This document shows, one piece after another, positions 1 to 64,000 of a DNA stretch of 64,000 nt; the first letter of the stretch is position 1; each line of letters opens with the position of its first letter. Under the pieces are notes generated by a model, which saw only the letters and a list, made by a program, of their open reading frames with translations, did not search any database and was not told the origin of the DNA. Made by a program: the position numbers and the translations under genes. The DNA comes from Enterococcus diestrammenae (GTDB lineage Bacteria; Bacillota; Bacilli; Lactobacillales; Enterococcaceae), in the NCBI RefSeq assembly GCF_009933255.1, contig NZ_MAEI01000007.1:11141-75140 (forward strand), in the 5' to 3' direction.

Positions 1-611
1 TCCACCTCATTTATTTCTGGCTAAGGGACTTCCTACTATTAAAATACAAGAAAATATGGTTACCTACTAGAAATTGGCGGTTGTTCTTTGGCAACTGCTG
101 GTTGCATTCCCGTTGCAATCAGCAGTTTGACCTGGCAGCAACAGCAAACAGCGTCATCCTTACTACCAAAAGAATAACATGATTCCCTGGTAGAAAAAAG
201 CTAAAGGGTGGCATTGTTTATGCCGACTTAAGAGAAAACCGGCAAGATTCACCGGGTAAAGGCTGTTAGATTTTAGTCTCTACTAGCAAGGTGAAAGAAG
301 CTCCTTCATAAAGCCAACTATCATTAGACTTAGTAGGGTGAAAACTTGTCCAGTAGAATTGATATGACAGTAGCTTTAAATACTGAAATGGCTATAAAAT
401 TATTACTCATACAGTTACATCTTGCAGAAAGATAAACGAGTAACGACAAATTGCTTTGTATTTAGTATTTGCCAATCTAGCTATCCTTATATCAAAGTCT
501 AGGTCGCTAAATTTTTACCTTTTTCCAGCATCAAAAAGATGGCCTGATCCGCTCTTAATTCCTAATACATCAGCCTTTTTGGCGCATAGTTTTTTGTAAG
601 TTCTTCTTCCA
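1..611. repeat. Gene-free stretch with a decayed composite repeat (copy A)
   Basis: No credible gene lies before fba. Three modules shared with other intergenic sites can be seen. Module F (about 295-340) carries a TTCATAAAGCCA-type core. A palindromic MITE-like module (about 335-525) has ends that are imperfect inverted repeats: AGTAGAATTGATATGACAG on the left against ATATCAAAGTCTAGGTCGC on the right. A tail module (about 539-610) ends next to the fba terminator. Compare 28608-28764, 41916-42209, 48041-48190, 53853-53929 and 63690-63802. Positions 1-290 show nothing I can assign. Confidence 0.5.
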
Positions 612-656
612 CAAAAAAACTCCCACCACCGCAAAACTTGCAGTCGTGTGAGTTTT
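612..656 (-). terminator. fba terminator
   Basis: Read on the minus strand, AAACTCACAC and GGTGGGAGTTT pair imperfectly around a short loop and are followed by seven T. It sits about 28 nt after the fba stop codon. Confidence 0.75.
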
Positions 657-683
657 ATAGTTAGTGATTTAACTAGTTTTGAT

Positions 684-1553
684 TTAGGCTTTGTTAGCTG
701 AACCGAACCAGTCGATGTGTTCTTCTGCATCTTTAACGATGGCAGCTTTACCCGGAGCCAACAATTTACGAGGGTCAAATCCTTTACCTTCGTGGTCTTT
801 ACCAGCTTCAATGTATTCGCGAGTTGCTTTTGCAAATGACAATTGGAATTCAGTATTAACGTTGACTTTAGAAATCCCCATAGAGATTGCTTTTTCGATT
901 TGTTCTTGAGGGATACCAGAACCGCCGTGCAATACCAATGGCACATCTTCGCCGACAGCTTTAGCAATTTCAGCTAAGTGGTCGAATGCCAAACCTTGCC
1001 AGTTTTCAGGGTAAACACCGTGGATATTACCGATACCACATGCCAATGAGTCGATACCTGTACCAACCATTTGGACACATTCATTAATGTCAGCTAATTC
1101 GCCAGCACCGATGATTCCGTCTTCTTCACCGCCAATTGAACCAACTTCACATTCAACTGCGATACCTTTAGCATGAGCCGCTTCAACAACTTCACGAGCT
1201 TTTTTCAAGTTTTCTTCAAATGGCAAGTGAGAGCCATCGAACATAACTGAAGTGTAGCCAGCGTCGATACAAGCCATTGCTGCATCGTAGTCACCATGGT
1301 CCAAGTGGATAGCAACTGGTACAGTAATGTTCATAGATTCAACTAAGTTATTGATCAAGTTTACGATCAATTTGTAGCCACCCATGTATTTTGCTGCGCC
1401 CATTGAAGTTTGGATCATGACTGGAGCTTTTTTAGCTTCTGCTGCTTCCAAGAGTGCTTGAGTCCATTCCAAGTTGTTTGTGTTGTAGCCGCCGATTGCG
1501 TAACCGCCTTTACGAGCTGCTTTCAGAAATTCTGCTGATGATACTACTGGCAT
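684..1553 (-). CDS. fba: Fructose-bisphosphate aldolase, class II
   Basis: Cleaves fructose-1,6-bisphosphate to glyceraldehyde-3-phosphate and dihydroxyacetone phosphate in glycolysis, and runs in reverse in gluconeogenesis; cytosolic and zinc dependent. The 289-residue product has the normal length of the Gram-positive class II enzymes. Visible zinc or active-site signatures are HLDHGD (about residue 83), the ECEVGS glutamate (about 134), the NIHG histidine and LHGGSG. The start MPVVSS was chosen because AGGAGG lies 9 nt upstream; the frame stays open further upstream, but that extension has no family similarity and overlaps the likely promoter. Monocistronic, with its own terminator. Identity is secure. 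Confidence 0.97.
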   Translation of the reverse strand: MPVVSSAEFLKAARKGGYAIGGYNTNNLEWTQALLEAAEAKKAPVMIQTSMGAAKYMGGYKLIVNLINNLVESMNITVPVAIHLDHGDYDAAMACIDAGYTSVMFDGSHLPFEENLKKAREVVEAAHAKGIAVECEVGSIGGEEDGIIGAGELADINECVQMVGTGIDSLACGIGNIHGVYPENWQGLAFDHLAEIAKAVGEDVPLVLHGGSGIPQEQIEKAISMGISKVNVNTEFQLSFAKATREYIEAGKDHEGKGFDPRKLLAPGKAAIVKDAEEHIDWFGSANKA

Positions 1554-1615
1554 GATAAAATTCCTCCTAAAATTGAGTACTTTATTTGTTAAGCCGTGAC
1601 TTAACCAACGTCTAT

Positions 1616-1624
1616 ATTTTAGCA
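1616..1624 (-). promoter_or_regulatory. Possible extended -10 promoter of fba
   Basis: On the minus strand TGC-TAAAAT forms an extended -10 element about 60 nt upstream of the fba start. No good -35 hexamer is present at the proper distance, so this is tentative. Confidence 0.35.
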
Positions 1625-1922
1625 AAGTTATCCGATAAGCGCTAGTAATACCGCCTTATTCTTCTCGGATTTCCCTAAAAAAGGCGAAATTTTCCTATCT
1701 TTTTCAGAAAACTCATGATGGTTTAAGGAAAATAATCAAACCATGACAATTATCGCTACCGGCCTCGTTTCTGATACCCTACCTTTTTTGGAAATTTCTC
1801 CTTTCAAAGCAAAAAATCCCCTTCCCCTTGGTATAATGAAGCAAGTTAAAGCACAATCCTTTGCTTCTTAAAATGAACGTAAATATGAGAGGAAAAGGCT
1901 AGAAAGTAGGGAAAATAATCTG

Positions 1923-2579
1923 ATGATGTTTTGGAAAACCAGCTATTTCGCTGAAAATGCTAGTAAAAATCTGATCCGCACACCGGGAATTTGGGGCACC
2001 GCGGTCCTCGTCTTCTTACTGAGCCTGATCACTTTTTGTGGCGTCAACGGCTTTTATTTATTGAGCGATTGGTACCGAGAAGTCGCCACTGGTTTACGCG
2101 AAGCAGAAAATGGCACCGGTTCTCTGATTCAGCTGATCCAAGCTCCGTTGATCCCAATCCGCATCTTTCAAGGGCTTGCCCTTCTCGTCACACTCTGTGC
2201 CGGGGGAACGACGATTGCTTATTGTCATCGTAGTTTCCGTCTCTTCGCACAAACCCAGGAACAAGACTTTAAAATCATGAGTTTAATCGGTGAAAGCGTC
2301 AGGGGAATCAGTGGCGAATTTGCCCTCCAAAGTCTGCTGTTTCTAGGGACAATCTTGGGGATAGCCAGCATCGTTGCCAACCTCTTGTATTGGTTCAGCT
2401 TAGCCCCAGCTGTTTGTCATGATCGTTTCGGTAGCTTTGGCGCAATGCTGGTCGCTCTCGCTTCCGCTCATTTCCCGCTGATGGCCCTCGCTCTGAGCTA
2501 TGTGGCTTTGCGCTTATTTGGCTATGTCCGCCGGCTACTGTGGTCCTGGCTAGACGGTCGGTGGGCTGTCACGGCATAA
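1923..2579 (+). CDS. Four-helix membrane protein, FtsX-like topology
   Basis: Function unknown. The 218-residue product has hydrophobic segments at about 25-47, 72-92, 136-160 and 175-200. A soluble extracellular loop lies between the first two and a cytoplasmic stretch (FKIMSLIGESVRGI) between the second and third. This order, and the 'IMSLIG..' motif before the third helix, resemble the single FtsX domain of ABC-type permeases that drive cell-wall hydrolases (family knowledge). No FtsE-like ATPase is adjacent, so any partner would be elsewhere. It is a lone plus-strand gene between fba and pyrG. Its ribosome binding site is weak and the ATG at 1926 is an equal alternative. The FtsX link is inference. 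Confidence 0.6.
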   Translation: MMFWKTSYFAENASKNLIRTPGIWGTAVLVFLLSLITFCGVNGFYLLSDWYREVATGLREAENGTGSLIQLIQAPLIPIRIFQGLALLVTLCAGGTTIAYCHRSFRLFAQTQEQDFKIMSLIGESVRGISGEFALQSLLFLGTILGIASIVANLLYWFSLAPAVCHDRFGSFGAMLVALASAHFPLMALALSYVALRLFGYVRRLLWSWLDGRWAVTA

Positions 2580-2770
2580 ATGGTTGTCAATTAAAGGGCC
2601 GATCACCTTCACACAAACGGTTGGGATCGTCGACTTGCACAACGAAGACGTCATACCATTGACTTTTTCGAGGTCGCCTTACTTTTTGCAGATGAAATCG
2701 CAGGCTAAGGGCTAGCATCCGCTGATGATTTGTTATAGAAGAAAATTGAGGAATGAAGCCAAATTTACGA

Positions 2771-2816
2771 AAAAATGCAGAATTGGCGGCGTAATCGCCG
2801 CTGGTTCTGCATTTTT
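2771..2816. terminator. Bidirectional terminator between the FtsX-like gene and pyrG
   Basis: AAAAATGCAGAA..TTCTGCATTTTT closes a long stem with an inner GGCGGCG/CGCCGC helix. A and T tracts flank both sides, so it can stop transcripts from the converging gene 1923-2579 and from pyrG. Confidence 0.85.
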
Positions 2817-2859
2817 GATTAGACTTCGATTGAAGAAATGACACTTTTGTTACCGTCTC

Positions 2860-4470
<1,611 letters not shown>

Positions 4471-4543
4471 TCAAACTACTCCTTCTTGTATTTGTTGGTA
4501 AGCACTGTCGAACAATTTTTCAAGAAAGCTTCCTGAAAATAGA

Positions 4544-4575
4544 AAAGCTCCCTATCCAGATGAATAGGGAGCTTT
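4544..4575 (-). terminator. pyrG leader attenuator hairpin
   Basis: On the minus strand AAAGCTCCCTA and TAGGGAGCTTT form a perfect 11-bp stem with a 10-nt loop, followed by a T-rich run, between the promoter and the pyrG start. The 5' arm contains CTCCCT, the pyrimidine run that non-templated G residues at the 5' end of the transcript can pair with. Inference: under CTP shortage poly-G addition would open this terminator. Confidence 0.8.
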
Positions 4576-4611
4576 GAGATCACAGTTTGTGTACCCTCTT
4601 AAAAGGGTGCC

Positions 4612-4648
4612 CAAGTAGGATAATACAAGCTGAAGAATCAAAAGTCAA
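4612..4648 (-). promoter_or_regulatory. pyrG promoter with GGGC start site
   Basis: TTGACT (4643-4648), a 17-nt spacer and TATTAT (4620-4625) form a near-consensus sigma-A promoter. Seven bases after the -10 the transcript would begin with GGGC at 4612. This is the start sequence required for the reiterative G addition described for pyrG in Bacillus and lactic acid bacteria. Confidence 0.82.
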
Positions 4649-4765
4649 GGCGGATATTTTTTGAAAAGGCTTTTTCTAAAGAATCTCTTTTGCCAAGAAA
4701 TACCTAATCCTCCATCCCCAGCCCTGTGATATGATGGCAATAATCAAAACACAAGGAGCATACCG

Positions 4766-5374
4766 ATGACAAATGTTTTCAACCAATTAGCGAAAACTTA
4801 CGATACCCCACAACGCCAAGCCCTCGCTGAAACTATCTTAACCGAGATTCGCCCAGATTTTGCGGAAGCCAGCGACAAAACACTGTTAGACTATGGTGGC
4901 GGCACTGGTTTGCTTAGTCTCCCCTTAGCTTCCTTAGTCAAAGAAGTGGAACTTTTGGATCTCTCGGAGGAAATGAGTCACCTTGCCCAAGAAAAAGCCA
5001 CGATTGCGGGACTGGAAAACTTCACTAGTTTCCAAGGGGATTTACTGGGAGAACAGCCAGCCCTGACCCCACCGGATATCGTCCTAATGTCCTTGGTCTT
5101 ACTCCACATTCCTGATACGAAAGAGATATTAACAGCACTTTACCAACAGCTAACTCCCGGTGGGCAACTGATACTCGTGGATTTTGACACGAATCCTCTC
5201 GTCTCCCATCCAAAAGTCCACAGTGGCTTTGATCAAGGGCAACTACAGGAGCTGCTGCAAGCAATTGGCTTTACCCATATCAAAAGTCATACTTTCCACA
5301 CAGCGGATCACCTTTTCATGAACCAACCCGCTAGTATGTTTCATTTACGAGCTACTAAGCCTGCTATAGTGTAA
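4766..5374 (+). CDS. Class I SAM-dependent methyltransferase
   Basis: Predicted to move a methyl group from S-adenosylmethionine to an unknown acceptor; cytosolic. The 202-residue product has motif I LLDYGGGTGLLSL (about 41-53), the acidic LLDLSEEM after strand 2, motif II-like PDIVLMSLVLLHI and the post-motif PGGQLILVDF. It is a compact Methyltransf_11/25-type fold with no extra domain that would reveal the substrate. AAGGAG precedes the ATG. It runs opposite to its neighbours and ends in a terminator shared with glnA, so it is monocistronic. Confidence 0.85.
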   Translation: MTNVFNQLAKTYDTPQRQALAETILTEIRPDFAEASDKTLLDYGGGTGLLSLPLASLVKEVELLDLSEEMSHLAQEKATIAGLENFTSFQGDLLGEQPALTPPDIVLMSLVLLHIPDTKEILTALYQQLTPGGQLILVDFDTNPLVSHPKVHSGFDQGQLQELLQAIGFTHIKSHTFHTADHLFMNQPASMFHLRATKPAIV

Positions 5375-5394
5375 GTAGCTCCCGAGACCAAAAC

Positions 5395-5437
5395 AAACGC
5401 CTCGCCCCGAAGCAGTTTCCTTCGAGGCGAGGCGTTT
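5395..5437. terminator. Bidirectional terminator between the methyltransferase and glnA
   Basis: AAACGCCTCGCC and GGCGAGGCGTTT form a 12-bp stem with a nested CGAAG/CTTCG helix. It lies in the gap between the converging genes and has a T-rich tail on the minus side. Confidence 0.85.
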
Positions 5438-5454
5438 CCTGTTTGTATTGCTGA

Positions 5455-6795
5455 TTAATACAATTCCAAATACTGTTCCCGCTCCCATTCAGAGACGGTT
5501 TGTCTAAAGGAAGCCCACTCCATCCGTTTGGCTTCTTGGAAATTGGAGAAGATATGCTCTCCCAAAGCATCCACCATCACTTCGTTGACCCGTAACTCTT
5601 TGATCGCGTTGTGCAAGGTTGACGGTAGGTCTTGAATTTGAGCTTCTTTCCGTTCTTCTTCGGTCATGATGTAGATATTGCGATCGACTGCTGGTGGTGG
5701 TGTCAATTCATTTTTGATCCCATCCAAGCCGGCAGCCAAAAGTACCGCCATCGCCATGTACGGATTGGCTGATGGATCGACAGAACGCAATTCCAACCGT
5801 GTGGACAAGCCCCGTGATTCTGGTACGCGGATCAAAGGGGAACGGTTGCAACCAGACCAAGCCACATAAACTGGTGCTTCATACCCTGGAACCAAACGTT
5901 TGTAGGAGTTAACAATCGGGTTACAAACAGCGGTATAGGCCCGGGCGTGTTTCATCAAGCCCCCTAAGAAATGATAAGCCGTAGTGGACAATTGCAATTC
6001 TCCCTCTGGATCAAAGAAGGCATTTTCATCTCCTTTGAACATGGACATGTTGCAGTGCATCCCTGAACCATTGATCCCAAATAGTGGTTTTGGCATGAAG
6101 GTCGCATGCAAGCCATGTTTGCGAGCGATGGTTTTTACCACCAGTTTGAAGGTTTGGATATTGTCGCAGGCATCGACAACATCTGCGTATTTAAAGTCGA
6201 TTTCGTGCTGACCAGGAGCCACTTCATGGTGGGAAGCTTCCACTTCATAGCCCAAGTTTTCCAATTCCAACACGATATCCCGCCGGCAGTTTTCCCCAAG
6301 GTCAGTCGGAGCAAAATCGAAGTAGCCCCCCGCATCGTTTAAGTCAGTGGTAATATTGCCATCTTCATCCAGTTTGAACAGGAAGAATTCTGGTTCAGGA
6401 CCTAAATTGAAAGAAGTGAAGCCTAGTTCTTTCATTTTGCTTAGTTGCCGTTTTAAGTTTCCACGAGGATCCCCAGCAAAAGGAGTGCCATCTGGATTAT
6501 AGATATCACAAATCAAGCGTGCGACTTTGCCATGATCGCTTTCCCAAGGGAAGATCATCCAAGTCGATAAGTCTGGGTACAAGAACATATCGGATTCTTC
6601 AATCCGGACGAACCCTTCAATGGAAGACCCATCAAACATCATTTTGTTGTCCAAGACTTTTTTCAATTGGCTAACAGGCACTTCCACATTTTTAATTGTT
6701 CCCATGATGTCGGTAAACATCAACCGCAAGAAGCGGACATTCTCTTCATTAGCAATACGTTGGATATCTTCGGTTGTGTAATTTCCTTTTGGCAT
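5455..6795 (-). CDS. glnA: Glutamine synthetase, type I
   Basis: Makes glutamine from glutamate, ammonia and ATP, the entry point of nitrogen assimilation; a cytosolic dodecamer. The 446-residue product has the GSI-alpha size of Firmicutes. [10 protein letters not shown] (about 52-61) is the N-terminal signature, followed by the metal and ATP motifs around PEPEFFLF and [12 protein letters not shown], with NRSPLIRVP near residue 320. It lies directly downstream of glnR, as in the Bacillus and enterococcal glnRA operon, and should share the glnR promoter. In that family feedback-inhibited GlnA activates GlnR as a repressor (established for Bacillus, not shown here). The ATG follows AAGGATGGGG. 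Confidence 0.97.
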
Positions 6796-6838
6796 ACGAT
6801 CCCCATCCTTTTTGGCTTTTTTATTTCCTCAACACAGG

Positions 6839-7216
6839 CTACATCCGCGGCCCTTGCTGGTATGGATTTTTTTGATTTAGCCCACCTTGCGACAAAATTT
6901 CGTCATAAAAGATCCGTCTGACATCGTTGTCGGTGAGTGGCTTTTTAGCTTTGGCTTGTTTCTCTTGTTTTTGTTTCATTTCATAAGCATGCTTGATCCC
7001 CGCCATGTTCAGCCCATCGGAAAGATAGTCTTTGATTTCCAACAAAGTATCAATATCATTTAAGGAATACATGCGTCGATTCCCTTCGCTACGCTCTGGG
7101 TGAATCAAATCTTGTTCCTCGTAGTAACGAATCTGACGAGCGGTCAAATCGGTGAGCTTCATCACTGTGCCAATCGGAAAGACCGATAACGTCCGACGCA
7201 ATTCTTTTTCTCCCAT
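6839..7216 (-). CDS. glnR: Nitrogen regulator GlnR, MerR family
   Basis: DNA-binding repressor of nitrogen-assimilation genes, including its own operon. The 125-residue product has a MerR winged helix (MKLTDLTARQIRYYEE, about residues 19-34, then NRRMYSLNDI), a short dimerisation helix and a basic C-terminal tail ending near QQGPRM, which in GlnR is the part that senses GlnA. It precedes glnA with a 43-nt gap. A GlnR-type operator and a good promoter lie upstream (7356-7408). GAGGAGG-like sequence precedes the ATG. Confidence 0.95.
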   Translation of the reverse strand: MGEKELRRTLSVFPIGTVMKLTDLTARQIRYYEEQDLIHPERSEGNRRMYSLNDIDTLLEIKDYLSDGLNMAGIKHAYEMKQKQEKQAKAKKPLTDNDVRRIFYDEILSQGGLNQKNPYQQGPRM

Positions 7217-7355
7217 AGGAACCTCCTCTCCTCACAAAACCAATTTAGCTAGACCAATTAGTTACTAACAACTAGCGTGAGTTTTCCTTAGTCAAAAGCT
7301 TGATGATATCAAGTTTCGCTAAGATAAGATTTTGTGGTGGTGTGAACTTGTGATA

Positions 7356-7408
7356 ACTATACCAACCAAATAAAAATTCGTCAACGGCATATGTCAGGTT
7401 TTCTAACA
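7356..7408 (-). promoter_or_regulatory. glnRA promoter and GlnR operator
   Basis: On the minus strand TTGACG (7379-7384), 17 nt and TATAGT (7356-7361) form the promoter. Seven nucleotides upstream of the -35, TGTTA-N7-TGACA (7392-7408) fits the GlnR/TnrA consensus TGTNA-N7-TNACA. Read on the plus strand it is TGTCA-N7-TAACA. Confidence 0.82.
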
Positions 7409-7550
7409 TCGGAATACAAAAAATTTTCCGACAATTTAGAATTCCCTTTAGAACGGAGATTTCCCGGCCCGAAAAAGCCGAACATTATCAAATTTTTTTT
7501 GAAAAAAATTTACTTTGCCTCTTTACAGCACAAAATAGCCCAGAAAAAAC

Positions 7551-7583
7551 CGAGTATCCCCAAAAAATGTAGGAATACTCGGT
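7551..7583 (-). terminator. Terminator of the YnbB-type gene
   Basis: CCGAGTATTCC and GGGATACTCGG pair around an A/T loop and are followed by a T tract on the minus strand, just past the stop codon of 7602-8861. It should separate that gene from glnR. Confidence 0.85.
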
Positions 7584-7601
7584 GGTTGAGTTATTCAAGA
7601 T

Positions 7602-8861
7602 TTAGTTTACTTGGTGGTACACGGCATTTACCGCATTTGCCACGGCAATTTTGACGTGTTCATAAGTCAAACCGCCTTGAACATACAAGGAATACGGTTC
7701 GCGAATCGGACCATCCGCCGACAGTTCAATGGAAGCTCCTTGGACAAAGGTCCCGGCTGCCATGATGATATCGTCCTCATAGCCCGGCATATAAGAAGGA
7801 ATCGGTGCCACAAAGGCATCCACTGGCGAATAGGCTTGAATCGCTTGCGCAAATTTTACCATAGCTGCTTTTTCTTTCAAATCCACCAATTGAATCAAAT
7901 CTGTACGGGGATCATCCCAACGCGGTGTGGAGTCAATCCCATATTCTTCGAGTAAAGCCGCCGTGAAAACTGCACCACAAATCGCTTGGTTTACTACGTG
8001 AGGCGCCAAGAAAAAGCCCTGTAACATGTCAAACACCGTGTTCAACATCGCGCCCCCTTCAATCCCAATTCCTGGTGCCGACAATTGATAAGCACAGCGT
8101 TCCACCAACTCTTTGCGACCGGCAATATAGCCGCCAGTTTTGGCAATGCCACCACCAGGATTTTTGATCAATGAGCCTGCCATCAAATCGGCTCCTACTT
8201 GGGTGGGCTCCAATAGTTCGGCAAATTCGCCATAGCAGTTATCCACAAAAATCGTCACATCTGGTGCTACTGCTTTGACAAAGTCACACATTTCTTTGAT
8301 TTGCGCCACTGTAAAGGAGGGGCGGCTAGCGTATCCACGAGAGCGTTGAATGCCCACAACTTTGACTTCTGGGGTTAGCTTTTCTCGAATCCCGTCAAAA
8401 TCAACACTACCATCAGCCTGCAAATCGACTTGATCGTAAGCAATCCCCCATTCTTTCAAGGTACCGATACCATTACCAGCTAAACCGATGACTTCCATCA
8501 AGGTATCATAAGGAGTACCCGTGATGTAAAGAAGTTTTTCCCCTGGGCGTAGGCTCCCAAACAAAGCGGTAGCAATGGCGTGGGTCCCGGAAACAATCTG
8601 CGGGCGCACAATCGCAGCCTCTGCGCCAAAAACTTCTGCATAAACAGCTTCTAGCGCATCCCGTCCCATATCGTCATGCCCATAGCCAGTCGAAGGCATA
8701 AAATGGGTTTCCGAAATTTGTTGGTGGGTAAAGGCTTGCAAGACCTTCGCTTGATTTGACAACGCAATCTGGCGTAATTCCTCCAAGCGACCGGCAATTT
8801 TTTTATCCACTGTTTCTATTTTTGTCACTAATTCTGGTGCAAAACCTGTTGTCCAACTCAT
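7602..8861 (-). CDS. PLP-dependent YnbB/'aluminium resistance' family protein
   Basis: A fold-type I PLP enzyme related to cystathionine and methionine gamma-lyases. Homologues are labelled aluminium resistance protein or YnbB and their substrate is not settled. The product is 419 residues from the chosen ATG (MSWTTGF), which has GAGGAG upstream; the open 25-residue N-terminal extension has no ribosome binding site. The likely Schiff-base lysine is in SLIKNPGGG (about 235), preceded by VDNCYGEF. Position between hflX and glnR repeats the Bacillus ynbA(hflX)-ynbB-glnR-glnA order, which supports the family call. Confidence 0.85.
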   Translation of the reverse strand: MSWTTGFAPELVTKIETVDKKIAGRLEELRQIALSNQAKVLQAFTHQQISETHFMPSTGYGHDDMGRDALEAVYAEVFGAEAAIVRPQIVSGTHAIATALFGSLRPGEKLLYITGTPYDTLMEVIGLAGNGIGTLKEWGIAYDQVDLQADGSVDFDGIREKLTPEVKVVGIQRSRGYASRPSFTVAQIKEMCDFVKAVAPDVTIFVDNCYGEFAELLEPTQVGADLMAGSLIKNPGGGIAKTGGYIAGRKELVERCAYQLSAPGIGIEGGAMLNTVFDMLQGFFLAPHVVNQAICGAVFTAALLEEYGIDSTPRWDDPRTDLIQLVDLKEKAAMVKFAQAIQAYSPVDAFVAPIPSYMPGYEDDIIMAAGTFVQGASIELSADGPIREPYSLYVQGGLTYEHVKIAVANAVNAVYHQVN

Positions 8862-9015
8862 GTTACTCGCTCCTCGTTTTGAAAAGGCTAAGTAAGTAAA
8901 ACGACACCTACTTGCGCCTCCTGATTGTATGTTCAAAAGGTCCCGGGTTTACCAAACCCCTCACCTCATGTGCTAAAACAAACCGCCCCGAGTTTATCAG
9001 AGACAGTTTTGCCAG

Positions 9016-10242
9016 TTACCGTAAAACCCAACTATTAGCTGGCGCAAAGCCTTTGACCCGATAAGCTTCTTGCTCTTCCAAATAGTCTTCCCGCAATAGC
9101 AAGGTTTCTCGTTTGAGACGACTGAGCTCTTGACCGGCTGTTTGGGGAACGGTGACCGAATAAGGGGTCAAAATCTCCATTAAGCGCAGTTTGATTGCCT
9201 CCGTCAGTTCTTGTTTCCCCCGGCTGCTCTTGGCGGAAATCAAGACATTGGGAAACATCGTCGGTACAAACTGATTGGCCACAATGCGATCGGCTTTGTT
9301 ATAAACTGTCAATAAAGGAATTTGGTCAAACGCCAACTCTTTCATCAAGGCAACTACCGTTTGTTCCTGCTGGGGCCGATCTTCAGAGCTGACATCCACC
9401 ACATGCAATAGCAAATCCATGTTGCGACTTTCTTCCAGCGTCGAATGAAACGCATCGATCAGCTGTGTCGGCAAGTCTTGAATAAAACCAACCGTATCCG
9501 TCACCGTCACCTCGAAACCTTCCGTCAAGCGCCACCGTTTTGTCAAGGGATCCAAAGTTGCGAACAGTTCATCTTTTTCATAGGTATTGGCGCTGGTGAG
9601 AATGTTTAAAATAGTTGATTTGCCGGCATTGGTGTAGCCAATCAAGCCAATTTGAAAGACCCCTTGGCGCTTTTGCCGCGTGCGCTCCCGATGTGCGGCA
9701 ACTTCTTTGAGTTCTCGCTTGATATTGGTGATGCGCGTACGGATATGCCGCCGATCCGTTTCTAGCTTCGTTTCCCCAGGGCCTCGGGTTCCGATTCCGC
9801 CTCCTAGTCGAGAGAGATTTTTCCCTTGACCTGTCAAGCGCGGTAGCAAATAGTCCAACTGCGCCAATTCGACTTGTAGTTTTCCTTCTTTGGAGCGGGC
9901 CCGCATGGCAAAGATATCCAAAATCAGCTGCACCCGGTCAATGACTGGCACCCCCACCTCTTCTTGGATGAGAGACCCTTGCCGTGGAGTCAATTCATGG
10001 TTAAAAATCACCAAATCCGCTTCATGAGCTTCTACCAATTGCCGTAATTCTTGCAATTTTCCTTTACCGATGATGGTTTGTCGATCCACCTGGGGTCGTT
10101 TTTGTAATAAGGAAAAGCAAACTTCTCCCCGCGCCGTTTTGGTCAAACCCTTCAATTCCAACATGGATTCCCCAAAATTGCGGCGGGTTTCTTCTGTTTC
10201 CACCCCGACTAAAATCACTCGTTCCTGTTGTTCCACAGTCAC
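9016..10242 (-). CDS. hflX: Ribosome-associated GTPase HflX
   Basis: GTPase that binds 50S or 70S ribosomes and can split stalled or hibernating ribosomes (family knowledge). The 408-residue product has the N-terminal HflX domain (ERVILVGVETEE, then a glycine-rich linker with GGGIGTRGPGET near 180) and a G domain with Walker A GYTNAGKST (about 207), the G3 region DTVGFIQDLP and NKAD. The start appears to be GTG at 10242 with only a weak upstream GGGG. An IS607 element ends about 15 nt upstream, so the original leader may have been displaced. In related genomes hflX follows miaA. Confidence 0.95.
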   Translation of the reverse strand: MTVEQQERVILVGVETEETRRNFGESMLELKGLTKTARGEVCFSLLQKRPQVDRQTIIGKGKLQELRQLVEAHEADLVIFNHELTPRQGSLIQEEVGVPVIDRVQLILDIFAMRARSKEGKLQVELAQLDYLLPRLTGQGKNLSRLGGGIGTRGPGETKLETDRRHIRTRITNIKRELKEVAAHRERTRQKRQGVFQIGLIGYTNAGKSTILNILTSANTYEKDELFATLDPLTKRWRLTEGFEVTVTDTVGFIQDLPTQLIDAFHSTLEESRNMDLLLHVVDVSSEDRPQQEQTVVALMKELAFDQIPLLTVYNKADRIVANQFVPTMFPNVLISAKSSRGKQELTEAIKLRLMEILTPYSVTVPQTAGQELSRLKRETLLLREDYLEEQEAYRVKGFAPANSWVLR

Positions 10243-10261
10243 CCCGTTGCCAAAAATCTAT

Positions 10262-10434
10262 AAATAATTCTAACCAACTATAAACGTTGTCAGATTTATG
10301 TTTAGTTCCTGTTTCTACGTGTCCGATTTTGCCATTTGCTCGCTACTCTCGTTTGCTATAACACTCCGCAGGCGTTAATTCGGATACAACGAATCCTACA
10401 TATCTACGTTTCTGTCTCAGTAGAAGCTCGTAGA
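10262..10434 (-). ncRNA. Candidate omega/re-RNA at the right end of the IS
   Basis: About 170 nt without a gene downstream of tnpB. TnpB proteins use a guide RNA made from the 3' end of tnpB through the element's right end, with the guide coming from the flanking DNA (established for IS200/605 and IS607 TnpBs). A TCTACG/CGTAGA stem is visible at about 10406-10437. If the RNA exists its guide would be read from the sequence just upstream of hflX. This rests on position and family only. Confidence 0.4.
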
Positions 10435-11571
10435 TTACGCACTATAACTAGCTAAATTCAGACTTGCATTATAATCTCTATCCGCTGTATAGCCGCATTT
10501 ATCACAATGATACGTGCGGTCTGACAATTTTAAGTCCACTTTTTTATGTCCACATTCATGGCATAATTTTGAACTTGGATAAAACTTACCTGCTTCTACT
10601 AATTCAATACTATAATTTTCACATTTATAGTGAAGCTGTCGCTTGAATTCATAGAATTTTTGTTGTGCAACTGATTTTGCTAAGTATTTATTTTTCATCA
10701 TTCCTTTTACATTCAATGTTTCTACAACGATTCTTGATGGTTTGGTTTTCACTATCTCCGTTGTTGTTTGATGTAAATGGTTCTGACGAATATTCGCTAG
10801 TCTTCGATGTATATGCCGAATTTTATTTTCTAATTTATAGATGTTACACGTTTTGACAAATCGGTTTCCCTCCTTATTCATCTCATATTTCCGAGAAACG
10901 TTACGCTGTAACCGACGCAAGCGTTTCTCAAGTTTTTTAACTTTGCTTGATTTGTTAATATTTTTGTAAACTTTACCATTGGAAACAATGGCTAAGTCTT
11001 TGATACCTAGATCAATTCCAAGTCTTTCGCCTGTTAAGTTCTGCACGGGGTATTCTTCCTCAATCCCCACTGAAACATACCAGTACTTTCCATCAAAACT
11101 AATTCGTGGATTAGAATACTTTGTATTCATTGGGATTTGTTCGCTAGTTTTTACCCAACCAATTTTTTCAAGTAAAATTGATTTTGACTTTACTTTCAGC
11201 TTGATGTTGTCATTATAAAAAGCTGGTTTCGACTTCTTTTTTGACTTGAGTCGTGGTTTTTCGGACTTTAAACGACTTTTGCCTGTCATCCCATCAAACC
11301 ATTTTTTGTAGGCATCACACGCGTCTTTCACTGCCTGTTTGGCAATATTATTTGATACTTTATTCAACCACTTATACTTTGGACGCTTTTTCATTTTTGT
11401 GATGTGCTTGCGTAAGTCGTTATTACTAATAAACTTCCCGCCGAACCGATGATTCATTTCTTGCAATTTCAACGTCCAGTTAAAAATCCATCGAGCAGTA
11501 CCAGCCGATTGCCATAGTTGTTTTTCTTGTTCTTTAGTCGGGCGTAGTCTTACTTTCTTGGCTCGTATCAT
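10435..11571 (-). CDS. tnpB: TnpB, RNA-guided RuvC endonuclease of the IS
   Basis: Member of the TnpB family, ancestral to Cas12, which cuts DNA at sites set by an element-encoded RNA and favours retention of the element (family knowledge). The 378-residue product looks intact: N-terminal HTH_OrfB region, RuvC-I GIDLGIKD (Asp187), RuvC-II VVETLNV (Glu284), a zinc finger with Cys337, Cys340, Cys356 and Cys359, and RuvC-III DRDYNAS (Asp364/366). It overlaps the 3' end of tnpA by 38 nt, which suggests coupled translation. All catalytic residues remain although the partner recombinase is broken. Confidence 0.92.
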   Translation of the reverse strand: MIRAKKVRLRPTKEQEKQLWQSAGTARWIFNWTLKLQEMNHRFGGKFISNNDLRKHITKMKKRPKYKWLNKVSNNIAKQAVKDACDAYKKWFDGMTGKSRLKSEKPRLKSKKKSKPAFYNDNIKLKVKSKSILLEKIGWVKTSEQIPMNTKYSNPRISFDGKYWYVSVGIEEEYPVQNLTGERLGIDLGIKDLAIVSNGKVYKNINKSSKVKKLEKRLRRLQRNVSRKYEMNKEGNRFVKTCNIYKLENKIRHIHRRLANIRQNHLHQTTTEIVKTKPSRIVVETLNVKGMMKNKYLAKSVAQQKFYEFKRQLHYKCENYSIELVEAGKFYPSSKLCHECGHKKVDLKLSDRTYHCDKCGYTADRDYNASLNLASYSA

Positions 11572-12172
11572 CTTCCATCAACTCCTTAATCATCTCCTTA
11601 GCTTTATTCCCTCGTTTTCCTTGTAACCGGCAACTAAAAGTAACAATTTGAATTAAGTCCTCGACTAATTCCTGTTCTTCCGTCTTTTCTGTATTGTCAA
11701 TAATTTCTATTTCTGTGCCATATTTATTACAAAGATTTTCAATAAGTTCATAACCAAAACGGATTAAGCGGTCTTTGTACAGAATCACTACCTTGTCTAT
11801 TTCTCCATTGGTAATTCTGTCAATTAATTGGGTTAATCCTTTTTTGTTGTAGTTGATTCCACTACCGATATCTTGAATAATGTCAAATTGATACCCTCGT
11901 GCAATCATGTAAGTTTTAACATTCTCTATCTGTTATTCCAAGTCATCTTTTTGTTTATTTGAACTTACTCTGCAATAACCGATGCTTATTCTCTTTGGTT
12001 TCTTTCTTCCAGCGATTCCTAGGAATTGATTTCGTTGCTCTTCAGAATAATAACGAGTCCCACCCTGTGAGACATGAGCAGGCTTTAACTCACCTTTTTT
12101 ATCCCAATTTCTCAATGTTTGTGGCGTTACGCCTATTTGTTTTCCAAATTCTCCTATCGAATACATAGTCAT
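11534..12172 (-). pseudogene. tnpA: IS607 serine recombinase TnpA, interrupted by a stop
   Basis: The N-terminal part has the MerR-type HTH (MYSIGEFGKQIGVTPQTLRN) and the start of the catalytic domain, GYCRVSSNKQKDDLE, with the nucleophilic serine. An in-frame TAA at 11933-11935 follows. The same frame then continues as QIENVKTYMIARGYQF and the rest of the resolvase domain (DIGSGINYNKKG, KDRLIRFGYELI) to 11534. There is no frameshift, only the one stop. The likely start is the ATG at 12172, which has GAGGTGAAGATT upstream. As written, no functional recombinase is made without readthrough. CAA to TAA would be a single transition. Confidence 0.88.
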
Positions 12173-12247
12173 AATCTTCACCTCAATATGACTGCACCAC
12201 ATATTGATATTATGAATAATATATTTATAGGTATTTACATATTTTGA

Positions 12248-13186
12248 TTAACTATTGTTAGCCTCCAACCATTCTCTGATTGCCATCTCTAGCTTAGTGA
12301 CAGTTTCTGGCTCTTGGACCAAATCCACCCAATAAGGAGTCATTCGGTTACGAAACCAAGTCAACTGTCGCTTGGCATAGCGTCGTGAATCTTGTTTAAT
12401 TTGCTCTTTGACCTCTTCAAGGGATTGCTCGCCTTTAAAGTAAGGGAAAAATTCCCGGTACCCAATACCTTTGGCCGCCTGGCTATCTTCTTGCTCTCGC
12501 AAAAGTTCTGCTTCAGCCAAAAGTCCGGCTTGCCACATCAGCTCGACTCGTTGGTTGATACGTTGATACAACAGGCTGCGGTCGGTATTTAAGCCCACTA
12601 AAAAGGTATCATACAATGGTTTAGGGGGCACTTGTGGCTGGAGAATACTGCTGCCGGTGCCCTCCCAAACTTCCAAAGCTCGGATCACTTTCCGACGATT
12701 ATTGAAATGAATGTGGGCTGCCGCCAGGGCATCTTTTTGCTTCAAGATGTCCCAAAGTGCTTGGTTGCCGTTGGTGTCGGCATAGGTTTCATAGCGTTGG
12801 CGGATATTTTCAGCTGCCAAATCTACGCCCAGCTCTTGCTTGCCACCGAGAGTAAAATCTTGCAACAGGGCCTGGATATATAAGCCGGTCCCTCCGACAA
12901 CTAGAGGTAGTTTACCCTTAGCCGTGATTTCGCTAATCAGCTGCCGCCCCATCTTTTGAAACTCAGCCACTGAATACCCCTCGTCAAGTTCCCGAATGTC
13001 AATCAAATGATGGGGAACCCCTTGAGCTTCTTCAGGCGTTACTTTAGCCGTACCGATGTCTAATTTGCGATAGACTTGCAGGGAGTCGCCACTGATGATC
13101 TCTCCATTGAAACGCTGAGCCAGTTCAATACTCAAGGCCGTCTTTCCCACAGCAGTCGGCCCGACAATTGCCAATACTTTTTCCAT
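12248..13186 (-). CDS. miaA: tRNA dimethylallyltransferase
   Basis: Adds a dimethylallyl group to N6 of A37 in tRNAs reading UNN codons, which improves codon reading. The 312-residue product has the P-loop GPTAVGKTALS (about 9-19), the DSLQVYR motif and GGTGLYIQAL, with normal family length. Its ATG follows immediately on the stop codon of the upstream phosphodiesterase gene, so the two are cotranscribed and probably translationally coupled. An IS607 element now sits at its 3' side, where related genomes have hflX. Confidence 0.96.
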   Translation of the reverse strand: MEKVLAIVGPTAVGKTALSIELAQRFNGEIISGDSLQVYRKLDIGTAKVTPEEAQGVPHHLIDIRELDEGYSVAEFQKMGRQLISEITAKGKLPLVVGGTGLYIQALLQDFTLGGKQELGVDLAAENIRQRYETYADTNGNQALWDILKQKDALAAAHIHFNNRRKVIRALEVWEGTGSSILQPQVPPKPLYDTFLVGLNTDRSLLYQRINQRVELMWQAGLLAEAELLREQEDSQAAKGIGYREFFPYFKGEQSLEEVKEQIKQDSRRYAKRQLTWFRNRMTPYWVDLVQEPETVTKLEMAIREWLEANNS

Positions 13187-13927
13187 CTATTTCCCCCGTC
13201 GATACTCCATGATGACTTGGCGGCAACGTTCTGGGTAGTTCGTAATGATTCCCGTTACCCCCAAGACTAAACAGCGCCGCATCCCTTCAACTGAATCTAC
13301 CGTCCAAGGGCGCACCGCAATTGGATAATCCGCCATTTGCGCCGCATGGGTTTCCACCCAGTCGATCTTCGGATGAATCCCTTCGATAAACGGTCGACTC
13401 AAGGCTAGCGGCGGTTTGGATTCTGCCGTTCCCATGATAAAATCCAACTGGGCATCTGGCTCTATTTCATGGATGATTTCCAATGATTTCATATTGAAAC
13501 TACAGTACCAGTGAGCAAACGGCCAGGGCTGACTGGTCATCAAGTTGCTAAGTTTTTCTTCAATCCCGGGATAGTGGTATTTATCCGTCTTGATTTCAAT
13601 AGTCAAGACCCCACGATAATTCCGCATCAAAAGTAAGTTTAGGACTTCTTTTAAAGTAGGTATCTTGGTGGACTGATATTCTGAAGAAAACCAGCCCCCG
13701 GCATTCAGACGTTTGAGTTCAGTTAGCGTCTTCTCCCGCAAAAGCCCTTTGCCATCGGTGGTGCGATCGACTTCTTCATCATGCATCACCATCAAATGGC
13801 CATCCTTTGACAGGTGCACGTCCAATTCAATCACGTCGGCCTCCACCCGCACCGCTTCCGCAAATGCAGGCAACGTGTTTTCTGGGCGGGTCCCACTAGC
13901 GCCACGGTGGGCAACTACTTGTGTCAT
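13187..13927 (-). CDS. Glycerophosphodiester phosphodiesterase family protein
   Basis: Predicted to hydrolyse glycerophosphodiesters to glycerol-3-phosphate and an alcohol. The 246-residue product has the GDPD TIM barrel signatures HRGASGTRPENT (about 6-17), ELDVHLSKDG and MHDEEVDRTT. There is no signal peptide, so it is a cytosolic UgpQ/YqiK-type enzyme rather than a secreted GlpQ. The start at 13927 was chosen because GGAG lies 8 nt upstream and because the longer reading would place its start inside the -10 element. First gene of an operon with miaA. Confidence 0.9.
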   Translation of the reverse strand: MTQVVAHRGASGTRPENTLPAFAEAVRVEADVIELDVHLSKDGHLMVMHDEEVDRTTDGKGLLREKTLTELKRLNAGGWFSSEYQSTKIPTLKEVLNLLLMRNYRGVLTIEIKTDKYHYPGIEEKLSNLMTSQPWPFAHWYCSFNMKSLEIIHEIEPDAQLDFIMGTAESKPPLALSRPFIEGIHPKIDWVETHAAQMADYPIAVRPWTVDSVEGMRRCLVLGVTGIITNYPERCRQVIMEYRRGK

Positions 13928-13949
13928 CTGTTTCACTCCAATCGCATCC

Positions 13950-13979
13950 ATTGTACCACTTCGAGACCTTTTGAAACAA
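13950..13979 (-). promoter_or_regulatory. Promoter of the phosphodiesterase-miaA operon
   Basis: TTGTTT (13974-13979), an 18-nt spacer and TACAAT (13950-13955) preceded by TGG, an extended -10. The transcript would start about 15 nt before the ATG at 13927. Confidence 0.6.
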
Positions 13980-14053
13980 CGTTGGGGATATTCCTTGATC
14001 CCAAAGCATTGATACTGGCTAAAACCTAGGCGCCTGTCTCCTGGTCTATAAAA

Positions 14054-14085
14054 AAGATCATCATCTTCTCTTTGAAAATGATGAT
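14054..14085 (-). terminator. Terminator of 14093-14617
   Basis: GATCATCATTTTC and GAAGATGATGATC form a 13-bp hairpin with six T after it on the minus strand. Confidence 0.85.
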
Positions 14086-14092
14086 CCCTAGC

Positions 14093-14617
14093 TTAATTGG
14101 ATAAGTAAGTCAGTTCCTCTTGAGAATACTGCTTCAATTGCGTTTTCCGCTCATTGATCAGTTCCACCAAGGAGTCAGAAAAATGCTCCAGCAATACGCG
14201 GCCACCTTTGTAAGCATACCCACCGATATTCACCGTCTCCTCGGGGGTCAAAATCACCTTCCGTTGCCCAATCTTGGTAAAGAATTCTTCCACAATAAAA
14301 TTAGGCAAGTAAAAATTGTTTTGCGAGACAAATGATTGCAGATAGACATAATCGTCAATGGTGATATAGGCATCATCAAAGGCATCAAAGCTGATGTAAG
14401 CCTCCAAAGTCGCTGAACGTTTTTGTAAGATTTCTTGGACTTTTTTATTCAATAATAAGAGGGTTTCGATTTCTCGTACCTTGTGTTCCAACACCCGCCG
14501 GCGATGTTCTTTTCGTTGCTCGAAGCGAATTCGTAAATTAAAGGTGATCGTGACGATAATTGCCCCGATTAACACCCCCACCAAGGCGGCTACTGCTGTT
14601 AGGATATTGGCTGACAT
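14093..14617 (-). CDS. Membrane-anchored protein of unknown function
   Basis: I do not recognise the family. The 174-residue product starts with a hydrophobic helix (about 6-28, LTAVAALVGVLIGAIIVTI). A strongly basic, heptad-like stretch follows (about 30-65, RFEQRKEHRRRVLEHKVREIE in outline) that should form a coiled coil on the cytoplasmic side. The C-terminal half is soluble, acidic and aromatic rich. GAGGAG precedes the ATG. It has its own terminator and is divergent from clpP, so it is monocistronic. A structural or scaffold role is possible, but nothing in the sequence fixes it. Confidence 0.7.
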   Translation of the reverse strand: MSANILTAVAALVGVLIGAIIVTITFNLRIRFEQRKEHRRRVLEHKVREIETLLLLNKKVQEILQKRSATLEAYISFDAFDDAYITIDDYVYLQSFVSQNNFYLPNFIVEEFFTKIGQRKVILTPEETVNIGGYAYKGGRVLLEHFSDSLVELINERKTQLKQYSQEELTYLSN

Positions 14618-14725
14618 AAAATCTCCTCACTTTTCAAAATTGTTCCATGACTCGTTATTTTTATTGTAGCATAAAAGCCCCCAAGACTCGCAATAGAAAG
14701 GGAAGCTCAGACCTGAGTTTTTTCG

Positions 14726-14755
14726 TTTGACCAACTTTGACCATCAGTGTATACT
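14726..14755 (+). promoter_or_regulatory. clpP promoter with CtsR operator
   Basis: TTGACC (14727-14732), 17 nt and TATACT (14750-14755) form the promoter. The tandem heptads TTTGACC-AAC-TTTGACC (14726-14742) are the exact CtsR heat-shock operator read on the opposite strand (GGTCAAA-N3-GGTCAAA), covering the -35 and spacer. This predicts CtsR repression and heat induction. Confidence 0.9.
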
Positions 14756-14854
14756 TCTTTTTAGAAGTCGTGGCACATTTGTGCTACACTTATGATGAAA
14801 AGACTTGAGCCACCCTAAACATCGGTGGCACAATTTAAAGGAGGAAACTTTCTT

Positions 14855-15451
14855 ATGAATTTAATCCCTACAGTAATCGAACAATCATCTCGTGGTGAAA
14901 GAGCCTATGACATCTACTCTCGCTTACTTAAAGACCGCATCATCATGTTAAGCGGCCAAGTAACCGACGATTTGGCAAACTCCATCATCGCCCAATTGTT
15001 GTTCTTGGATGCCCAAGATTCAGAAAAAGATATCTACTTGTACATCAACTCACCAGGTGGTAGCGTGACTGCCGGCATGGCAATTTACGATACCATGAAC
15101 TTCGTCAAAGCTGACGTCGTAACCATCGTTATGGGGATGGCGGCTTCAATGGGGTCATTCTTATTGACAGCTGGTACGAAAGGCAAACGCTTTGCTTTAC
15201 CAAATGCTGAAATCATGATTCACCAACCTCTTGGCGGTGCCCAAGGTCAAGCTACAGAAATCGAGATTGCCGCTCGTCATATTTTGCAAACCCGCGAACG
15301 CTTGAACGAAATCTTAGCAGAACGTACGGGTCAACCATTGGAAGTCATCGAAAAAGATACCGATCGAGACAACTACATGACCGCCCAACAAGCCAAAGAT
15401 TACGGCTTGATCGACGAAATCATGGAATCTTCCAATAGCTTGAATAAATAA
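14855..15451 (+). CDS. clpP: ATP-dependent Clp protease proteolytic subunit
   Basis: Serine peptidase forming the 14-subunit chamber used with ClpX, ClpC or ClpE for protein quality control and regulated proteolysis. The 198-residue product keeps the triad Ser98 (GMAASMGS), His123 (MIHQPLGG) and Asp172 (DTDRDNY). The start MNLIPTV was chosen because AAAGGAGG precedes it at normal distance; the upstream in-frame ATG at 14825 lacks one. Controlled by a CtsR operator and followed by a terminator, so it is monocistronic. Confidence 0.98.
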
Positions 15452-15457
15452 TGGAAC

Positions 15458-15496
15458 AAAAAGGAAGGCACTGATATTCAGCGGCTTCCTTTTTTT
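15458..15496 (+). terminator. clpP terminator
   Basis: AAAAAGGAAG and CTTCCTTTTTTT form a stem directly after the clpP stop. It is also near the 3' end of the converging gene 15500-15985. Confidence 0.8.
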
Positions 15497-15499
15497 GGA

Positions 15500-15985
15500 C
15501 TAGTTAATTAATTGAAAATGCCCTTCTCGATGGGCTGCTCCCATCGCAATATAATGCTGAATATTTTGCCGATTGTTTTCCAGTTCTGCTGGGGTTAGTG
15601 GTCGAATCACTCTTGCCGGTCGCCCAAACGCTAAAACATTGGGGGGAATCACCGTTCCTTGGGTCACCAAAGAGCCCGCCCCAATCAAACTATTTTCACC
15701 AATCACCGCATGATTTAAGACGATGCTACTCATCCCAATCAAAGCTCCTTTTTCTATGCGACAGCCATGAAGCATACACTGGTGGCCCACCGTGACATTT
15801 TCGGCAATATTTGTTGGTGCATCATGATCCACATGGATAATCGTACCATCTTGGATATTCGTACCTGCACCAATCGTAATCGAGTTAGCATCTCCGCGAA
15901 TCACACTATTGTACCAAACGGTAACATCTGCCCCCAGCTGGACATCTCCTACCACCACCGCATTTTTTGCGATAAAAGGTTTCAT
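15500..15985 (-). CDS. Gamma-carbonic-anhydrase-like hexapeptide repeat protein
   Basis: A left-handed beta-helix protein of the YrdA/PaaY/CaiE group. Some members are zinc enzymes with carbonic anhydrase activity, but most have no proven substrate. The 161-residue product has regular hexapeptide repeats (VVVGDVQLGADVTVWYNSV onward) and histidines at IIHVDHD (about 50-54) and VGHQCMLHGC (about 67-74), placed like the three zinc-binding histidines of the gamma class. A C-terminal helix follows. Converges with clpP. Enzyme activity is inference. Confidence 0.82.
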   Translation of the reverse strand: MKPFIAKNAVVVGDVQLGADVTVWYNSVIRGDANSITIGAGTNIQDGTIIHVDHDAPTNIAENVTVGHQCMLHGCRIEKGALIGMSSIVLNHAVIGENSLIGAGSLVTQGTVIPPNVLAFGRPARVIRPLTPAELENNRQNIQHYIAMGAAHREGHFQLIN

Positions 15986-16079
15986 CCTAAACCACCCGCC
16001 TTTCTTTAAGAATTCCCTTTTTCTCAGAATCTAACCTTATTATCTAACGTTTCCCCCTGTAACACAAATCGTTTCAAAA

Positions 16080-16129
16080 AAATCAGCTATCCACGAAGCC
16101 ATAGAACACTTCCGAGATAGCTGATGTTT
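16080..16129 (-). terminator. Terminator of the ABC exporter operon
   Basis: ATCAGCTATC and GATAGCTGAT form a 10-bp stem past the stop of 16134-17897, with a T run after it on the minus strand. Confidence 0.75.
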
Positions 16130-16133
16130 TTAG

Positions 16134-17897
16134 TTAGTCGTAATCGCCGTCTTCGGCAAACTGACTTTGATAGAGCTTGCTATAAAAGCCGCCTTGCGCT
16201 AAGAGGGTTTCATGGTTGCCTTTTTCGATGATATTACCGTGGTTCATCACCAAAATTAAATCAGCATCGCGAATGGTAGACAAACGGTGAGCAATCACAA
16301 AACTAGTGCGCCCTTCCATTACTTTGTCCATCGCTTTTTGGATCAAAGCTTCCAATCGAGTATCCACCGAACTAGTGGCTTCATCCAAAATCAAAATTTT
16401 CGGATTTGAAATGACGGCGCGGGCAATGGTTAACAATTGTTTTTGCCCAAGGGAGACGTTGTTTCCTTCGGCGTTGATCGTCATCTCGTAACCATCAGGC
16501 ATGGTGCGGATGAAATGATCCACGTTGGCTGTTTTGGCTGCATCCACCACTTCATAATCCGTCGCCTCCAGATGGCCAAAACGGATATTGTCAGCAATGG
16601 TTCCTTCATAGAGCCACGCATCTTGTAAGACCATCCCAAAAACCGAACGAACTTCGCTGCGATCCATCGACTTGGTGTCCACGCCATCGATTTTGATAGC
16701 GCCAGAATCCACGTCATAAAAACGCATCAACAAATTGATTAAGGTGGTTTTACCAGCTCCAGTCGGTCCCACGACTGCGACAGTTTGCCCCGCCTTGACT
16801 TCAAAGCTGAGGTCAGTAATTAGCGGGTTTTTCGGATCATAGCTAAAGGCTACGTGATCAAACGTCACATTGCCTTGAACCGGTGTTGGCAGAGGTACGT
16901 TTTCTTCATTCAAACTTTCTTCTGGTTCATCCAAAATCTCGAAGACCCGGCGTGAAGCCGCAGAAGCTGCCTGCAACACGGTGGAAAGCTGGGTGATATT
17001 TCCCAAAGGTTGACTAACCTGCCAGATATACTGGATAAAAGCTTGCAACTGCCCCACCACGATAACACCGGCAATCACATAATGCCCCCCCATCACTGCG
17101 ATGGCAATATAAGCCAGATAAGCCGTCAGGGACACGAGCGGATTCATCAGTCCCGAAATAAAGGACGCCTTGAAGCCATTATTTCGGACGTTGTAGTTTA
17201 CTTTTTTGAAATTTTCCAAGGTTTGTTTTTCCCGTCCGTAAACCTTCAAGACGGCAAACCCAGTCATGTTTTCTTGAACAAACCCATTCAAGTCCCCCAA
17301 CGCATTTTGCATATTTTGGAAATACTTTTGGGAGATCCCGATAATGATTCGCGAAATGATGAAAGATAGCGGAATCATGATCATCGCTACCAAAGCCATC
17401 TTCCAATTGATATAAAACATCATGGAAACTGCCATGATGATTCCTAGGACCGCAGTGACAATCCCTGTCAAGGTTTGTTGCATGGCTCCGGAAACAGCAT
17501 CCACATCATTGGTTACCCGGGATAAGATATTTCCTTGCTGGTTGCGGTCAAAATAAGCTACCGGCAAGCGATTGATTTTGGTATCAATGTCTTCCCGCAA
17601 ATCGTACATGGCACTTTGGACAACTTCCGCCATCAAAATCCCTGCCACCAGTTGAGCCAAACAATACGCCAGGCCTACCACGATGATGGCAATCAGACAT
17701 TTGATGATGTAATCAAAGTTCAGCGCTTCGCCATTGGCCACATTTTTGGTAATTTCGGTGGTAGGCAGGCCCACGACATAAGGTAGAGCTGCATTGGTCG
17801 CGACTGTCGAAACGGTGAAAAACATCACCAAAGCAAATTTATGACGATAAGGCTTGATATAGTGAAACAAGCGAGTTAAGGAAGAAAATGCGTTCAT
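16134..17897 (-). CDS. ABC exporter half-transporter, catalytic subunit
   Basis: Second half of a heterodimeric type IV ABC exporter of the LmrCD/EfrCD/BmrCD kind, usually multidrug pumps. The 587-residue product has six transmembrane helices (about 1-320) and a nucleotide-binding domain with Walker A GPTGAGKTT, canonical Walker B LILDEATSS with catalytic Glu, and the switch His in IAHRLST. Its signature loop is degenerate, NVSLGQKQ instead of LSGGQ. Together with the partner's missing catalytic Glu and switch His this predicts one normal and one non-hydrolysing ATP site. Starts 4 nt inside the end of the upstream gene (ATGA overlap). The substrate is unknown. Confidence 0.9.
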   Translation of the reverse strand: MNAFSSLTRLFHYIKPYRHKFALVMFFTVSTVATNAALPYVVGLPTTEITKNVANGEALNFDYIIKCLIAIIVVGLAYCLAQLVAGILMAEVVQSAMYDLREDIDTKINRLPVAYFDRNQQGNILSRVTNDVDAVSGAMQQTLTGIVTAVLGIIMAVSMMFYINWKMALVAMIMIPLSFIISRIIIGISQKYFQNMQNALGDLNGFVQENMTGFAVLKVYGREKQTLENFKKVNYNVRNNGFKASFISGLMNPLVSLTAYLAYIAIAVMGGHYVIAGVIVVGQLQAFIQYIWQVSQPLGNITQLSTVLQAASAASRRVFEILDEPEESLNEENVPLPTPVQGNVTFDHVAFSYDPKNPLITDLSFEVKAGQTVAVVGPTGAGKTTLINLLMRFYDVDSGAIKIDGVDTKSMDRSEVRSVFGMVLQDAWLYEGTIADNIRFGHLEATDYEVVDAAKTANVDHFIRTMPDGYEMTINAEGNNVSLGQKQLLTIARAVISNPKILILDEATSSVDTRLEALIQKAMDKVMEGRTSFVIAHRLSTIRDADLILVMNHGNIIEKGNHETLLAQGGFYSKLYQSQFAEDGDYD

Positions 17898-19627
17898 TGG
17901 ACTAATTCCTCCTCTGATAATTGAGATGAAGCAATGTCATAGTACACCTGACAGTCCCGCAAGAGTTCTTGGTGGGTACCCATTCCCACGACATTGCCTT
18001 CATTCAATACGATAATTTTGTCTGCATGCATGATTGTTCCTACCCGCTGAGCCACGATTAAGACGGTGGATTCAGTGGTTTCTTTTTTCAAACGAGCCCG
18101 GAGTTTGGCATCCGTTTGGTAATCTAAAGCCGAGAAACTATCATCAAAAATATAGATTTCCGGTCGCCGAATCACCGCGCGGGCAATGGCTAACCGTTGT
18201 TTTTGACCACCAGAAAAGTTACTACCGCCTTCTGAAAGATGGGCATCGAAGCGTTCCGGTTGTTCTGCGATAAACTCCGCCGCTTGGGCGATATCCGCCG
18301 CCCGTTGCATCTCCTCTAAAGTAGCGTCTTCTTTACCGTAACGCAGATTTTCAGCAATCGTTCCCGAAAACAGCAAGGCTTTCTGGGGAATATAGCCGAT
18401 TTTTTCCCGGAGAGCAGCTAAGCTATAATCTCGTACATCCACATCGTCCACCAAGACGCGTCCGGCACTGACGTCATAAAAACGAGGAATCAACTGAATC
18501 AAGGTAGATTTACCCGAGCCTGTCGAACCGATAAACGCCACGGTCTCTCCTGGTTTAGCGGTAAAACTGACATCTCTGATCACGGGGCTCTCGGCATGTC
18601 CCGGATAAGCAAAGGTCACATTTTCAAACGTGACATACCCTTTTTTGGCAGTCTCAGTCACTGGGCTTTCTTTTTCCGCAATCTCAGAGGTCGCATCCAA
18701 CGCTTCTTGAATCCGGCGAGCGGAAACGGCCGCCCGCGGGTACATCATAAAGACAGAAGCGAACAGCATAAAACTAAACAAGGCATGGAAAATGTATTCG
18801 ATAAACGCGATCAAGTCCCCAATTTGCAACTGCCCCGCATCGATCTGCTTGCTGCCGTTCCAGATGATCAACACCATCACGATATTGAATAAGAAGGTAA
18901 AACCCGGCTGAGCCACGGCCATCAATTTAAACAGACTCTTGGAACTTTCGGTATACGCCCCATTGACTTTGCGGAAGCGGCTTTCTTCAAACTTTTCATT
19001 GACGAAGGCCCGTATCACTCGCAAACCAGAAAGATTTTCTCGCAAAATACCATTGATTTTGTCGAGATTTTTTTGTTGCCGGGTGGATAACGGATCAGAA
19101 ATCTTGGCTATCGCGACGACCGCGACTAATAACGCTGGCAAGGCTAACAACACGTACCAGCTCAACGAAGGACTGGTCCGGAAAATCATGTACAAACTCA
19201 CCGCAAACATCATCGGCGTCATAAAGCCCATCCGCAAAATGTTTTGCAAAAACAACATGATTTGATACGCATCATTGGTAATCCGGGTAATCAAGGAGGA
19301 GACCCCAATGGCTTCGTATTCTTGATGAGAATAACTCTGGGTCTTAGCAAACAAATCATCTCGAATATCGGCGGTGATATTGGTGGTAATCCGAGTCGTA
19401 AAATACCCCAGTAAAATATTCATGATAACCCCAATTACCACCACTACGAGCATCAATAAACCCAATTGGTTCACCTGATTGCCACTGGCGTTGGGGATGG
19501 CTTGGTCGATCATCCGAGCCAAAATGGTAGGTAACCCCAACTCAATTAAAATAAAACCGAAGACGCAAATAAAATCAAAAAGTAATAACTTTTTGTAGCG
19601 CATCGTGTAGTGCCACATTAGTTTCAA
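17894..19627 (-). CDS. ABC exporter half-transporter, degenerate-NBD subunit
   Basis: First half of the heterodimeric exporter. The 577-residue product has six transmembrane helices and an ABC domain with Walker A GSTGSGKST and a canonical signature FSGGQKQR. Walker B is IYIFDDSFSALD, with Asp where the catalytic Glu should be, and the switch is IVAQRVGT, with Gln in place of His. These are the hallmarks of the degenerate site in EfrCD/TM287-288-type heterodimers. The start is probably TTG at 19627 (GGGGG seven nt upstream); the ATG three codons later is the alternative. Cotranscribed with the downstream subunit. Confidence 0.9.
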   Translation of the reverse strand: MKLMWHYTMRYKKLLLFDFICVFGFILIELGLPTILARMIDQAIPNASGNQVNQLGLLMLVVVVIGVIMNILLGYFTTRITTNITADIRDDLFAKTQSYSHQEYEAIGVSSLITRITNDAYQIMLFLQNILRMGFMTPMMFAVSLYMIFRTSPSLSWYVLLALPALLVAVVAIAKISDPLSTRQQKNLDKINGILRENLSGLRVIRAFVNEKFEESRFRKVNGAYTESSKSLFKLMAVAQPGFTFLFNIVMVLIIWNGSKQIDAGQLQIGDLIAFIEYIFHALFSFMLFASVFMMYPRAAVSARRIQEALDATSEIAEKESPVTETAKKGYVTFENVTFAYPGHAESPVIRDVSFTAKPGETVAFIGSTGSGKSTLIQLIPRFYDVSAGRVLVDDVDVRDYSLAALREKIGYIPQKALLFSGTIAENLRYGKEDATLEEMQRAADIAQAAEFIAEQPERFDAHLSEGGSNFSGGQKQRLAIARAVIRRPEIYIFDDSFSALDYQTDAKLRARLKKETTESTVLIVAQRVGTIMHADKIIVLNEGNVVGMGTHQELLRDCQVYYDIASSQLSEEELVQ

Positions 19628-20095
19628 ACAAAAACCCCCGATTCTCTTGTATTCTGGCCAACGTTTACCGTTGACCGCCCCTGTCTGGTTTCCTTAAGCC
19701 CCAGTCACGGCAAACATCTATCATCAAATGGTGGCTTAGCCCTTCACAATCAGCTTTACTACTAAGAAAAACTATTGTGGAAGTAGCCCAGAGCACAACC
19801 ATCAAATGCTGCATATCGGTGCAGCTCCGGTAGAATTTGACCGGCTCAGTCAGTCTTTAGCAATCAGCACTTGCAAGCCTATCTGACAAAAGCCTTTCGG
19901 GCGACAGAAAGCCGGCTACCAACCCTCGTGAAAAGCTTGGCAGCCTGGCTCGAAAAAGGACAAATTCTATTGACCGTCGCAATTACTTCTACTATATCAC
20001 AGCAAATTTTTTAAGAGAACCCAAAATTCCGCCTTTTTTTGACTAGGAAACCCTTACACGACTTCAGGTTTCTATACTTATTAAATTATCTGTGA
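19628..20095. other. 468-nt gap with a possible decayed coding remnant
   Basis: No intact gene is seen. On the plus strand between about 19815 and 19990 two frames one base apart read protein-like (LHIGAAPVEFDRLSQSLA, then QHLQAYLTKAFRATESRLP and further), as a frameshifted gene remnant would. I could not name the family. The left part should hold the exporter promoter, but no clear one was found. Confidence 0.3.
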
Positions 20096-20301
20096 TAAAA
20101 TAATAGCAATTGCGGTATGCTCACATACCATGGACGGTTGAAGATTCACAAAGAACATGCAGAAAGCAAAGACGAGGCTTTCTCTTTTTACTCACGCTTG
20201 TTTGTAAAAAGCATACTCATCAACGAAGGCTGCCCTTCGTGTTTTTTCCTGTACCGTTTCACGCATAAAAGGACACATTTACTTATAAAGGAGACTGAAT
20301 T
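20093..20301 (+). promoter_or_regulatory. rpoY-rnjA leader with two terminator-like hairpins
   Basis: An extended -10 (TG-A-TAAAAT, 20093-20101) is followed by a leader of nearly 200 nt. Hairpin 1 at 20161-20183 pairs AGAAAGC with GGCTTTCT and is followed by CTTTTT. Hairpin 2 at 20223-20247 pairs ACGAAGG with CCTTCGT and is followed by GTTTTTT. Both precede rpoY, so they may attenuate the operon or end a short upstream RNA. The -35 element is unclear. Confidence 0.55.
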
Positions 20302-20514
20302 ATGATTTTCAAAATTTATTACCAAGAAACAAAAATTCGCAACCCAAAACGGGAACAAACCCATTCCCTCTACCTCGAAGCAGCCGATGAAGTCGTTGCT
20401 CGCGAGTTGGTGGAAAAAAATACCCCATACAATATCGAATACATCCAAGTCTTGGAAGGCAACCACTTGGAATATGAAAAAGAAAATGCCGATTTCAAAT
20501 TGACGGAGTTTTAA
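20302..20514 (+). CDS. rpoY: RNA polymerase epsilon subunit
   Basis: Small Firmicutes-specific accessory subunit of RNA polymerase (formerly YkzG, DUF1447), dispensable in Bacillus, where it binds near the DNA entry channel. The 70-residue product starts [18 protein letters not shown] and contains the conserved [11 protein letters not shown] segment, at normal length. AAAGGAG precedes the ATG. The stop is 3 nt before the start of rnjA, the conserved gene pair, so the two are one operon. Confidence 0.93.
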
Positions 20515-20517
20515 GCT

Positions 20518-22191
20518 ATGAAAGTCAATTTAAAAAATAACGAGACTGGCGTTTTTGGTGTCGGTGGTTTAGGTGAAATCGGGAAGAACTGTTATGGGGT
20601 TCAATTCCAAGATGAAATCATCATTATCGATGCCGGCATCATGTTTCCGGAAGATGATTTGCTAGGGATTGACTATGTCATTCCTGATTACAGCTACATC
20701 GTCCAAAATGTCAATAAAGTCAAAGCCCTGGTCATCACCCACGGCCACGAAGACCATATCGGTGGTGTCCCTTACCTATTGAAGCAAGTCAACGTACCGA
20801 TTTATGCCGGACCTTTGGCAATGGCTTTGATTCGTAACAAACTCGATGAACATGGTCTGTTGCGGGATGCGGAACTCCACGAAATCAATGAAGACACGGT
20901 CTTGCGTTTCCGCAAAACCTCCGTCAGCTTTTTCCGGACGACCCACTCGATTCCCGACGCCCTAGGGATTGTCGTGAAAACACCATCTGGTAGCATCGTC
21001 CACACTGGCGATTTCAAGTTTGACTTCACTCCCGTCGGCGAACCAGCCAACCTCCACCGGATGGCGAAGATTGGTGAAGAAGGGGTATTGTGTCTCCTTT
21101 CCGACAGTACCAACGCGGAAATTCCGACATTTACCCAATCGGAAAAAGTCATCGGTCAATCGATTCAACGGATTTTTGAGAAGATCAACGGCCGGATCAT
21201 CTTTGCTAGTTTTGCTTCCAATATCTCTCGTCTGCAACAAGCCGCTGAAGCAGCCGTTGCTTGCGGCCGTAAGATTGCTGTCTTCGGGCGCAGTATGGAA
21301 AACGCCATCATCAACGGGCAAAACTTGGGCTATATCAATGTTCCCGATGGTACCTTTGTGGATGCCAGCGAACTCAAACGCCTTCCTTCCAACGAAGTCA
21401 TGATTTTATGTACTGGCTCACAAGGAGAACCCATGGCTGCTTTGAGTCGGATTGCTAACGGCACCCACCGTCAGATCAGTATTCAACCTGAAGATACCGT
21501 GATTTTTTCTAGTTCCCCAATTCCTGGGAACACGACTAGCGTCAATCACTTGATCAACTTACTGATGGAAGCCGGCGCCGAAGTCATTCATGGCAAGCTC
21601 AACAACGTCCATACTTCTGGTCACGGTGGCCAACAAGAACAAAAGTTAATGCTTCGCCTAATCAAGCCAAAATTCTTCGTACCTATTCACGGGGAATACC
21701 GGATGTTGAAAATTCACGCTGGCCTGGCTCAAGATACCGGTGTGCCAAAAGAAAACTGCTTTATTATGGAAAACGGCGATATGTTAGCCTTGACGGCAGA
21801 CAGTGCCCGCTTGGCAGGTCACTTTAATGGTGGCGATGTCTACATTGATGGCAGTGGCATCGGTGACATTGGTAACGTGGTCTTGCGGGACCGGCGTATC
21901 CTTTCAGAAGAAGGTTTAGTCTTAGCCGTTGCAACCGTGGACTTAGAGAAAAAAGAAGTCTTGGCTGGCCCAGATATCTTATCCCGTGGTTTCGTCTACA
22001 TGCGGGAATCCGGCGATATGATTTATGAAGCTCAAACGCTGCTCTTCCGCGCCTTGCGAGAAGCCTTGAAACAGCCTGATGTCAATGAGCACAAATTAAA
22101 AGAAGCCATGACCAATGCCCTCCAGCCTTTCCTATTTGAAAAGACCGAGCGTCATCCGATGATTTTAGCCATGATCATGGCACCAGAATAA
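20518..22191 (+). CDS. rnjA: Ribonuclease J1
   Basis: Metallo-beta-lactamase/beta-CASP ribonuclease with 5'-3' exonuclease and endonuclease activity, central to mRNA turnover and rRNA maturation. The 557-residue product has the metal motif HGHEDHIGG (about 74-82), the HTGDFKFD aspartate, a beta-CASP region with SGHGGQQEQ and PIHGEYRM, and a C-terminal domain ending near [10 protein letters not shown]. Length matches RNase J1. It is coupled to rpoY with a 3-nt gap and ends in a strong terminator. Confidence 0.96.
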
Positions 22192-22205
22192 GTTCCAAAA
22201 TGCAA

Positions 22206-22246
22206 AAGAGGAGCGAACCCTTGATTGGGCCGCTCCTCTTTTTTAT
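22206..22246 (+). terminator. rpoY-rnjA terminator
   Basis: AGAGGAGCG and CGCTCCTCT form a 9-bp GC-rich stem followed by six T, 15 nt after the rnjA stop. Confidence 0.9.
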
Positions 22247-22263
22247 TCGCACCGATACGTTTT

Positions 22264-23031
22264 TTATTCTTCCCGTATCAACTGCAACTGTTCATTGTAA
22301 TAATTGTGATAAGCCGTATACCCGGCGATAATCGAACCCAGGCTCGTGGTGGACAGCAACATGAAAGTCACCATGATTTGGTACTTTATCGCATGTACCG
22401 GATCTACCCCGGCAAAAATCAAACCAGACATCATCCCCGGCAAACTCACCAATCCTACCGTTTTCGCGGAATCAATAGTAGGCTGCATGGCCGTGCGGAT
22501 GCTTTCTCTCAAGATGGGTAGTGAAGCCGTCTTGGCATCGGCTCCCAAGGCTAATTTTTCTAAGACTTGCTGCCGTTGATCGCGAAACTGACTAGCTAGG
22601 TTGCGGTAACACAAGCCAATCGCCACCATCGAATTTGAAGCAATCATCCCGCTGATGGGAATAATTTGCGATGGGATAAAGCGAATCGCTCCTGAGGCAA
22701 TCAAGACCCCCATCGTCACATAGGTGCTGACAAAGATAGCCAAAAGCGAACTCCAATACTGCTTGCGGTGGTTCGGGTTGCGTTTATGAGCATTCCAAGC
22801 GGCATTCAAAACGATAAACAAGCTCATGGCCGTCGTCAGCCAAACATTGTCCAATTGGAAGATATACTTCAAAACATACCCTACGATAACCAATTGAATC
22901 ACTGCACGAAAAATACTATAAAAAATGTCTTTCGATAGCTTGAGTTTTTCTTTGTAACTAATTCCGACTGCAATCAGTACCAAGCCAAAAGCAAAGACTA
23001 AAGACAGATCATTGACGGCTAATTGGTCCAT
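22264..23031 (-). CDS. fetB: FetB-like (UPF0014) ABC permease
   Basis: Membrane half of a FetAB-type transporter; the E. coli pair is proposed to export iron and helps in oxidative stress (family knowledge). The 255-residue product has about six or seven hydrophobic segments and the family motifs RAVIQLVIVGYVL, LGADAKTA and SLPGMMSGLIFAGVDP. It overlaps the upstream ATPase gene by 13 nt, so the two are translationally coupled. The metal specificity is not shown by sequence. Confidence 0.85.
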   Translation of the reverse strand: MDQLAVNDLSLVFAFGLVLIAVGISYKEKLKLSKDIFYSIFRAVIQLVIVGYVLKYIFQLDNVWLTTAMSLFIVLNAAWNAHKRNPNHRKQYWSSLLAIFVSTYVTMGVLIASGAIRFIPSQIIPISGMIASNSMVAIGLCYRNLASQFRDQRQQVLEKLALGADAKTASLPILRESIRTAMQPTIDSAKTVGLVSLPGMMSGLIFAGVDPVHAIKYQIMVTFMLLSTTSLGSIIAGYTAYHNYYNEQLQLIREE

Positions 23032-23666
23032 GAAACAAGCCTCCCTTTTTCGATAATCAGCTCTGATTCAGCCTGTTGCAAATCTTCGTCATCATGACTG
23101 ACTTGCAAAATGGTGACGCCCTCTTGGTGGACTGAGCGAATCAAGCGTTGGACGATCTGCTTACTCACTTCATCCAAGCCTACCGTCACCTCATCTAACA
23201 ATAAGACTTTTGGTAAAAACATCAGATTGCGAATCAAAGCCACCCGCTGCCTTTGACCACCGGATAACTCCAATATCGGTTTGTCCAAAAAGCTAGCAGG
23301 CAAATCCACCTGTTGCAATAAGGCCTCCACCCGTTCTTCAGAAAAAGGCTGTTTGCGAATCTCAAAAGGAAACCCAACATTTTCCGCAACTGTTTTTCCA
23401 AACAGAGTCGGCTGTTGGAAACAATAAGAGACCTGTCGCCGATATTCCGTCACTGGATAAGACTGCTGGCTTTTGCCATTGACTAAAATTTCCCCAGCAG
23501 TAGGTGTCAACAAAGTAGCAATCAACTTGAGCAACGTACTCTTCCCGCCCCCCGATGGTCCTGAGATTGCCAAAAAAGCGCCTTTTGAAACACTAAAAGT
23601 TAAGTCTTGAAGGATTGTTTCTTGATGAGGAGCAAAAGAAACCTGATTTAATTCCAATAATACCAT
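23019..23666 (-). CDS. fetA: FetA-like ABC ATPase
   Basis: ATP-binding partner of the UPF0014 permease. The 215-residue product has Walker A GPSGGGKST (about 36-44), a Q-loop in SYCFQQP, signature ELSGGQRQRV, Walker B LLLDEVTVGLD and the switch His in VSHDDED. GGAAGGG precedes the ATG. First gene of the pair. A tentative extended -10 (TGC-TAGAAT, near 23690) lies upstream. The iron-export role is by family. Confidence 0.85.
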   Translation of the reverse strand: MVLLELNQVSFAPHQETILQDLTFSVSKGAFLAISGPSGGGKSTLLKLIATLLTPTAGEILVNGKSQQSYPVTEYRRQVSYCFQQPTLFGKTVAENVGFPFEIRKQPFSEERVEALLQQVDLPASFLDKPILELSGGQRQRVALIRNLMFLPKVLLLDEVTVGLDEVSKQIVQRLIRSVHQEGVTILQVSHDDEDLQQAESELIIEKGRLVSWTN

Positions 23667-23849
23667 CTAATCCCTTCCTTTCCCCTTCATTCTAGCATAT
23701 AACACTTAGAGAAAGCGCTACCTGCTGCACTGGGATTCGTTCTCGATTAGGAGGAGCTTAGGGAGTGTTTCAACTATCAGTAGTCAGCTTACAGTCACAC
23801 CTATATTCTTTTGAAAGAGTAGCTAGCCAAACTTGACTTTTATTTTCTG

Positions 23850-23885
23850 CACAAAAAAACCGACCACCTAAAAGATGATCGGTAC
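23850..23885 (-). terminator. Cold shock gene terminator
   Basis: ACCGATCATC and GTGGTCGGT pair, with one wobble, and are followed by seven T on the minus strand, just beyond the csp stop. Confidence 0.85.
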
Positions 23886-23897
23886 GTTTCTTAGATA

Positions 23898-24098
23898 TTA
23901 GTCTTTAGTAACGTTTGCTGCTTGAGGGCCGCGGTCTGAATCTTCAACGTCGAAAGTTACTGCTTGGCCTTCTTCCAAAGTTTTGAAACCGTCGCCTTGG
24001 ATAGCTGAGAAGTGAACGAATACGTCGCTGCCATCTTCGCGGGAGATAAATCCGAAGCCTTTTTCTGCGTTAAACCATTTAACTGTTCCGTGTTCCAT
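23898..24098 (-). CDS. cspA: Cold shock protein, CspA family
   Basis: Single-stranded nucleic acid binding protein acting as RNA chaperone. The 66-residue product starts [18 protein letters not shown] and has RNP1 (KGFGFI) and RNP2 (VFVHFSAI), ending in ANVTKD as usual. The start was chosen by family length; an in-frame 11-residue extension upstream is open but atypical. The untranslated leader appears long (the nearest promoter-like TTGACG lies about 140 nt upstream near 24238), as is common for cold shock mRNAs. Confidence 0.95.
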
Positions 24099-24353
24099 GT
24101 TAAATACATCCTCTCTCGTGCGTGTGCACAATTCAAATTTAGTGTAACATTGCCTTGCATACGATAGAGGTATAACATTAACGGGTGTTAAGCACTTCTA
24201 TGGAGCAAACAAAATTACAATGTTCATTCTACACGTCAATCTTGATAAATGCAAGCCCATCGTTTTCTTCCCAGAGTTTTTACGAGCTTTTTGTTCGCTT
24301 TTTGCTGGGATTCAAAGGAAATTAAATCACAACCTTTCGATTATTTCCACCAG

Positions 24354-25040
24354 TTACGAATTCCAAAGACCTTCTTCTCGCAAACTGACGTAACTTTGGT
24401 GGCCGATAATCAAATGGTCCAAGACTTCAATACCCATCAGTTCCCCGCATTCCTTCATCCGGCGGGTAAATAAAAGATCATTCTCGCTAGGTGTCGGATT
24501 GCCTGATGGATGATTATGACAAATGATCAACCGAGCCGCTGCTACCCGCACAGCCCCGCGAAAAATCTCCCGGGGATGAGCGACACTTTGATTGAGGGAG
24601 CCAATAAACAGCGTTTCCTTTTTGACGATTTCATTTTTGGTGTTCAAATACAAGCAGACCAAATGCTCTTGTTGGTAATCTTTCATGTCTTCCATCAAAG
24701 TAAAGGCCAGGTCCACACTCGTCCGCACCTTGCCAATTTTTGGCTGTAAAGCTTTTTGAATCCGTCCTCCTAACTCAATCATCGCCACCAGCTCCAAGGC
24801 TTTCACCTGGCCCACACCAGAAATCTGTTGGAGTTCGTCGCGGCTGGCCAATTTCAAGTCAAACAAGGAGGGAAAGACCGACAACACCCTGCCGGCTAAC
24901 TCCATCACATTCATCTGCGCAGTCCCGGTACGCAATAAAATTGCTAAAAGTTCTTGATCCGACAACGCCTGAGGGCCATATTCTAACAAGCGCTCCCGGG
25001 GTTGACTGCTTTGGGGAATTCGCTGAAACCCATTTCTCAT
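24354..25040 (-). CDS. radC: RadC family (UPF0758) JAMM-domain protein
   Basis: The biological role of RadC is unresolved; the old DNA repair assignment was withdrawn. The 229-residue product has an N-terminal helix-hairpin-helix region (LQQISGVGQVKALEL, about 70-84) and a C-terminal MPN/JAMM metalloprotease-like fold with HNHPSGNPTPSEND (about 177-190). The ATG at 25040 has AAGGGAG eight nt upstream. That Shine-Dalgarno is part of the last helix of a structured intergenic RNA (25045-25163), which suggests control of translation or termination. Downstream of a HAD phosphatase gene. Confidence 0.93.
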   Translation of the reverse strand: MRNGFQRIPQSSQPRERLLEYGPQALSDQELLAILLRTGTAQMNVMELAGRVLSVFPSLFDLKLASRDELQQISGVGQVKALELVAMIELGGRIQKALQPKIGKVRTSVDLAFTLMEDMKDYQQEHLVCLYLNTKNEIVKKETLFIGSLNQSVAHPREIFRGAVRVAAARLIICHNHPSGNPTPSENDLLFTRRMKECGELMGIEVLDHLIIGHQSYVSLREEGLWNS

Positions 25041-25044
25041 CAAA

Positions 25045-25163
25045 AAAACTCCCTTCCGTCGATTTCCTGATCAAGGTCATCTCGCAGCCAACCTTTTATC
25101 AGGAAATCCGTCTTTTGGTAAAGGCCAATCACCTTATCAAAAGAACATACGCAAGGGAGTTTT
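25045..25163 (-). ncRNA. Three-way-junction RNA between the HAD gene and radC
   Basis: On the minus strand P1 pairs AAAACTCCCTT (25153-25163) with AAGGGAGTTTT (25045-25055), a perfect 11-bp closing helix followed by further T. P3 pairs GATTTCCTGAT with ATCAGGAAATC (25098-25108 and 25061-25071), also perfect, with an inner AAGGT/ACCTT. P2 lies between (about 25110-25146: CTTTTG..CAAAAG and AAGG/CCTT). The structure begins 3 nt after the HAD stop and ends 4 nt before the radC ATG. Its 3' arm includes the radC ribosome binding site and a terminator-like T run. Function unknown. Confidence 0.65.
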
Positions 25164-25166
25164 CAC

Positions 25167-25826
25167 TTAACTTTGTAACCAGCGTAAGACTTGGTGTAAA
25201 TCCGGCAGGACAGCTAGCGTCTTTTGGGCCAAAGCCTCATCTGGTCCTAGCAAATCCGGCACCATGATTACGGGTATGCCAGCTGCCACGGCGGCATTGA
25301 CGCCGTGTTGGGAATCTTCTAGTACCAATAGCGTTTCTTTGGGCAACTGAAGTTTCTCAGCGGCTAATAAAAAAATATCCGGATTGGGTTTTGCGCGAGG
25401 CACATCTTCAGCTGAGACGATTAATGGGAAGGCATCCGTGAGTCCGGCCTGAGCTAGCAACCATTCAATCGCTGGCCGATTATTGCTGGAGGCCAAAATT
25501 TTAGGTACCTGTTGGGCATCGAGATAGGCCAACAGCTCTTTTACCCCTGGTTTGAGTTGGACTAATCCGGCCGCAAATAGTTTTTCTGAATTGGCATAAG
25601 ACAAGCGCACAAACTCAGTGATTGTCTCCACCCCATAGTCTTCGTCGTAATCTTCGTGGACTTTGACTACAAATTCTTCATCACTGATGCCCAAGTAGCG
25701 TAAGTAATCCGACATGTCATACGTGATGCCCAGGGTATCTGCGGCTTGTTGGTTGCCTTGGTAGACAAGGGCTTCCGTATCGAAAATCAAGCCATCCATA
25801 TCAAAAATAAGTCCTTTAGTCGTCAT
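25167..25826 (-). CDS. HAD hydrolase, beta-phosphoglucomutase-like subfamily
   Basis: Predicted sugar or nucleotide phosphate phosphatase (or phosphomutase) of HAD subfamily IA. The 219-residue product has motif I FDMDGLIFDTE (about 8-18), motif II LASSNN (about 115), a lysine in RAKPNPDIF and motif III LVLEDSQHG. The substrate is unknown. The start at 25826 has GGAGG eight nt upstream. It overlaps the end of folC by 11 nt, so it is translated with folC, and radC follows after a structured RNA spacer. Confidence 0.87.
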   Translation of the reverse strand: MTTKGLIFDMDGLIFDTEALVYQGNQQAADTLGITYDMSDYLRYLGISDEEFVVKVHEDYDEDYGVETITEFVRLSYANSEKLFAAGLVQLKPGVKELLAYLDAQQVPKILASSNNRPAIEWLLAQAGLTDAFPLIVSAEDVPRAKPNPDIFLLAAEKLQLPKETLLVLEDSQHGVNAAVAAGIPVIMVPDLLGPDEALAQKTLAVLPDLHQVLRWLQS

Positions 25827-27141
25827 ACGCCAATCCTCCCATCTCCAATAACAAGCTTCGTACATCGGAAACAAAATACAACGAACCGGTTATTAATAAT
25901 AAGTCTTCATTGGTCATTTTTTCCAAAATTTCCCCTAGCCCAAACTGCCACATGGAAACGATTGTCACCCGTTTGTCACTGGTGTTTTCGTAATTGTCAT
26001 CCAGCTTGATGGCTTTTGGATAATCAAAGGTCGTCACATAGAGGCGGGCATTGGGAATTTCCAATAGTTGAGCCAGCATGCCATCAACATTTTTAGTGGA
26101 TAAGGCGGAAAATAAGACATGAATCCGGTATTCTTTGAACTCGTTTTTCATGGTTTCCACCAAGCGCCCCATCGCATGGGGATTATGGGCCCCGTCCAAG
26201 ATGATCAGTGGCTCTTGGCTCACTCGTTCCATCCGGGCTGGCCAACGAACATTTCGCAGACCATTGCGAATCGACATCAGACTGATGGGCAGGCCTTTGA
26301 TTTGACAGTAACAATGGTACATTTGAATCGCCAGACCGGCATTTTCAGGTTGATGGCGCCCCAACAGCGAAGTTTTTAAATTCACCAGCTTTCCCTGATC
26401 ATTGAGAAATTCAAACACTTCCCCCCATTGTGGGTCCGGATGTTTGTAAAGCACGCGATAATCTTGATTGAAACGATACATTGGGGCGCCTTTTTTATCC
26501 GCCTCTTGTTGGATAATCGCGATGGCATTGCTTGGGATATTCCCAGTCACCACCGGAACCCCTGGTTTGATGATGCCAGCTTTTTGGAAAGCAATCTCCT
26601 CCAAGGTATCTCCCAAAATATCCATGTGATCCATGCCAATCGTAGTAATCCCACATAATAAAGGTTTCACTACGTTGGTAGAATCCAATAAGCCCCCTAG
26701 CCCGACTTCAATAATCGCTACATCGACCTTTTTCTCTAAAAAATAATCCAGCGCCATGGCAGTCAAGGTTTCAAACTCAGTGATGCCAGCCACATCAGGC
26801 TTTTCATCCAACTGGTCGACCAAGGGCTGATATTTGTTCACCAAAGTCACTAGGTCTTCATCGGCAATATGCTGGCCGTCGATGGCAATGCGTTCATTGA
26901 AAGATTCGATGAAAGGGGAGGTAAACGTTCCGACAGTCAGGCCAGCGTCCTCCAAAATAGCTGCCAAATAGCTAACGGTGGAGCCTTTGCCATTGGTACC
27001 AGCAATATGAATCGTCGGGACCTGCTCTTCTGGATGATCGACTAGCGCTAATAATGCCTCTACGCGGTCCAACCCTGGCCGTGAACCAAAAGGTAAGCGA
27101 CTATGAATCCATGCAATTGCTTCTTTTCCTGTTTTTACCAT
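25816..27141 (-). CDS. folC: Folylpolyglutamate/dihydrofolate synthase
   Basis: Adds glutamate to folates and may also form dihydrofolate from dihydropteroate. The 441-residue product has the P-loop HIAGTNGKGSTVSY (about 43-56), the omega loop TSPFIESFNERI, EVGLGGLLDSTNV and the C-terminal DGAHNPHAM motif. The ATG at 27141 has GAGGTG 6 nt upstream; the in-frame GTG three codons earlier overlaps that site. In many Firmicutes folC follows valS directly. Here a PadR operon and an OpuA/BusR block lie between and folC has its own likely promoter (extended -10 TGA-TATAAT, about 27205-27213). Confidence 0.94.
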   Translation of the reverse strand: MVKTGKEAIAWIHSRLPFGSRPGLDRVEALLALVDHPEEQVPTIHIAGTNGKGSTVSYLAAILEDAGLTVGTFTSPFIESFNERIAIDGQHIADEDLVTLVNKYQPLVDQLDEKPDVAGITEFETLTAMALDYFLEKKVDVAIIEVGLGGLLDSTNVVKPLLCGITTIGMDHMDILGDTLEEIAFQKAGIIKPGVPVVTGNIPSNAIAIIQQEADKKGAPMYRFNQDYRVLYKHPDPQWGEVFEFLNDQGKLVNLKTSLLGRHQPENAGLAIQMYHCYCQIKGLPISLMSIRNGLRNVRWPARMERVSQEPLIILDGAHNPHAMGRLVETMKNEFKEYRIHVLFSALSTKNVDGMLAQLLEIPNARLYVTTFDYPKAIKLDDNYENTSDKRVTIVSMWQFGLGEILEKMTNEDLLLITGSLYFVSDVRSLLLEMGGLAYDD

Positions 27142-27204
27142 TTTATGCACCTCGTTTTAGTCCGTCTTCTCAAAACAAGACAGCCATTTCCCTAAAGCAT
27201 CCTC

Positions 27205-27213
27205 ATTATATCA
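27205..27213 (-). promoter_or_regulatory. Extended -10 promoter of folC
   Basis: TG-A-TATAAT on the minus strand about 64 nt before the folC start. There is no convincing -35, as is common for extended -10 promoters. The stretch 27214-27390 upstream holds no gene that I can see. Confidence 0.5.
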
Positions 27214-27392
27214 AAAAGCCTTTCCCCTTGCCCGCCTTGGTAGCGGAAATATCAGAAATTCCGACTTTGTCATTATTTTTAATAATCTAGTCCTGGCTTT
27301 CTTAAGCAAATGCAAGCCGGCAGCCCCACTCCTTTAGTTGTCAAGAGTTCGAGTGGCGTCCCAGTGATCTTTTAGTCTAAAAGGCAAGGAAA

Positions 27393-27441
27393 AACCCCAG
27401 CCACTAGGAAAGAAGACAATTCCTGACAGCTGAGGTTTTTC
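27393..27441 (-). terminator. Terminator of the PadR operon
   Basis: AAAAACCTCAGC and GCTGGGGTTTTT pair (one wobble) around a 25-nt loop with T on the minus strand, 7 nt after the stop of the 48-residue gene. Confidence 0.75.
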
Positions 27442-27447
27442 GTTGAT

Positions 27448-27594
27448 TTAAAAATGAAAGGTCCGGTACCAATGGGTTTCTCCAAAACGCAGTTGGGATA
27501 CATCGCCTCTGACTAAGAGGAACGCCAGCAATAACAACAGGATCCCGCAAACCACGAGTCCACCCGTGATTTGCCAAAATTTCTTAGAAGCCAT
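27448..27594 (-). CDS. Small 48-residue membrane protein of the PadR operon
   Basis: An open frame of 48 codons beginning MASKKFWQITGG, with one hydrophobic helix (about 12-28) and a charged, aromatic tail (FGETHWYRTFHF). AGGAG lies 11 nt before the ATG. It overlaps the 3' end of the DUF1700 gene by 11 nt and is followed at once by the operon terminator, so it is very probably translated. Related operons have a DUF4097 protein after the DUF1700 gene; this could be its trimmed anchor or a separate microprotein. Function unknown. Confidence 0.6.
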   Translation of the reverse strand: MASKKFWQITGGLVVCGILLLLLAFLLVRGDVSQLRFGETHWYRTFHF

Positions 27595-28186
27595 AGCCTG
27601 CCACACTCCTTTTCAGTAAATTGGCAAAGAAACTCAACGTGTTTTTCGTAATCACAATACTCCACGTTAAACATCTGCGAGTCAAATAACAACAGACTAA
27701 GCCTAAACCTAACAGTAGCATGCCACTACCTAGTTGGGCCATTCCAATAGCCAAGCCATCAAAAAAGGCTAGTAGACTCAACAACATCGCCCCACCACCC
27801 CCGAGAGTAAATCCAAAAGCTAAACTGGCGATAACCAATAATGGCGTCCATAATAACAAATAAGCTGAAAATAGCAAACAAACTGCGGCCAGCAACAAAC
27901 TGCCCCACAAAGGAAAACCTAAAATCAATAAGAGCAAAACGCCAACATTCAGCCGCTGTTTTTCACGATAGCGGGGAAAAGCCGTCCTTACTTGGGTAAA
28001 TTCTGCCTGAGCGACGACTTCTCTTGGGTCCCCAATCATGGCCACCGCTTCTTCTTCGGTATAGCCATCCGCGACAAAATCCCGGATCAATGTATCATAG
28101 TATTCTAGAAACTCCGATTTCTCCATTTCCTCAATGTCTTGAGGCAAATAACCAATTAAAGCCGCCAAAAATTGCTTCCTATCCAT
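27584..28186 (-). CDS. DUF1700 (HAAS domain) membrane protein
   Basis: PadR-associated membrane protein, probably in envelope stress signalling (inference from family context). The 200-residue product starts MDRKQFLAALIGYLPQDIEEM and has the DUF1700 helical head (EFLEYYDTLIRDFVADG.., GDPREV). About four hydrophobic segments follow (about 85-180), including a glycine-rich stretch FGFTLGGGG. The start at 28186 is set by GGAGGGAGACTGG upstream; a longer frame is open but overlaps padR. It overlaps the end of padR by 8 nt. Confidence 0.8.
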   Translation of the reverse strand: MDRKQFLAALIGYLPQDIEEMEKSEFLEYYDTLIRDFVADGYTEEEAVAMIGDPREVVAQAEFTQVRTAFPRYREKQRLNVGVLLLLILGFPLWGSLLLAAVCLLFSAYLLLWTPLLVIASLAFGFTLGGGGAMLLSLLAFFDGLAIGMAQLGSGMLLLGLGLVCCYLTRRCLTWSIVITKNTLSFFANLLKRSVAGYGF

Positions 28187-28496
28187 TTTCCAGTCTCCCT
28201 CCAATATATTCATAGATACCCACGACACTATCTTTGCCTTTATAAAAAATCCGTAATTTCTCTTCACCTTTTGCCGTGATTCGATAATACTTTCGCAAGC
28301 GTCCACTGTATTCTTCCTTATAGGTAGTCACCAGTTGCTGATTTTCAAGACGCTTCAAAATCGGATATAAGGTGGATTCACTAATATGGATAATCGGAGA
28401 AATATGTTTAATGATTTCATAGCCATAAGACGGTTCTGGTAACAAAAAGGCCAACACACAGTACTCCAACAACCCCCGCTTTAATTGACTATCCAC
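28179..28496 (-). CDS. PadR family transcriptional regulator
   Basis: Small winged-helix repressor. The 105-residue product begins with GTG (read Met), then DSQLKRGLLEYCVLAFL. It has the PadR core EPSYGYEIIKHIS, STLYPILKRLENQQLV and SGRLRKYYRIT, and a short C-terminal dimer helix. GAGGTGAGGAT precedes the GTG, which fits the family start better than upstream codons. A perfect 7-7-7 palindrome (28547-28567) upstream is a likely operator. It leads an operon with a DUF1700 protein and a 48-residue membrane protein. The ligand is unknown. Confidence 0.88.
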   Translation of the reverse strand: MDSQLKRGLLEYCVLAFLLPEPSYGYEIIKHISPIIHISESTLYPILKRLENQQLVTTYKEEYSGRLRKYYRITAKGEEKLRIFYKGKDSVVGIYEYIGGRLENG

Positions 28497-28546
28497 ATCC
28501 TCACCTCGTTTGATCAAACTAGGGAGTTCTACGCTCCCGGTTATCA

Positions 28547-28567
28547 ATACTATACAATACATAGTAT
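28547..28567 (-). promoter_or_regulatory. Candidate PadR operator
   Basis: ATACTAT-N7-ATAGTAT is a perfect inverted repeat about 51 nt before the padR start. It contains a possible -10 (TATAGT on the minus strand). Binding by the PadR protein is inference. Confidence 0.6.
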
Positions 28568-28607
28568 CATAAAAAATCAGTCTTTGGTCTTATTTGAGAG
28601 CAAATGA

Positions 28608-28764
28608 TAGCATGAGACACCTCTTAATTTCTGTGACATCAGCCTTTATGAAGTTTGAATTTTATAAGTTTCTTATCTATTAGAAAGGCTGAAGGACCTC
28701 CTTCAGCTCTCGAGAATTAAGGCCGCTAGTTCGTGAAGCCAGACATTGCTAGACTTGGTATTAT
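28608..28764. repeat. Composite repeat, copy D (tail + module F)
   Basis: 28608-28683 matches the tail module of 539-610, 42132-42209 and 53853-53929 (GCATGA..CTTAATT..CATCAG..TTTATAAGTT). 28687-28764 matches module F (TTCGTGAAGCCAGACATTGCTAGAC in outline, split here to stay short: TTCGTGAAGCCA, then ATTGCTAGAC). No gene is present. The terminator of the OpuA operon follows directly. Confidence 0.5.
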
Positions 28765-28766
28765 AA

Positions 28767-28815
28767 AACGGCATCACCAACTACTAATCCATAATTAGCA
28801 GTTAATGATGCCGTT
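28767..28815 (-). terminator. opuA operon terminator
   Basis: AACGGCATCA and TGATGCCGTT form the base of a long, nearly continuous hairpin (inner AACTGCTAAT/ATTAGTAGTT) with a T-rich tail on the minus strand. Confidence 0.8.
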
Positions 28816-28846
28816 ACTCTTTAATTACTAAGAGCGTAACTGAGGG

Positions 28847-30559
28847 TTATTTTAACCATTGGTCAACTTTGTCCTGATTGTTTGTTACCCATTCTTTAGC
28901 AGCTTCTTGTGGCGTAGCACCAGAATTAATTGCTAACATCACACTCTCCATGTCTGCTTGGTCCCAATGAAAGTTGTCTAAGATTTGATAAGCTTCTGGT
29001 TGATCTTGTTCCAAACCAATACGCGCCATCGTATGGATACTTTCCGCATCCCCCATTGTCCCTTTTGGATCTGCTAAATATTTCAAATCATATTTAGCAA
29101 ACATCCAGTGGGGAGACCAACCAGTAATTACAATCGGCTCTTGATTTTTGATAGCCTTACCCAAGGCGACGGTCATTGCTCCTGATGAGGCAGAAGATAC
29201 TTCCCAATCGGCTAAATTCGGATAGGCTTGTTGAGTAGCTTCGGCGGCTTTCATCACTCCTGCACCAGGTTCGATACCGGTGATGGTCTGATTCGCTTCA
29301 CTTGTTAAGTCTTCAATACTATCAGCTGACATATAGCTTGGGACGACTAAGCCTAGCTTTGCACCAGCTAAATTTTCCCCTAAATCCTCTAACTGATCTT
29401 GATACTTTTCATATTGAGCTTGATGGGTAGTTGGTAACCAAGCCGCTACCATCCCATCTGTTTCCCCATTAGCCACAGACTGCCACATTACTGTCATATC
29501 TAGGGGGGTCATTTCTACCTCATAGCCTTCTTGTTTTAGCACCTCAGCAATGACATGAGTCGAGGCAATTTCAGTATCCCATTCTACATAGGACAAGTGA
29601 ATTTTTTTTGAATTTGAGGTACCTCCAGAAAATGCGACTGCAGCGATGATGGCTACAATTGCTGCGAGGGCACCTAGACGAAACCATTTTTTACTTGTAG
29701 TTACTTTTTTGTTGCGCTCTTGTTTAGGTTTATTTAGCCCTTGTGTAAAGCGATCGATGATGATTGCTAAAATCACCAGTGCCAACCCATTGACAAAACC
29801 ATTACCGACTTGAGCTTGTTGTAATGCCGACAAAACGCCACGCCCCAAGCCAGGAGCACCAATCATAGAAGCTGTTACGACCATGGATAAAGCCAACATC
29901 ATCGTTTGATTTACCCCAGCCATAATCGTTCCTTTAGCTAATGGCAATTCTAATTTAAACAGCTTTTGCTTTCCGGTACTCCCAAAGGAATCCGTCGCTT
30001 CTACTAATTCTGTAGGGATTTGCCGAATGCCTAAGTTTGTCATACGGACGGTAGGAGGTAAAGCAAAGATAACTGAGGCAAAGACCCCAGGTACCATTCC
30101 AATTCCGAAAAAAGCTACCGCTGGAATCAAATAAACAAAAGCTGGCATTGTTTGCATAAAATCAAGTAGTGGTGAAATAATCACATTGGCCTTTTGGTTC
30201 TTAGCCATCAAAACCCCTAGTGGAATCCCAATAATAATGGATAATAAACTAGCAATAAGGACCAACGTAACAGTATTCATCAAATCGTTCCATAATCCTT
30301 GATTATAGATGAATAGCAGCCCAATAAACGTCAAGATAGTCAAGCCTACTTTTTTGAAAACCAGTAATGCACATCCAGTTAGTAGTAGGATAAAGAGAAT
30401 CGGCGGAATGACTAATAAAGTATTGGTGACTGTATCCATCACTGCTTGTCCAACTGTTTGAATCACCGAGAAAACACCCGCAAAAGTAGCCGTCAGCCAA
30501 TCAGTAAATTGTTCTACCCAATCTGCCACTGGTATGCTTTGTTGTAAGAAACTATTCAT
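28847..30559 (-). CDS. opuABC: Glycine betaine ABC importer, permease and binding protein fusion
   Basis: Takes up glycine betaine (possibly carnitine or proline betaine) as osmoprotectant. The roughly 570-residue product joins a permease domain (helices within about 40-285, with the EAA-type loop around [21 protein letters not shown]), a transmembrane anchor (about 295-315) and an extracellular OpuAC-type binding domain (about 320-570). The binding domain has tryptophans suited to a betaine cage ([22 protein letters not shown]). This fusion is the OpuABC/BusAB form of lactic acid bacteria. It overlaps the ATPase gene by 8 nt. Confidence 0.94.
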
Positions 30560-31754
30560 TCGTATCACACTCCTTTTCAGTTGACTCCGTTAACGCTTCA
30601 ATCACGCTACCTCTAATCACGACACCTTTTAATTTATCATTTTTGTCCACTACAGCAAGTGGTGCTTCGGCATCCTTGATGACATTAAAGATATCTGTAA
30701 CAAGCATATCTTCTTTAATTTTACGAACATTTTTATCAATGACATCATGGACATCCAGTTGGTCTCGTCTAGCTTCTAAAGCTTTCAAAGCCGTTAAGCT
30801 ACCTTTTAATTGGCGCTTTTTATCCACTACCAACAGTATACTAACGCCTTCTTTACGCATTCGATTCAAGGCGACATTTGGTCCATCACTTTCGATATTC
30901 ATAGTGATGGCAGGTTCCATTATATTTTTTGCTGTCAACACTTTGGAGCGATCGACATCTTCAACAAAGTCTCGTACATATTGGTTGGCAGGATTTGTCA
31001 ATATTTCTTCCCCTGTACCGATTTGAATAATTTGCCCATCTTTCATCAACGCAATTCGATCACCAATCCGCAGTGCTTCATTTAAATCATGGGTAATAAA
31101 GATAATCGTTTTCCGAACATTTTCTTGTAAATCCAACAGTTCATCTTGCATCTCACGCCTAATCAACGGATCTAAAGCTGAAAAAGCTTCGTCCATCAGT
31201 AAAATTTCAGGATCATTCGCCAAAGCTCGCGCCAAACCGACTCGCTGTTGCATCCCACCAGATAATTGATCGGGATATTGATCTTTAAATGATAATAAAC
31301 TTGAATTTGCCAAAGCTTGTTCTGCCCGTTGTTGGCGTTCTTCTTTTGAAACTCCACGAAGCTCTAAACCCAACTCAGTATTTTCGAGAATCGTTCGATG
31401 AGGGTAGAGGGCAAAACTTTGAAATACCATATTTAATTTATGGCGACGTACTTCTTGCAGCTCTTCTTTATTCATCTTAGCGATATTTTCATCATCAATG
31501 TAGATTTCACCACTCGTAGGATCAATTAGCCGGTTTAACAAACGAATCATCGTTGACTTTCCGGAACCAGAAAGTCCCATAATAACGAAGATTTCCCCTT
31601 CTTCAACCTCAAAATTTGCATCGTAAACCCCAACTGTGGCACCTGTTTCTTCTAGTATTTCAGTTTTTGACTTTCCCTGTGAAACCAGATTTAAGGCTTG
31701 TTGTTTTCTTTTGCCAAAAACTTTTGTTAAATGTTCAACTTTGACTTTTGCCAA
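30552..31754 (-). CDS. opuAA: Glycine betaine ABC importer, ATPase with CBS domains
   Basis: ATPase subunit of the OpuA osmoprotectant importer. The 400-residue product has Walker [10 protein letters not shown] (about 60), signature [10 protein letters not shown], Walker [13 protein letters not shown] and switch ITHDLNEA. Tandem CBS domains occupy about 275-390. In OpuA these CBS domains bind c-di-AMP, which inhibits transport, and an adjoining surface senses ionic strength (family knowledge). First gene of the operon with the permease/binding-protein fusion. Regulator BusR is encoded just upstream on the same strand with its own terminator. Confidence 0.95.
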
Positions 31755-31894
31755 TTGATTGACACTCCTCTCAAATTATTCTCTGTACCGCAGAATACTT
31801 CTTTTTTTCAGATACTTTTCAACTATTTTTTCATTTCTTTACAAAAAAAGGCGGCCTCTTCCAGCAATTTAATCTCATAGTTGGAAATGACCTC

Positions 31895-31940
31895 AAAAAA
31901 ACTGACCACACCAGATTAACATCGTGTGGTCAGTTTGTCA
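31895..31940 (-). terminator. busR terminator
   Basis: AACTGACCACAC and GTGTGGTCAGTT form a perfect 12-bp stem with seven T after it on the minus strand. It should insulate busR from the downstream opuA promoter, which must lie in 31755-31890. Confidence 0.88.
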
Positions 31941-32025
31941 AAGAAGGTGCTCTATCTTTTTTAAAGGGCGGATCTTACTGATTAACACAACAATATATAC
32001 GTCCTAATCAGCCGTCGCTATACTA

Positions 32026-32652
32026 TTACTCGAGATAAAAGAACCGATGTACCCGTTGTACGGAGAGTTCATCACCAACAAAAAATACTGTTTCCCCTTC
32101 TTCAAATTTGGCATATGGACCTGGTGATAATAACAAACGCTCGTCATGCTGCAGCGCAACGATAGTAGCCCCAGTTTGTTGCCAAATATTCAACTCACCA
32201 ATTGAAGCATTCAGATGCAAGGCTTTATCTGTCAACAGAATCTGGTAGGGAATAAATGGCGCTGTATGTTGAATGCGTTTTGTTTGGTTTACTAAGCTAT
32301 CTAAGAGGGTGGAAAAGTTTTCTAATTCCTGCTGTTGACGTTTTACGCTAGCTAAAATCTCTCCTTTTGTTTCTTGGATTGAACGCACTTCATGATACTG
32401 GGTAAGAAAGTTTTCTGCTTTAGCACGGGAAGCAACATAGGCACCACTACCATGCCGTACTTCCATAATATCCAAATCCACTAGTACATTGATTGCTTTA
32501 CGAGCAGTTTCTGGTGAGACGTTAAAATTTGAAGCCAACGTGGAACGAGCGTGAATTTTTTCACCTTCATGGTAACGATTTTGGACGATCCGTTCAGCTA
32601 GTGCTATGGCGATTTGTTGATAGCGGGGCATACTAATTTTTTTGCTAGTCAT
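32026..32652 (-). CDS. busR: BusR, GntR-type repressor with RCK_C domain
   Basis: Repressor of the betaine importer that uses c-di-AMP as corepressor in streptococci and lactococci (family knowledge). The 208-residue product has a GntR winged helix (about 8-75, MPRYQQIAIALAERIV and NVSPETARKAINVL), a coiled coil (about 85-125, KRQQQELENFSTLLDSL) and a TrkA-C/RCK_C domain (about 130-208, ending VQRVHRFFYLE). This exact domain order, next to opuAA-opuABC, makes the call strong. It has its own terminator. It links osmolyte uptake to c-di-AMP. Confidence 0.92.
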   Translation of the reverse strand: MTSKKISMPRYQQIAIALAERIVQNRYHEGEKIHARSTLASNFNVSPETARKAINVLVDLDIMEVRHGSGAYVASRAKAENFLTQYHEVRSIQETKGEILASVKRQQQELENFSTLLDSLVNQTKRIQHTAPFIPYQILLTDKALHLNASIGELNIWQQTGATIVALQHDERLLLSPGPYAKFEEGETVFFVGDELSVQRVHRFFYLE

Positions 32653-32736
32653 TTTTTTCTCCCTCTAACTCGTAATTTTAGCCGAGTTTGGTTTCAAAGC
32701 CTAAATTAACATAAATAAAAAATGATTTCGATGGAA

Positions 32737-32767
32737 AAAAACTGCTTCGGTCAAACCGAAAGCAGTC
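32737..32767 (-). terminator. valS terminator
   Basis: ACTGCTTTCGG and CCGAAGCAGT pair with one bulge around a short loop and are followed by T on the minus strand, 12 nt after the valS stop. Confidence 0.85.
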
Positions 32768-32778
32768 TTTTCACTATG

Positions 32779-35418
32779 TTAACCCATCATTTTCAATTGG
32801 GCAATTCGTTGAGTAACTGCTTGTTGTTTGTCCAAGTAGTCTTTTTCTTTGTTGCGTTCTTCGGCTACGACAGCTTCCGGGGCATTGGCGACGAAACGTT
32901 CGTTGGCCAATTTTCCTTGAACCCGTTTGACTTCTTTGTTCCATTTGTCCAATTCTTTTTCCAGACGAGCAATTTCTTCCTGGATATCGATCAAACCAGC
33001 CAGTGGCAAGTAAATCGTCGCGCCGGTCAAAACAGCGGACATCGCTAGCTCTGGTGCTTCCAAAACGCTAGTAATCGTCAAGGTTTCTGGGTTACAGAAA
33101 CGTTGCAAGTAGTTTTGGTTATTGCGCAAGAATTGGTCGATTTCTGGATCGCTGGTTTGAATCAGTAAGGTAATCGGTTTGGACAACGGTGTATTGACTT
33201 CTGCACGAATGTTTCGGACAGAGCGAATCAATTCGATCAACGTAGCCATCCCTTTCACGGCAGCTTCATCATCAAACTCCGGATGCACTACTGGATACTC
33301 AGCGACCACTAAGGATTCACCAACATGTGGCAACTTGCTCCAGATTTCTTCTGTCACAAATGGCATGATTGGATGCAACAAACGTAAGATTTGATCCAAA
33401 GTATAAACCAAGACGCTCTTGTTCGTAGCTTTGGCTGTCTCGTTTTCACCGTACAAAACTTCTTTACTCATTTCGATATACCAGTCACAGAAGTCATCCC
33501 AGATAAAGTTATACAGCTGACGCCCGGCTTCACCAAATTCGAAGCGGTCAAAGAGTTCCGTCACTTTGGCGACTGTTTCATTGAGACGCGTCAAAATCCA
33601 GCGGTCAGCCACTGTTTTCTCTCCCGTCAAATCTAGGTCTGCATAATCCATGCCTGCAACGTTCATCAACACAAAACGAGAAGCGTTCCAGATTTTATTG
33701 ATAAAGTTCCAAGCAGCATCCATTTTTTCATAGCTAAAACGGACGTCTTGGCCAGGTGCCGAACCGTTAGACAAGAACCAACGCAAAGCATCGGCGCCAT
33801 ATTGGTCGATGACTTCCATCGGATCGATCCCATTGCCAAGGGATTTACTCATCTTGCGGCCTTGTTCGTCACGGATTAACCCATGCATCAATACGTTTTT
33901 GAAAGGTGCTTGTCCGGTAAATTCCAAGCTTTGGAAGATCATGCGACTCACCCAGAAGAAGATGATATCGTAACCAGTCACTAGCGTATTCGTTGGGAAA
34001 TACCGTTGATAATCGGCCGCTTCTTCGTCTGGCCAACCCATGGTAGAAAATGGCCACAAAGCGGAACTAAACCAAGTATCCAAGACATCTGGATCTTGTT
34101 CCCAGTTTTCGGAATCTTTAGGATCTTCCATCCCCACGTACATTTCCCCAGTGGTTTTGTTGTACCAAGCCGGGATACGGTGTCCCCACCACAACTGCCG
34201 TGAGATTACCCAGTCATGGACGTTTTCCATCCATTGCAAGAAGGTTTGGTTGAAACGTGGAGGATAAAAATCCACCCGGTCTGCTGTCTCTTGGTTAGCA
34301 ATCGCTTCTTGGGCGAGAGGGGCCATGCGGACAAACCATTGCGTCGACAAGCGGGGTTCTACCACGACACCAGTTCGTTCGGAATGGCCGACACTATGCA
34401 CCATTTTTTCGATTTTGACTAAGCGACCGATTTCTTCCAAGTCTTTCACGACTTGTTTACGAGCGGCGAACCGATCCAGCCCGGCATATTTACCGGCTAA
34501 ATCATTCATGGAGCCATCATCGTTCATGACGTTGACCCGTGGCAAATCATGACGATTGCCCACTTCAAAGTCATTTGGATCATGAGCCGGGGTAATTTTT
34601 ACAACACCTGTCCCAAATTCCATATCTACGTATTCATCTGCAATAATCGGAATCTCTTTGTCCACTAAAGGCAAGATAACGGTTTTGCCGATCAAGGCTT
34701 GGTAGCGTTCATCATCTGGATGGACGGCCACCGCGGTATCCCCTAACATCGTTTCTGGACGGGTGGTGGCGATTTCCACCACGCCAGTGCCATCAGCCAG
34801 CGGATAAGTCATATGGTAAAAAGCACCTTCCACATCTTTGTGGATGACTTCGATATCCGACAAAGCGGTCCGAGCTTGGGGATCCCAGTTGATGATGTAT
34901 TCGCCGCGGTAGATCAAGTCTTTTTCATACAAACCAACAAAGACTTTGCGCACCGCTTGTGATAAGCCCTCATCCAAGGTAAAGCGTTCCCGACTATAAT
35001 CCAACGACAGGCCCATTTTTGCCCATTGTTCTCGGATATGGCCAGCGTATTCCTCTTTCCATTCCCATACTTGGTCGACAAATTTTTCCCGGCCAAGATC
35101 ATAGCGAGAAACTCCTTGTTCCCGTAATTTTTCTTCAACTTTTGCTTGGGTCGCAATCCCCGCATGGTCCATCCCTGGTAGCCATAAGGTATCAAAGCCT
35201 TGCATCCGTTTTTGGCGGATAATCATATCTTGTAACGTCGTATCCCACGCATGGCCCAAATGCAGTTTCCCCGTTACATTTGGTGGGGGAATCACGATGG
35301 AATAAGGTTTGGCCTCCGGATTGCCATTGGGTTTAAAAAGATCATGATCCAACCAGTTTTGGTAGCGACCAGCTTCGACTTCTTGGGGATTGTACTTAGT
35401 AGATAGATTGTCAGTCAT
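32779..35418 (-). CDS. valS: Valyl-tRNA synthetase
   Basis: Charges tRNA-Val with valine and edits misactivated threonine. The 879-residue class I synthetase has HIGH as [14 protein letters not shown] (about 47-60), the CP1 editing domain with [17 protein letters not shown] as [10 protein letters not shown] (about 525), an anticodon-binding domain and the C-terminal coiled coil (about 810-879) typical of ValRS. GGAGG precedes the ATG. It is controlled by an upstream T-box leader (35593-35845). folC, often its partner, is 5 kb away here. Confidence 0.97.
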
Positions 35419-35592
35419 CAGGTTTCCTCCGTTTTTTCATTTATTGAACATCTTGTGGGTGCTTGGGAAAAGTGTTTTTGCTAGATTCGCTAGGTGAGAA
35501 CCTATGCCTTTAGCTCGCGAGACTTAAGGCTGATGGGCTGTGTCGCTTGCTTCCCCAAATCTCTGGTTTAAGCTTATGAAGCCAAGGTAAAT

Positions 35593-35845
35593 AAAAAAGC
35601 CCTAGCATGATTTCTCACACTAGGGCGCAATTTACGCGGTACCACCTAATTTGCAACCAACATCTCTGGCTGCCTCTTTGACGTGCAATAACGGGCACGA
35701 CTCGTCTCAGCCTACCAATCGACTTGCGATCTTCAGTGAGAAACTCCCAAGCTACCTTCACCCTGCCACTGGAGAAATCTTACAGCCAAGGATCTCTTCT
35801 CTAGGCCAGTGTTTGTCGGGTTACTCCTCTTGTTCTATGTCTTAA
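35593..35845 (-). promoter_or_regulatory. T-box riboswitch of valS
   Basis: The minus strand carries the T-box core AGGTGGTACCGCG (35636-35648). It is followed by a terminator, GCCCTAG..CTAGGGC with six T (35593-35626). Stem I has an AGAGAAGAGA-type kink-turn region upstream. A GTA triplet in GAAGGTAGC (near 35755) is a candidate valine specifier. Uncharged tRNA-Val should pair with the core to prevent termination and switch valS on. Confidence 0.88.
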
Positions 35846-35848
35846 GTC

Positions 35849-35877
35849 ATTCTACAATGGAAATTTCTGAAAGTCAA
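35849..35877 (-). promoter_or_regulatory. valS promoter
   Basis: TTGACT (35872-35877), 17 nt and TAGAAT (35849-35854), just upstream of the T-box RNA. Confidence 0.82.
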
Positions 35878-35885
35878 ACAAGGGA

Positions 35886-36545
35886 TTAGACTTTTGCTGC
35901 CACCTTCTTCTGGTAGTTTTGATCAAAGAAGATTAAGGTTTGGAGCTCAGTCGTCAAGTCGATGTACTGCACATGCACATCATTGGGCACATCCACCCGG
36001 TCTGGGGCAAAATTCAAGATGGCAGTAATCCCCGCCGCCACGATCTGATCCACAGCTGTTTGTGAAAACTGACTGGGCACAGTCGAGATCGCCACGGTGA
36101 TACCCATTTCTGTCACCTTCTCTTGGAAATCACTCATGGGATAGACCAGATGTCCATCGATTTCCTTACCCACTAAGTCGGGATTATTGTCAAAAATGGC
36201 GATGATATTCAGGTTGGAATTGCGCCGAAAATTATTATTGGCTAAGGCTTTTCCTAGGTTCCCAAAGCCCACCAAGGCAATGCGTTTTTCCTCATTTGTA
36301 TCCAAAATTTGATTAAAAACTTCGATTAAATAAGCGACATCATACCCATAGCCGCTACGTCCCAATTCTCCCAAATGTGAGAAATCTCGCCGAATCGTCG
36401 CTGAAGGAACTTGCGTAACCTCACTGAATTCTTTGGATTTGATGCGAGTCACCCCTGCATCTTGAAGCATATTCAAATAACGTAAATATAATGGCAAACG
36501 CTTGGCTGTGGCTTTTGGTACATTTTTTAAATTGAGTTCATCCAT
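35886..36545 (-). CDS. rex: Redox-sensing transcriptional repressor Rex
   Basis: Dimeric repressor that senses the NADH/NAD+ ratio and controls fermentation genes. The 219-residue product has an N-terminal winged helix (PKATAKRLPLYLRYLNML, VPSATIRRDFSHLGELGRSGYGY) and a Rossmann domain with GFGNLGKALANN (about 93-104). A C-terminal swapped helix contains FFDQNYQKK. The start MDELNLKN is chosen because AAAGGAG lies 10 nt upstream; a 10-residue extension is open but overlaps that site. It stands apart from its usual targets and ends 9 nt from the valS -35. Confidence 0.94.
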   Translation of the reverse strand: MDELNLKNVPKATAKRLPLYLRYLNMLQDAGVTRIKSKEFSEVTQVPSATIRRDFSHLGELGRSGYGYDVAYLIEVFNQILDTNEEKRIALVGFGNLGKALANNNFRRNSNLNIIAIFDNNPDLVGKEIDGHLVYPMSDFQEKVTEMGITVAISTVPSQFSQTAVDQIVAAGITAILNFAPDRVDVPNDVHVQYIDLTTELQTLIFFDQNYQKKVAAKV

Positions 36546-36794
36546 TCTTGGAAGCTCCTTTGTTCGTTTTTTCACATAGTTAGTGTAGCACGGCCTCTAA
36601 CGATACGCAAGATTTTTATCCCCCGATTCACAAAGATTCATACCACCTATTAACTCTACCAATCGAATCCAGACCGACTCGTCACTTTTGGGCCGAGTAT
36701 GTGTGAAAATCTGACCACTTATGAAGACTTTTTTCTAGCAGCCAAAAGGCCCCCCTGACTCTGGTGCCTGCCGCGCTTTTAGAAACTGCACCAT

Positions 36795-36848
36795 AAAAAA
36801 GCCAGCAAACCTTGATGGCCTTCCATGACAAGGTTCACTAGCTTATTT
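36795..36848 (-). terminator. nifS-thiI terminator
   Basis: On the minus strand AAGC..GAACCTTG pairs with CAAGGTTT..GGCTT, followed by six T. It lies 23 nt past the thiI stop. Confidence 0.75.
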
Positions 36849-36870
36849 AGTAAATTGCCCGACTATTTGA

Positions 36871-38091
36871 CTAAAGCAAATCAGCAAATTCGGCAGCCGT
36901 GTCTGCATTTTCAGAGACTGGGCTGATGGCTTCGATTTTGATGCCGGCAACCGCTCGGGCAATCATGCCTTCGACGTCTAACCGCGCTTCGTAATAATGC
37001 ACTTTTTCCAAATTTGGCCGGGTTTTTGGTTGTGGTGGTGCAAAAATCGTACAGCAATCTTCAAAAGGTTGAATCGCCAATTGGAAAGTATCGATTGCTT
37101 GCGCGATATCGATAATTTCCAATTTATCCATCGTTACCACTGGCCGAATAATCGGCGTCGCTGTCACTTCATTGATTGCCACCATGGATTGCAAGGTTTG
37201 GGAAGCCACTTGTCCCAAAGACTCGCCATTGATAATGACTAGGCCACGACGCAGTTGGCGGATTTCATCAGTGATTCGCAGCATAAACCGACGAGTCAAG
37301 GTCATCCAATAGCCCTGAGGCACACTGCGCTTGATTTCTTCTTGGATTTCGGTAAAAGGCACTTCGATAAACTGAATTTGCCCGACATAAGGCGTCAGCT
37401 TAGTCGTTAGATCTTTGGCTTTTTGCAAGGCTTGTTCACTGGTGTAAGGTGGCGAAGCAAAATGTACCGCCTCAATCTCTACCCCACGTTTCATCGCCAG
37501 ATAACCGGCGACTGGCGAGTCGATCCCCCCTGACAACATCAGCATGCCGCGGCCACTAGTTCCCACTGGCAAGCCCCCGGCACCTTGAATCGTTTCATAG
37601 GATAAATAGGCCCCGTTTGCACGGATTTCCACCCGTAAATTGATATCTGGCTTTTTCATTTGGGCTTTGATTCCTGGAATTGCTCGGAAAACTGCTGCTC
37701 CCAATGTTTGATTCAATTCATCGGAGTTTTGGATAAAATCGTGGTCACTACGTTTGGCGGTGATTTTAAAGGTTTCAGAGCCGGTATAAATCTTTTTCAT
37801 AACATCTTGGACCGCTGCGATGATGACGTCCAAGTCCTTTTCCACGCGGATACTTGGGGAAAAATTTTGAATCCCAAAGACTTTCGGTAGTTTTTCAATA
37901 ATTGGTGCTGCCTCAGCGCCATTAAGGTAGAGGTGCATCCGGTCACGATCAGCTTTCACAGTGATCTCAGGATGTGCCGACAAGGCCCCCTTGACGTTTT
38001 CCGCCAGACGCATAATAAAACTGCGGCGATTTTTGCCCTTCGTGGATAGCTCGCCATAGCGCACCATAATTTCGGTATAGTTCAAATTCAC
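36871..38091 (-). CDS. thiI: tRNA 4-thiouridine synthase
   Basis: Adenylates U8 of tRNA and inserts sulfur received from a NifS-type desulfurase; ThiI can also supply sulfur for thiamine. The roughly 406-residue product has a ferredoxin-like and THUMP region (about 1-165) and the PP-loop [13 protein letters not shown] (about 185). It ends soon after [11 protein letters not shown], so it is the short form without a C-terminal rhodanese domain, as in Bacillus. The start is probably GTG at 38091 (AAGGGG upstream, then [13 protein letters not shown]). It forms an operon with the desulfurase. Confidence 0.94.
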
Positions 38092-38137
38092 GTTCGTTTC
38101 CCCTTTAGTTGGAAGCAAGGATTGCCTCGCTAATTTC

Positions 38138-39280
38138 TTAATTGATTTTTGAAAATTTTTGGTAAAGTTGTTTGAAGATGATCAAAAATTGTTCCACTTC
38201 GGCCATCGTATTGCTTTCATCAAGGCTCACCCGCACTGCCGTAGTGGCATAGGCTTCGGGGATTTTCATGGCATGGAGGGTACTGCTTTCCGTCTTACTG
38301 CGGGAAGAACAAGCACTAGTGGTGGAGATGAAAATCTGCTTTTCTTCCAAGGCATGGACCATAACCTCGCCACGAATCACTTTTAGACCAAAGCATAAGA
38401 TATGAGGGGCAAAGTTTGCTACTCCTGAATAAATTGTTACTTTGTCAAATTTGACTAATTCTTCCATGAGATAGGCTTTCAAAGTCGCGACATGTTCCGG
38501 ACGTTGGGCTTTTTTCTCGATGGATAGCCGCAGCGCTTTTGCCATCGCGACAATCGCGGGCACATTTTCCGTGCCACTACGATGGTTTTCTTCCTGACCA
38601 CCACCCGTCAGTAAAGGTGCCAGTTTTCGCCCTTCCCGCCAAAAAATAAAGCCGGTGCCCCGGGGACCATGAAATTTATGGGCAGAAAAAGTCGCAAAAT
38701 CCACTCGGTCAGTCAGCCACAAGTCTTGTGGAACTTTGGTAATGGCTTGCACGGCATCCACATGGAAATGGATTTTCGGATAAGCTTGCAGTAAGTCGCT
38801 GATTGCCGCAATCGGTTGAATCATCCCGACTTCATTGTTCACCGCCATCACCGAAACTAAAATCGTCTCTTTGCGGATCAGTTTAGCCAAAGCAGATACA
38901 TCGACAAATCCTTGGTGATCCACCGGTGCGATATCGACATCAAAGCCGAGAGTGGCCAATTGGGCAGCAGTTTCAGAAACTGCGGGGTGTTCTACAGCAG
39001 AGATAATGATATGGTTGCCATAAGCTTTTTTGGCAAGCGCCGTTCCCTTCAGCACCCAGTTGTCCCCTTCTGTCCCCCCTGAGGTAAACCAGATTTCGTG
39101 AGGCGCAACAGCTAGCAACTCCGCGATTTGCTTGCGGGCTTGAAGCAGCAAACGGCTGGCCTGTGAGCCTAAATCGTGAAGGCTAGAGGGATTGCCGATT
39201 ATTTTTTGGCTAGTTTTCACATACGCATCCAACGCCAAGGGATAGATCGCAGTGGTGGCACTATTATCGAAGTAAATCAT
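38138..39280 (-). CDS. nifS: Cysteine desulfurase (NifS/NifZ type) partner of ThiI
   Basis: PLP enzyme that moves sulfur from cysteine to a persulfide for ThiI-dependent tRNA thiolation. The 380-residue product has the PLP lysine in [11 protein letters not shown] (about 203), the histidine in [10 protein letters not shown] and the catalytic cysteine in STTSACSSR (about 326). The start [10 protein letters not shown] has AAAGGAG upstream; the open 22-residue extension is not family-like. Its promoter at 39383-39411 is strong. In Bacillus this gene lies right after ezrA; here about 2.9 kb with an MFS gene intervenes. Confidence 0.94.
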
Positions 39281-39382
39281 CTGAAAAATCCTTTCTCCTT
39301 TGCCAAGCCGAAGCACTTCCAGTCTGGCAACAGTCTTCTCAACCAATCATCATTCAACTTTTGGCGAGAAAAATTCTTATTC

Positions 39383-39411
39383 ATTATATACGTTGTTTTC
39401 CCGGCTTTCAA
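39383..39411 (-). promoter_or_regulatory. nifS-thiI promoter
   Basis: TTGAAA (39406-39411), 17 nt and TATAAT (39383-39388) on the minus strand, about 100 nt upstream of the nifS start. Confidence 0.8.
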
Positions 39412-39601
39412 GGGAGCAAGCTTTGTCTTAAGAGTTTACCAATGGTCTGTTAAGAATCCGACAGTCCATCTGGTGGCTGTCTCTCAGCTGTAGCAAAGAG
39501 TGGCAAGAGGACGTTGGGTTAGCTGGGGAAGTCAGTCGGTGATATCTAAATTAGTCACGCCTCCCTTTGTGGCAATAAGACAATTTACCGCTGTATACAA
39601 T

Positions 39602-39633
39602 CAAAGACAGACCATTTATCAGCCTGTCTTTGG
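39602..39633 (-). terminator. Terminator-like hairpin after the MFS gene
   Basis: AAAGACAG and CTGTCTTT form a perfect 8-bp stem about 140 nt past the MFS stop. The T tail is short. The rest of 39412-39772 shows no gene. Confidence 0.5.
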
Positions 39634-39772
39634 TATATATTTTATAATTTGACTATAGAGCTTCAAGATTTAACAAACTTCTCTATTATTTTCCCCTAAT
39701 CGAATCTGTTCCCCGATCCACCACTTATCCATCTCTCAATATGGCTAGCCCAGTTTTTTTGAAGTCGATAAC

Positions 39773-41038
39773 CTACTGTCTAATCTCTCTAATACGGACA
39801 TAAAGCAAAGAAAAAAGCGAGATAAAAAGGCCGCAAAAAGCAAAAATTAGGAAGTTCTGTAATTTTGGGAAACCTGTCTCGATACTGTAAAATAATCCAA
39901 ATACCATTATACCAATAGGTTCCAAAATCTGAGAAGTGACGCTAATAAACGAGAAAACTCTTCCTTGCATTTTGACCGGTACCGTCTCAGAAAGCCAAAC
40001 AGAATACGGAATATTGATCCCTGACAAGACAAATCCCAATGTAGCGTTTAGTACAACCATCCCAATCCAGACGACAGTATTTATCTGGAAAAGCATTGGG
40101 ACCAGCCCTAAAGCCACCAATAAAATCCCAACAAAGATGTTACCCTTCCATACAAATTTAAGGGGCTGCTGAATTCTTTTCTTTGCATAAACCAAGCCCG
40201 CCACAATTGCTCCCCACACAAAAGCCGATTGAACAAGGGAATATTGGGAGTTAGAAAATTCTAGAAACCTTAATTGAACAAACGGAAGGCCCACATTAAC
40301 TACACACAAAAAACCGTTAATCATTGCAAAGAAGATGATAAATGCTTTCAAAAGCCTATTTTGAGATACATATTTTAGTCCATCTTTAAATTCTGAAAAA
40401 AATGAAGCAATGATACTACGTTTTTCAAAATCGTTTTTCTTAGTTTGAATACCAGTAGCCTTAGAAAGGTATTTATTAAAGTCTAACTTCAAGTAACAAA
40501 CTAAAGCTCCAGTTTCAAACAACACTTCAATAATTATTATTTCAAAAATAGTTAGATTTGAGAAGAGTACAACACCTATCATTGGAGAAATAAGACTGAT
40601 AGCTGATTTTATTGTCTGATCAAGTCCCCTAAATGTTGCTAATTCATCCTCACTAACTAATGTAATAGTTGCAGCAAACATTGTATTCCCAGTAAAATCG
40701 TCAGTAATTGTAAGAATAGCATTTAGTACAAAAATCGAAAATAGACTTAATCCAGCACCTGAAAATACTGTCGTTAGACCGATCAAAACCAATGATAAAA
40801 TGCAAAATAACTGAGAAAGAAAAATAATTTTTCTTTTATCAAAACGATCAATTATTGGTCCGACAAATGGCAAAAAAAGCAAGGACATAATCGGACTAGC
40901 TACAAGAGAAATCGAAAAATAGATAGCGGAATGCGAACTGTTTAGTATAAGTAAACTCAATACATATACCAGGACCTCGCTTCCTAATACACTTAAACCA
41001 GATCCTAGAAGCATGGTTTTGAGCTGAGATCTTTTCAT
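39773..41038 (-). CDS. MFS transporter, probably acquired
   Basis: Predicted drug or small-molecule efflux protein of the MefA/YfmI-like major facilitator group; substrate unknown. The 421-residue product has about 12 hydrophobic helices, the loop 2-3 motif GPIIDRFDKRKII (about 59-71) and a charged central loop (about 190-220). The gene is clearly more AT rich than its neighbours and prefers A/T third positions. It sits in a gene-poor block that splits the ezrA-nifS-thiI order. GGAGG lies 6 nt before the ATG. Horizontal gain is inferred from composition and context. Confidence 0.85.
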   Translation of the reverse strand: MKRSQLKTMLLGSGLSVLGSEVLVYVLSLLILNSSHSAIYFSISLVASPIMSLLFLPFVGPIIDRFDKRKIIFLSQLFCILSLVLIGLTTVFSGAGLSLFSIFVLNAILTITDDFTGNTMFAATITLVSEDELATFRGLDQTIKSAISLISPMIGVVLFSNLTIFEIIIIEVLFETGALVCYLKLDFNKYLSKATGIQTKKNDFEKRSIIASFFSEFKDGLKYVSQNRLLKAFIIFFAMINGFLCVVNVGLPFVQLRFLEFSNSQYSLVQSAFVWGAIVAGLVYAKKRIQQPLKFVWKGNIFVGILLVALGLVPMLFQINTVVWIGMVVLNATLGFVLSGINIPYSVWLSETVPVKMQGRVFSFISVTSQILEPIGIMVFGLFYSIETGFPKLQNFLIFAFCGLFISLFSLLYVRIREIRQ

Positions 41039-41640
41039 TGACTCCCTCCCACAAAGTGAAAATGTTCCTATTGGCTAAAGATAAAATCAAATAAGAAACT
41101 CAAAGTCATTTGTTTCAACGAAAATCTGACTAATTCTTTTTCCAAAAAATTTGATAAGTTATACTTTATTCGGACAAGCACTCCAAATCAAAACAGAATA
41201 ACTTTATAAACTATTGCATACATTTAGGTACTTATCTTAACAACAATAGAATTTTTCAGAATATGTAGAATCACGCTTAGCAAGGTATACTAAGCGTGAT
41301 TTTATTACTATTGATTATTGGAATTTACTTTTAAAGTTTTTCAGATAATTTTCAAAAAAAGATACAGACCAATGAGTTATCTATCTAAATATTAGCAATA
41401 AAAAAAAATCAGGTCAACGAGAATCTATGCGCTATCACTTCCAAATATCTTTCCCCATTTTGGTACCGGTAGCTATTTTTCAAGAGTAAAGATAAACAGC
41501 TAATGTGAAAGCATCTGATTTCCACACGCCTCTTCCCCTTTTCTTGCTATCTTCACCTTTTTCATAATCTCAGAATAAGCCCATGATCTCCTTCCAAAAT
41601 CCCAATATATTATACTTAGCTTTAAGTCACTAAGTTATAA
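41039..41640. other. AT-rich gene-free flank of the MFS gene
   Basis: No coding sequence. It contains an orphan hairpin (41271-41304) that is a good plus-strand terminator although no plus-strand gene precedes it. It looks like the scar of lost or transferred DNA. Confidence 0.5.
41271..41304 (+). terminator. Orphan terminator
   Basis: AATCACGCTTAG and CTAAGCGTGATT form a perfect 12-bp stem with a TTTATT tail on the plus strand. The nearest genes are on the other strand, so its former gene is missing. Read in reverse it could also act on transcription entering from the ezrA side. Confidence 0.7.
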
Positions 41641-41647
41641 GAAAGCT

Positions 41648-41838
41648 GACCGGTCTTGCTTCCGGAGAATGCCTCGGGTGGTAGTGGGACCGGTAAATGC
41701 CAACCAAAGAACCGTTGTCATTTTGCTAGCTCACCTTAGCGATTTTTGCTTAGGTGAACTGTATGCGATACGTTTCTTTAGCCCTCGGACATCCTTAACA
41801 CTACAACTCGAGGGATTCTCCTCCGGCAAGTCCGACCT
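41648..41838 (+). ncRNA. Rod-like palindromic element, possible 6S-like RNA
   Basis: About 190 nt fold into one long imperfect hairpin. The outer stem pairs GGTC-TTGC..GGAGAAT..CCTCG with CGAGG..ATTCTCC..GCAA..GACC. A large central bubble follows (GGGACCGGTAAATGCC opposite GCCCTCGGACATCCTTAACA). The inner stem starts AAAGAA/TTCTTT and ends TCACCTTAGC/GCTTAGGTGA with a GATTTTT loop. Size, central bubble and a CCTTAACACT run in the 3' bubble strand recall 6S RNA. No strong promoter was found on either strand, so a non-expressed palindromic repeat is equally possible. Confidence 0.4.
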
Positions 41839-41915
41839 GTTTTATCGATAAGCGATTTATTCCCTTTGCTTCGTAAATCAGCAAATTATTTTCTTGTAGG
41901 GTAGCAAATATACCG

Positions 41916-42209
41916 TGAAAAAGGTGAGATTTAGCAGAGTAGAATTGGATTGACAGTAGCTCTAAAGATGCGTAATGAATTACTTAGAGTTGTGGTGCTT
42001 GCACCACTTACTCTAAGTTTGAATGCGCAAGGCAAAAGACAAACAGATTTTCCGTTTGGCTTTTGCCGGTCTAGCTACCGTCAACCCAATTACTAAGTCG
42101 CTAAATTTTACCTTTTTCGGGCTTCACAATGTCGGCATGATACGCCACTTAATTACTGATGCTTCAAGCTTTTTGGAACTTAATTTTTTACATAAGTTCT
42201 TTATCTATG
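41916..42209. repeat. Composite repeat, copy B: MITE-like module plus tail
   Basis: 41916-42119 is a palindromic module with ~45-nt imperfect terminal inverted repeats: GAAAAAGGTGAGATTTAGC on the left against GCTAAATTTTACCTTTTTC on the right, continuing to ATTGACAGTAGCT against AGCTACCGTCAA. Inside are two hairpins: ACTTAGAGT..GTGGTGC/GCACCAC..ACTCTAAGT and GGCAAAAG..CAAAC/GTTTG..CTTTTGCC. 42132-42209 is the tail module. It is the best preserved copy and abuts the ezrA terminator. No transposase is encoded. Confidence 0.65.
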
Positions 42210-42210
42210 A

Positions 42211-42248
42211 AAAAAGGATTGAGCCACGTTTTGAGGCTCAATCCTTAT
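42211..42248 (-). terminator. ezrA terminator
   Basis: AAGGATTGAGCC and GGCTCAATCCTT form a perfect 12-bp stem followed by T on the minus strand, 9 nt after the ezrA stop. Confidence 0.9.
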
Positions 42249-42256
42249 CTTTTCGA

Positions 42257-43978
42257 TTAAACTAAATCACGATTGTTGAAGTAGAACGATTCAATCCGTT
42301 TAAATGCGCCGGGTTCCACGCGTTCCAATGCTTGGCCTATTTCATCCAGAGCCGCTTGGTATTTGTAGTCTTTGCTAAACAAGCTCAAGCTCCGGTCGAT
42401 AGCCGCTTTGATTTCTGGATGGGAATGACGGTAACGGTTGGCATATTGCATCATTTGTTCCGTCAATGCCGCCGCATCTACCAAATCATTGGTTTTTGTT
42501 TCCAACCCTTTGATATCCGTTTCGCATTCTTTAACTAGTTGGTTGACTTCCAACATGTTGACCCGGATTTTATTCAAGGATTTGCTTAAATCTTCTACTC
42601 GGTCGGTCGCCATGAAGAAGGATTCCAAGTAATCTCCTGGCAAGCCTGGCAAGCGTTGTTTTTCCACAAAGCGTTTTAGGTTCCGAAGACGGAATTCATA
42701 TTGTTCCACTTTTTGCTGGGCTTCTTGTTCCCCTTGACGCAGTTCCCGCAGACTATTGTCGATTTCCACTTGTTGGCTTTCCACGTCATCTAAAATCTTG
42801 TAGGCATCTTTATAGAAGGTTTGGGCTTCTGAATAAGCCACCTCGTGATTATCCAATTTTGGATGAAGGACATTTTTTTGACGATCCAATTCATCGATTT
42901 CTTGTTGGAAACCACGAACTTTGCCAAGTTCGTTGTGATTCAACGTATAGCTTTGAGAGGTATGATCGATTTCAATCAGTAACTGGTGATTGTTTTTATT
43001 GGCATGTTGGATGTATTCCTCCACCACGGGACGGTTTTTGAAGACATAGCCACGGGAGTTGATTTCCCGTTCCATTACCGTATACAAGGCATCGATGGCA
43101 CTGGCAGTGTCGCGGTTAGCCACTTCCACCGTGTGCACTTCGGTTTTTTCCAAATCGCCTAAAGACGTTTGAACCCGTTTTTTCACGCGGTCGATTTCAC
43201 CTTGGAAGTTTTCTACAGGAAAGACATAATGATCCGCCAATAATTTTTGGTAACCTTCTTGGATTTCTTTCAATTGATCAGGGAAGGTTTTATTTAATTC
43301 TTCATAGACAGCAGGAATTTTTGCCATGGTGTCTTCTAATTCGTAGGTGTGTTGTTCAGCTTGTTCTAGGACTTCCCGAGCTTCCACCGGATCACCAGAC
43401 GTGTTCAACGTGACAAACTGGGTAAATTCAATTTCGATGTTTTTCAGTTGTTTTTGTAATTCTGAATAAGCCGGTCCGTATTCTTCCCCTTGGTCACGAA
43501 GCTTTTGTTTTAACTCTTCGTAGACATCGAGCGCTTTTTGGACTTTCAGGGAATTGCGTTCTTCTGACTCCCGCAATTCTTTCAATCCGTTGCGGACTTC
43601 TTCCACTTCGGTTTCCATTTGATTCATGGTGTCTTCTGCATCGACAATCGCTGCTTTGGCTTTCATAAAACGGAAAGTTTCATTTAAACTTTCCACTTCA
43701 AAAATTTGACTTTCCAATTCAGCAAAGGAAGAGGTTGAAATGTCAGTCCATTTTTGGTTCCAATCACGGAAGGTATTTTGACTTTGCCCCACCAAATGCA
43801 TTTTTTTCACATCGTCGACTTCTTCTAACACAGGTAAGTCAAACAAGGCTTCCCGCCGTTTTTCCAGTTCGTGGAGCTTGTCTTGATTTTTCTTTCTCAT
43901 GACAAAGCCGATACCATATAAAATGGCCGCCACTAAAATGATGGCGATGATGATTCCGATGATAACTTGTGTAGACAT
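42257..43978 (-). CDS. ezrA: Septation ring formation regulator EzrA
   Basis: Membrane-anchored spectrin-like protein that limits FtsZ ring formation and links division to cell-wall synthesis. The 573-residue product has one N-terminal transmembrane helix (about 4-26) followed by an entirely helical, acidic coiled-coil cytoplasmic domain with heptads throughout. The start MSTQVIIGI is set by GGAGGAG upstream. A likely extended -10 promoter (TGC-TATAAT) lies about 140 nt upstream. In relatives nifS and thiI follow directly. Confidence 0.95.
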   Translation of the reverse strand: MSTQVIIGIIIAIILVAAILYGIGFVMRKKNQDKLHELEKRREALFDLPVLEEVDDVKKMHLVGQSQNTFRDWNQKWTDISTSSFAELESQIFEVESLNETFRFMKAKAAIVDAEDTMNQMETEVEEVRNGLKELRESEERNSLKVQKALDVYEELKQKLRDQGEEYGPAYSELQKQLKNIEIEFTQFVTLNTSGDPVEAREVLEQAEQHTYELEDTMAKIPAVYEELNKTFPDQLKEIQEGYQKLLADHYVFPVENFQGEIDRVKKRVQTSLGDLEKTEVHTVEVANRDTASAIDALYTVMEREINSRGYVFKNRPVVEEYIQHANKNNHQLLIEIDHTSQSYTLNHNELGKVRGFQQEIDELDRQKNVLHPKLDNHEVAYSEAQTFYKDAYKILDDVESQQVEIDNSLRELRQGEQEAQQKVEQYEFRLRNLKRFVEKQRLPGLPGDYLESFFMATDRVEDLSKSLNKIRVNMLEVNQLVKECETDIKGLETKTNDLVDAAALTEQMMQYANRYRHSHPEIKAAIDRSLSLFSKDYKYQAALDEIGQALERVEPGAFKRIESFYFNNRDLV

Positions 43979-44116
43979 TGATGGTCTCCTCCGCATTCAA
44001 ATACTTGATTCAATCTAGGTGTAGGGTTATGCCTGAAAAATAGGCGATTTTATGTACATTAATTTAAGGAAATTCAGCTGAAAAAGCCTGATTACCCTAA
44101 AAGGCACCTACGCTAG

Positions 44117-44125
44117 ATTATAGCA
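44117..44125 (-). promoter_or_regulatory. Extended -10 promoter of ezrA
   Basis: TG-C-TATAAT on the minus strand, about 140 nt before the ezrA start, with no clear -35. The rest of 44126-44400 shows no gene. A weak TTGCTT-N17-TACTCT (44316-44344) may serve the divergent aspartokinase. Confidence 0.5.
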
Positions 44126-44419
44126 CAAAGCCTATCGACTAGCACTAGCAATCATAAAAAACTTTCAGGCATTTTGCAACCATTGCTTTTTAACTACCTC
44201 CGTTTTTCGCAATTATTGCCCGTCATTTCGCCAAAAGCTTCTTCCCTTTTCCTTGCTTTTTTAGCCAGCCCCTCTTTAAGTTTTTCATTTTTCTGACAAT
44301 TTATGGGAAATCATCTTGCTTTTTCCATCAGTTTTTTGTACTCTAAAAATAATACGTAATTTTGCTTGCTGGCGTCGGTGGGTTGGCGCTTGAGACAAAC
44401 GTAAAAGGGGTAGATAAGT

Positions 44420-45769
44420 ATGAAAGTTATCAAATTTGGGGGTAGTTCGCTGGCTTCTAGTGGCCAGGTTCGCAAGGTCGTGGACATTGTCAAAACGGAT
44501 GACGCACGGCGATTTGTCGTCGTCTCCGCACCGGGGAAGCGGGATAGCGCTGATATCAAAGTCACAGATTTATTGATCCAACTTTACGAACGAAAATTAG
44601 CTCATAAAAGTCTCACACCGTTGATTGAAGAAATTTTCTCTCGCTTTCGTGAAATTGGTGAGGCCTTTGGGATTGGCGAAGAGCATTTAGCTACGATTCA
44701 TTTGGATTTGGAAGCAGTCAATCAGCTTCCCATCGAGAACAATCCCCATCTCTATGACCATATCCTCAGTCGCGGGGAAGACAACAATGCCAAGCTGGTT
44801 GCCGGTATTTTACAGGCAGAAGGCGTCAATGCCCGCTATATCAATCCCAAAGATTTAGGGATCTTAGTGACCGATGAACCTGGTAATGCCCGAGTCTTAT
44901 ATAAAGCTTATCGCAAAATCAAGAAGTGGGCGGATAGCGAGGCGGTCTTAGTCATTCCTGGTTTCTTTGGCTACACTGAAGAAGGCAATATCTGCACCTT
45001 TTCCCGGGGGGGCTCAGACATCAGCGGCTCCATCGTGGCAGCAGGTGTCAAAGCCGATTTGTACGAAAACTTCACTGATGTGGACGGGATTTATGCCGCG
45101 CATCCCGGCTATATCCACCATCCAGAAATCATCAAAGAACTGACTTACCGAGAAATGCGGGAACTGGCTTATGCCGGATTTAGCGTCTTCCATGACGAAG
45201 CCTTGATGCCATCGTTTCGCGCAAAAATTCCCGTAGTGATCAAAAATACCAACAATCCCAACTGCCAGGGGACAAAAATCATCCCCAATCGCGACCAACA
45301 CGAAAAACCCGTCATCGGCATTGCCAGCGATGAAGGCTTCAGCATGATTTACATCAGCAAATATTTGATGAATAGAGAAGTCGGCTTCACTCGGAAAGTC
45401 CTGACGATTTTGGAAGAATTTGGGATTGGTTATGAACACATGCCTTCTGGAATCGATGATATCTCCATCGTTATCCGTAGCAATCAACTGGACGATGAAT
45501 TGCAGGAGCAGTTGATGCGGAAAATTGCTTATGAAATCGATCCTGATGAACTGCGCATCACCCATGACCTTTCCATGATCATGGTGGTCGGAGAAGGTAT
45601 GCGCCAACGAGTGGGGGTTACTGCCGAAAGCACCGCTGCCCTAGCCCGCAAACGGATCAACTTGGAAATGATCAACCAAGGCTCCTCAGAGGTCAGCATC
45701 ATGTTTGGGATCCACAAAGAACAAGAAAAATTAGCCATCCGGACCCTCTACTACACTTTCTTTGATTAG
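44420..45769 (+). CDS. Aspartokinase
   Basis: Phosphorylates aspartate as the first step toward lysine, threonine, methionine and diaminopimelate. The 449-residue product starts with the amino acid kinase motif KFGGSSLAS (about 5-13), has FSRGGSDISGS (about 195) and FTDVDGIYAA, and ends with two ACT domains (about 305-449). That makes it a long-form homotetrameric or homodimeric type like Bacillus YclM rather than LysC with internal beta subunit. AAAGGGG precedes the ATG. It is a single gene; no lysine riboswitch is recognisable upstream. Confidence 0.93.
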   Translation: MKVIKFGGSSLASSGQVRKVVDIVKTDDARRFVVVSAPGKRDSADIKVTDLLIQLYERKLAHKSLTPLIEEIFSRFREIGEAFGIGEEHLATIHLDLEAVNQLPIENNPHLYDHILSRGEDNNAKLVAGILQAEGVNARYINPKDLGILVTDEPGNARVLYKAYRKIKKWADSEAVLVIPGFFGYTEEGNICTFSRGGSDISGSIVAAGVKADLYENFTDVDGIYAAHPGYIHHPEIIKELTYREMRELAYAGFSVFHDEALMPSFRAKIPVVIKNTNNPNCQGTKIIPNRDQHEKPVIGIASDEGFSMIYISKYLMNREVGFTRKVLTILEEFGIGYEHMPSGIDDISIVIRSNQLDDELQEQLMRKIAYEIDPDELRITHDLSMIMVVGEGMRQRVGVTAESTAALARKRINLEMINQGSSEVSIMFGIHKEQEKLAIRTLYYTFFD

Positions 45770-45870
45770 CCTTGTCCCCTTTGAGTTTTACCGACGATGC
45801 GTTGTGAGTCCATTAGACAGAGGATCCTGTTTTATCAAAAATTGATGCTTAGTTTCTCAGCCGTTTTATG

Positions 45871-45926
45871 ACAAAAAAACGATTCCCACGGGAGCAATTG
45901 CACTCCTTGGGAATCGTTTTTTTCTT
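45871..45926. terminator. Bidirectional terminator after the aspartokinase
   Basis: AAAAAACGATTCCCA and TGGGAATCGTTTTTT form a perfect stem with A and T tracts on both sides. Confidence 0.92.
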
Positions 45927-46003
45927 AAGACTCTTGCTACTGGATCAATGAGTAAGCCTCATCCATGACTTTTTCATCGGGAAAAGTTGGGGAAGATTCC
46001 AGT

Positions 46004-46402
46004 CTATTGGGCCATCCAAGTCGGTTCTAAGATATTGCCATCCAAATCCACCACTTCAAAGCCCACCATCACCTCATCAGGAATTTCGGTATCGACTCGG
46101 TAAAAGCTGCCACCGTTGTCCGCTGCTGCTTTGGCAAAGGCCCTCACCGCGTCTGGCGTATCCAGGCTAAAAGCCACCAAGGCGCCACTGACCGTTTTCG
46201 GATCTGCCACCTTTTTATCTAAAAGAAATTCTTGGTAATAATCTCGTGTCAATAACATCACCCAAAAATGTTCATCCCACACCATACCACTGGCACGTTC
46301 ATCGGAGTATTCATGGTTTTGCTTGAAGCCCAGCGCAGTATAAAACGCGGTAGCTCGTGCCAAATCCGTCACTGGAAAATTGGCAAAGACCATTGTTACC
46401 AT
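46004..46402 (-). CDS. VOC family (glyoxalase-like) protein
   Basis: Vicinal oxygen chelate fold protein of unknown substrate; relatives include lactoylglutathione lyases and antibiotic-binding proteins. The 132-residue product has two beta-alpha-beta-beta-beta units: FANFPVTDLARATAFYTALGF (split in two repeats with) and VAFSLDTPDAVRAFAKAAAD. It ends FEVVDLDGNILEPTWM, with a glutamate in the usual metal position. GGAGG lies 8 nt before the ATG. It is transcribed alone toward the aspartokinase terminator. Confidence 0.83.
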   Translation of the reverse strand: MVTMVFANFPVTDLARATAFYTALGFKQNHEYSDERASGMVWDEHFWVMLLTRDYYQEFLLDKKVADPKTVSGALVAFSLDTPDAVRAFAKAAADNGGSFYRVDTEIPDEVMVGFEVVDLDGNILEPTWMAQ

Positions 46403-46507
46403 TGAAAAAACCTCCTTTTTTTCACAAACTCATCATGCCACGAAAACGATTTCTTTGTCAAAAAGGAAGGATTCCAGCCGCGGGATTTAGGAAAAACATA
46501 AGGTTAT

Positions 46508-47053
46508 TTAAGAGGGTGTTTGGTGCGTCACCTGCTGGGCAAGCCGAGTTTGTCGCTGCAATTCAGCGGCGATTTTCCCTTCTGGCGCATAGTTTTTCTG
46601 CCAATCTTCAGGCTTCAGTACTTTATTCGTCACCGGATCGTAATGCGGCTGGCCATCGGGAAACAGTTTACCCATATTGGCTTGATGGACAATCGCAAAA
46701 ATCGGGTCAGGATCGACGCCCATCAAAGCAAAGCTGCCGTATGTCAAATACAGCAAGTCGGTCAAGGCATCGACTTGCTCAACCAACTCGTCTTTTTTCT
46801 GCTTTGCTGGCGCTTTTTTCAAAACTTTGGCTTGGGCTTGACGGATTGCCTCCTGCAAGCCAGCCACCGACTGGGCAAAATCCTCGTGGTCGCTAGCGGC
46901 CGCAAATAACAGCTCCACCAATTCTTCTACTTGAAAGCCGGCGCGATGGCAAACTTCTGCTTTGGGTAGCGCAGTGGGTCGGTCTGGTTTCCGCGGGTCA
47001 AAGGTCTCGTGAAAAGCGGCGACCATCTGGTAAGGCGTCAATGATTGGGTCAC
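46508..47053 (-). CDS. PRA-PH/MazG-like nucleotide pyrophosphohydrolase
   Basis: Predicted all-alpha NTP pyrophosphatase that may clear non-canonical nucleotides. The 181-residue product has the helical EELVELLFAA metal motif (about 42-51) and the second acidic helix VDALTDLLYLTYG (about 93-105). These match the EExxE and ExxD pattern of the superfamily. It begins at GTG (AGGAAATTAC upstream) and lies 15 nt behind a Cof-type HAD gene, so both are likely cotranscribed. The precise nucleotide is unknown. Confidence 0.75.
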   Translation of the reverse strand: MTQSLTPYQMVAAFHETFDPRKPDRPTALPKAEVCHRAGFQVEELVELLFAAASDHEDFAQSVAGLQEAIRQAQAKVLKKAPAKQKKDELVEQVDALTDLLYLTYGSFALMGVDPDPIFAIVHQANMGKLFPDGQPHYDPVTNKVLKPEDWQKNYAPEGKIAAELQRQTRLAQQVTHQTPS

Positions 47054-47068
47054 GTAATTTCCTACTTT

Positions 47069-47908
47069 CTATGAAATAATCTGGTAATGTTTCAAGGCTT
47101 GGGCGATGCCGTCAAAATTGTTGGAGCTAGTAACATAATCGGCGTAAGCTTTTACTTGAGGCTGGCCATTGCCCATCGCCACACCAATTCCGACTCCTTT
47201 TAGCATGGCGATATCATTTAGATGATCGCCAAACGCCATCACATCATTGGGAGAAATACCTTTTTCATATAAAAATGTATGGATCCCCCGTAGCTTAGAG
47301 CCTCCCTTAGGTACGATATCCACAGTCAATGAATTGGAACGCAATAAATCGCACTGGGGCAACGCTTGAGCTAATTTCTCATCATCGGCTACCGGGCTAA
47401 ACATCATGCATTGATAGATCGGCTCCTTTAAGATTGGCAGCTGGCTATAATGATCCTCTCGTCGCAAAAAATGACTTTTTTTAAGGAGCTTTTTGGTGAT
47501 ATTCACGGGAAAACGCCGCGGTACAAAACGAAAAAGCCGCTGGGCCATAACCGACTGCCCCAACTTCATAAAGCGGCTCCCTTCGACACAACCCCGGGCG
47601 CCAAAATTGATGGAACATTGGTGTTCGATGGCATAGGCCACGATGTTGTCTAAGACCGCTTTTTCAAAAGCTCGGGCGTACAAAACTTGTTGATCGGTAT
47701 AAACCAGTTGCCCATTGTACGTAACATAAACATCCAAGGGCAACTCTTGCAAAAGTTTGCTGACTTTTGCTGGGTCTCGACCGGTCGCCACCCCCACGAG
47801 AATCCCTTGGCGACGGACTTCTTGGAGGGCTTGCTTGGTGCTATGAAGGAGGTGGCCGCCAGTAGACAGCAAGGTGCCATCAATATCAAAAAATAATGCT
47901 CGTACCAT
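47069..47908 (-). CDS. Cof-type HAD-IIB phosphatase
   Basis: Predicted phosphatase for sugar phosphates or flavin intermediates (substrates of Cof-like enzymes vary). The 279-residue product has motif I FFDIDGTLLS (about 6-15), motif II GVATGRDP, a C2-type cap (about 85-190), the lysine in VPKGGSKLRG and motif III AFGDHLNDIAML. AAGGAGG precedes the ATG. First gene of a pair with the MazG-like gene. Confidence 0.9.
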   Translation of the reverse strand: MVRALFFDIDGTLLSTGGHLLHSTKQALQEVRRQGILVGVATGRDPAKVSKLLQELPLDVYVTYNGQLVYTDQQVLYARAFEKAVLDNIVAYAIEHQCSINFGARGCVEGSRFMKLGQSVMAQRLFRFVPRRFPVNITKKLLKKSHFLRREDHYSQLPILKEPIYQCMMFSPVADDEKLAQALPQCDLLRSNSLTVDIVPKGGSKLRGIHTFLYEKGISPNDVMAFGDHLNDIAMLKGVGIGVAMGNGQPQVKAYADYVTSSNNFDGIAQALKHYQIIS

Positions 47909-48040
47909 CGCTACTCCCCTCCTTAGCCCAATTTTGAATTACCTTTATCATATCAAAAGTCCCGCAATCTGATAAGCAATCCGTCACGATGGCCTACTGA
48001 TTTTTCTCTTGTTGCAAAACATGATACAATTGCTACTAGA

Positions 48041-48190
48041 ATGGCTGAATAAACTCCTTCAGCGCTCAAGAATGACGACGGAATCGACACGTGCGGTTTG
48101 TTATCGTGAGACGGTTTCGCCTTCATTTTCGCAGATGCTAGCTGGACTCGCTCGTTCATGAAGCCAAATATCGTTAGGCGAAGGTATGAT
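48041..48190. repeat. Module F repeat, split copy, upstream of asparaginase
   Basis: 48041-48073 (ATGGCTGAATAAACTCCTTC, AGCGCTCAAGAAT) and 48148-48190 (TTCATGAAGCCA, ATATCGTTAGGCG) match the two parts of module F at 28687-28764, but about 75 nt are inserted between them. It lies in the likely promoter region of the asparaginase gene. Confidence 0.45.
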
Positions 48191-48290
48191 AAACTTTTCA
48201 CTGGGAAAAATTACGAATCCCTTCGTCTCCAAAAACAGCACCGGACATTGTTGTTTTGCCGATGCCGAAACTGATAAAGCAGGTGTTCTC

Positions 48291-49259
48291 GTGAAAAAAA
48301 TTCTCGTTTTGCATACCGGTGGCACGATTGCCATGAAAGCTGATGCCTTAACAGGTGGTGTCTTGCCGGATGTGGCCAATCCGCTATTGGATGCCCAAGT
48401 GTTATTACCCACTGATGTCGAACTGGTGGTGGAAGATATTTTCAACCTTCCTAGTCCGCAAATTACGCCGGAGCATATGTTGCAATTGAAAGAACGGATT
48501 CAACTAGCGAAGATGGCGGGCTTTGATAGTGTGGTGATCACCCATGGGACCGATACGCTGGAGGAAACCGCCTTTTTCCTAGACACTACCATTGGCAATC
48601 TGCTCCCCATCGTCATCACCGGTGCCATGCGTTCCTCCAACGAGCTAGGAAGCGATGGCCTCTACAACTTCGAAAGCGCCATTCGCGTCGCGGCCTGTGA
48701 AGAAGCGGTAGGTAAAGGCGTGATGGTGGTGATGAACGACGAGATTCATTCCGCTTGCTATGTCACCAAAACTCATACGACCAATGTGGCCACCTTCCGC
48801 ACACCAACTTTGGGGCCCATCGGTTTTGTCACTAAAAGCCGTATCCTATTTATGCAAGAATTGCGCCCAACGCAACACTGGGACGTTTCTTCCGTGGCAG
48901 GCTTGATTCCCATCGTCAAAGCCTACGCGGGGATGCACGCAGAGCTTTTTGAGGCATTAGCCGAAAGTGCCATCGATGGTTTGGTGATTGAAGCCTTAGG
49001 TGCTGGTAATCTCCCCCCTGATACCCTGCCACCTTTGCAGCACATGTTGGATCGTGGCCTACCAATAGCCTTAGTTTCTCGATGTTTCAATGGAGTAGCC
49101 GAGCCGGTATACGGCTACACCGGTGGCGGCCGCCAATTGCAAGAAATGGGCATCATCTTTGCCAATAGTCTCAATTCTCAAAAAGCCCGCATCAAACTAC
49201 TAATTGCCCACAACCGTGGCTTAAGTCGCGCAGAATTGATCCGTTTTATGGAGGCGTAA
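48291..49259 (+). CDS. ansA: L-asparaginase, type I-like
   Basis: Hydrolyses asparagine to aspartate and ammonia. The 322-residue product has the first threonine motif LHTGGTIA (Thr12) and the second TGHGTDTLEE-like ITHGTDTLEE (Thr87, Asp88), with GAMRSSNELGSDG after them. There is no signal peptide, so it is cytosolic. The start is GTG at 48291 (KKILVLHTGG follows); a weak GGTG lies 5 nt upstream. The longer open frame back to 48186 is discounted because it runs through the repeat and has no family match. Confidence 0.92.
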   Translation: MKKILVLHTGGTIAMKADALTGGVLPDVANPLLDAQVLLPTDVELVVEDIFNLPSPQITPEHMLQLKERIQLAKMAGFDSVVITHGTDTLEETAFFLDTTIGNLLPIVITGAMRSSNELGSDGLYNFESAIRVAACEEAVGKGVMVVMNDEIHSACYVTKTHTTNVATFRTPTLGPIGFVTKSRILFMQELRPTQHWDVSSVAGLIPIVKAYAGMHAELFEALAESAIDGLVIEALGAGNLPPDTLPPLQHMLDRGLPIALVSRCFNGVAEPVYGYTGGGRQLQEMGIIFANSLNSQKARIKLLIAHNRGLSRAELIRFMEA

Positions 49260-49284
49260 AAGGTTACAAAGCTTTAGTCTCCAA

Positions 49285-49337
49285 ACTAAATAAGCTGTTC
49301 TTCCAATGTCAGGTATTGGAAGAGCAGCTTATTTGCT
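49285..49337. terminator. Terminator after asparaginase
   Basis: AAATAAGCTG-TTCTTCCAAT and ATTGGAAGA-CAGCTTATTT form a long stem with a 7-nt loop. It is near symmetric and could also stop the converging thioesterase gene. Confidence 0.85.
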
Positions 49338-49424
49338 TATGATTTACCTATAGACAGCTACAGTTGGGATGATTAAACGAAACCTTTTGCCTGATTCCCT
49401 GTTATCTATATGGATTTCTAAAGG

Positions 49425-50177
49425 TTACTTTTTACGCCAGGTGATATTCGCTTCGCAGCAGACTGCTGCCCCCACGCGAATCTCGTGGCGTGTAGTGATC
49501 AAGGCCTCGCCGTTTTCATTTGTGATAGGCACTTGGTCATAGCGGCTCTCGACTTGGACGCCATACTCGATTTCCTTGTCGTAACGGATCAAGGCCGACA
49601 CGGGTTCGTGACTCGTCAGAAAATCCATCCCCAACACATCGAGCAACCAATTGAAATACACGGCATTGTTGACGTGATGATTGCTGTCGATATCATAAAC
49701 TCGCACTTGATAAAACTGGCTCTGACCTGCCACCACTTTTTCGATTTTCGGATAGCGGCGAATCCGTGTGACTTTTTCACTTTCGTAAGGGGCGATCACT
49801 GCTTCCGGCACACTGGCCATTTTACGGTTTTCAATATTCATCAAGGCAAAGACAGATTCAATCAAGACTAGCTGATTTCCTTGAGCATCGGCTATCCAAA
49901 AATGGCGGTAACAAAAGTATTTATTATACTCCATCGCCATGGTGGAAATCGTAAGCTTCTCGCCAACACGAGGCATGCGGGTGATTTGTAGCTGGTAATT
50001 GGTTAAAATCCATGTTAAGCCTAGCTTATTGACAAAATCTGTCCCCCGATTTAGAGCCTCGCTTTGATCCTCGGAAGTTTTGATAGCGGCGGCAATCATC
50101 GCCGGAAAGGTCATCCTTCCGTTAAAATCACATTCATAATAAACCACTTCATGTTGTGTTGAAAATTTCACTGCCAC
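49425..50177 (-). CDS. Acyl-ACP thioesterase family protein
   Basis: Predicted to release fatty acids from acyl carrier protein (FatA/TesA-like double hotdog). The 250-residue product has two hotdog domains: YYECDFNGRMTFPAMI in the first and VRVYDIDSNHHVNNAVYFNW in the second, the latter with the Asn-His catalytic region of plant-type FatA/B. The start is GTG at 50177 (GGGGG seven nt upstream) or the next GTG two codons on. It is downstream of a kinase-like gene with a 52-nt gap, probably one operon. Confidence 0.85.
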   Translation of the reverse strand: MAVKFSTQHEVVYYECDFNGRMTFPAMIAAAIKTSEDQSEALNRGTDFVNKLGLTWILTNYQLQITRMPRVGEKLTISTMAMEYNKYFCYRHFWIADAQGNQLVLIESVFALMNIENRKMASVPEAVIAPYESEKVTRIRRYPKIEKVVAGQSQFYQVRVYDIDSNHHVNNAVYFNWLLDVLGMDFLTSHEPVSALIRYDKEIEYGVQVESRYDQVPITNENGEALITTRHEIRVGAAVCCEANITWRKK

Positions 50178-50229
50178 GTTTCTTCCCCCAAAAAAGCGGT
50201 AGTCTCCAGTTGAAGACCCCGCAGGATTT

Positions 50230-51063
50230 TTAATAAGCACTTAACAACTGGTCCACTTGCTCACCGTAGCTTTCGCCAAATTGATTTAGGTGGACGAATA
50301 AGTAATAGAGTTGGTAAATCGGTTGCCGCTCTTGCCAACCAGCAGGCAGCGGCGCCAATTCCAGATAGGTCTCCAAAAATTCGGCTTTAAAGCCACCGAA
50401 AAGCTGACTCATGGCGATATCCATCTCCCGATCACCATAAGAAACGGCAGGATCGATAAAAACTGGCTGGCCTTGTTGGTCAAAGAAGACATTGCCCCGC
50501 CAACAATCCCCATGCAATAAACTAGGTACAAACTCTCGGTCCCGCCAATTTTCCCAAATAAATTCCTTCAAGCGCAAATACTGTTGCTCGCGTTGTGGAT
50601 TCCAAACATTGTTGATTTTAGCCAATTCCACTTGTACGTCCAAGCGACAGGTCAAAAAGAAATCCACCCAACTGCCAGTTTGCGCATTCACTTGAGGCAA
50701 GATACCGATGTAGTTGTCTTCTGGGAAACCAAAGTCATCAGCGCTTTGCCGGTGCAATTCGGCTAAGGTCGCCGCCAACTGGCGATGATCTCCTTCCCCC
50801 GGCTCCACCCATTCCATCAATAAATAGGCCCCCGTCGCTACTTCGCCAAAATCGTAGACCTTAGGGACCCGCACAAAATCAAACAGCTCCTTTAAGCCAT
50901 GGATTTCAGCATGAAAAAAGTCCCCTTTCACGTTGGGATGGTACTTTAAGAAAAAACTACCATCCTGGGTATTGATACGATAATTCTGGTTCACATCCCC
51001 ACCAGCAATCGGTAAAACCTGGCCTGTCAGCCCGAGCTTTTTCATAACGGCTGTAACACTCAT
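50230..51063 (-). CDS. Fructosamine kinase family protein
   Basis: Kinase of the aminoglycoside phosphotransferase/choline kinase fold; relatives phosphorylate ketoamines so that glycated amines can be repaired. The 277-residue product has a glycine loop (IAGGDVNQNYRI, about 19-30), a lysine in FFLKYHP, the catalytic loop LHGDCWRGNVFF (about 188) and the metal motif FIDPAVSYGDREMD. GGGGGG precedes the ATG. The substrate in this organism is not known. It lies between a tyrosine phosphatase gene and the thioesterase, all on one strand. Confidence 0.85.
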   Translation of the reverse strand: MSVTAVMKKLGLTGQVLPIAGGDVNQNYRINTQDGSFFLKYHPNVKGDFFHAEIHGLKELFDFVRVPKVYDFGEVATGAYLLMEWVEPGEGDHRQLAATLAELHRQSADDFGFPEDNYIGILPQVNAQTGSWVDFFLTCRLDVQVELAKINNVWNPQREQQYLRLKEFIWENWRDREFVPSLLHGDCWRGNVFFDQQGQPVFIDPAVSYGDREMDIAMSQLFGGFKAEFLETYLELAPLPAGWQERQPIYQLYYLFVHLNQFGESYGEQVDQLLSAY

Positions 51064-51106
51064 CGCCTGCCCCCCTTTCCCATTACTACTTGTCAGTCAA
51101 CTCTGG

Positions 51107-51895
51107 TTAATCCACCATGGTATAGAGTTTACGGAAATCAGTCAGGTCCCTTTTTGAAAGACCTAGACCCTTTTGCAAATACCCTGAGACATCCCCGTAC
51201 TCCTTGCCAATGGTAGCAAAACTTTCAGCAAGGTAACTTTGATCGGCTTGCATCACTTCCTGAATCCCCTTCAGCATGGCTTCTGAGGCACCAGCTTGTT
51301 GGGCTTGTTGCAACATTTCCGCTCGCTTGGTCACCATTTGTTGATTGGTTTCGAGATAATTTTGCAAAATAGTCTCCTGGTCCACATCCAGCATCGCCAA
51401 AATCAGCGCCGCCCCAAACCCGGTGCGATCTTTACCAGCAGTACAATGGAAGAGCACCCCTTGGTCCGGTTGTTCATTTTCCAATAAAATATCAACAAAC
51501 TGACGATAAGCTTGGCGGGAGTAGGCTGCTTGGACAAACTGACGGTACACTTCCCGCATCTGCTGGGCCGCGTCTAACCCCGCTTCGACTTGTTCCATCA
51601 AGGTCTTTGGTGCCGCCGAGACCTTTTGATTCTCCTGAAAAATCGGCAAAAAGATGTTTTCCGCTTGAGGAATCAAGGCGTCTGGTGCTTTTTCTTGTTC
51701 TTTGGAGGAACGAAAGTCCACCACTTTGACAATGCCGTACGCCTCTAAATGATTCGCATCTTCAGCGGTTAGATCCGAAATCGCTGCTCCTCGGACGACT
51801 TTTTTGAAACGGACAAACTGCCCAGCTTTATTTTGATAACCACCGAGGTCCCGCACATTGGCTGCCCCTGTCAGTGGAATGATTCTTTCTGCCAT
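51107..51895 (-). CDS. Tyrosine-protein phosphatase (LipA/PTP-like)
   Basis: Predicted protein or lipid phosphatase with a cysteine phosphoester mechanism. The 262-residue product has the P-loop FHCTAGKDRTG (about 148-158; Cys and Arg present), the N-terminal NVRDLGGY motif and a C-terminal helical region. There is no signal peptide. AGGGGGAAAGAA lies upstream of the ATG. It heads a same-strand group with the fructosamine-kinase-like gene (43-nt gap). Confidence 0.85.
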   Translation of the reverse strand: MAERIIPLTGAANVRDLGGYQNKAGQFVRFKKVVRGAAISDLTAEDANHLEAYGIVKVVDFRSSKEQEKAPDALIPQAENIFLPIFQENQKVSAAPKTLMEQVEAGLDAAQQMREVYRQFVQAAYSRQAYRQFVDILLENEQPDQGVLFHCTAGKDRTGFGAALILAMLDVDQETILQNYLETNQQMVTKRAEMLQQAQQAGASEAMLKGIQEVMQADQSYLAESFATIGKEYGDVSGYLQKGLGLSKRDLTDFRKLYTMVD

Positions 51896-52047
51896 CTTTC
51901 TTTCCCCCTACTGCTGCCAAAACTTAGCAAAAATGCTGTGATTTGCAACTACTTGTTACTATTGAGTATAGCAGAAACTTTCAAAACCGTCTTAGCAACA
52001 GGTATTATTTTCTTGATTTTGACCAAAAAGTGGCTAAAATGCGCAAT

Positions 52048-52086
52048 AAAAAACGAAGCCACTCACACGTCCAGCAGCTTCGTTTC
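52048..52086 (-). terminator. tcyP terminator
   Basis: AACGAAGC and GCTTCGTT form an 8-bp stem with a T-rich tail (TTTTTTATT) on the minus strand, shortly after the stop of 52100-53488. Confidence 0.8.
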
Positions 52087-52099
52087 TACAGCGATTCAA

Positions 52100-53488
52100 T
52101 TATTGGGCATCGATGACCGCATTGGGATCTTCCAATACGCTCCGATCCAGCTCTTTAATCCGGGCACTGGTGAAAATCCCAGCCACCATACTATCCGAAA
52201 CGTTGATAGCGGTCCGAGCCATATCAATCAGCGGTTCCACAGAAATAACCAAGCCGACGATGGCGATGGGATAATTCATCGCACCTAAGACGATTAAAGA
52301 AGCAAACGTTGCTCCCCCACCGACACCGGCAACCCCAAAGGAACTGATGGTGACGATGGCCATCAACATCAAAATGTATTCCAAACTGAAGACATCCACT
52401 CCCACAGTCGGAGCGACAATTGTTGCGAGCATCGCAGGATAGACACCGGCACAACCGTTTTGCCCGATGGAAATCCCGAAACTAGCCGCAAAGTTGGCCG
52501 TCGCATCGTCTACTCCGAAAGCTTTGGTCTGAGTTTCGATGTTCAAAGGCATCGTCCCCGCTGATGAACGGGAAGTAAAGGCAAAACTCAAGGCTGGCAA
52601 GGCTTTTTTCAGGTAGGTGATGGGATTGACTGTGACCAATGACAAAACCAATAAGTGCACAAGCATCACGACGATCAAAGCCGTATACGAAGCCAAGATA
52701 AATTTCCCTAAGTTGACGATGGCATTGAAATCACTAGAAGCCAAAACATTGGTCATCAAGGCGAAGACACCATATGGAGTCAAACGCAACACCAAGGTCA
52801 CGATGCGCATCACGATTTTATACAAACTATCCATCAAATCTGAAAAAGTCTGGGCTTCTTTGGGCGCTTTACGTTTGACCCCAAGGTAAGCAATGCCGAC
52901 AAAAGCCGCGAAGATCACGACGGCAATGGTACTAGTGGAGCGGGTACCTGCCAAGTCAGCAAAGACATTTTTAGGAATGAAAGAAACGATTTGTTCGGGA
53001 ATGGACAATGCCGCTACTTGGCTTTGGCGTTCAGTCAATTCAGCAATCCGTGCCGTTTCCGCAGCGCCTTGGGTAAAGGAAGCCCCATCTAAACCAAACA
53101 ACAAAGTCGAACCAATCCCGATCAAAGCGGCGATTGCCGTCGTGGAAAGCAAGACTGCCAACACGGTAAAACTGATTTTGCCTAGCTTATTGGTTTCTTT
53201 CATCCGCGTAAAGGCGCAGACAATCGAGACAAACACCAATGGCATGACCAACATCTGTAGCAATGCCACATAACCGGAGCCTACGATGTTCATCCATTCT
53301 AAGGCACCCGTCACTACCGGATCGTCGGTACTAAAAATCAGTTGCAAAATCCCCCCGAAAATAATCCCGGCAAAAAGCGCGGTAAATACCCGAGTGGAAA
53401 ACTTCAAGTGTTTTTGCTGCATCTTGTGAAAGACAAACAGCGCCGCCACAAATACGGCCAAAATAACTACGATGAGCAGAGTTGTCAT
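52100..53488 (-). CDS. tcyP: TcyP-like L-cystine/dicarboxylate symporter
   Basis: Sodium- or proton-coupled carrier of the DAACS family, closest in outline to the cystine importer TcyP/YdjN. The 462-residue product has about eight transmembrane helices, the serine-rich loop FTSRSSAGTMPLN (about 312-324) and the re-entrant FGISIGQNGCAGVYPAM (about 347-363). AAAGGTTG precedes the ATG. It has a long leader of about 190 nt and its own terminator, so it is monocistronic. Cystine as substrate is by family; glutamate or aspartate cannot be excluded. Confidence 0.85.
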   Translation of the reverse strand: MTTLLIVVILAVFVAALFVFHKMQQKHLKFSTRVFTALFAGIIFGGILQLIFSTDDPVVTGALEWMNIVGSGYVALLQMLVMPLVFVSIVCAFTRMKETNKLGKISFTVLAVLLSTTAIAALIGIGSTLLFGLDGASFTQGAAETARIAELTERQSQVAALSIPEQIVSFIPKNVFADLAGTRSTSTIAVVIFAAFVGIAYLGVKRKAPKEAQTFSDLMDSLYKIVMRIVTLVLRLTPYGVFALMTNVLASSDFNAIVNLGKFILASYTALIVVMLVHLLVLSLVTVNPITYLKKALPALSFAFTSRSSAGTMPLNIETQTKAFGVDDATANFAASFGISIGQNGCAGVYPAMLATIVAPTVGVDVFSLEYILMLMAIVTISSFGVAGVGGGATFASLIVLGAMNYPIAIVGLVISVEPLIDMARTAINVSDSMVAGIFTSARIKELDRSVLEDPNAVIDAQ

Positions 53489-53712
53489 AATATCAACCTT
53501 TCTTTGGTAATCTCAGCAACTGAAAAAAAGTGGCACCCTAGCTACTTTGGTAGTTTGGATGTCTATTTATCACTTGTGAAATTACTTTGTGATGACAAGT
53601 CCGTCAAAGGAAGGAAAGGTTCCCCGTGACCATTCTTCAATAGGCACTCTGATAACACGTGTCATTACCAGTGACAACCTAATTATAACGAAACAAGGGA
53701 AAATTGTCTTTT
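53489..53712 (-). promoter_or_regulatory. tcyP promoter and long leader
   Basis: TATAAT (53682-53687) with a weak AGACAA at 17 nt upstream forms the promoter. The transcript then has about 185 nt before the ATG, including TGTCA-N7-TGACA near the 5' end, a CTAC/GTAG hairpin and a seven-T run (near 53528) before the start. It does not match a T-box or SAM element that I can recognise. Regulation by sulfur supply is only a guess. Confidence 0.45.
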
Positions 53713-53852
53713 CAGAAAACTTAGCTAGCTTTTTCGAAAAATGATAACCATTGATTTGGATGGGGCAACGATTGCTATCGCTAAAACTGGTTGGACCTGC
53801 CTTCAGCAAATCCCTCAGACTTTAGCGTAATTGCAAAACAACAACCAAATGA

Positions 53853-53929
53853 CGGCATGATTAGCCACTTAATTCCTGAACCATCAGGCTTTTGGGAGCA
53901 TATTTTTTATAAATTACTTATCCAATAAA
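53853..53929. repeat. Composite repeat, copy E (tail module)
   Basis: GGCATGATTAGCCACTTAAT, then CATCAGGCTTTTGGG and a TTATAAATTACTTATC-like end, match the tail modules at 539-610, 28608-28683 and 42132-42209. It abuts the pepC terminator, as copies A and B abut those of fba and ezrA. 53713-53852 holds nothing else I can assign. Confidence 0.55.
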
Positions 53930-53970
53930 AAAATCTAGCCAGACTCAACTTGAGTACTAGCTAGATCTAA
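53926..53970 (-). terminator. pepC terminator
   Basis: ATCTAGC and GCTAGAT with an inner ACTCAA/TTGAGT helix, followed by seven T on the minus strand, some 60 nt after the pepC stop. Confidence 0.8.
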
Positions 53971-54031
53971 ATCCAAATAATGTTTGCCCTTTTTCTGCCC
54001 CCCTAGGCGACGAAAAAGGTGACAAAGCTGA

Positions 54032-55360
54032 TTACGCCAAGGCGCCCATTGGGTCCCATGGAGCTAAAACGGTTGGTTCAGCTTCAAAAGCTGCCAATTG
54101 TTCCGGGGTCAAAAATTCTTTCCGAACGACGATTTGGTAAGTGTATTCGTCCATCCATTCGTCAGAAGCGACAAAGAAACCATTGTCCCCGACTTTTTCA
54201 CCCCAACTATTTTCGACTTTCCATTTTGTCGATTGACCATCCACGATATCCACACCCGTCAAGACCATCGCGTGGGTCATCAAGCTTTCGCCAAAGTCCA
54301 AGCGTTCAGCTTTGGTCATGGTGAAGTTGATATCAAATAAATCATTGACATCAAAAGCATCTAACGCCATAATACCGGATTCCCGTGTAGAAGATTGACC
54401 GACATCACAACCAAACCAAACTGATTCGCCGGCTTCGAGTTGAGCGATAGCTAATTTTTTAAAGGTAGACATGTCCACATTCAAGTATTTCACATCTTTG
54501 CCACCTACGACATTCCCTAGCATTTCCACAGTGTAGGACTTGTTGTAAGGTTTGTCTGCAGTTGGGGCATTGATGATGGAGACATAGTCATCCAAGTTGA
54601 CACCGACATATTTTTCAAAGAAGCTTTGTGGCGTCAAGTGTTGATCCAAATGATAGTTTTTGTCTTCATCTCGGTATTCAAAGTCAAATTCAGTCGGCGG
54701 TGTCCCCAAAGACATCGCTAGGAAATTGAAGACATTTTGTAGCATGTCTTCTTTCGCTTTTTGGATTTCTTCATCGGCTTTGCCTTCAGCGACTAAGCTC
54801 CGCAAAGTAACTGCATCTTTACGCAGCAATTTGTTCAGGTAGTTGTTCAAATCTCGTGAGTTTGATGAGTTGCTGCTTTCAGGCATCACGCTTTTAGGCA
54901 CGACACCGTATTTTTGGAAAATAGAAACGATCATGTCCCATTGGCCACCATCTTGTTGCGGAGTTTGCATCAAGAAAGCGACTTTGCGGCTGGTTAATTC
55001 TTGATCGGCTGTCGCCAGAACATTTTCATAGAAGTAATTGGCTTTTTCATATTTGTCCCAAAAGAAGGTATAGTTTTGAGACAGTTCGAAGTCTTTCAGT
55101 TTGAAGCTGTTTAACATTTTGTGGCGGAAAGTATTGAGGGCGGCAAACATCCAGCAACGGCCCGATTGTTTTTGGTTAGCCACTTTCCCGGTAGCGAGGT
55201 CAACAGAAAAGACTGGGACATTGTTGGCCTGCGTTTCAAAGTTTTCGGCAGAAGCAGAGATGCCGTTTTTGATGACACTGCGAGCCAAAGCATTGTGTTT
55301 GTTATTTTCTTTGAAAGCTTCGGCAAATTTCGCTGTCATCTCATTGGTGATTTGTGACAT
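54032..55360 (-). CDS. pepC: Aminopeptidase C (bleomycin hydrolase family)
   Basis: Cytosolic cysteine aminopeptidase of peptidase family C1B that trims peptides, a typical lactic acid bacterial enzyme. The 442-residue product has the active cysteine in QKQSGRCWMFAALN (about residue 68), the histidine in LMTHAMVLTG (about 363) and the asparagine in KVENSWGEK (about 384). It ends with the conserved C-terminal arm that reaches the active site. The start MSQITNEM has AAAGGATGG upstream; the open 35-residue extension has no family match. Monocistronic. Confidence 0.96.
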   Translation of the reverse strand: MSQITNEMTAKFAEAFKENNKHNALARSVIKNGISASAENFETQANNVPVFSVDLATGKVANQKQSGRCWMFAALNTFRHKMLNSFKLKDFELSQNYTFFWDKYEKANYFYENVLATADQELTSRKVAFLMQTPQQDGGQWDMIVSIFQKYGVVPKSVMPESSNSSNSRDLNNYLNKLLRKDAVTLRSLVAEGKADEEIQKAKEDMLQNVFNFLAMSLGTPPTEFDFEYRDEDKNYHLDQHLTPQSFFEKYVGVNLDDYVSIINAPTADKPYNKSYTVEMLGNVVGGKDVKYLNVDMSTFKKLAIAQLEAGESVWFGCDVGQSSTRESGIMALDAFDVNDLFDINFTMTKAERLDFGESLMTHAMVLTGVDIVDGQSTKWKVENSWGEKVGDNGFFVASDEWMDEYTYQIVVRKEFLTPEQLAAFEAEPTVLAPWDPMGALA

Positions 55361-55674
55361 GGGATCCATCCTTTCAATTTTCGGGTCAGCTGACCAACTG
55401 CCCACTACACCGCAGACAGGAATCTTCGGCACAGCTGCCCTTTTCGTAACTGACTGACTTGCCAATCACGCTTACGTTACCCATTCTACTCCATTGATTT
55501 TTTGAAAACAAATAATGTGGAAAAATTCTGTAAAAACCGCCCCATTTTTAACAGCTTTTTCGTTTTTCTTTTAGAAAATTCCGACGAGTAAGATATTTCC
55601 CACCATTTTTTCCCTCATCTGGTCCAAAACAGGCCGTCAAATCCTTAAAACCCAGTTGGCAATCCCCCTACTCG

Positions 55675-56063
55675 CTAGTATTTTTCCCAGGAGGAGAACG
55701 CCAAAATTGGGTCAACCTTGCTTGTCTGCTCGATTGAAAGTGATAATCACCGCTAATAACGAATAAGAGACCGGCTGTTGCCAACCGCTGCGAAAAGGAT
55801 TGGTGATTTGGGTATAGCCTACCTCTTCGATAGCCACCGCAAACATCGTCATGGCAGCCACTTCCGGAGAGACGGTAAGATAGTTTTTCGTGGGTTTGAA
55901 GACAATAATAAACGTACCATGATCTGTGTAAAGAGGTTGACACCAGCCTATCTTGCCGACTAACTGGGATAGTCCTTAGCTAGCCGGTCTAAAATTGCTC
56001 GTAACCGCTGTTGCGTGCGGGACCTGTCACCTTTTCTTGCAGAAATTCAGCAAATGCCGCCAT
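55675..56063 (-). pseudogene. DUF1801/YdhG-like (frataxin-like iron chaperone) pseudogene
   Basis: Three reading frames on the minus strand together give one DUF1801 protein. From ATG 56063: MAAFAEFLQEKVTGPA. Then, one base shifted: QQRLRAILDRLAKDYP. Then, shifted again: LVGKIGWCQPLYTDHGTFII through VSPEVAAMTMFAVAIEEVGY to ILAFSSWEKY and a stop at 55675. TDHGTFI and the spacing of FAxxI..GY are typical of the family. Two frameshifts (near 56012 and 55968) destroy it. AAGGA remains 9 nt before the ATG, so the decay is recent. Confidence 0.78.
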
Positions 56064-56163
56064 CGGTTCATGTCCTTGCTGCTTATGGTGCTGCTTTTAC
56101 TTCTATTATACAGTTAGTTAATCCTGGTCCTCAGTGAGCAGCCTTCTCCTTAAAAATTGCATT

Positions 56164-56197
56164 TTTGTATTGTTTGTATTATCATCAGCAATACAAA
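56164..56197 (+). promoter_or_regulatory. Candidate YtrA-type operator
   Basis: TTTGTATTG (56164-56172) and CAATACAAA (56189-56197) are a perfect 9-bp inverted repeat with a 16-nt spacer, ending 12 nt before the regulator's ATG. A TATTAT -10 lies in the spacer. Autoregulation is inferred. Confidence 0.65.
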
Positions 56198-56209
56198 GAG
56201 GTGATTTTT

Positions 56210-56596
56210 ATGTTGTTGGAAATTGATACCCGTTCCGAGACCCCCATTTATCAACAACTACGGGATCAGATTATCCTGGGGATTGCTAGCAATCAGCTGG
56301 CGGAAGGCGAACTCTTACCCACGGTTCGGCAATTGGCCGATGAACTAGGGGTAAACACCATGACCATTTCCAAGGCCTATAACTTATTGAAAGAGGAGGG
56401 GTACTTAGTCACCGACCGTCGCAAAGGCTCCCTCGTCACCTTGCCGGGTAGCTATCACCCAAGTCAAAGCACAGCCTTCAAACAGCGTCTGGCTCTATTG
56501 TTAGCCGAAGCCAAAGCCCATCAAGTCTCTCAAGCAGAAATAACCCAAATCATCACTGACATTTGGCAATCCTTTAACCTACCAGCAGATGATTAA
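56210..56596 (+). CDS. GntR/YtrA family regulator
   Basis: Repressor of the ABC transporter operon it leads. The 128-residue product has a GntR winged helix (TPIYQQLRDQIILGI, about 9-23; LPTVRQLADELGVNTMTISKAYNLL in two helices) and only a short helical C-terminus, which is the YtrA subfamily architecture. AGAGGTGATTTTT precedes the ATG; upstream in-frame codons overlap the operator. In Bacillus and relatives such repressors control ABC systems induced by cell-wall-active antibiotics (family knowledge). Confidence 0.88.
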   Translation: MLLEIDTRSETPIYQQLRDQIILGIASNQLAEGELLPTVRQLADELGVNTMTISKAYNLLKEEGYLVTDRRKGSLVTLPGSYHPSQSTAFKQRLALLLAEAKAHQVSQAEITQIITDIWQSFNLPADD

Positions 56597-56646
56597 ACTA
56601 CGCTCTGTCAAAAATACGAGTTACCCATTACCCAAAGGAGTTGTTT

Positions 56647-56856
56647 ATGATGAATCTCAATCTTCAAGAATACTTACCTGTCCTCATTCCCTTACTGATT
56701 TTACAAGTCGGACTGGCTATTTTTGCGATTGTCGACGTCTTGCGCCACCCTCATTATCGCATCGGCAATCGCCTCATCTGGATTATCGTCTGTGGACTAT
56801 TTTCCTTTATCGGACCGATCTGTTATTTTGCTTTTGGGCGAGGTGTTGACCAATGA
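56647..56856 (+). CDS. Small PLDc_N-type membrane protein
   Basis: 69-residue protein with two transmembrane helices (about 10-32 and 42-64) and the conserved FAIVDVLRHPH..LIWIIV..FIGPICYFAFGR pattern of the phospholipase D N-terminal (PLDc_N) membrane domain. Stand-alone forms often accompany YtrA-type ABC operons. AGGAG lies 6 nt before the ATG. It overlaps the next gene by 4 nt, so it is coupled to the ATPase. Role unknown; possibly a membrane accessory. Confidence 0.8.
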   Translation: MMNLNLQEYLPVLIPLLILQVGLAIFAIVDVLRHPHYRIGNRLIWIIVCGLFSFIGPICYFAFGRGVDQ

Positions 56857-57779
56857 TGGCCTTGGATTTAGCGGGAATCAGTAAAAGTTTCGGGGGACGC
56901 CCAGTCCTTCAAGACGTCGATTTGGCGGTTCCGGCTGGGAGTATCTACGGTTTCGTCGGAGAAAACGGCGCCGGCAAAACCACTACCATGAAGATTATTT
57001 TAGGCTTATTGCCCCCAGATACAGGAAACGTGCAAGTCTTATCTGAAACTGTCACTCCTGGGATCACGCCGACAAACCGCCATATCGGCTATTTATCAGA
57101 TGTTCCTAGTTTTTATGGCTATATGCGTGCCCAAGAATACCTCAAGCTCTGTGGCGAAATTACCGGTTTGACCGCGGCTGAGATTGCGACTCGCTCCAAA
57201 GAAGTCCTGGAACAAGTGGGGTTGACAAACATCACGAAAAAAATCGGTAGCTACTCCCGTGGTATGAAGCAACGTCTCGGGTTGGCGCAAGCCCTATTAA
57301 ATCAACCGGCCCTTTTAATTTGTGACGAACCCACCTCGGCTTTGGATCCTTTGGGACGACGAGCGTTTCTGGATATCTTTGCTAGTCTGCGGGGCAAAAC
57401 TACCGTCTTATTTTCCACTCATATCTTAAATGACGTCGAAGCGATTTGTGACCATGTCGCGATTTTGCATGAAGGACAGATTCAGATGGCTGGATCTTTG
57501 GCGGATATCAAAAGCACCCACGGGAAATACAATTATCAGCTCCGTTTTGCGGAAACAAGCACCTTACACACATGTCAACGCTATTTGACTGCAGCGGGCA
57601 TTGACAGCAGTATCTCCCAGGAGGGTCAGCTATTGCAAATCCCCACTTTAGCCCCCGAAACAGACGGTCAGCGCTTGTTGACCTTACTCGCACAACACCA
57701 ACTTGTGCCTCGTCGTTTTGAACTTGTGGCACCTAGTTTGGAACAGATTTTTTTGAAGGTGGTGGGCTCCCATGCCTAG
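56853..57779 (+). CDS. ABC transporter ATPase (ABC-2 type)
   Basis: ATPase of an exporter-type system with the permease encoded next. The 308-residue product has Walker A GENGAGKTT (about 36-44), signature YSRGMKQRLG, Walker B LLICDEPTSALD and switch STHILND. A C-terminal extension of about 85 residues occurs in many drug or lantibiotic immunity-type ATPases. The start overlaps the upstream gene (ATGA). Likely induced through the YtrA-type regulator; substrate unknown, with envelope-active compounds a possibility. Confidence 0.9.
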   Translation: MMALDLAGISKSFGGRPVLQDVDLAVPAGSIYGFVGENGAGKTTTMKIILGLLPPDTGNVQVLSETVTPGITPTNRHIGYLSDVPSFYGYMRAQEYLKLCGEITGLTAAEIATRSKEVLEQVGLTNITKKIGSYSRGMKQRLGLAQALLNQPALLICDEPTSALDPLGRRAFLDIFASLRGKTTVLFSTHILNDVEAICDHVAILHEGQIQMAGSLADIKSTHGKYNYQLRFAETSTLHTCQRYLTAAGIDSSISQEGQLLQIPTLAPETDGQRLLTLLAQHQLVPRRFELVAPSLEQIFLKVVGSHA

Positions 57780-58539
57780 GCAACTTGTGATTCAACTAAA
57801 AAAAGAACTATTCGAATCGGCGCGCAAAAAACGACTGTTAATTTTAGCCATCGTGTTTATGGCCGCAGGAATCATGTCCCCGACCTTGGCTAAATTGATG
57901 CCCGAAATCATGAAAACAGCTCTTCCAGAGGGCATGAACGTTCAACTTCCTGCCCCAACTAGTGTCGATGCTTGGACCCAATTTTTCAAAAATAGCCTGC
58001 AATTTGGGTTACTGGCGTTAGTCTTGTTATATGCCGATACGTTGTGCGGCGAGGTCACTGCTGGAACTTTGATCAATCTTTTAACCAAAGGCTTGGATCG
58101 CCGTTGGGTGGTGCTTGGCAAAGCCCTTCAGCTCTTTCTCTTATGGACAGCCGGATTTTGGTTATCTTTTGCCGTCAGCTGGGGGTATACCCGCTACTTT
58201 TTCGACGATGCCCCAGCAGGTAGCTTATTTTTCAGCTGCCTTGCCCTCTGGCTATACGGCTGCCTTTTCTTGAGCTTCTTGATGACCGCCTCAGCAATCG
58301 CCGTCAGTGGCCTGCAGAGTTTGTTATTGATGGCCCTCCTCCTTGGCCTCACCATGTTATTGGGAATATTTAAACGAATCCAACGCTTCGATCCCTTTAC
58401 TTTAGGCAGTCGCAATTTGGAATGGCTGACAGGTAGTGCCCAGCTGGCGGATAGTTGGCCAGCGTTTGTGCTAGCCCTAGTTTTACTAGGTGGCGCGCTT
58501 GTAAGTGCCGTGATGCTCTTTCAACGCCGCCTACTTTGA
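57772..58539 (+). CDS. ABC-2 type permease
   Basis: Membrane subunit working with the preceding ATPase. The 255-residue product has about six hydrophobic helices (first at about 22-40, then in clusters at 75-125, 135-205 and 228-250) and a cytoplasmic N-terminus rich in Lys and Arg. The loop TLCGEVTAGTLINLLTKGL is the coupling-type motif of ABC-2 permeases. It overlaps the ATPase gene by 8 nt. Confidence 0.88.
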   Translation: MPRQLVIQLKKELFESARKKRLLILAIVFMAAGIMSPTLAKLMPEIMKTALPEGMNVQLPAPTSVDAWTQFFKNSLQFGLLALVLLYADTLCGEVTAGTLINLLTKGLDRRWVVLGKALQLFLLWTAGFWLSFAVSWGYTRYFFDDAPAGSLFFSCLALWLYGCLFLSFLMTASAIAVSGLQSLLLMALLLGLTMLLGIFKRIQRFDPFTLGSRNLEWLTGSAQLADSWPAFVLALVLLGGALVSAVMLFQRRLL

Positions 58540-58598
58540 AAGACTTAACTAACTTAAGAATCGTTACTATTACTGGAATAGAGAAAGAAGGAAATGCC

Positions 58599-59984
58599 AT
58601 GCTCGGTTTGCTTTTTGTTGGTATTTTAGTTTTCATCAATTTTATCATGGCTTATAGTGTGGGGTTGGCGGGAAAGCCCCACAAGAGTATCGTCTTGGAA
58701 AATACGTTGCCCCAATCTCAGCTGAAGCATCCGGAAGTGATAGCTTTGGGTAAGGAATATCGGCAGCGCCTCTTATGGGCAGCTGGCCTCTTTTCCCTCC
58801 TTTCGTGTATCCTCTTTTTGATCCACTATGAAGCCATCTTCATGACCCTTTTTTGGCTTTTCCTATTTTTGCCGATGGTGACGATGTGGGGCATCGAGGT
58901 GCATTACATTCGTAAAATGGCCGCTCTCAAAGCCGCAAAAGGTTGGCAGTTACCAGTAACACCTGTACAAATCGATACCAAACTACTGGTCACCAAAAAT
59001 CAAAAAATTCTCGGCTTTGGCTGGTTGTTACCGCCGCTGGTATTGACGATTGGACTATGTATTTTCGCTTGGTTTAGCAACATTGATGGCAAACTCATCT
59101 ATATTCTCACTGCCATCTTTTTGTGGATCGTCGCTTGGGGCTGTTGGTACGTGGTGGGACGCCTACCGGTTGCTGCACCCAGTGAGGATCCTCAGATCAA
59201 TCGTCAATACAACGATCTCACCAAACATGATTGGTCCGTAGTGGCGGTAGGGATTGCTTACGGCATGTTAGTCGTCTTCGCCTTGCCTGTTTTAAGCATG
59301 TCGTTACCTGCTAGTTTCTCCAAACTCTTGGCGGCCCTCTTTATCTTGTTAACCTTTGGCAGTATTTTTCTATGTATCTGGTATTTATTGCGTCTTAGAA
59401 AAAAACAAGACCAACTGTTGGCTACGACGGCTCGTTTTCGCTATGCTGACAAGGACCAATATTGGCGATATGGCGTGTATATCAATCCTGATGATAAAAC
59501 TTTGATGGTCTCCGATCGCATCGGCTTGAATATTGGCGTAAACTTCGGTCGCCCCGCTGGTAAAGTTTTGGGGGTTCTCACTTTGTTATTGGTCCTCGGG
59601 TTAATGGTCTTTACCTTGTATCCGACGTATCTCTGGGACTTTGGCAAAGATTCCTTCACCGCCAATCTCCAACAAGAACGCTTGGAGCTGGCTGCCCCTT
59701 TTGTGAAACCCTCTGAAATTGAACTAGCGGATATCGAAAGTGCCAAGCTAGTAACAGCTTTACCCGCCCCTACCACCCGCTCCAATGGTTATGGAGGTCG
59801 TTATTACCAAATGGGAAAATTTGAAGTCGCTGGCAAAAATGCAACCCTCTATCTAGATACCCGCTCCAAACCCTATCTACAAATTGTTACCGCCGAACGG
59901 GATTATTATTTTACCTTTAAACAAGCGAGCGAAACCAAGGCCTTTTATCACCACCTGACCAAAACCTTGCCTGCACATGATTGA
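58599..59984 (+). CDS. DUF5808-type multi-pass membrane protein
   Basis: 461-residue integral membrane protein of unknown function. Hydrophobic segments lie near 3-22, 66-106, 145-190, 215-285 and 322-345. Between them is YWRYGVYINPDDKTLMVSDR (about 288-307) followed by GLNIGVNFGRP, a good match to the DUF5808 domain that accompanies GntR/ABC operons. The C-terminal soluble part (about 350-461) resembles a PH-like fold. The start ATG at 58599 has AAGGA upstream and lies 59 nt after the permease gene. Last gene of the operon; it could sense or process the transporter's substrate. Confidence 0.75.
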   Translation: MLGLLFVGILVFINFIMAYSVGLAGKPHKSIVLENTLPQSQLKHPEVIALGKEYRQRLLWAAGLFSLLSCILFLIHYEAIFMTLFWLFLFLPMVTMWGIEVHYIRKMAALKAAKGWQLPVTPVQIDTKLLVTKNQKILGFGWLLPPLVLTIGLCIFAWFSNIDGKLIYILTAIFLWIVAWGCWYVVGRLPVAAPSEDPQINRQYNDLTKHDWSVVAVGIAYGMLVVFALPVLSMSLPASFSKLLAALFILLTFGSIFLCIWYLLRLRKKQDQLLATTARFRYADKDQYWRYGVYINPDDKTLMVSDRIGLNIGVNFGRPAGKVLGVLTLLLVLGLMVFTLYPTYLWDFGKDSFTANLQQERLELAAPFVKPSEIELADIESAKLVTALPAPTTRSNGYGGRYYQMGKFEVAGKNATLYLDTRSKPYLQIVTAERDYYFTFKQASETKAFYHHLTKTLPAHD

Positions 59985-60098
59985 TCAAAAATGGTCTCAA
60001 CCCTTGGAAGTGTTATCATTTAACATTCCCGAGGGACAGTGCTAGACTAATATTGTAAATGGTATGGCTTCAAAAAATATGTCAAAGGGATGACAATC

Positions 60099-60347
60099 AT
60101 GAACAAAATTGAAGAATGGTTACAACAAGGTGGAGAAATCTTCGTTGTGCAAGAAGGCGAAGGTGGTCACAAAATCAGCGCCTATGACGAATTGGTCAAA
60201 CTCGCCATGCCCAAACACGGAGACGGCCTAGCAGAAGCAGTCATCATCGAAAAAGATGGCCAGAGCCTGAAATCCACCGCCAACGAACCCGGTCTGGATA
60301 ACCTCGTCTCAGCCATCGAAAAAATGATCGCTGACTTCACCAAATAA
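60099..60347 (+). CDS. Small acidic protein of unknown function
   Basis: 82-residue soluble acidic protein (MNKIEEWLQQGGEIFVVQEG...). The pattern is a helix, a beta hairpin, then two helices, with no membrane segment and no cysteine. I do not recognise a family. The ATG at 60099 has AAAGGG nine nt upstream; the ATG three codons earlier overlaps that site. It stands alone and is followed by a strong terminator, so it is its own transcript. Confidence 0.65.
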   Translation: MNKIEEWLQQGGEIFVVQEGEGGHKISAYDELVKLAMPKHGDGLAEAVIIEKDGQSLKSTANEPGLDNLVSAIEKMIADFTK

Positions 60348-60372
60348 TCTGGGTCTCATAACAAAACCCAAA

Positions 60373-60419
60373 AGCCCTGGTAAAACAGCTCGTTTGACTG
60401 TTTTACCAGGGCTTTTTTT
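60373..60419 (+). terminator. Terminator of the small acidic gene
   Basis: AAAGCCCTGGTAAAACAG and CTGTTTTACCAGGGCTTT form a perfect 18-bp stem with seven T after it. Confidence 0.95.
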
Positions 60420-60424
60420 GAGAT

Positions 60425-60461
60425 AAAAAAACTTCTTCTGGAGACCAATCAGAAGAAGCGA
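60425..60461 (-). terminator. tRNA-Asn (first copy) terminator
   Basis: CTTCTTCTG and CAGAAGAAG form a perfect 9-bp stem followed by seven T on the minus strand, about 33 nt after the tRNA. Confidence 0.88.
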
Positions 60462-60493
60462 GATAGCTAGAGCCTAACAGACTCTGCCGATGA

Positions 60494-60567
60494 CTCCGGC
60501 AGTAGGACTCGAACCTACGACATCATGATTAACAGTCATGCGCTACTACCAACTGAGCTATGCCGGA
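60494..60567 (-). tRNA. tRNA-Asn(GTT), first copy
   Basis: 74-nt cloverleaf on the minus strand: acceptor TCCGGCA/TGCCGGA, D arm with AGCTCAGTTGGTAGTAGC, anticodon GTT in CTGTTAA, and T arm GGTTCGAGTCC. CCA is not encoded. Its sequence is identical to the copy at 63900-63973. Confidence 0.96.
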
Positions 60568-60672
60568 ATGAATGATTTTGATAAAACTATCTTATCAATT
60601 GCTAGCAATTTTGACAATATCTTTTTGGCAATTTTCGCAAAAATCTTTTTGAATACCTGCCCCGACAACCTA

Positions 60673-60714
60673 AAAAAAGCTGAAACCTGTTATCTAAAGG
60701 TTTCAGCTTTTACT
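60673..60714 (-). terminator. tRNA-Thr terminator
   Basis: AAAAGCTGAAACCT and AGGTTTCAGCTTTT form a perfect 14-bp hairpin with T after it on the minus strand, just past tRNA-Thr. This separates the two tRNA genes into distinct transcripts. Confidence 0.88.
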
Positions 60715-60719
60715 TATGA

Positions 60720-60792
60720 AGCCACTTAACGGGCTTGAACCGTTGACCTCATCCTTACCATGGATGCGCTCTACCAACTGAGCTAAAGCGGC
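60720..60792 (-). tRNA. tRNA-Thr(GGT)
   Basis: 73-nt cloverleaf on the minus strand: acceptor GCCGCTT/AAGTGGC with one G-T pair, anticodon stem CATCC/GGATG with GGT in ATGGTAA, and T arm GGTTCAAGCCC. CCA is not encoded. Confidence 0.95.
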
Positions 60793-60943
60793 GTGTTTGT
60801 TATTCTAATGACAAGCACAAATGAAATTATAAGGTATCCCGCAGCCTAAGTCAACACTTTTGCCAGGAAAATTTTACAAAATCCGCAAAAAAATGATTTC
60901 GTAAATTTCCCGGAAAAATGGCTACCTTTGTTGGAAAGGATTG

Positions 60944-60984
60944 GCTCTTTTTTAAGCCTAAAAGTCAAAAAAGAGCCTTTCCCA
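60944..60984 (-). terminator. Terminator of the HAD gene 61043-61690
   Basis: GGCTCTTTTTT and AAAAAAGAGCC form a perfect 11-bp stem on the minus strand beyond the HAD stop. Its tail is not very T rich. Confidence 0.6.
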
Positions 60985-61042
60985 TGACGACGGAATGAAG
61001 GCTTGGCAGCCAGCCCCCTTTCGTTTTGTCGCCAATACGTGA

Positions 61043-61690
61043 CTAAGCTATTCCCAAAAGCTGTAGCAACTCAGAAGGTTGTTCAACAAGCCCACTCGCA
61101 CCAGCTGAAAGCAGTTCTTCCTGGTCGCCAAAGCCCCAAAGAACCCCCACTGGCGTCACTTGATTATCCAAAGCACCCACCATATCGTGTTGCCGATCGC
61201 CAATCATCCAAGCTTGCTTACGATCCACACTACCAGCATTTGCCAAAGCATAAGCCAAGACGTCAGCTTTTGCTACCCGGTGTCCCTCCATATCCGCACC
61301 ATAAATGCCATCAAAATAAGCTGCCAGCTGAAAATGGCTCAAAATTTGTTTTGCAAATTCTTCTGGTTTGGAAGTGGCTAAGTACACCTTCACTTGCGGA
61401 TTGGCAGCCAACTGCTGCAACAATTCTGACATTCCATCATAGACCTGTACTTGCAACACAGCCCCCTGCCGATAGTTTTCTCGGTAAAAAGCCACCCCTT
61501 GTTTTGCTTCCGCCTCCGTCATTCCCAGTTTGATAAAAGAGTCCTTCAAAGGTGGGCCAATAAAACTACGCAACACTTTTTCCGCCAATGATGGACGTCC
61601 CAGCTTGGTCATGGCGTATTGCACAGAAGCATAAATCCCTTCCGAAGAGTCCACAATCGTTCCATCCAAATCAAAAAATACGCTTTTCAT
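61043..61690 (-). CDS. HAD-IA phosphatase (phosphoglycolate phosphatase-like)
   Basis: Predicted small-molecule phosphatase. The 215-residue product has motif I FFDLDGTIVDSS (about 5-16), a helical cap (about 18-85, with the FIGPPLKDSF region), motif II LATSKP, the lysine in RVAKADVL and motif III MIGDRQHDMVGA. The cap style is that of Gph/PpaX-like enzymes; the substrate is unknown. AAGGAG lies 8 nt upstream of the ATG. Confidence 0.87.
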   Translation of the reverse strand: MKSVFFDLDGTIVDSSEGIYASVQYAMTKLGRPSLAEKVLRSFIGPPLKDSFIKLGMTEAEAKQGVAFYRENYRQGAVLQVQVYDGMSELLQQLAANPQVKVYLATSKPEEFAKQILSHFQLAAYFDGIYGADMEGHRVAKADVLAYALANAGSVDRKQAWMIGDRQHDMVGALDNQVTPVGVLWGFGDQEELLSAGASGLVEQPSELLQLLGIA

Positions 61691-61788
61691 CTCAAAACTC
61701 CTTCACTGATCGCTTGCTAGTGATACCTATTCTCCCATCAAGGGTTTTCTCTATTATAGCCTGAATTCACTACCGAAAGACAGATTAT

Positions 61789-61830
61789 TTGCCCTCGCCG
61801 CGAAAACTCTTTATACTTACTTTTAGTAAG
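61789..61830 (+). promoter_or_regulatory. Promoter and palindromic operator of the VOC gene
   Basis: TTGCCC (61789-61794), 17 nt and TATACT (61812-61817) form the promoter. CTTACT-TTT-AGTAAG (61816-61830) is a perfect palindrome covering the end of the -10 and the start site. This position is usual for a repressor such as a MarR-type quinone or electrophile sensor; which protein binds is not known. Confidence 0.65.
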
Positions 61831-61900
61831 ATGAAATAAAAAAACTAACCTATGCAATATCTAAAACAATCAGATAACAAAAAACTTAGGAGGAAACAAG

Positions 61901-62875
61901 ATGGATACACAAATCAGAGGCATACATCACGTCACCGCGATGACCAGTAATGCCCGGAAAATTTATCGCTTTTTCACTGATCTTCTCGGCTTGCGTCTCA
62001 TCAAAAAAACCGTCAACCAAGACGATATCGAAACTTATCATTTATACTTTACCGACGATCTAGGGACTGCTGGGACAGACATGACTTTCTTTGATTTTCC
62101 CATGATTCCCAAAGGTACTAAGGGAACCAACAGCATCTCCCGCACCTCCTTTCGTGTCCCTTCAGATGCGGCTTTAAAATGGTGGGCGGAACGTTTTGAT
62201 GCCCATGAAGTTGCTCATGGCCAAATTGGGGAACGCTTCGGTAAAAAGTATCTAACATTTGAAGACTTCGATCAGCAATCCTATCAACTAATCTCAGATG
62301 AAAATAACACCGGTGTTGCAGCGGGTACTCCATGGAAAAACAGCAATGTTCCATCTGATATGGCCATCATCGGCTTGGGTCCTGTCTTCATCACCGTTCG
62401 TGACATTCAAAAGCTCGACCAAGTCTTAGTCGCCGGCTTAGGTTTTGTGAAAAGCGCGACTGCTGCAAATATGTCCCTATATGAAGTCGCCGCAGGAGGC
62501 AACGGGGCCTCCCTCATCGTGATTCACGACGAAGACGCCCCCGACGCGCAAGAAGGCTTCGGAAATATCCATCATTTAGCCTTACGGGTGGCAGATAAAG
62601 CTGCCTTGGAGTGGTGGATTAAGCGTATCAATCAATTGGCTCTGCCAAACTCCGGCTTTGTTGAACGTTTTTATTTTGCTTCCGAGTATTTCAGAGCCGC
62701 TCCCAATGTTCTCTTTGAACTAGCGACAGATGGCCCAGGTTTCTTCCAAGACGAACCTTATGAAACAGCTGGTGAAATCCTATCATTGCCGCCTTTTTTG
62801 GAGGCCAGACGAGCAGCGATTGAGGAATACGTGATTGAGCTAGATACCTCAGATGCCAACCAAAAACGTCAATAA
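61901..62875 (+). CDS. VOC ring-cleaving dioxygenase-like protein (MhqO/MhqA type)
   Basis: Predicted metal-dependent hydroquinone-linked dioxygenase. Bacillus MhqA/E/O proteins of this kind are induced by quinones and help remove them (family knowledge). The 324-residue product has two VOC modules: IRGIHHVTAMTSNARK (first metal His) and GNIHHLALRVADK (second His, about 225). A glutamate in NVLFELATDGPG (about 269) completes a 2-His-1-Glu site. TTAGGAGG precedes the ATG. A flavin reductase-like gene follows 123 nt later, consistent with joint redox detoxification. Confidence 0.87.
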   Translation: MDTQIRGIHHVTAMTSNARKIYRFFTDLLGLRLIKKTVNQDDIETYHLYFTDDLGTAGTDMTFFDFPMIPKGTKGTNSISRTSFRVPSDAALKWWAERFDAHEVAHGQIGERFGKKYLTFEDFDQQSYQLISDENNTGVAAGTPWKNSNVPSDMAIIGLGPVFITVRDIQKLDQVLVAGLGFVKSATAANMSLYEVAAGGNGASLIVIHDEDAPDAQEGFGNIHHLALRVADKAALEWWIKRINQLALPNSGFVERFYFASEYFRAAPNVLFELATDGPGFFQDEPYETAGEILSLPPFLEARRAAIEEYVIELDTSDANQKRQ

Positions 62876-62998
62876 TTTCTGAAGCAACTGATCGGTGGTT
62901 CACCATTTAACTAACAGCCACCCCCTCAGTTGTTTCTCGTTGTTATTAAACACCATGAAATCATCATTTATCGTTCTTGAAAGGAGCGCCTCTTATCG

Positions 62999-63622
62999 AT
63001 GTATCACTACGCCGCAAAACAATTGAATCAAAGACAGCTTTACAAATTTCTTACCGGCGCAATCGTTCCGCGACCGATTGCTTGGATAACCACTTATAAT
63101 CCTGAAATCCAGGTGGTAAATCTGGCTCCTTTCAGTTATTTTACCATTCTCAGCAGTCGCGTCCCTTTAGTCATGGTCTCCATCAATCGTAAACCTGATG
63201 GCCATCCGAAAGACACGGCCCAGAATCTTTTAAACAGCCCCCAAGCCATAATCCAGGTAGTCTCAGAAGACTTGCTTGTCGCCATGAATCAAACCGCCGC
63301 AAGCTTGCCTGCAACAACCAGCGAGCTGGATCAACTTGGGCTAGCGACTGCTCCTAGTGGGATTCCAGAGCTTCCCGCCTTAGTGGATGCCAAAATCCGG
63401 CTCCATGTCACTCACCACCAACACCAACTTTTAACAGATGATTCCGGAAACCCCATGACCGATATTTTTTATCTACGCGTTACGGATTTTTACTTTGCTG
63501 ATGAAGTTTTTGATAGTGAAAAAGAGTATCTCTTAAATGAGACACTAGCTCCTATCAGTCGGCTAGCAGGAAACGATTATGGTCACTTAGGAAAGGTTGA
63601 AAGTCTAAATCGGCCACTGTGA
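62999..63622 (+). CDS. Flavin reductase-like FMN-binding protein
   Basis: Split-barrel flavoprotein of the Flavin_Reduct family. The 207-residue product has the FMN-binding signature TGAIVPRPIAWITT (about 20-33) and VNLAPFSYFTILSS, then SINRKPDGHPKDTAQNL and a C-terminal YLLNETLAPISRL. It probably reduces or binds FMN with NAD(P)H; the physiological acceptor is unknown. GAAAGGAG precedes the ATG. It is placed after a VOC dioxygenase-like gene and probably served by the same promoter, ending at a strong terminator. Confidence 0.87.
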   Translation: MYHYAAKQLNQRQLYKFLTGAIVPRPIAWITTYNPEIQVVNLAPFSYFTILSSRVPLVMVSINRKPDGHPKDTAQNLLNSPQAIIQVVSEDLLVAMNQTAASLPATTSELDQLGLATAPSGIPELPALVDAKIRLHVTHHQHQLLTDDSGNPMTDIFYLRVTDFYFADEVFDSEKEYLLNETLAPISRLAGNDYGHLGKVESLNRPL

Positions 63623-63689
63623 TTTGCTATCAACTAAATTCAGAATGGACTTACTTCTCGCGCCTCCTCTGAAAAGTAGCAAGCCTCGT

Positions 63690-63802
63690 GGGAAAAAGCT
63701 AAATTTTAGCGGAATAGAATTAGTTTGACCATCCCTCTAGTTCTAAAGATACAGAATTTAGCCAGTTTGAAACTTATATTTTATAATTCCTTTATTTACG
63801 AA
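63690..63802. repeat. Composite repeat, copy C (one MITE end plus tail)
   Basis: 63690-63755 (GGAAAAAGCTAAATTTTAGC, then AATAGAATTAGTTTGACC and TTCTAAAGATAC) matches the left end of the module at 41916-41972. The palindrome's centre and right end are missing. A shortened tail follows at about 63764-63802, next to a terminator as in copies A, B and E. Confidence 0.5.
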
Positions 63803-63858
63803 GCAGGTGGTCCCTACTGATGAATACTCGCTCAGTAAGGACCACCTGTTTTAATAGA
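63802..63858 (+). terminator. Terminator after the flavin reductase gene
   Basis: CAGGTGGTCC and GGACCACCTG form a perfect 10-bp stem with an inner ACTGA/TCAGT, then TTTTAAT. Confidence 0.85.
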
Positions 63859-63864
63859 ACGCAA

Positions 63865-63896
63865 AAAAAGAGATAGCAGCCACTCTGCTATCTCTA
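63865..63896 (-). terminator. tRNA-Asn (second copy) terminator
   Basis: AGAGATAGCAG and CTGCTATCTCT form a perfect 11-bp stem with seven T on the minus strand, 4 nt beyond the tRNA 3' end. Confidence 0.9.
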
Positions 63897-63899
63897 AAA

Positions 63900-63973
63900 C
63901 TCCGGCAGTAGGACTCGAACCTACGACATCATGATTAACAGTCATGCGCTACTACCAACTGAGCTATGCCGGA
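63900..63973 (-). tRNA. tRNA-Asn(GTT), second copy
   Basis: Same 74-nt sequence as 60494-60567, including anticodon GTT; CCA is not encoded. The downstream terminator differs from that of the first copy, so the duplication covers little more than the tRNA itself. Genes upstream of it on the minus strand lie outside the window. Confidence 0.96.
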
Positions 63974-64000
63974 ATCTTTAAAACAGCGTGGCGACGTCCT

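Follow-up and report, generated by a model that had tools for sequence, protein, structure and literature searches.

A Predicted Competence-Type Promoter Within the Shine-Dalgarno-Enclosing Hairpin of radC in Enterococcus diestrammenae and Its Relatives

Results

In Enterococcus diestrammenae, radC is probably transcribed from a late-competence promoter of its own. This promoter would lie within the 5′ arm of a terminator-like hairpin that would lock the radC Shine-Dalgarno sequence (SD) and insulate radC. The hairpin lies in a 64,000-nucleotide stretch of contig NZ_MAEI01000007.1, which was analyzed as a whole and is called the window here. In the proposed mechanism, the 5′ strand of the hairpin would act as the promoter, its box TTGCGTATGTTC being recognized by a SigH/ComX-type sigma factor, and the 3′ strand carries the radC SD, followed by a run of T. 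Read-through RNA from the upstream folC-HAD genes would contain both arms, fold and likely terminate at the T-run, and in any such RNA that escaped termination the SD would be locked by the helix. RNA from the nested promoter would start past the 5′ arm, lack the closing helix and be translatable. radC would be insulated from its neighbors and made mainly in competence, and the inner helices of the element would be a species-group addition inside the loop.

The HAD-radC spacer and its predicted fold

All three genes of the locus lie on the minus strand. The radC gene (24354..25040; NCBIfam NF000642, 260.3 bits; Pfam PF04002) encodes a RadC family protein and starts with ATG at 25040, an in-frame TTG at 25043-25041 being a possible alternative start. 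Upstream lies a gene for a HAD-family hydrolase (25167..25826; Pfam PF13419), the presumed source of read-through RNA, and behind it a Mur ligase gene (25816..27150; Pfam PF08245 and PF02875), which we take to be folC-like, a name carried over from an earlier sequence-only reading of this DNA. Because the HAD and folC-like genes overlap by 11 bases, transcription through folC-HAD into radC is expected. A promoter scan placed no sigma-70-like site within the spacer, the nearest minus-strand site upstream being at 25925-25896; the scan yielded 6 sites compared to 8.5 in shuffled sequences, so it is weak evidence in both directions.

The spacer between the HAD gene and radC measures 126 bases. 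On the gene strand it was predicted to fold into a three-way junction of −62.6 kcal/mol (z = −5.9), an energy reached by none of 200 dinucleotide shuffles (mean −40.1, sd 3.8). The three helices that had been proposed to fill this gap were recovered in the minus-strand fold and as inverted repeats: 25045-25059 with 25149-25163 (15 nt, 93%), 25061-25074 with 25095-25108 (14 nt, 93%) and 25111-25121 with 25134-25144 (11 nt, 91%). The closing helix consists of 12 pairs, a mismatch and 3 further pairs, with its 5′ arm at 25149..25164 and its 3′ arm at 25045..25059; the inner helix spans 25061..25108 (arms 25095-25108 and 25061-25074), and the third, imperfect helix spans 25111..25144 (arms 25134-25144 and 25111-25121). 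The sequence confirmed that the radC SD, AAGGGAG (25055-25049), is contained in the 3′ strand of the closing helix, and that it is followed by seven T (25048-25042) and then by the ATG (25040-25038), so that the T7 run forms both a terminator-like U-tract and the spacer between SD and start. The plus strand of the spacer gave an even larger z-score of −7.1. Inverted repeats can make the opposite strand fold well too, and folding energy alone is therefore no proof of RNA function, a point that the comparative data have to carry.

No Rfam family scored above threshold in the spacer, and the loci of nine relatives yielded solely a cspA element, located elsewhere in one locus; a known RNA family was rejected, and the Rfam search proposed earlier for the leader thus ended without a match at threshold. 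A search of the genome with the spacer returned 16 matches, of which the significant one was the spacer itself, and a stringent pattern of the whole element had no match in the same genome. A repeat or MITE was rejected, since the spacer is single-copy in its genome. Elsewhere on the minus strand of the window lie a RAGATH-18 RNA (10306-10372, 70.1 bits) and a T-box leader (35618-35846, 110 bits).

The closing helix is conserved and covaries across Enterococcaceae

Among the named genomes scanned with RadC, a single close relative came up, Enterococcus sp. CU9D; identity did not exceed 44% at the other 79 loci. Among 105 genomes of the family, 103 had a RadC match; G048 and G054 were left out because of incomplete matches, which gave 101 leaders. 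From these, G053 (no CGTA, TTTTACGAAATT in its place) and G043 and G035 (start misassigned, the box being visible in both) were excluded, and 98 leaders were analyzed.

The closing helix was present in 88 of the 98 leaders. When each 5′ arm was paired with its own 3′ arm, the mean duplex energy was −17.3 kcal/mol, compared to −13.5 kcal/mol (sd 0.24) when partners were dealt among the 98 genomes; the best of 5000 such permutations reached −14.4 kcal/mol, and shuffled 3′ arms paired with a mean of −6.5 kcal/mol. In all 11 helix-bearing genera, own arms paired better than arms from other genera. An alignment was built from 81 of the 88 helix leaders, those with a distance of 33-40 nt, identical rows being used once. 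There, 87.3% of the cells were paired, against 43.9-58.6% with the partner slid, and 60 two-sided changes were counted compared to 21.9 ± 3.6 in shuffles. These changes fell in 8 pairs (6.0 expected; 8 was reached in 16 of 500 shuffles), and RNAalifold retained 7 pairs, with compensatory changes in 6. The alignment contains helix-bearing rows by choice, which makes the permutation on 98 genomes, free of such selection, the fairer test; the two results agree. The spacer comparison called for by the sequence-only reading thus turned out in favor of a conserved helix with covarying arms. The comparative data indicate that the closing helix is old, common to the relatives and under selection.

A competence-type box lies in the 5′ arm

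On its 5′ side the closing helix overlaps a competence-type box, TTGCGTATGTTC (25143..25154, minus strand), with a CGTA core at 25151-25148 as the predicted −10-like element. The consensus of the box in the 5′ arm of the radC leaders is TTTGCGTAYYTT, and across the family the box reads CTCCTTTGCGTAYCTT. CGTA was found in 100 of the 101 radC leaders, 97 by rule and G000, G030 and G081 by eye; because CGTA was used to pick leaders for the alignment, its invariance there holds by construction, and 100/101 is the free count. The motif is retained in the 10 leaders that have no helix, and it stays in place in aligned rows in which the pairing partners of its C, G and T are lost (22, 26 and 11 of 81 rows, respectively).

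The radC box is common to comGA, coiA and comC. CGTA, sought within 60 nt upstream, was found 24 to 41 nt before the starts of these genes in 30 of 30 cases from 10 genomes of the genus, which are related and hence represent fewer than 30 independent cases. As chance levels, shuffling gave 4.1 of 30, tiles drawn from these loci gave 172 of 1981, and open reading frames (ORFs) in the window gave 1 of 48. A 14-nt pattern of the box, with at most two mismatches, matched the strain's own genome 112 + 126 times compared to 79 + 84 times for a backwards control. As a stand-alone marker this pattern was rejected as unspecific, most of the 30 places saved not being competence genes; it served as a lead to comC, coiA and a comEA-like gene, and the claim rests on the com-gene counts and their controls. 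The sequence-only reading had set against itself any transcription of radC from within the element; comparison now predicts such a promoter, in the 5′ arm.

The start of S. mutans comE is reported to map directly downstream of the cin-box (PMC4497675). By analogy, a distance of 9-13 nt after the C of CGTA was assumed, which would place the radC transcription start zone at 25138..25142 on the minus strand.

Several other boxes were observed. In the strain's own genome (contig C53, near 70286), a box GCGTATTTTA that also fits lies directly before a gene that we take to be comEA-like, the frame of which is split into two overlapping frames; the split may be a genuine frameshift or a fault of the assembly, so the strain may have a decayed competence system. 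In another locus of the same genome, TTTTGCGTACTTTC lies 194 nt upstream of what is presumably an rpsF-like gene; it may be a competence promoter serving the downstream gene assumed to be ssb. In the comC leader of G005, CTCTCC precedes the box and GGAGAG lies at the SD, by eye the same nested layout. In the comEA-like locus, in locus L176 and in the helix-less leaders of G052, G055 and G058-G060, the box often follows immediately on the T-run of a terminator-like hairpin farther upstream, and promoter and terminator tail look shared there.

A candidate sigma factor

Four region-2 sigma hits were found in the genome. One of them (C14:1356-1553) is SigH-like, matching SigH models with 37.1 of 212 bits and 33.8 of 294.8, far below the cut-offs; it had no PDB match. 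It lies behind reading frames resembling what we take to be an rRNA methyltransferase and a YacP-type protein. The sigH gene of Bacillus subtilis sits in such a neighborhood. Judged from its sequence and this sigH-like neighborhood, the reading frame is a candidate competence sigma factor.

SD opening, T-run and transcription termination

Since the box overlaps the 5′ arm, the predicted cost of opening the SD was compared between read-through RNA and RNA started at +11, which is 11 nt after the C of CGTA; this start placement is itself a prediction. In the window the cost was 15.2 kcal/mol for read-through RNA versus 4.8 kcal/mol for the shortened RNA. The medians were 12.2 versus 3.3 kcal/mol in the 88 helix leaders and 4.7 versus 3.6 kcal/mol in the 10 helix-less leaders. 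The mean unpaired probability of the SD over the 98 leaders rose from 0.06 to 0.48, exceeding 0.5 in the shortened RNA of only 40. In the window it was 0.02 in the shortened and 0.00 in the read-through RNA, so the SD is predicted to be mostly paired in both, its partner in the shortened RNA lying in the early coding region.

A T-run between SD and start was present in 86 of the 88 leaders with the helix. Of the 10 without it, 1 had such a run, as did 2 of 30 competence genes other than radC. The measure records U-richness, not termination, and the Fisher test of helix against T-run ignores kinship, no genus being mixed. In the window, the closing stem runs directly into the T7. A terminator pattern scan, the loop limit of which was 8 nt, did not list the radC hairpin. 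With a conserved, covarying helix around the SD and a T-run behind it, the earlier impression of a hidden ribosome binding site and a terminator-like stem was supported, in that the element resembles both an SD lock and an intrinsic terminator.

Separate terminator-like hairpins of −11.4 to −19.2 kcal/mol were found beside the box in 5 of the 10 helix-less leaders. Among the remaining five, G094 had a weak hairpin (−2.9 kcal/mol) and four had none in the stretch searched; one of these four, G067, has a terminator-like stretch farther upstream, by eye. In another of the four, G061, the radC leader contains a different nested hairpin, with its 3′ arm TGGGTCTTTT in the first radC codons, again by eye. 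A convincing replacement terminator was absent from the helix-less leaders of G066, G094 and G095. A separate terminator candidate was seen in 2 of the 88 helix leaders; by eye, both of these lie where the HAD coding region ends. With terminator-like hairpins present in half of the helix-less leaders, helix plus T-run on the one hand and a separate terminator on the other look like alternative ways to insulate radC.

The threshold used for pairing, −12 kcal/mol, was also reached by 7/10 coiA, 2/10 comC and 1/10 comGA leaders and by 6 of the 48 window ORFs, 2 of the 48 having at least four T after the helix. The pairing measure is therefore not specific on its own.

The hairpin in other families of Lactobacillales

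Sixty radC leaders from seven other families of the order were picked from the best-scoring matches listed, and so are not a random sample. The pairing threshold was reached in 36 of these 60, 30 of which also had the T-run. By family, the picked leaders that reached it numbered 13/16 (f8), 10/12 (f2), 7/12 (f4), 3/11 (f6), 2/2 (f9), 1/6 (f3) and 0/1 (f7). In the family coded f3, probably streptococci, [AT]CGAAT was present in all six picked leaders. The location of the box in the 5′ arm was checked by eye, in part of the picked leaders from these families.

These counts bear on the strongest rival explanation, that the hairpin is a mere terminator of the folC-HAD operon packed against radC, with SD hiding a by-product without regulatory weight. 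The T-run of nearly all helix leaders and the separate hairpins in half of the helix-less ones speak for it. Against it, a terminator could do without arms made of SD and promoter, yet pairing with the SD region recurs in those 36 of the 60 picked leaders from other families. We regard this explanation as unlikely; it departs from the nested, insulating promoter proposed here only on whether the SD lock matters.

The inner helices as a loop expansion

A single hairpin with some 12 pairs is the usual form of the element in the family. Start codons lie 27-40 nt from CGTA in 94 of the 98 leaders (median 36.5); the exceptions were distances of 50 nt, 64 nt, 103 nt in the sister species G004 and 108 nt in the window. 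The loop of G004 is thus expanded too, with two hairpins, and the loop sequences of the window and G004, neither common to both, gave no convincing alignment. Only the closing helix is conserved among the leaders compared, and the three-way junction appears to be a local enlargement of the loop in the window and its sister species.

The earlier alternative, an inserted palindrome supplying the ribosome binding site by chance, fits this picture in part: it fails for the closing helix, given the age of that helix and its presence across relatives, while the inner part may have arisen in this way. A broader form of the idea, in which the whole element acts as a DNA palindrome, either the operator of a regulator or the remnant of a small inserted element, draws on the folding of the plus strand and on the inner palindrome, which among the leaders analyzed is limited to the window lineage. 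Against it, G-U states are common among the variant pairs (17, 22 and 27 cells in single columns, for example), and such changes keep RNA pairing but break DNA palindromy, which favors RNA; the genome holds no second copy, and the T-run accompanies the helix on the gene strand. A DNA-level palindrome is accordingly a very unlikely account of the element. Least probable of all is a sensing role for the three-way junction, in a leader that would respond to a ligand or a protein as a riboswitch, as an attenuator or by autogenous control; the sequence-only reading had favored a regulatory leader of this kind. Despite the very stable fold in the window and the two hairpins in the expanded loop of G004, a conserved junction or aptamer core was sought and its inner part was absent from the 94 of 98 leaders with at most 40 nt between CGTA and start, which have no room for an aptamer, the two expanded loops do not correspond in sequence, Rfam gave no match, and inner helices that are a loop expansion make an aptamer-type junction unlikely.

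Discussion

The arrangement proposed for radC, a promoter inside a hairpin that hides the SD, follows a logic known from phage T4. Early and middle transcripts of T4-type late genes conceal the ribosome binding site in a fold for which those from the late promoter are too short (PMC2988022). The late promoter is reported to lie in or beside the SD-hiding hairpin in I-TevI, segB and mobE of Aeh1, and also in soc and e. A stable hairpin that hides the SD in upstream transcripts is likewise predicted for radC, with covarying arms, and transcripts from the nested promoter, if it starts where predicted, would lack the 5′ arm. Unlike the T4 genes with their phage late promoters, radC is a bacterial chromosomal gene; its box is of the competence type, and its T-run points to termination as well.

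A second parallel is found in competence itself. In streptococci, radC is a core member of the SigX regulon (PMC5069739), and comGA expression requires the ComX box (cin-box), TACGAATA, in those hosts in which this was tested (PMC13101493). The enterococcal genes resemble the reported SigX/ComX regulon in carrying an NCGWA box shortly upstream of late competence genes, and differ from it in the box, that of enterococcal radC being TTTGCGTAYYTT. In Lactobacillus sakei, a non-sporulating relative, a SigH-like factor switches on late com operons (PMC3364868); the main text of that paper contains no occurrence of radC, and its available parts describe no leader hairpin of the kind found here. In Staphylococcus aureus, translation of sigH is limited by a 13-bp inverted repeat located where the gene starts (PMC3486894). 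Both sigH and radC are competence-related, and for sigH no promoter nested in the repeat is reported in the available parts of that paper.

Our search of the open-access literature, which covered titles and the beginnings of abstracts, found no report of an enterococcal competence box, of a radC leader hairpin or of a competence-gene version of the T4 logic. The transposase gene of Tn10/IS10, which is protected from outside transcripts, offers a further comparison, as its start region is folded up in read-through RNA and stays untranslated; unlike radC, it belongs to a mobile element and has no competence promoter.

Taken more widely, we lean toward the view that across much of Lactobacillales a strand of about 12 nt would serve both as a competence-sigma promoter and as a terminating or silencing lock, so that radC could be expressed only from its own promoter. 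Such an element would be a bacterial counterpart of the T4 hairpins with an added layer of termination, and the GCGTAYYTT box would define the enterococcal late-competence regulon.

With this reading, a stem-loop becomes a testable rule for which enterococcal genes make up the late-competence regulon, and by which box. The reading also suggests that radC would be silent outside competence. Promoter and lock on one strand would be a compact natural design for insulating a gene from its neighbors.
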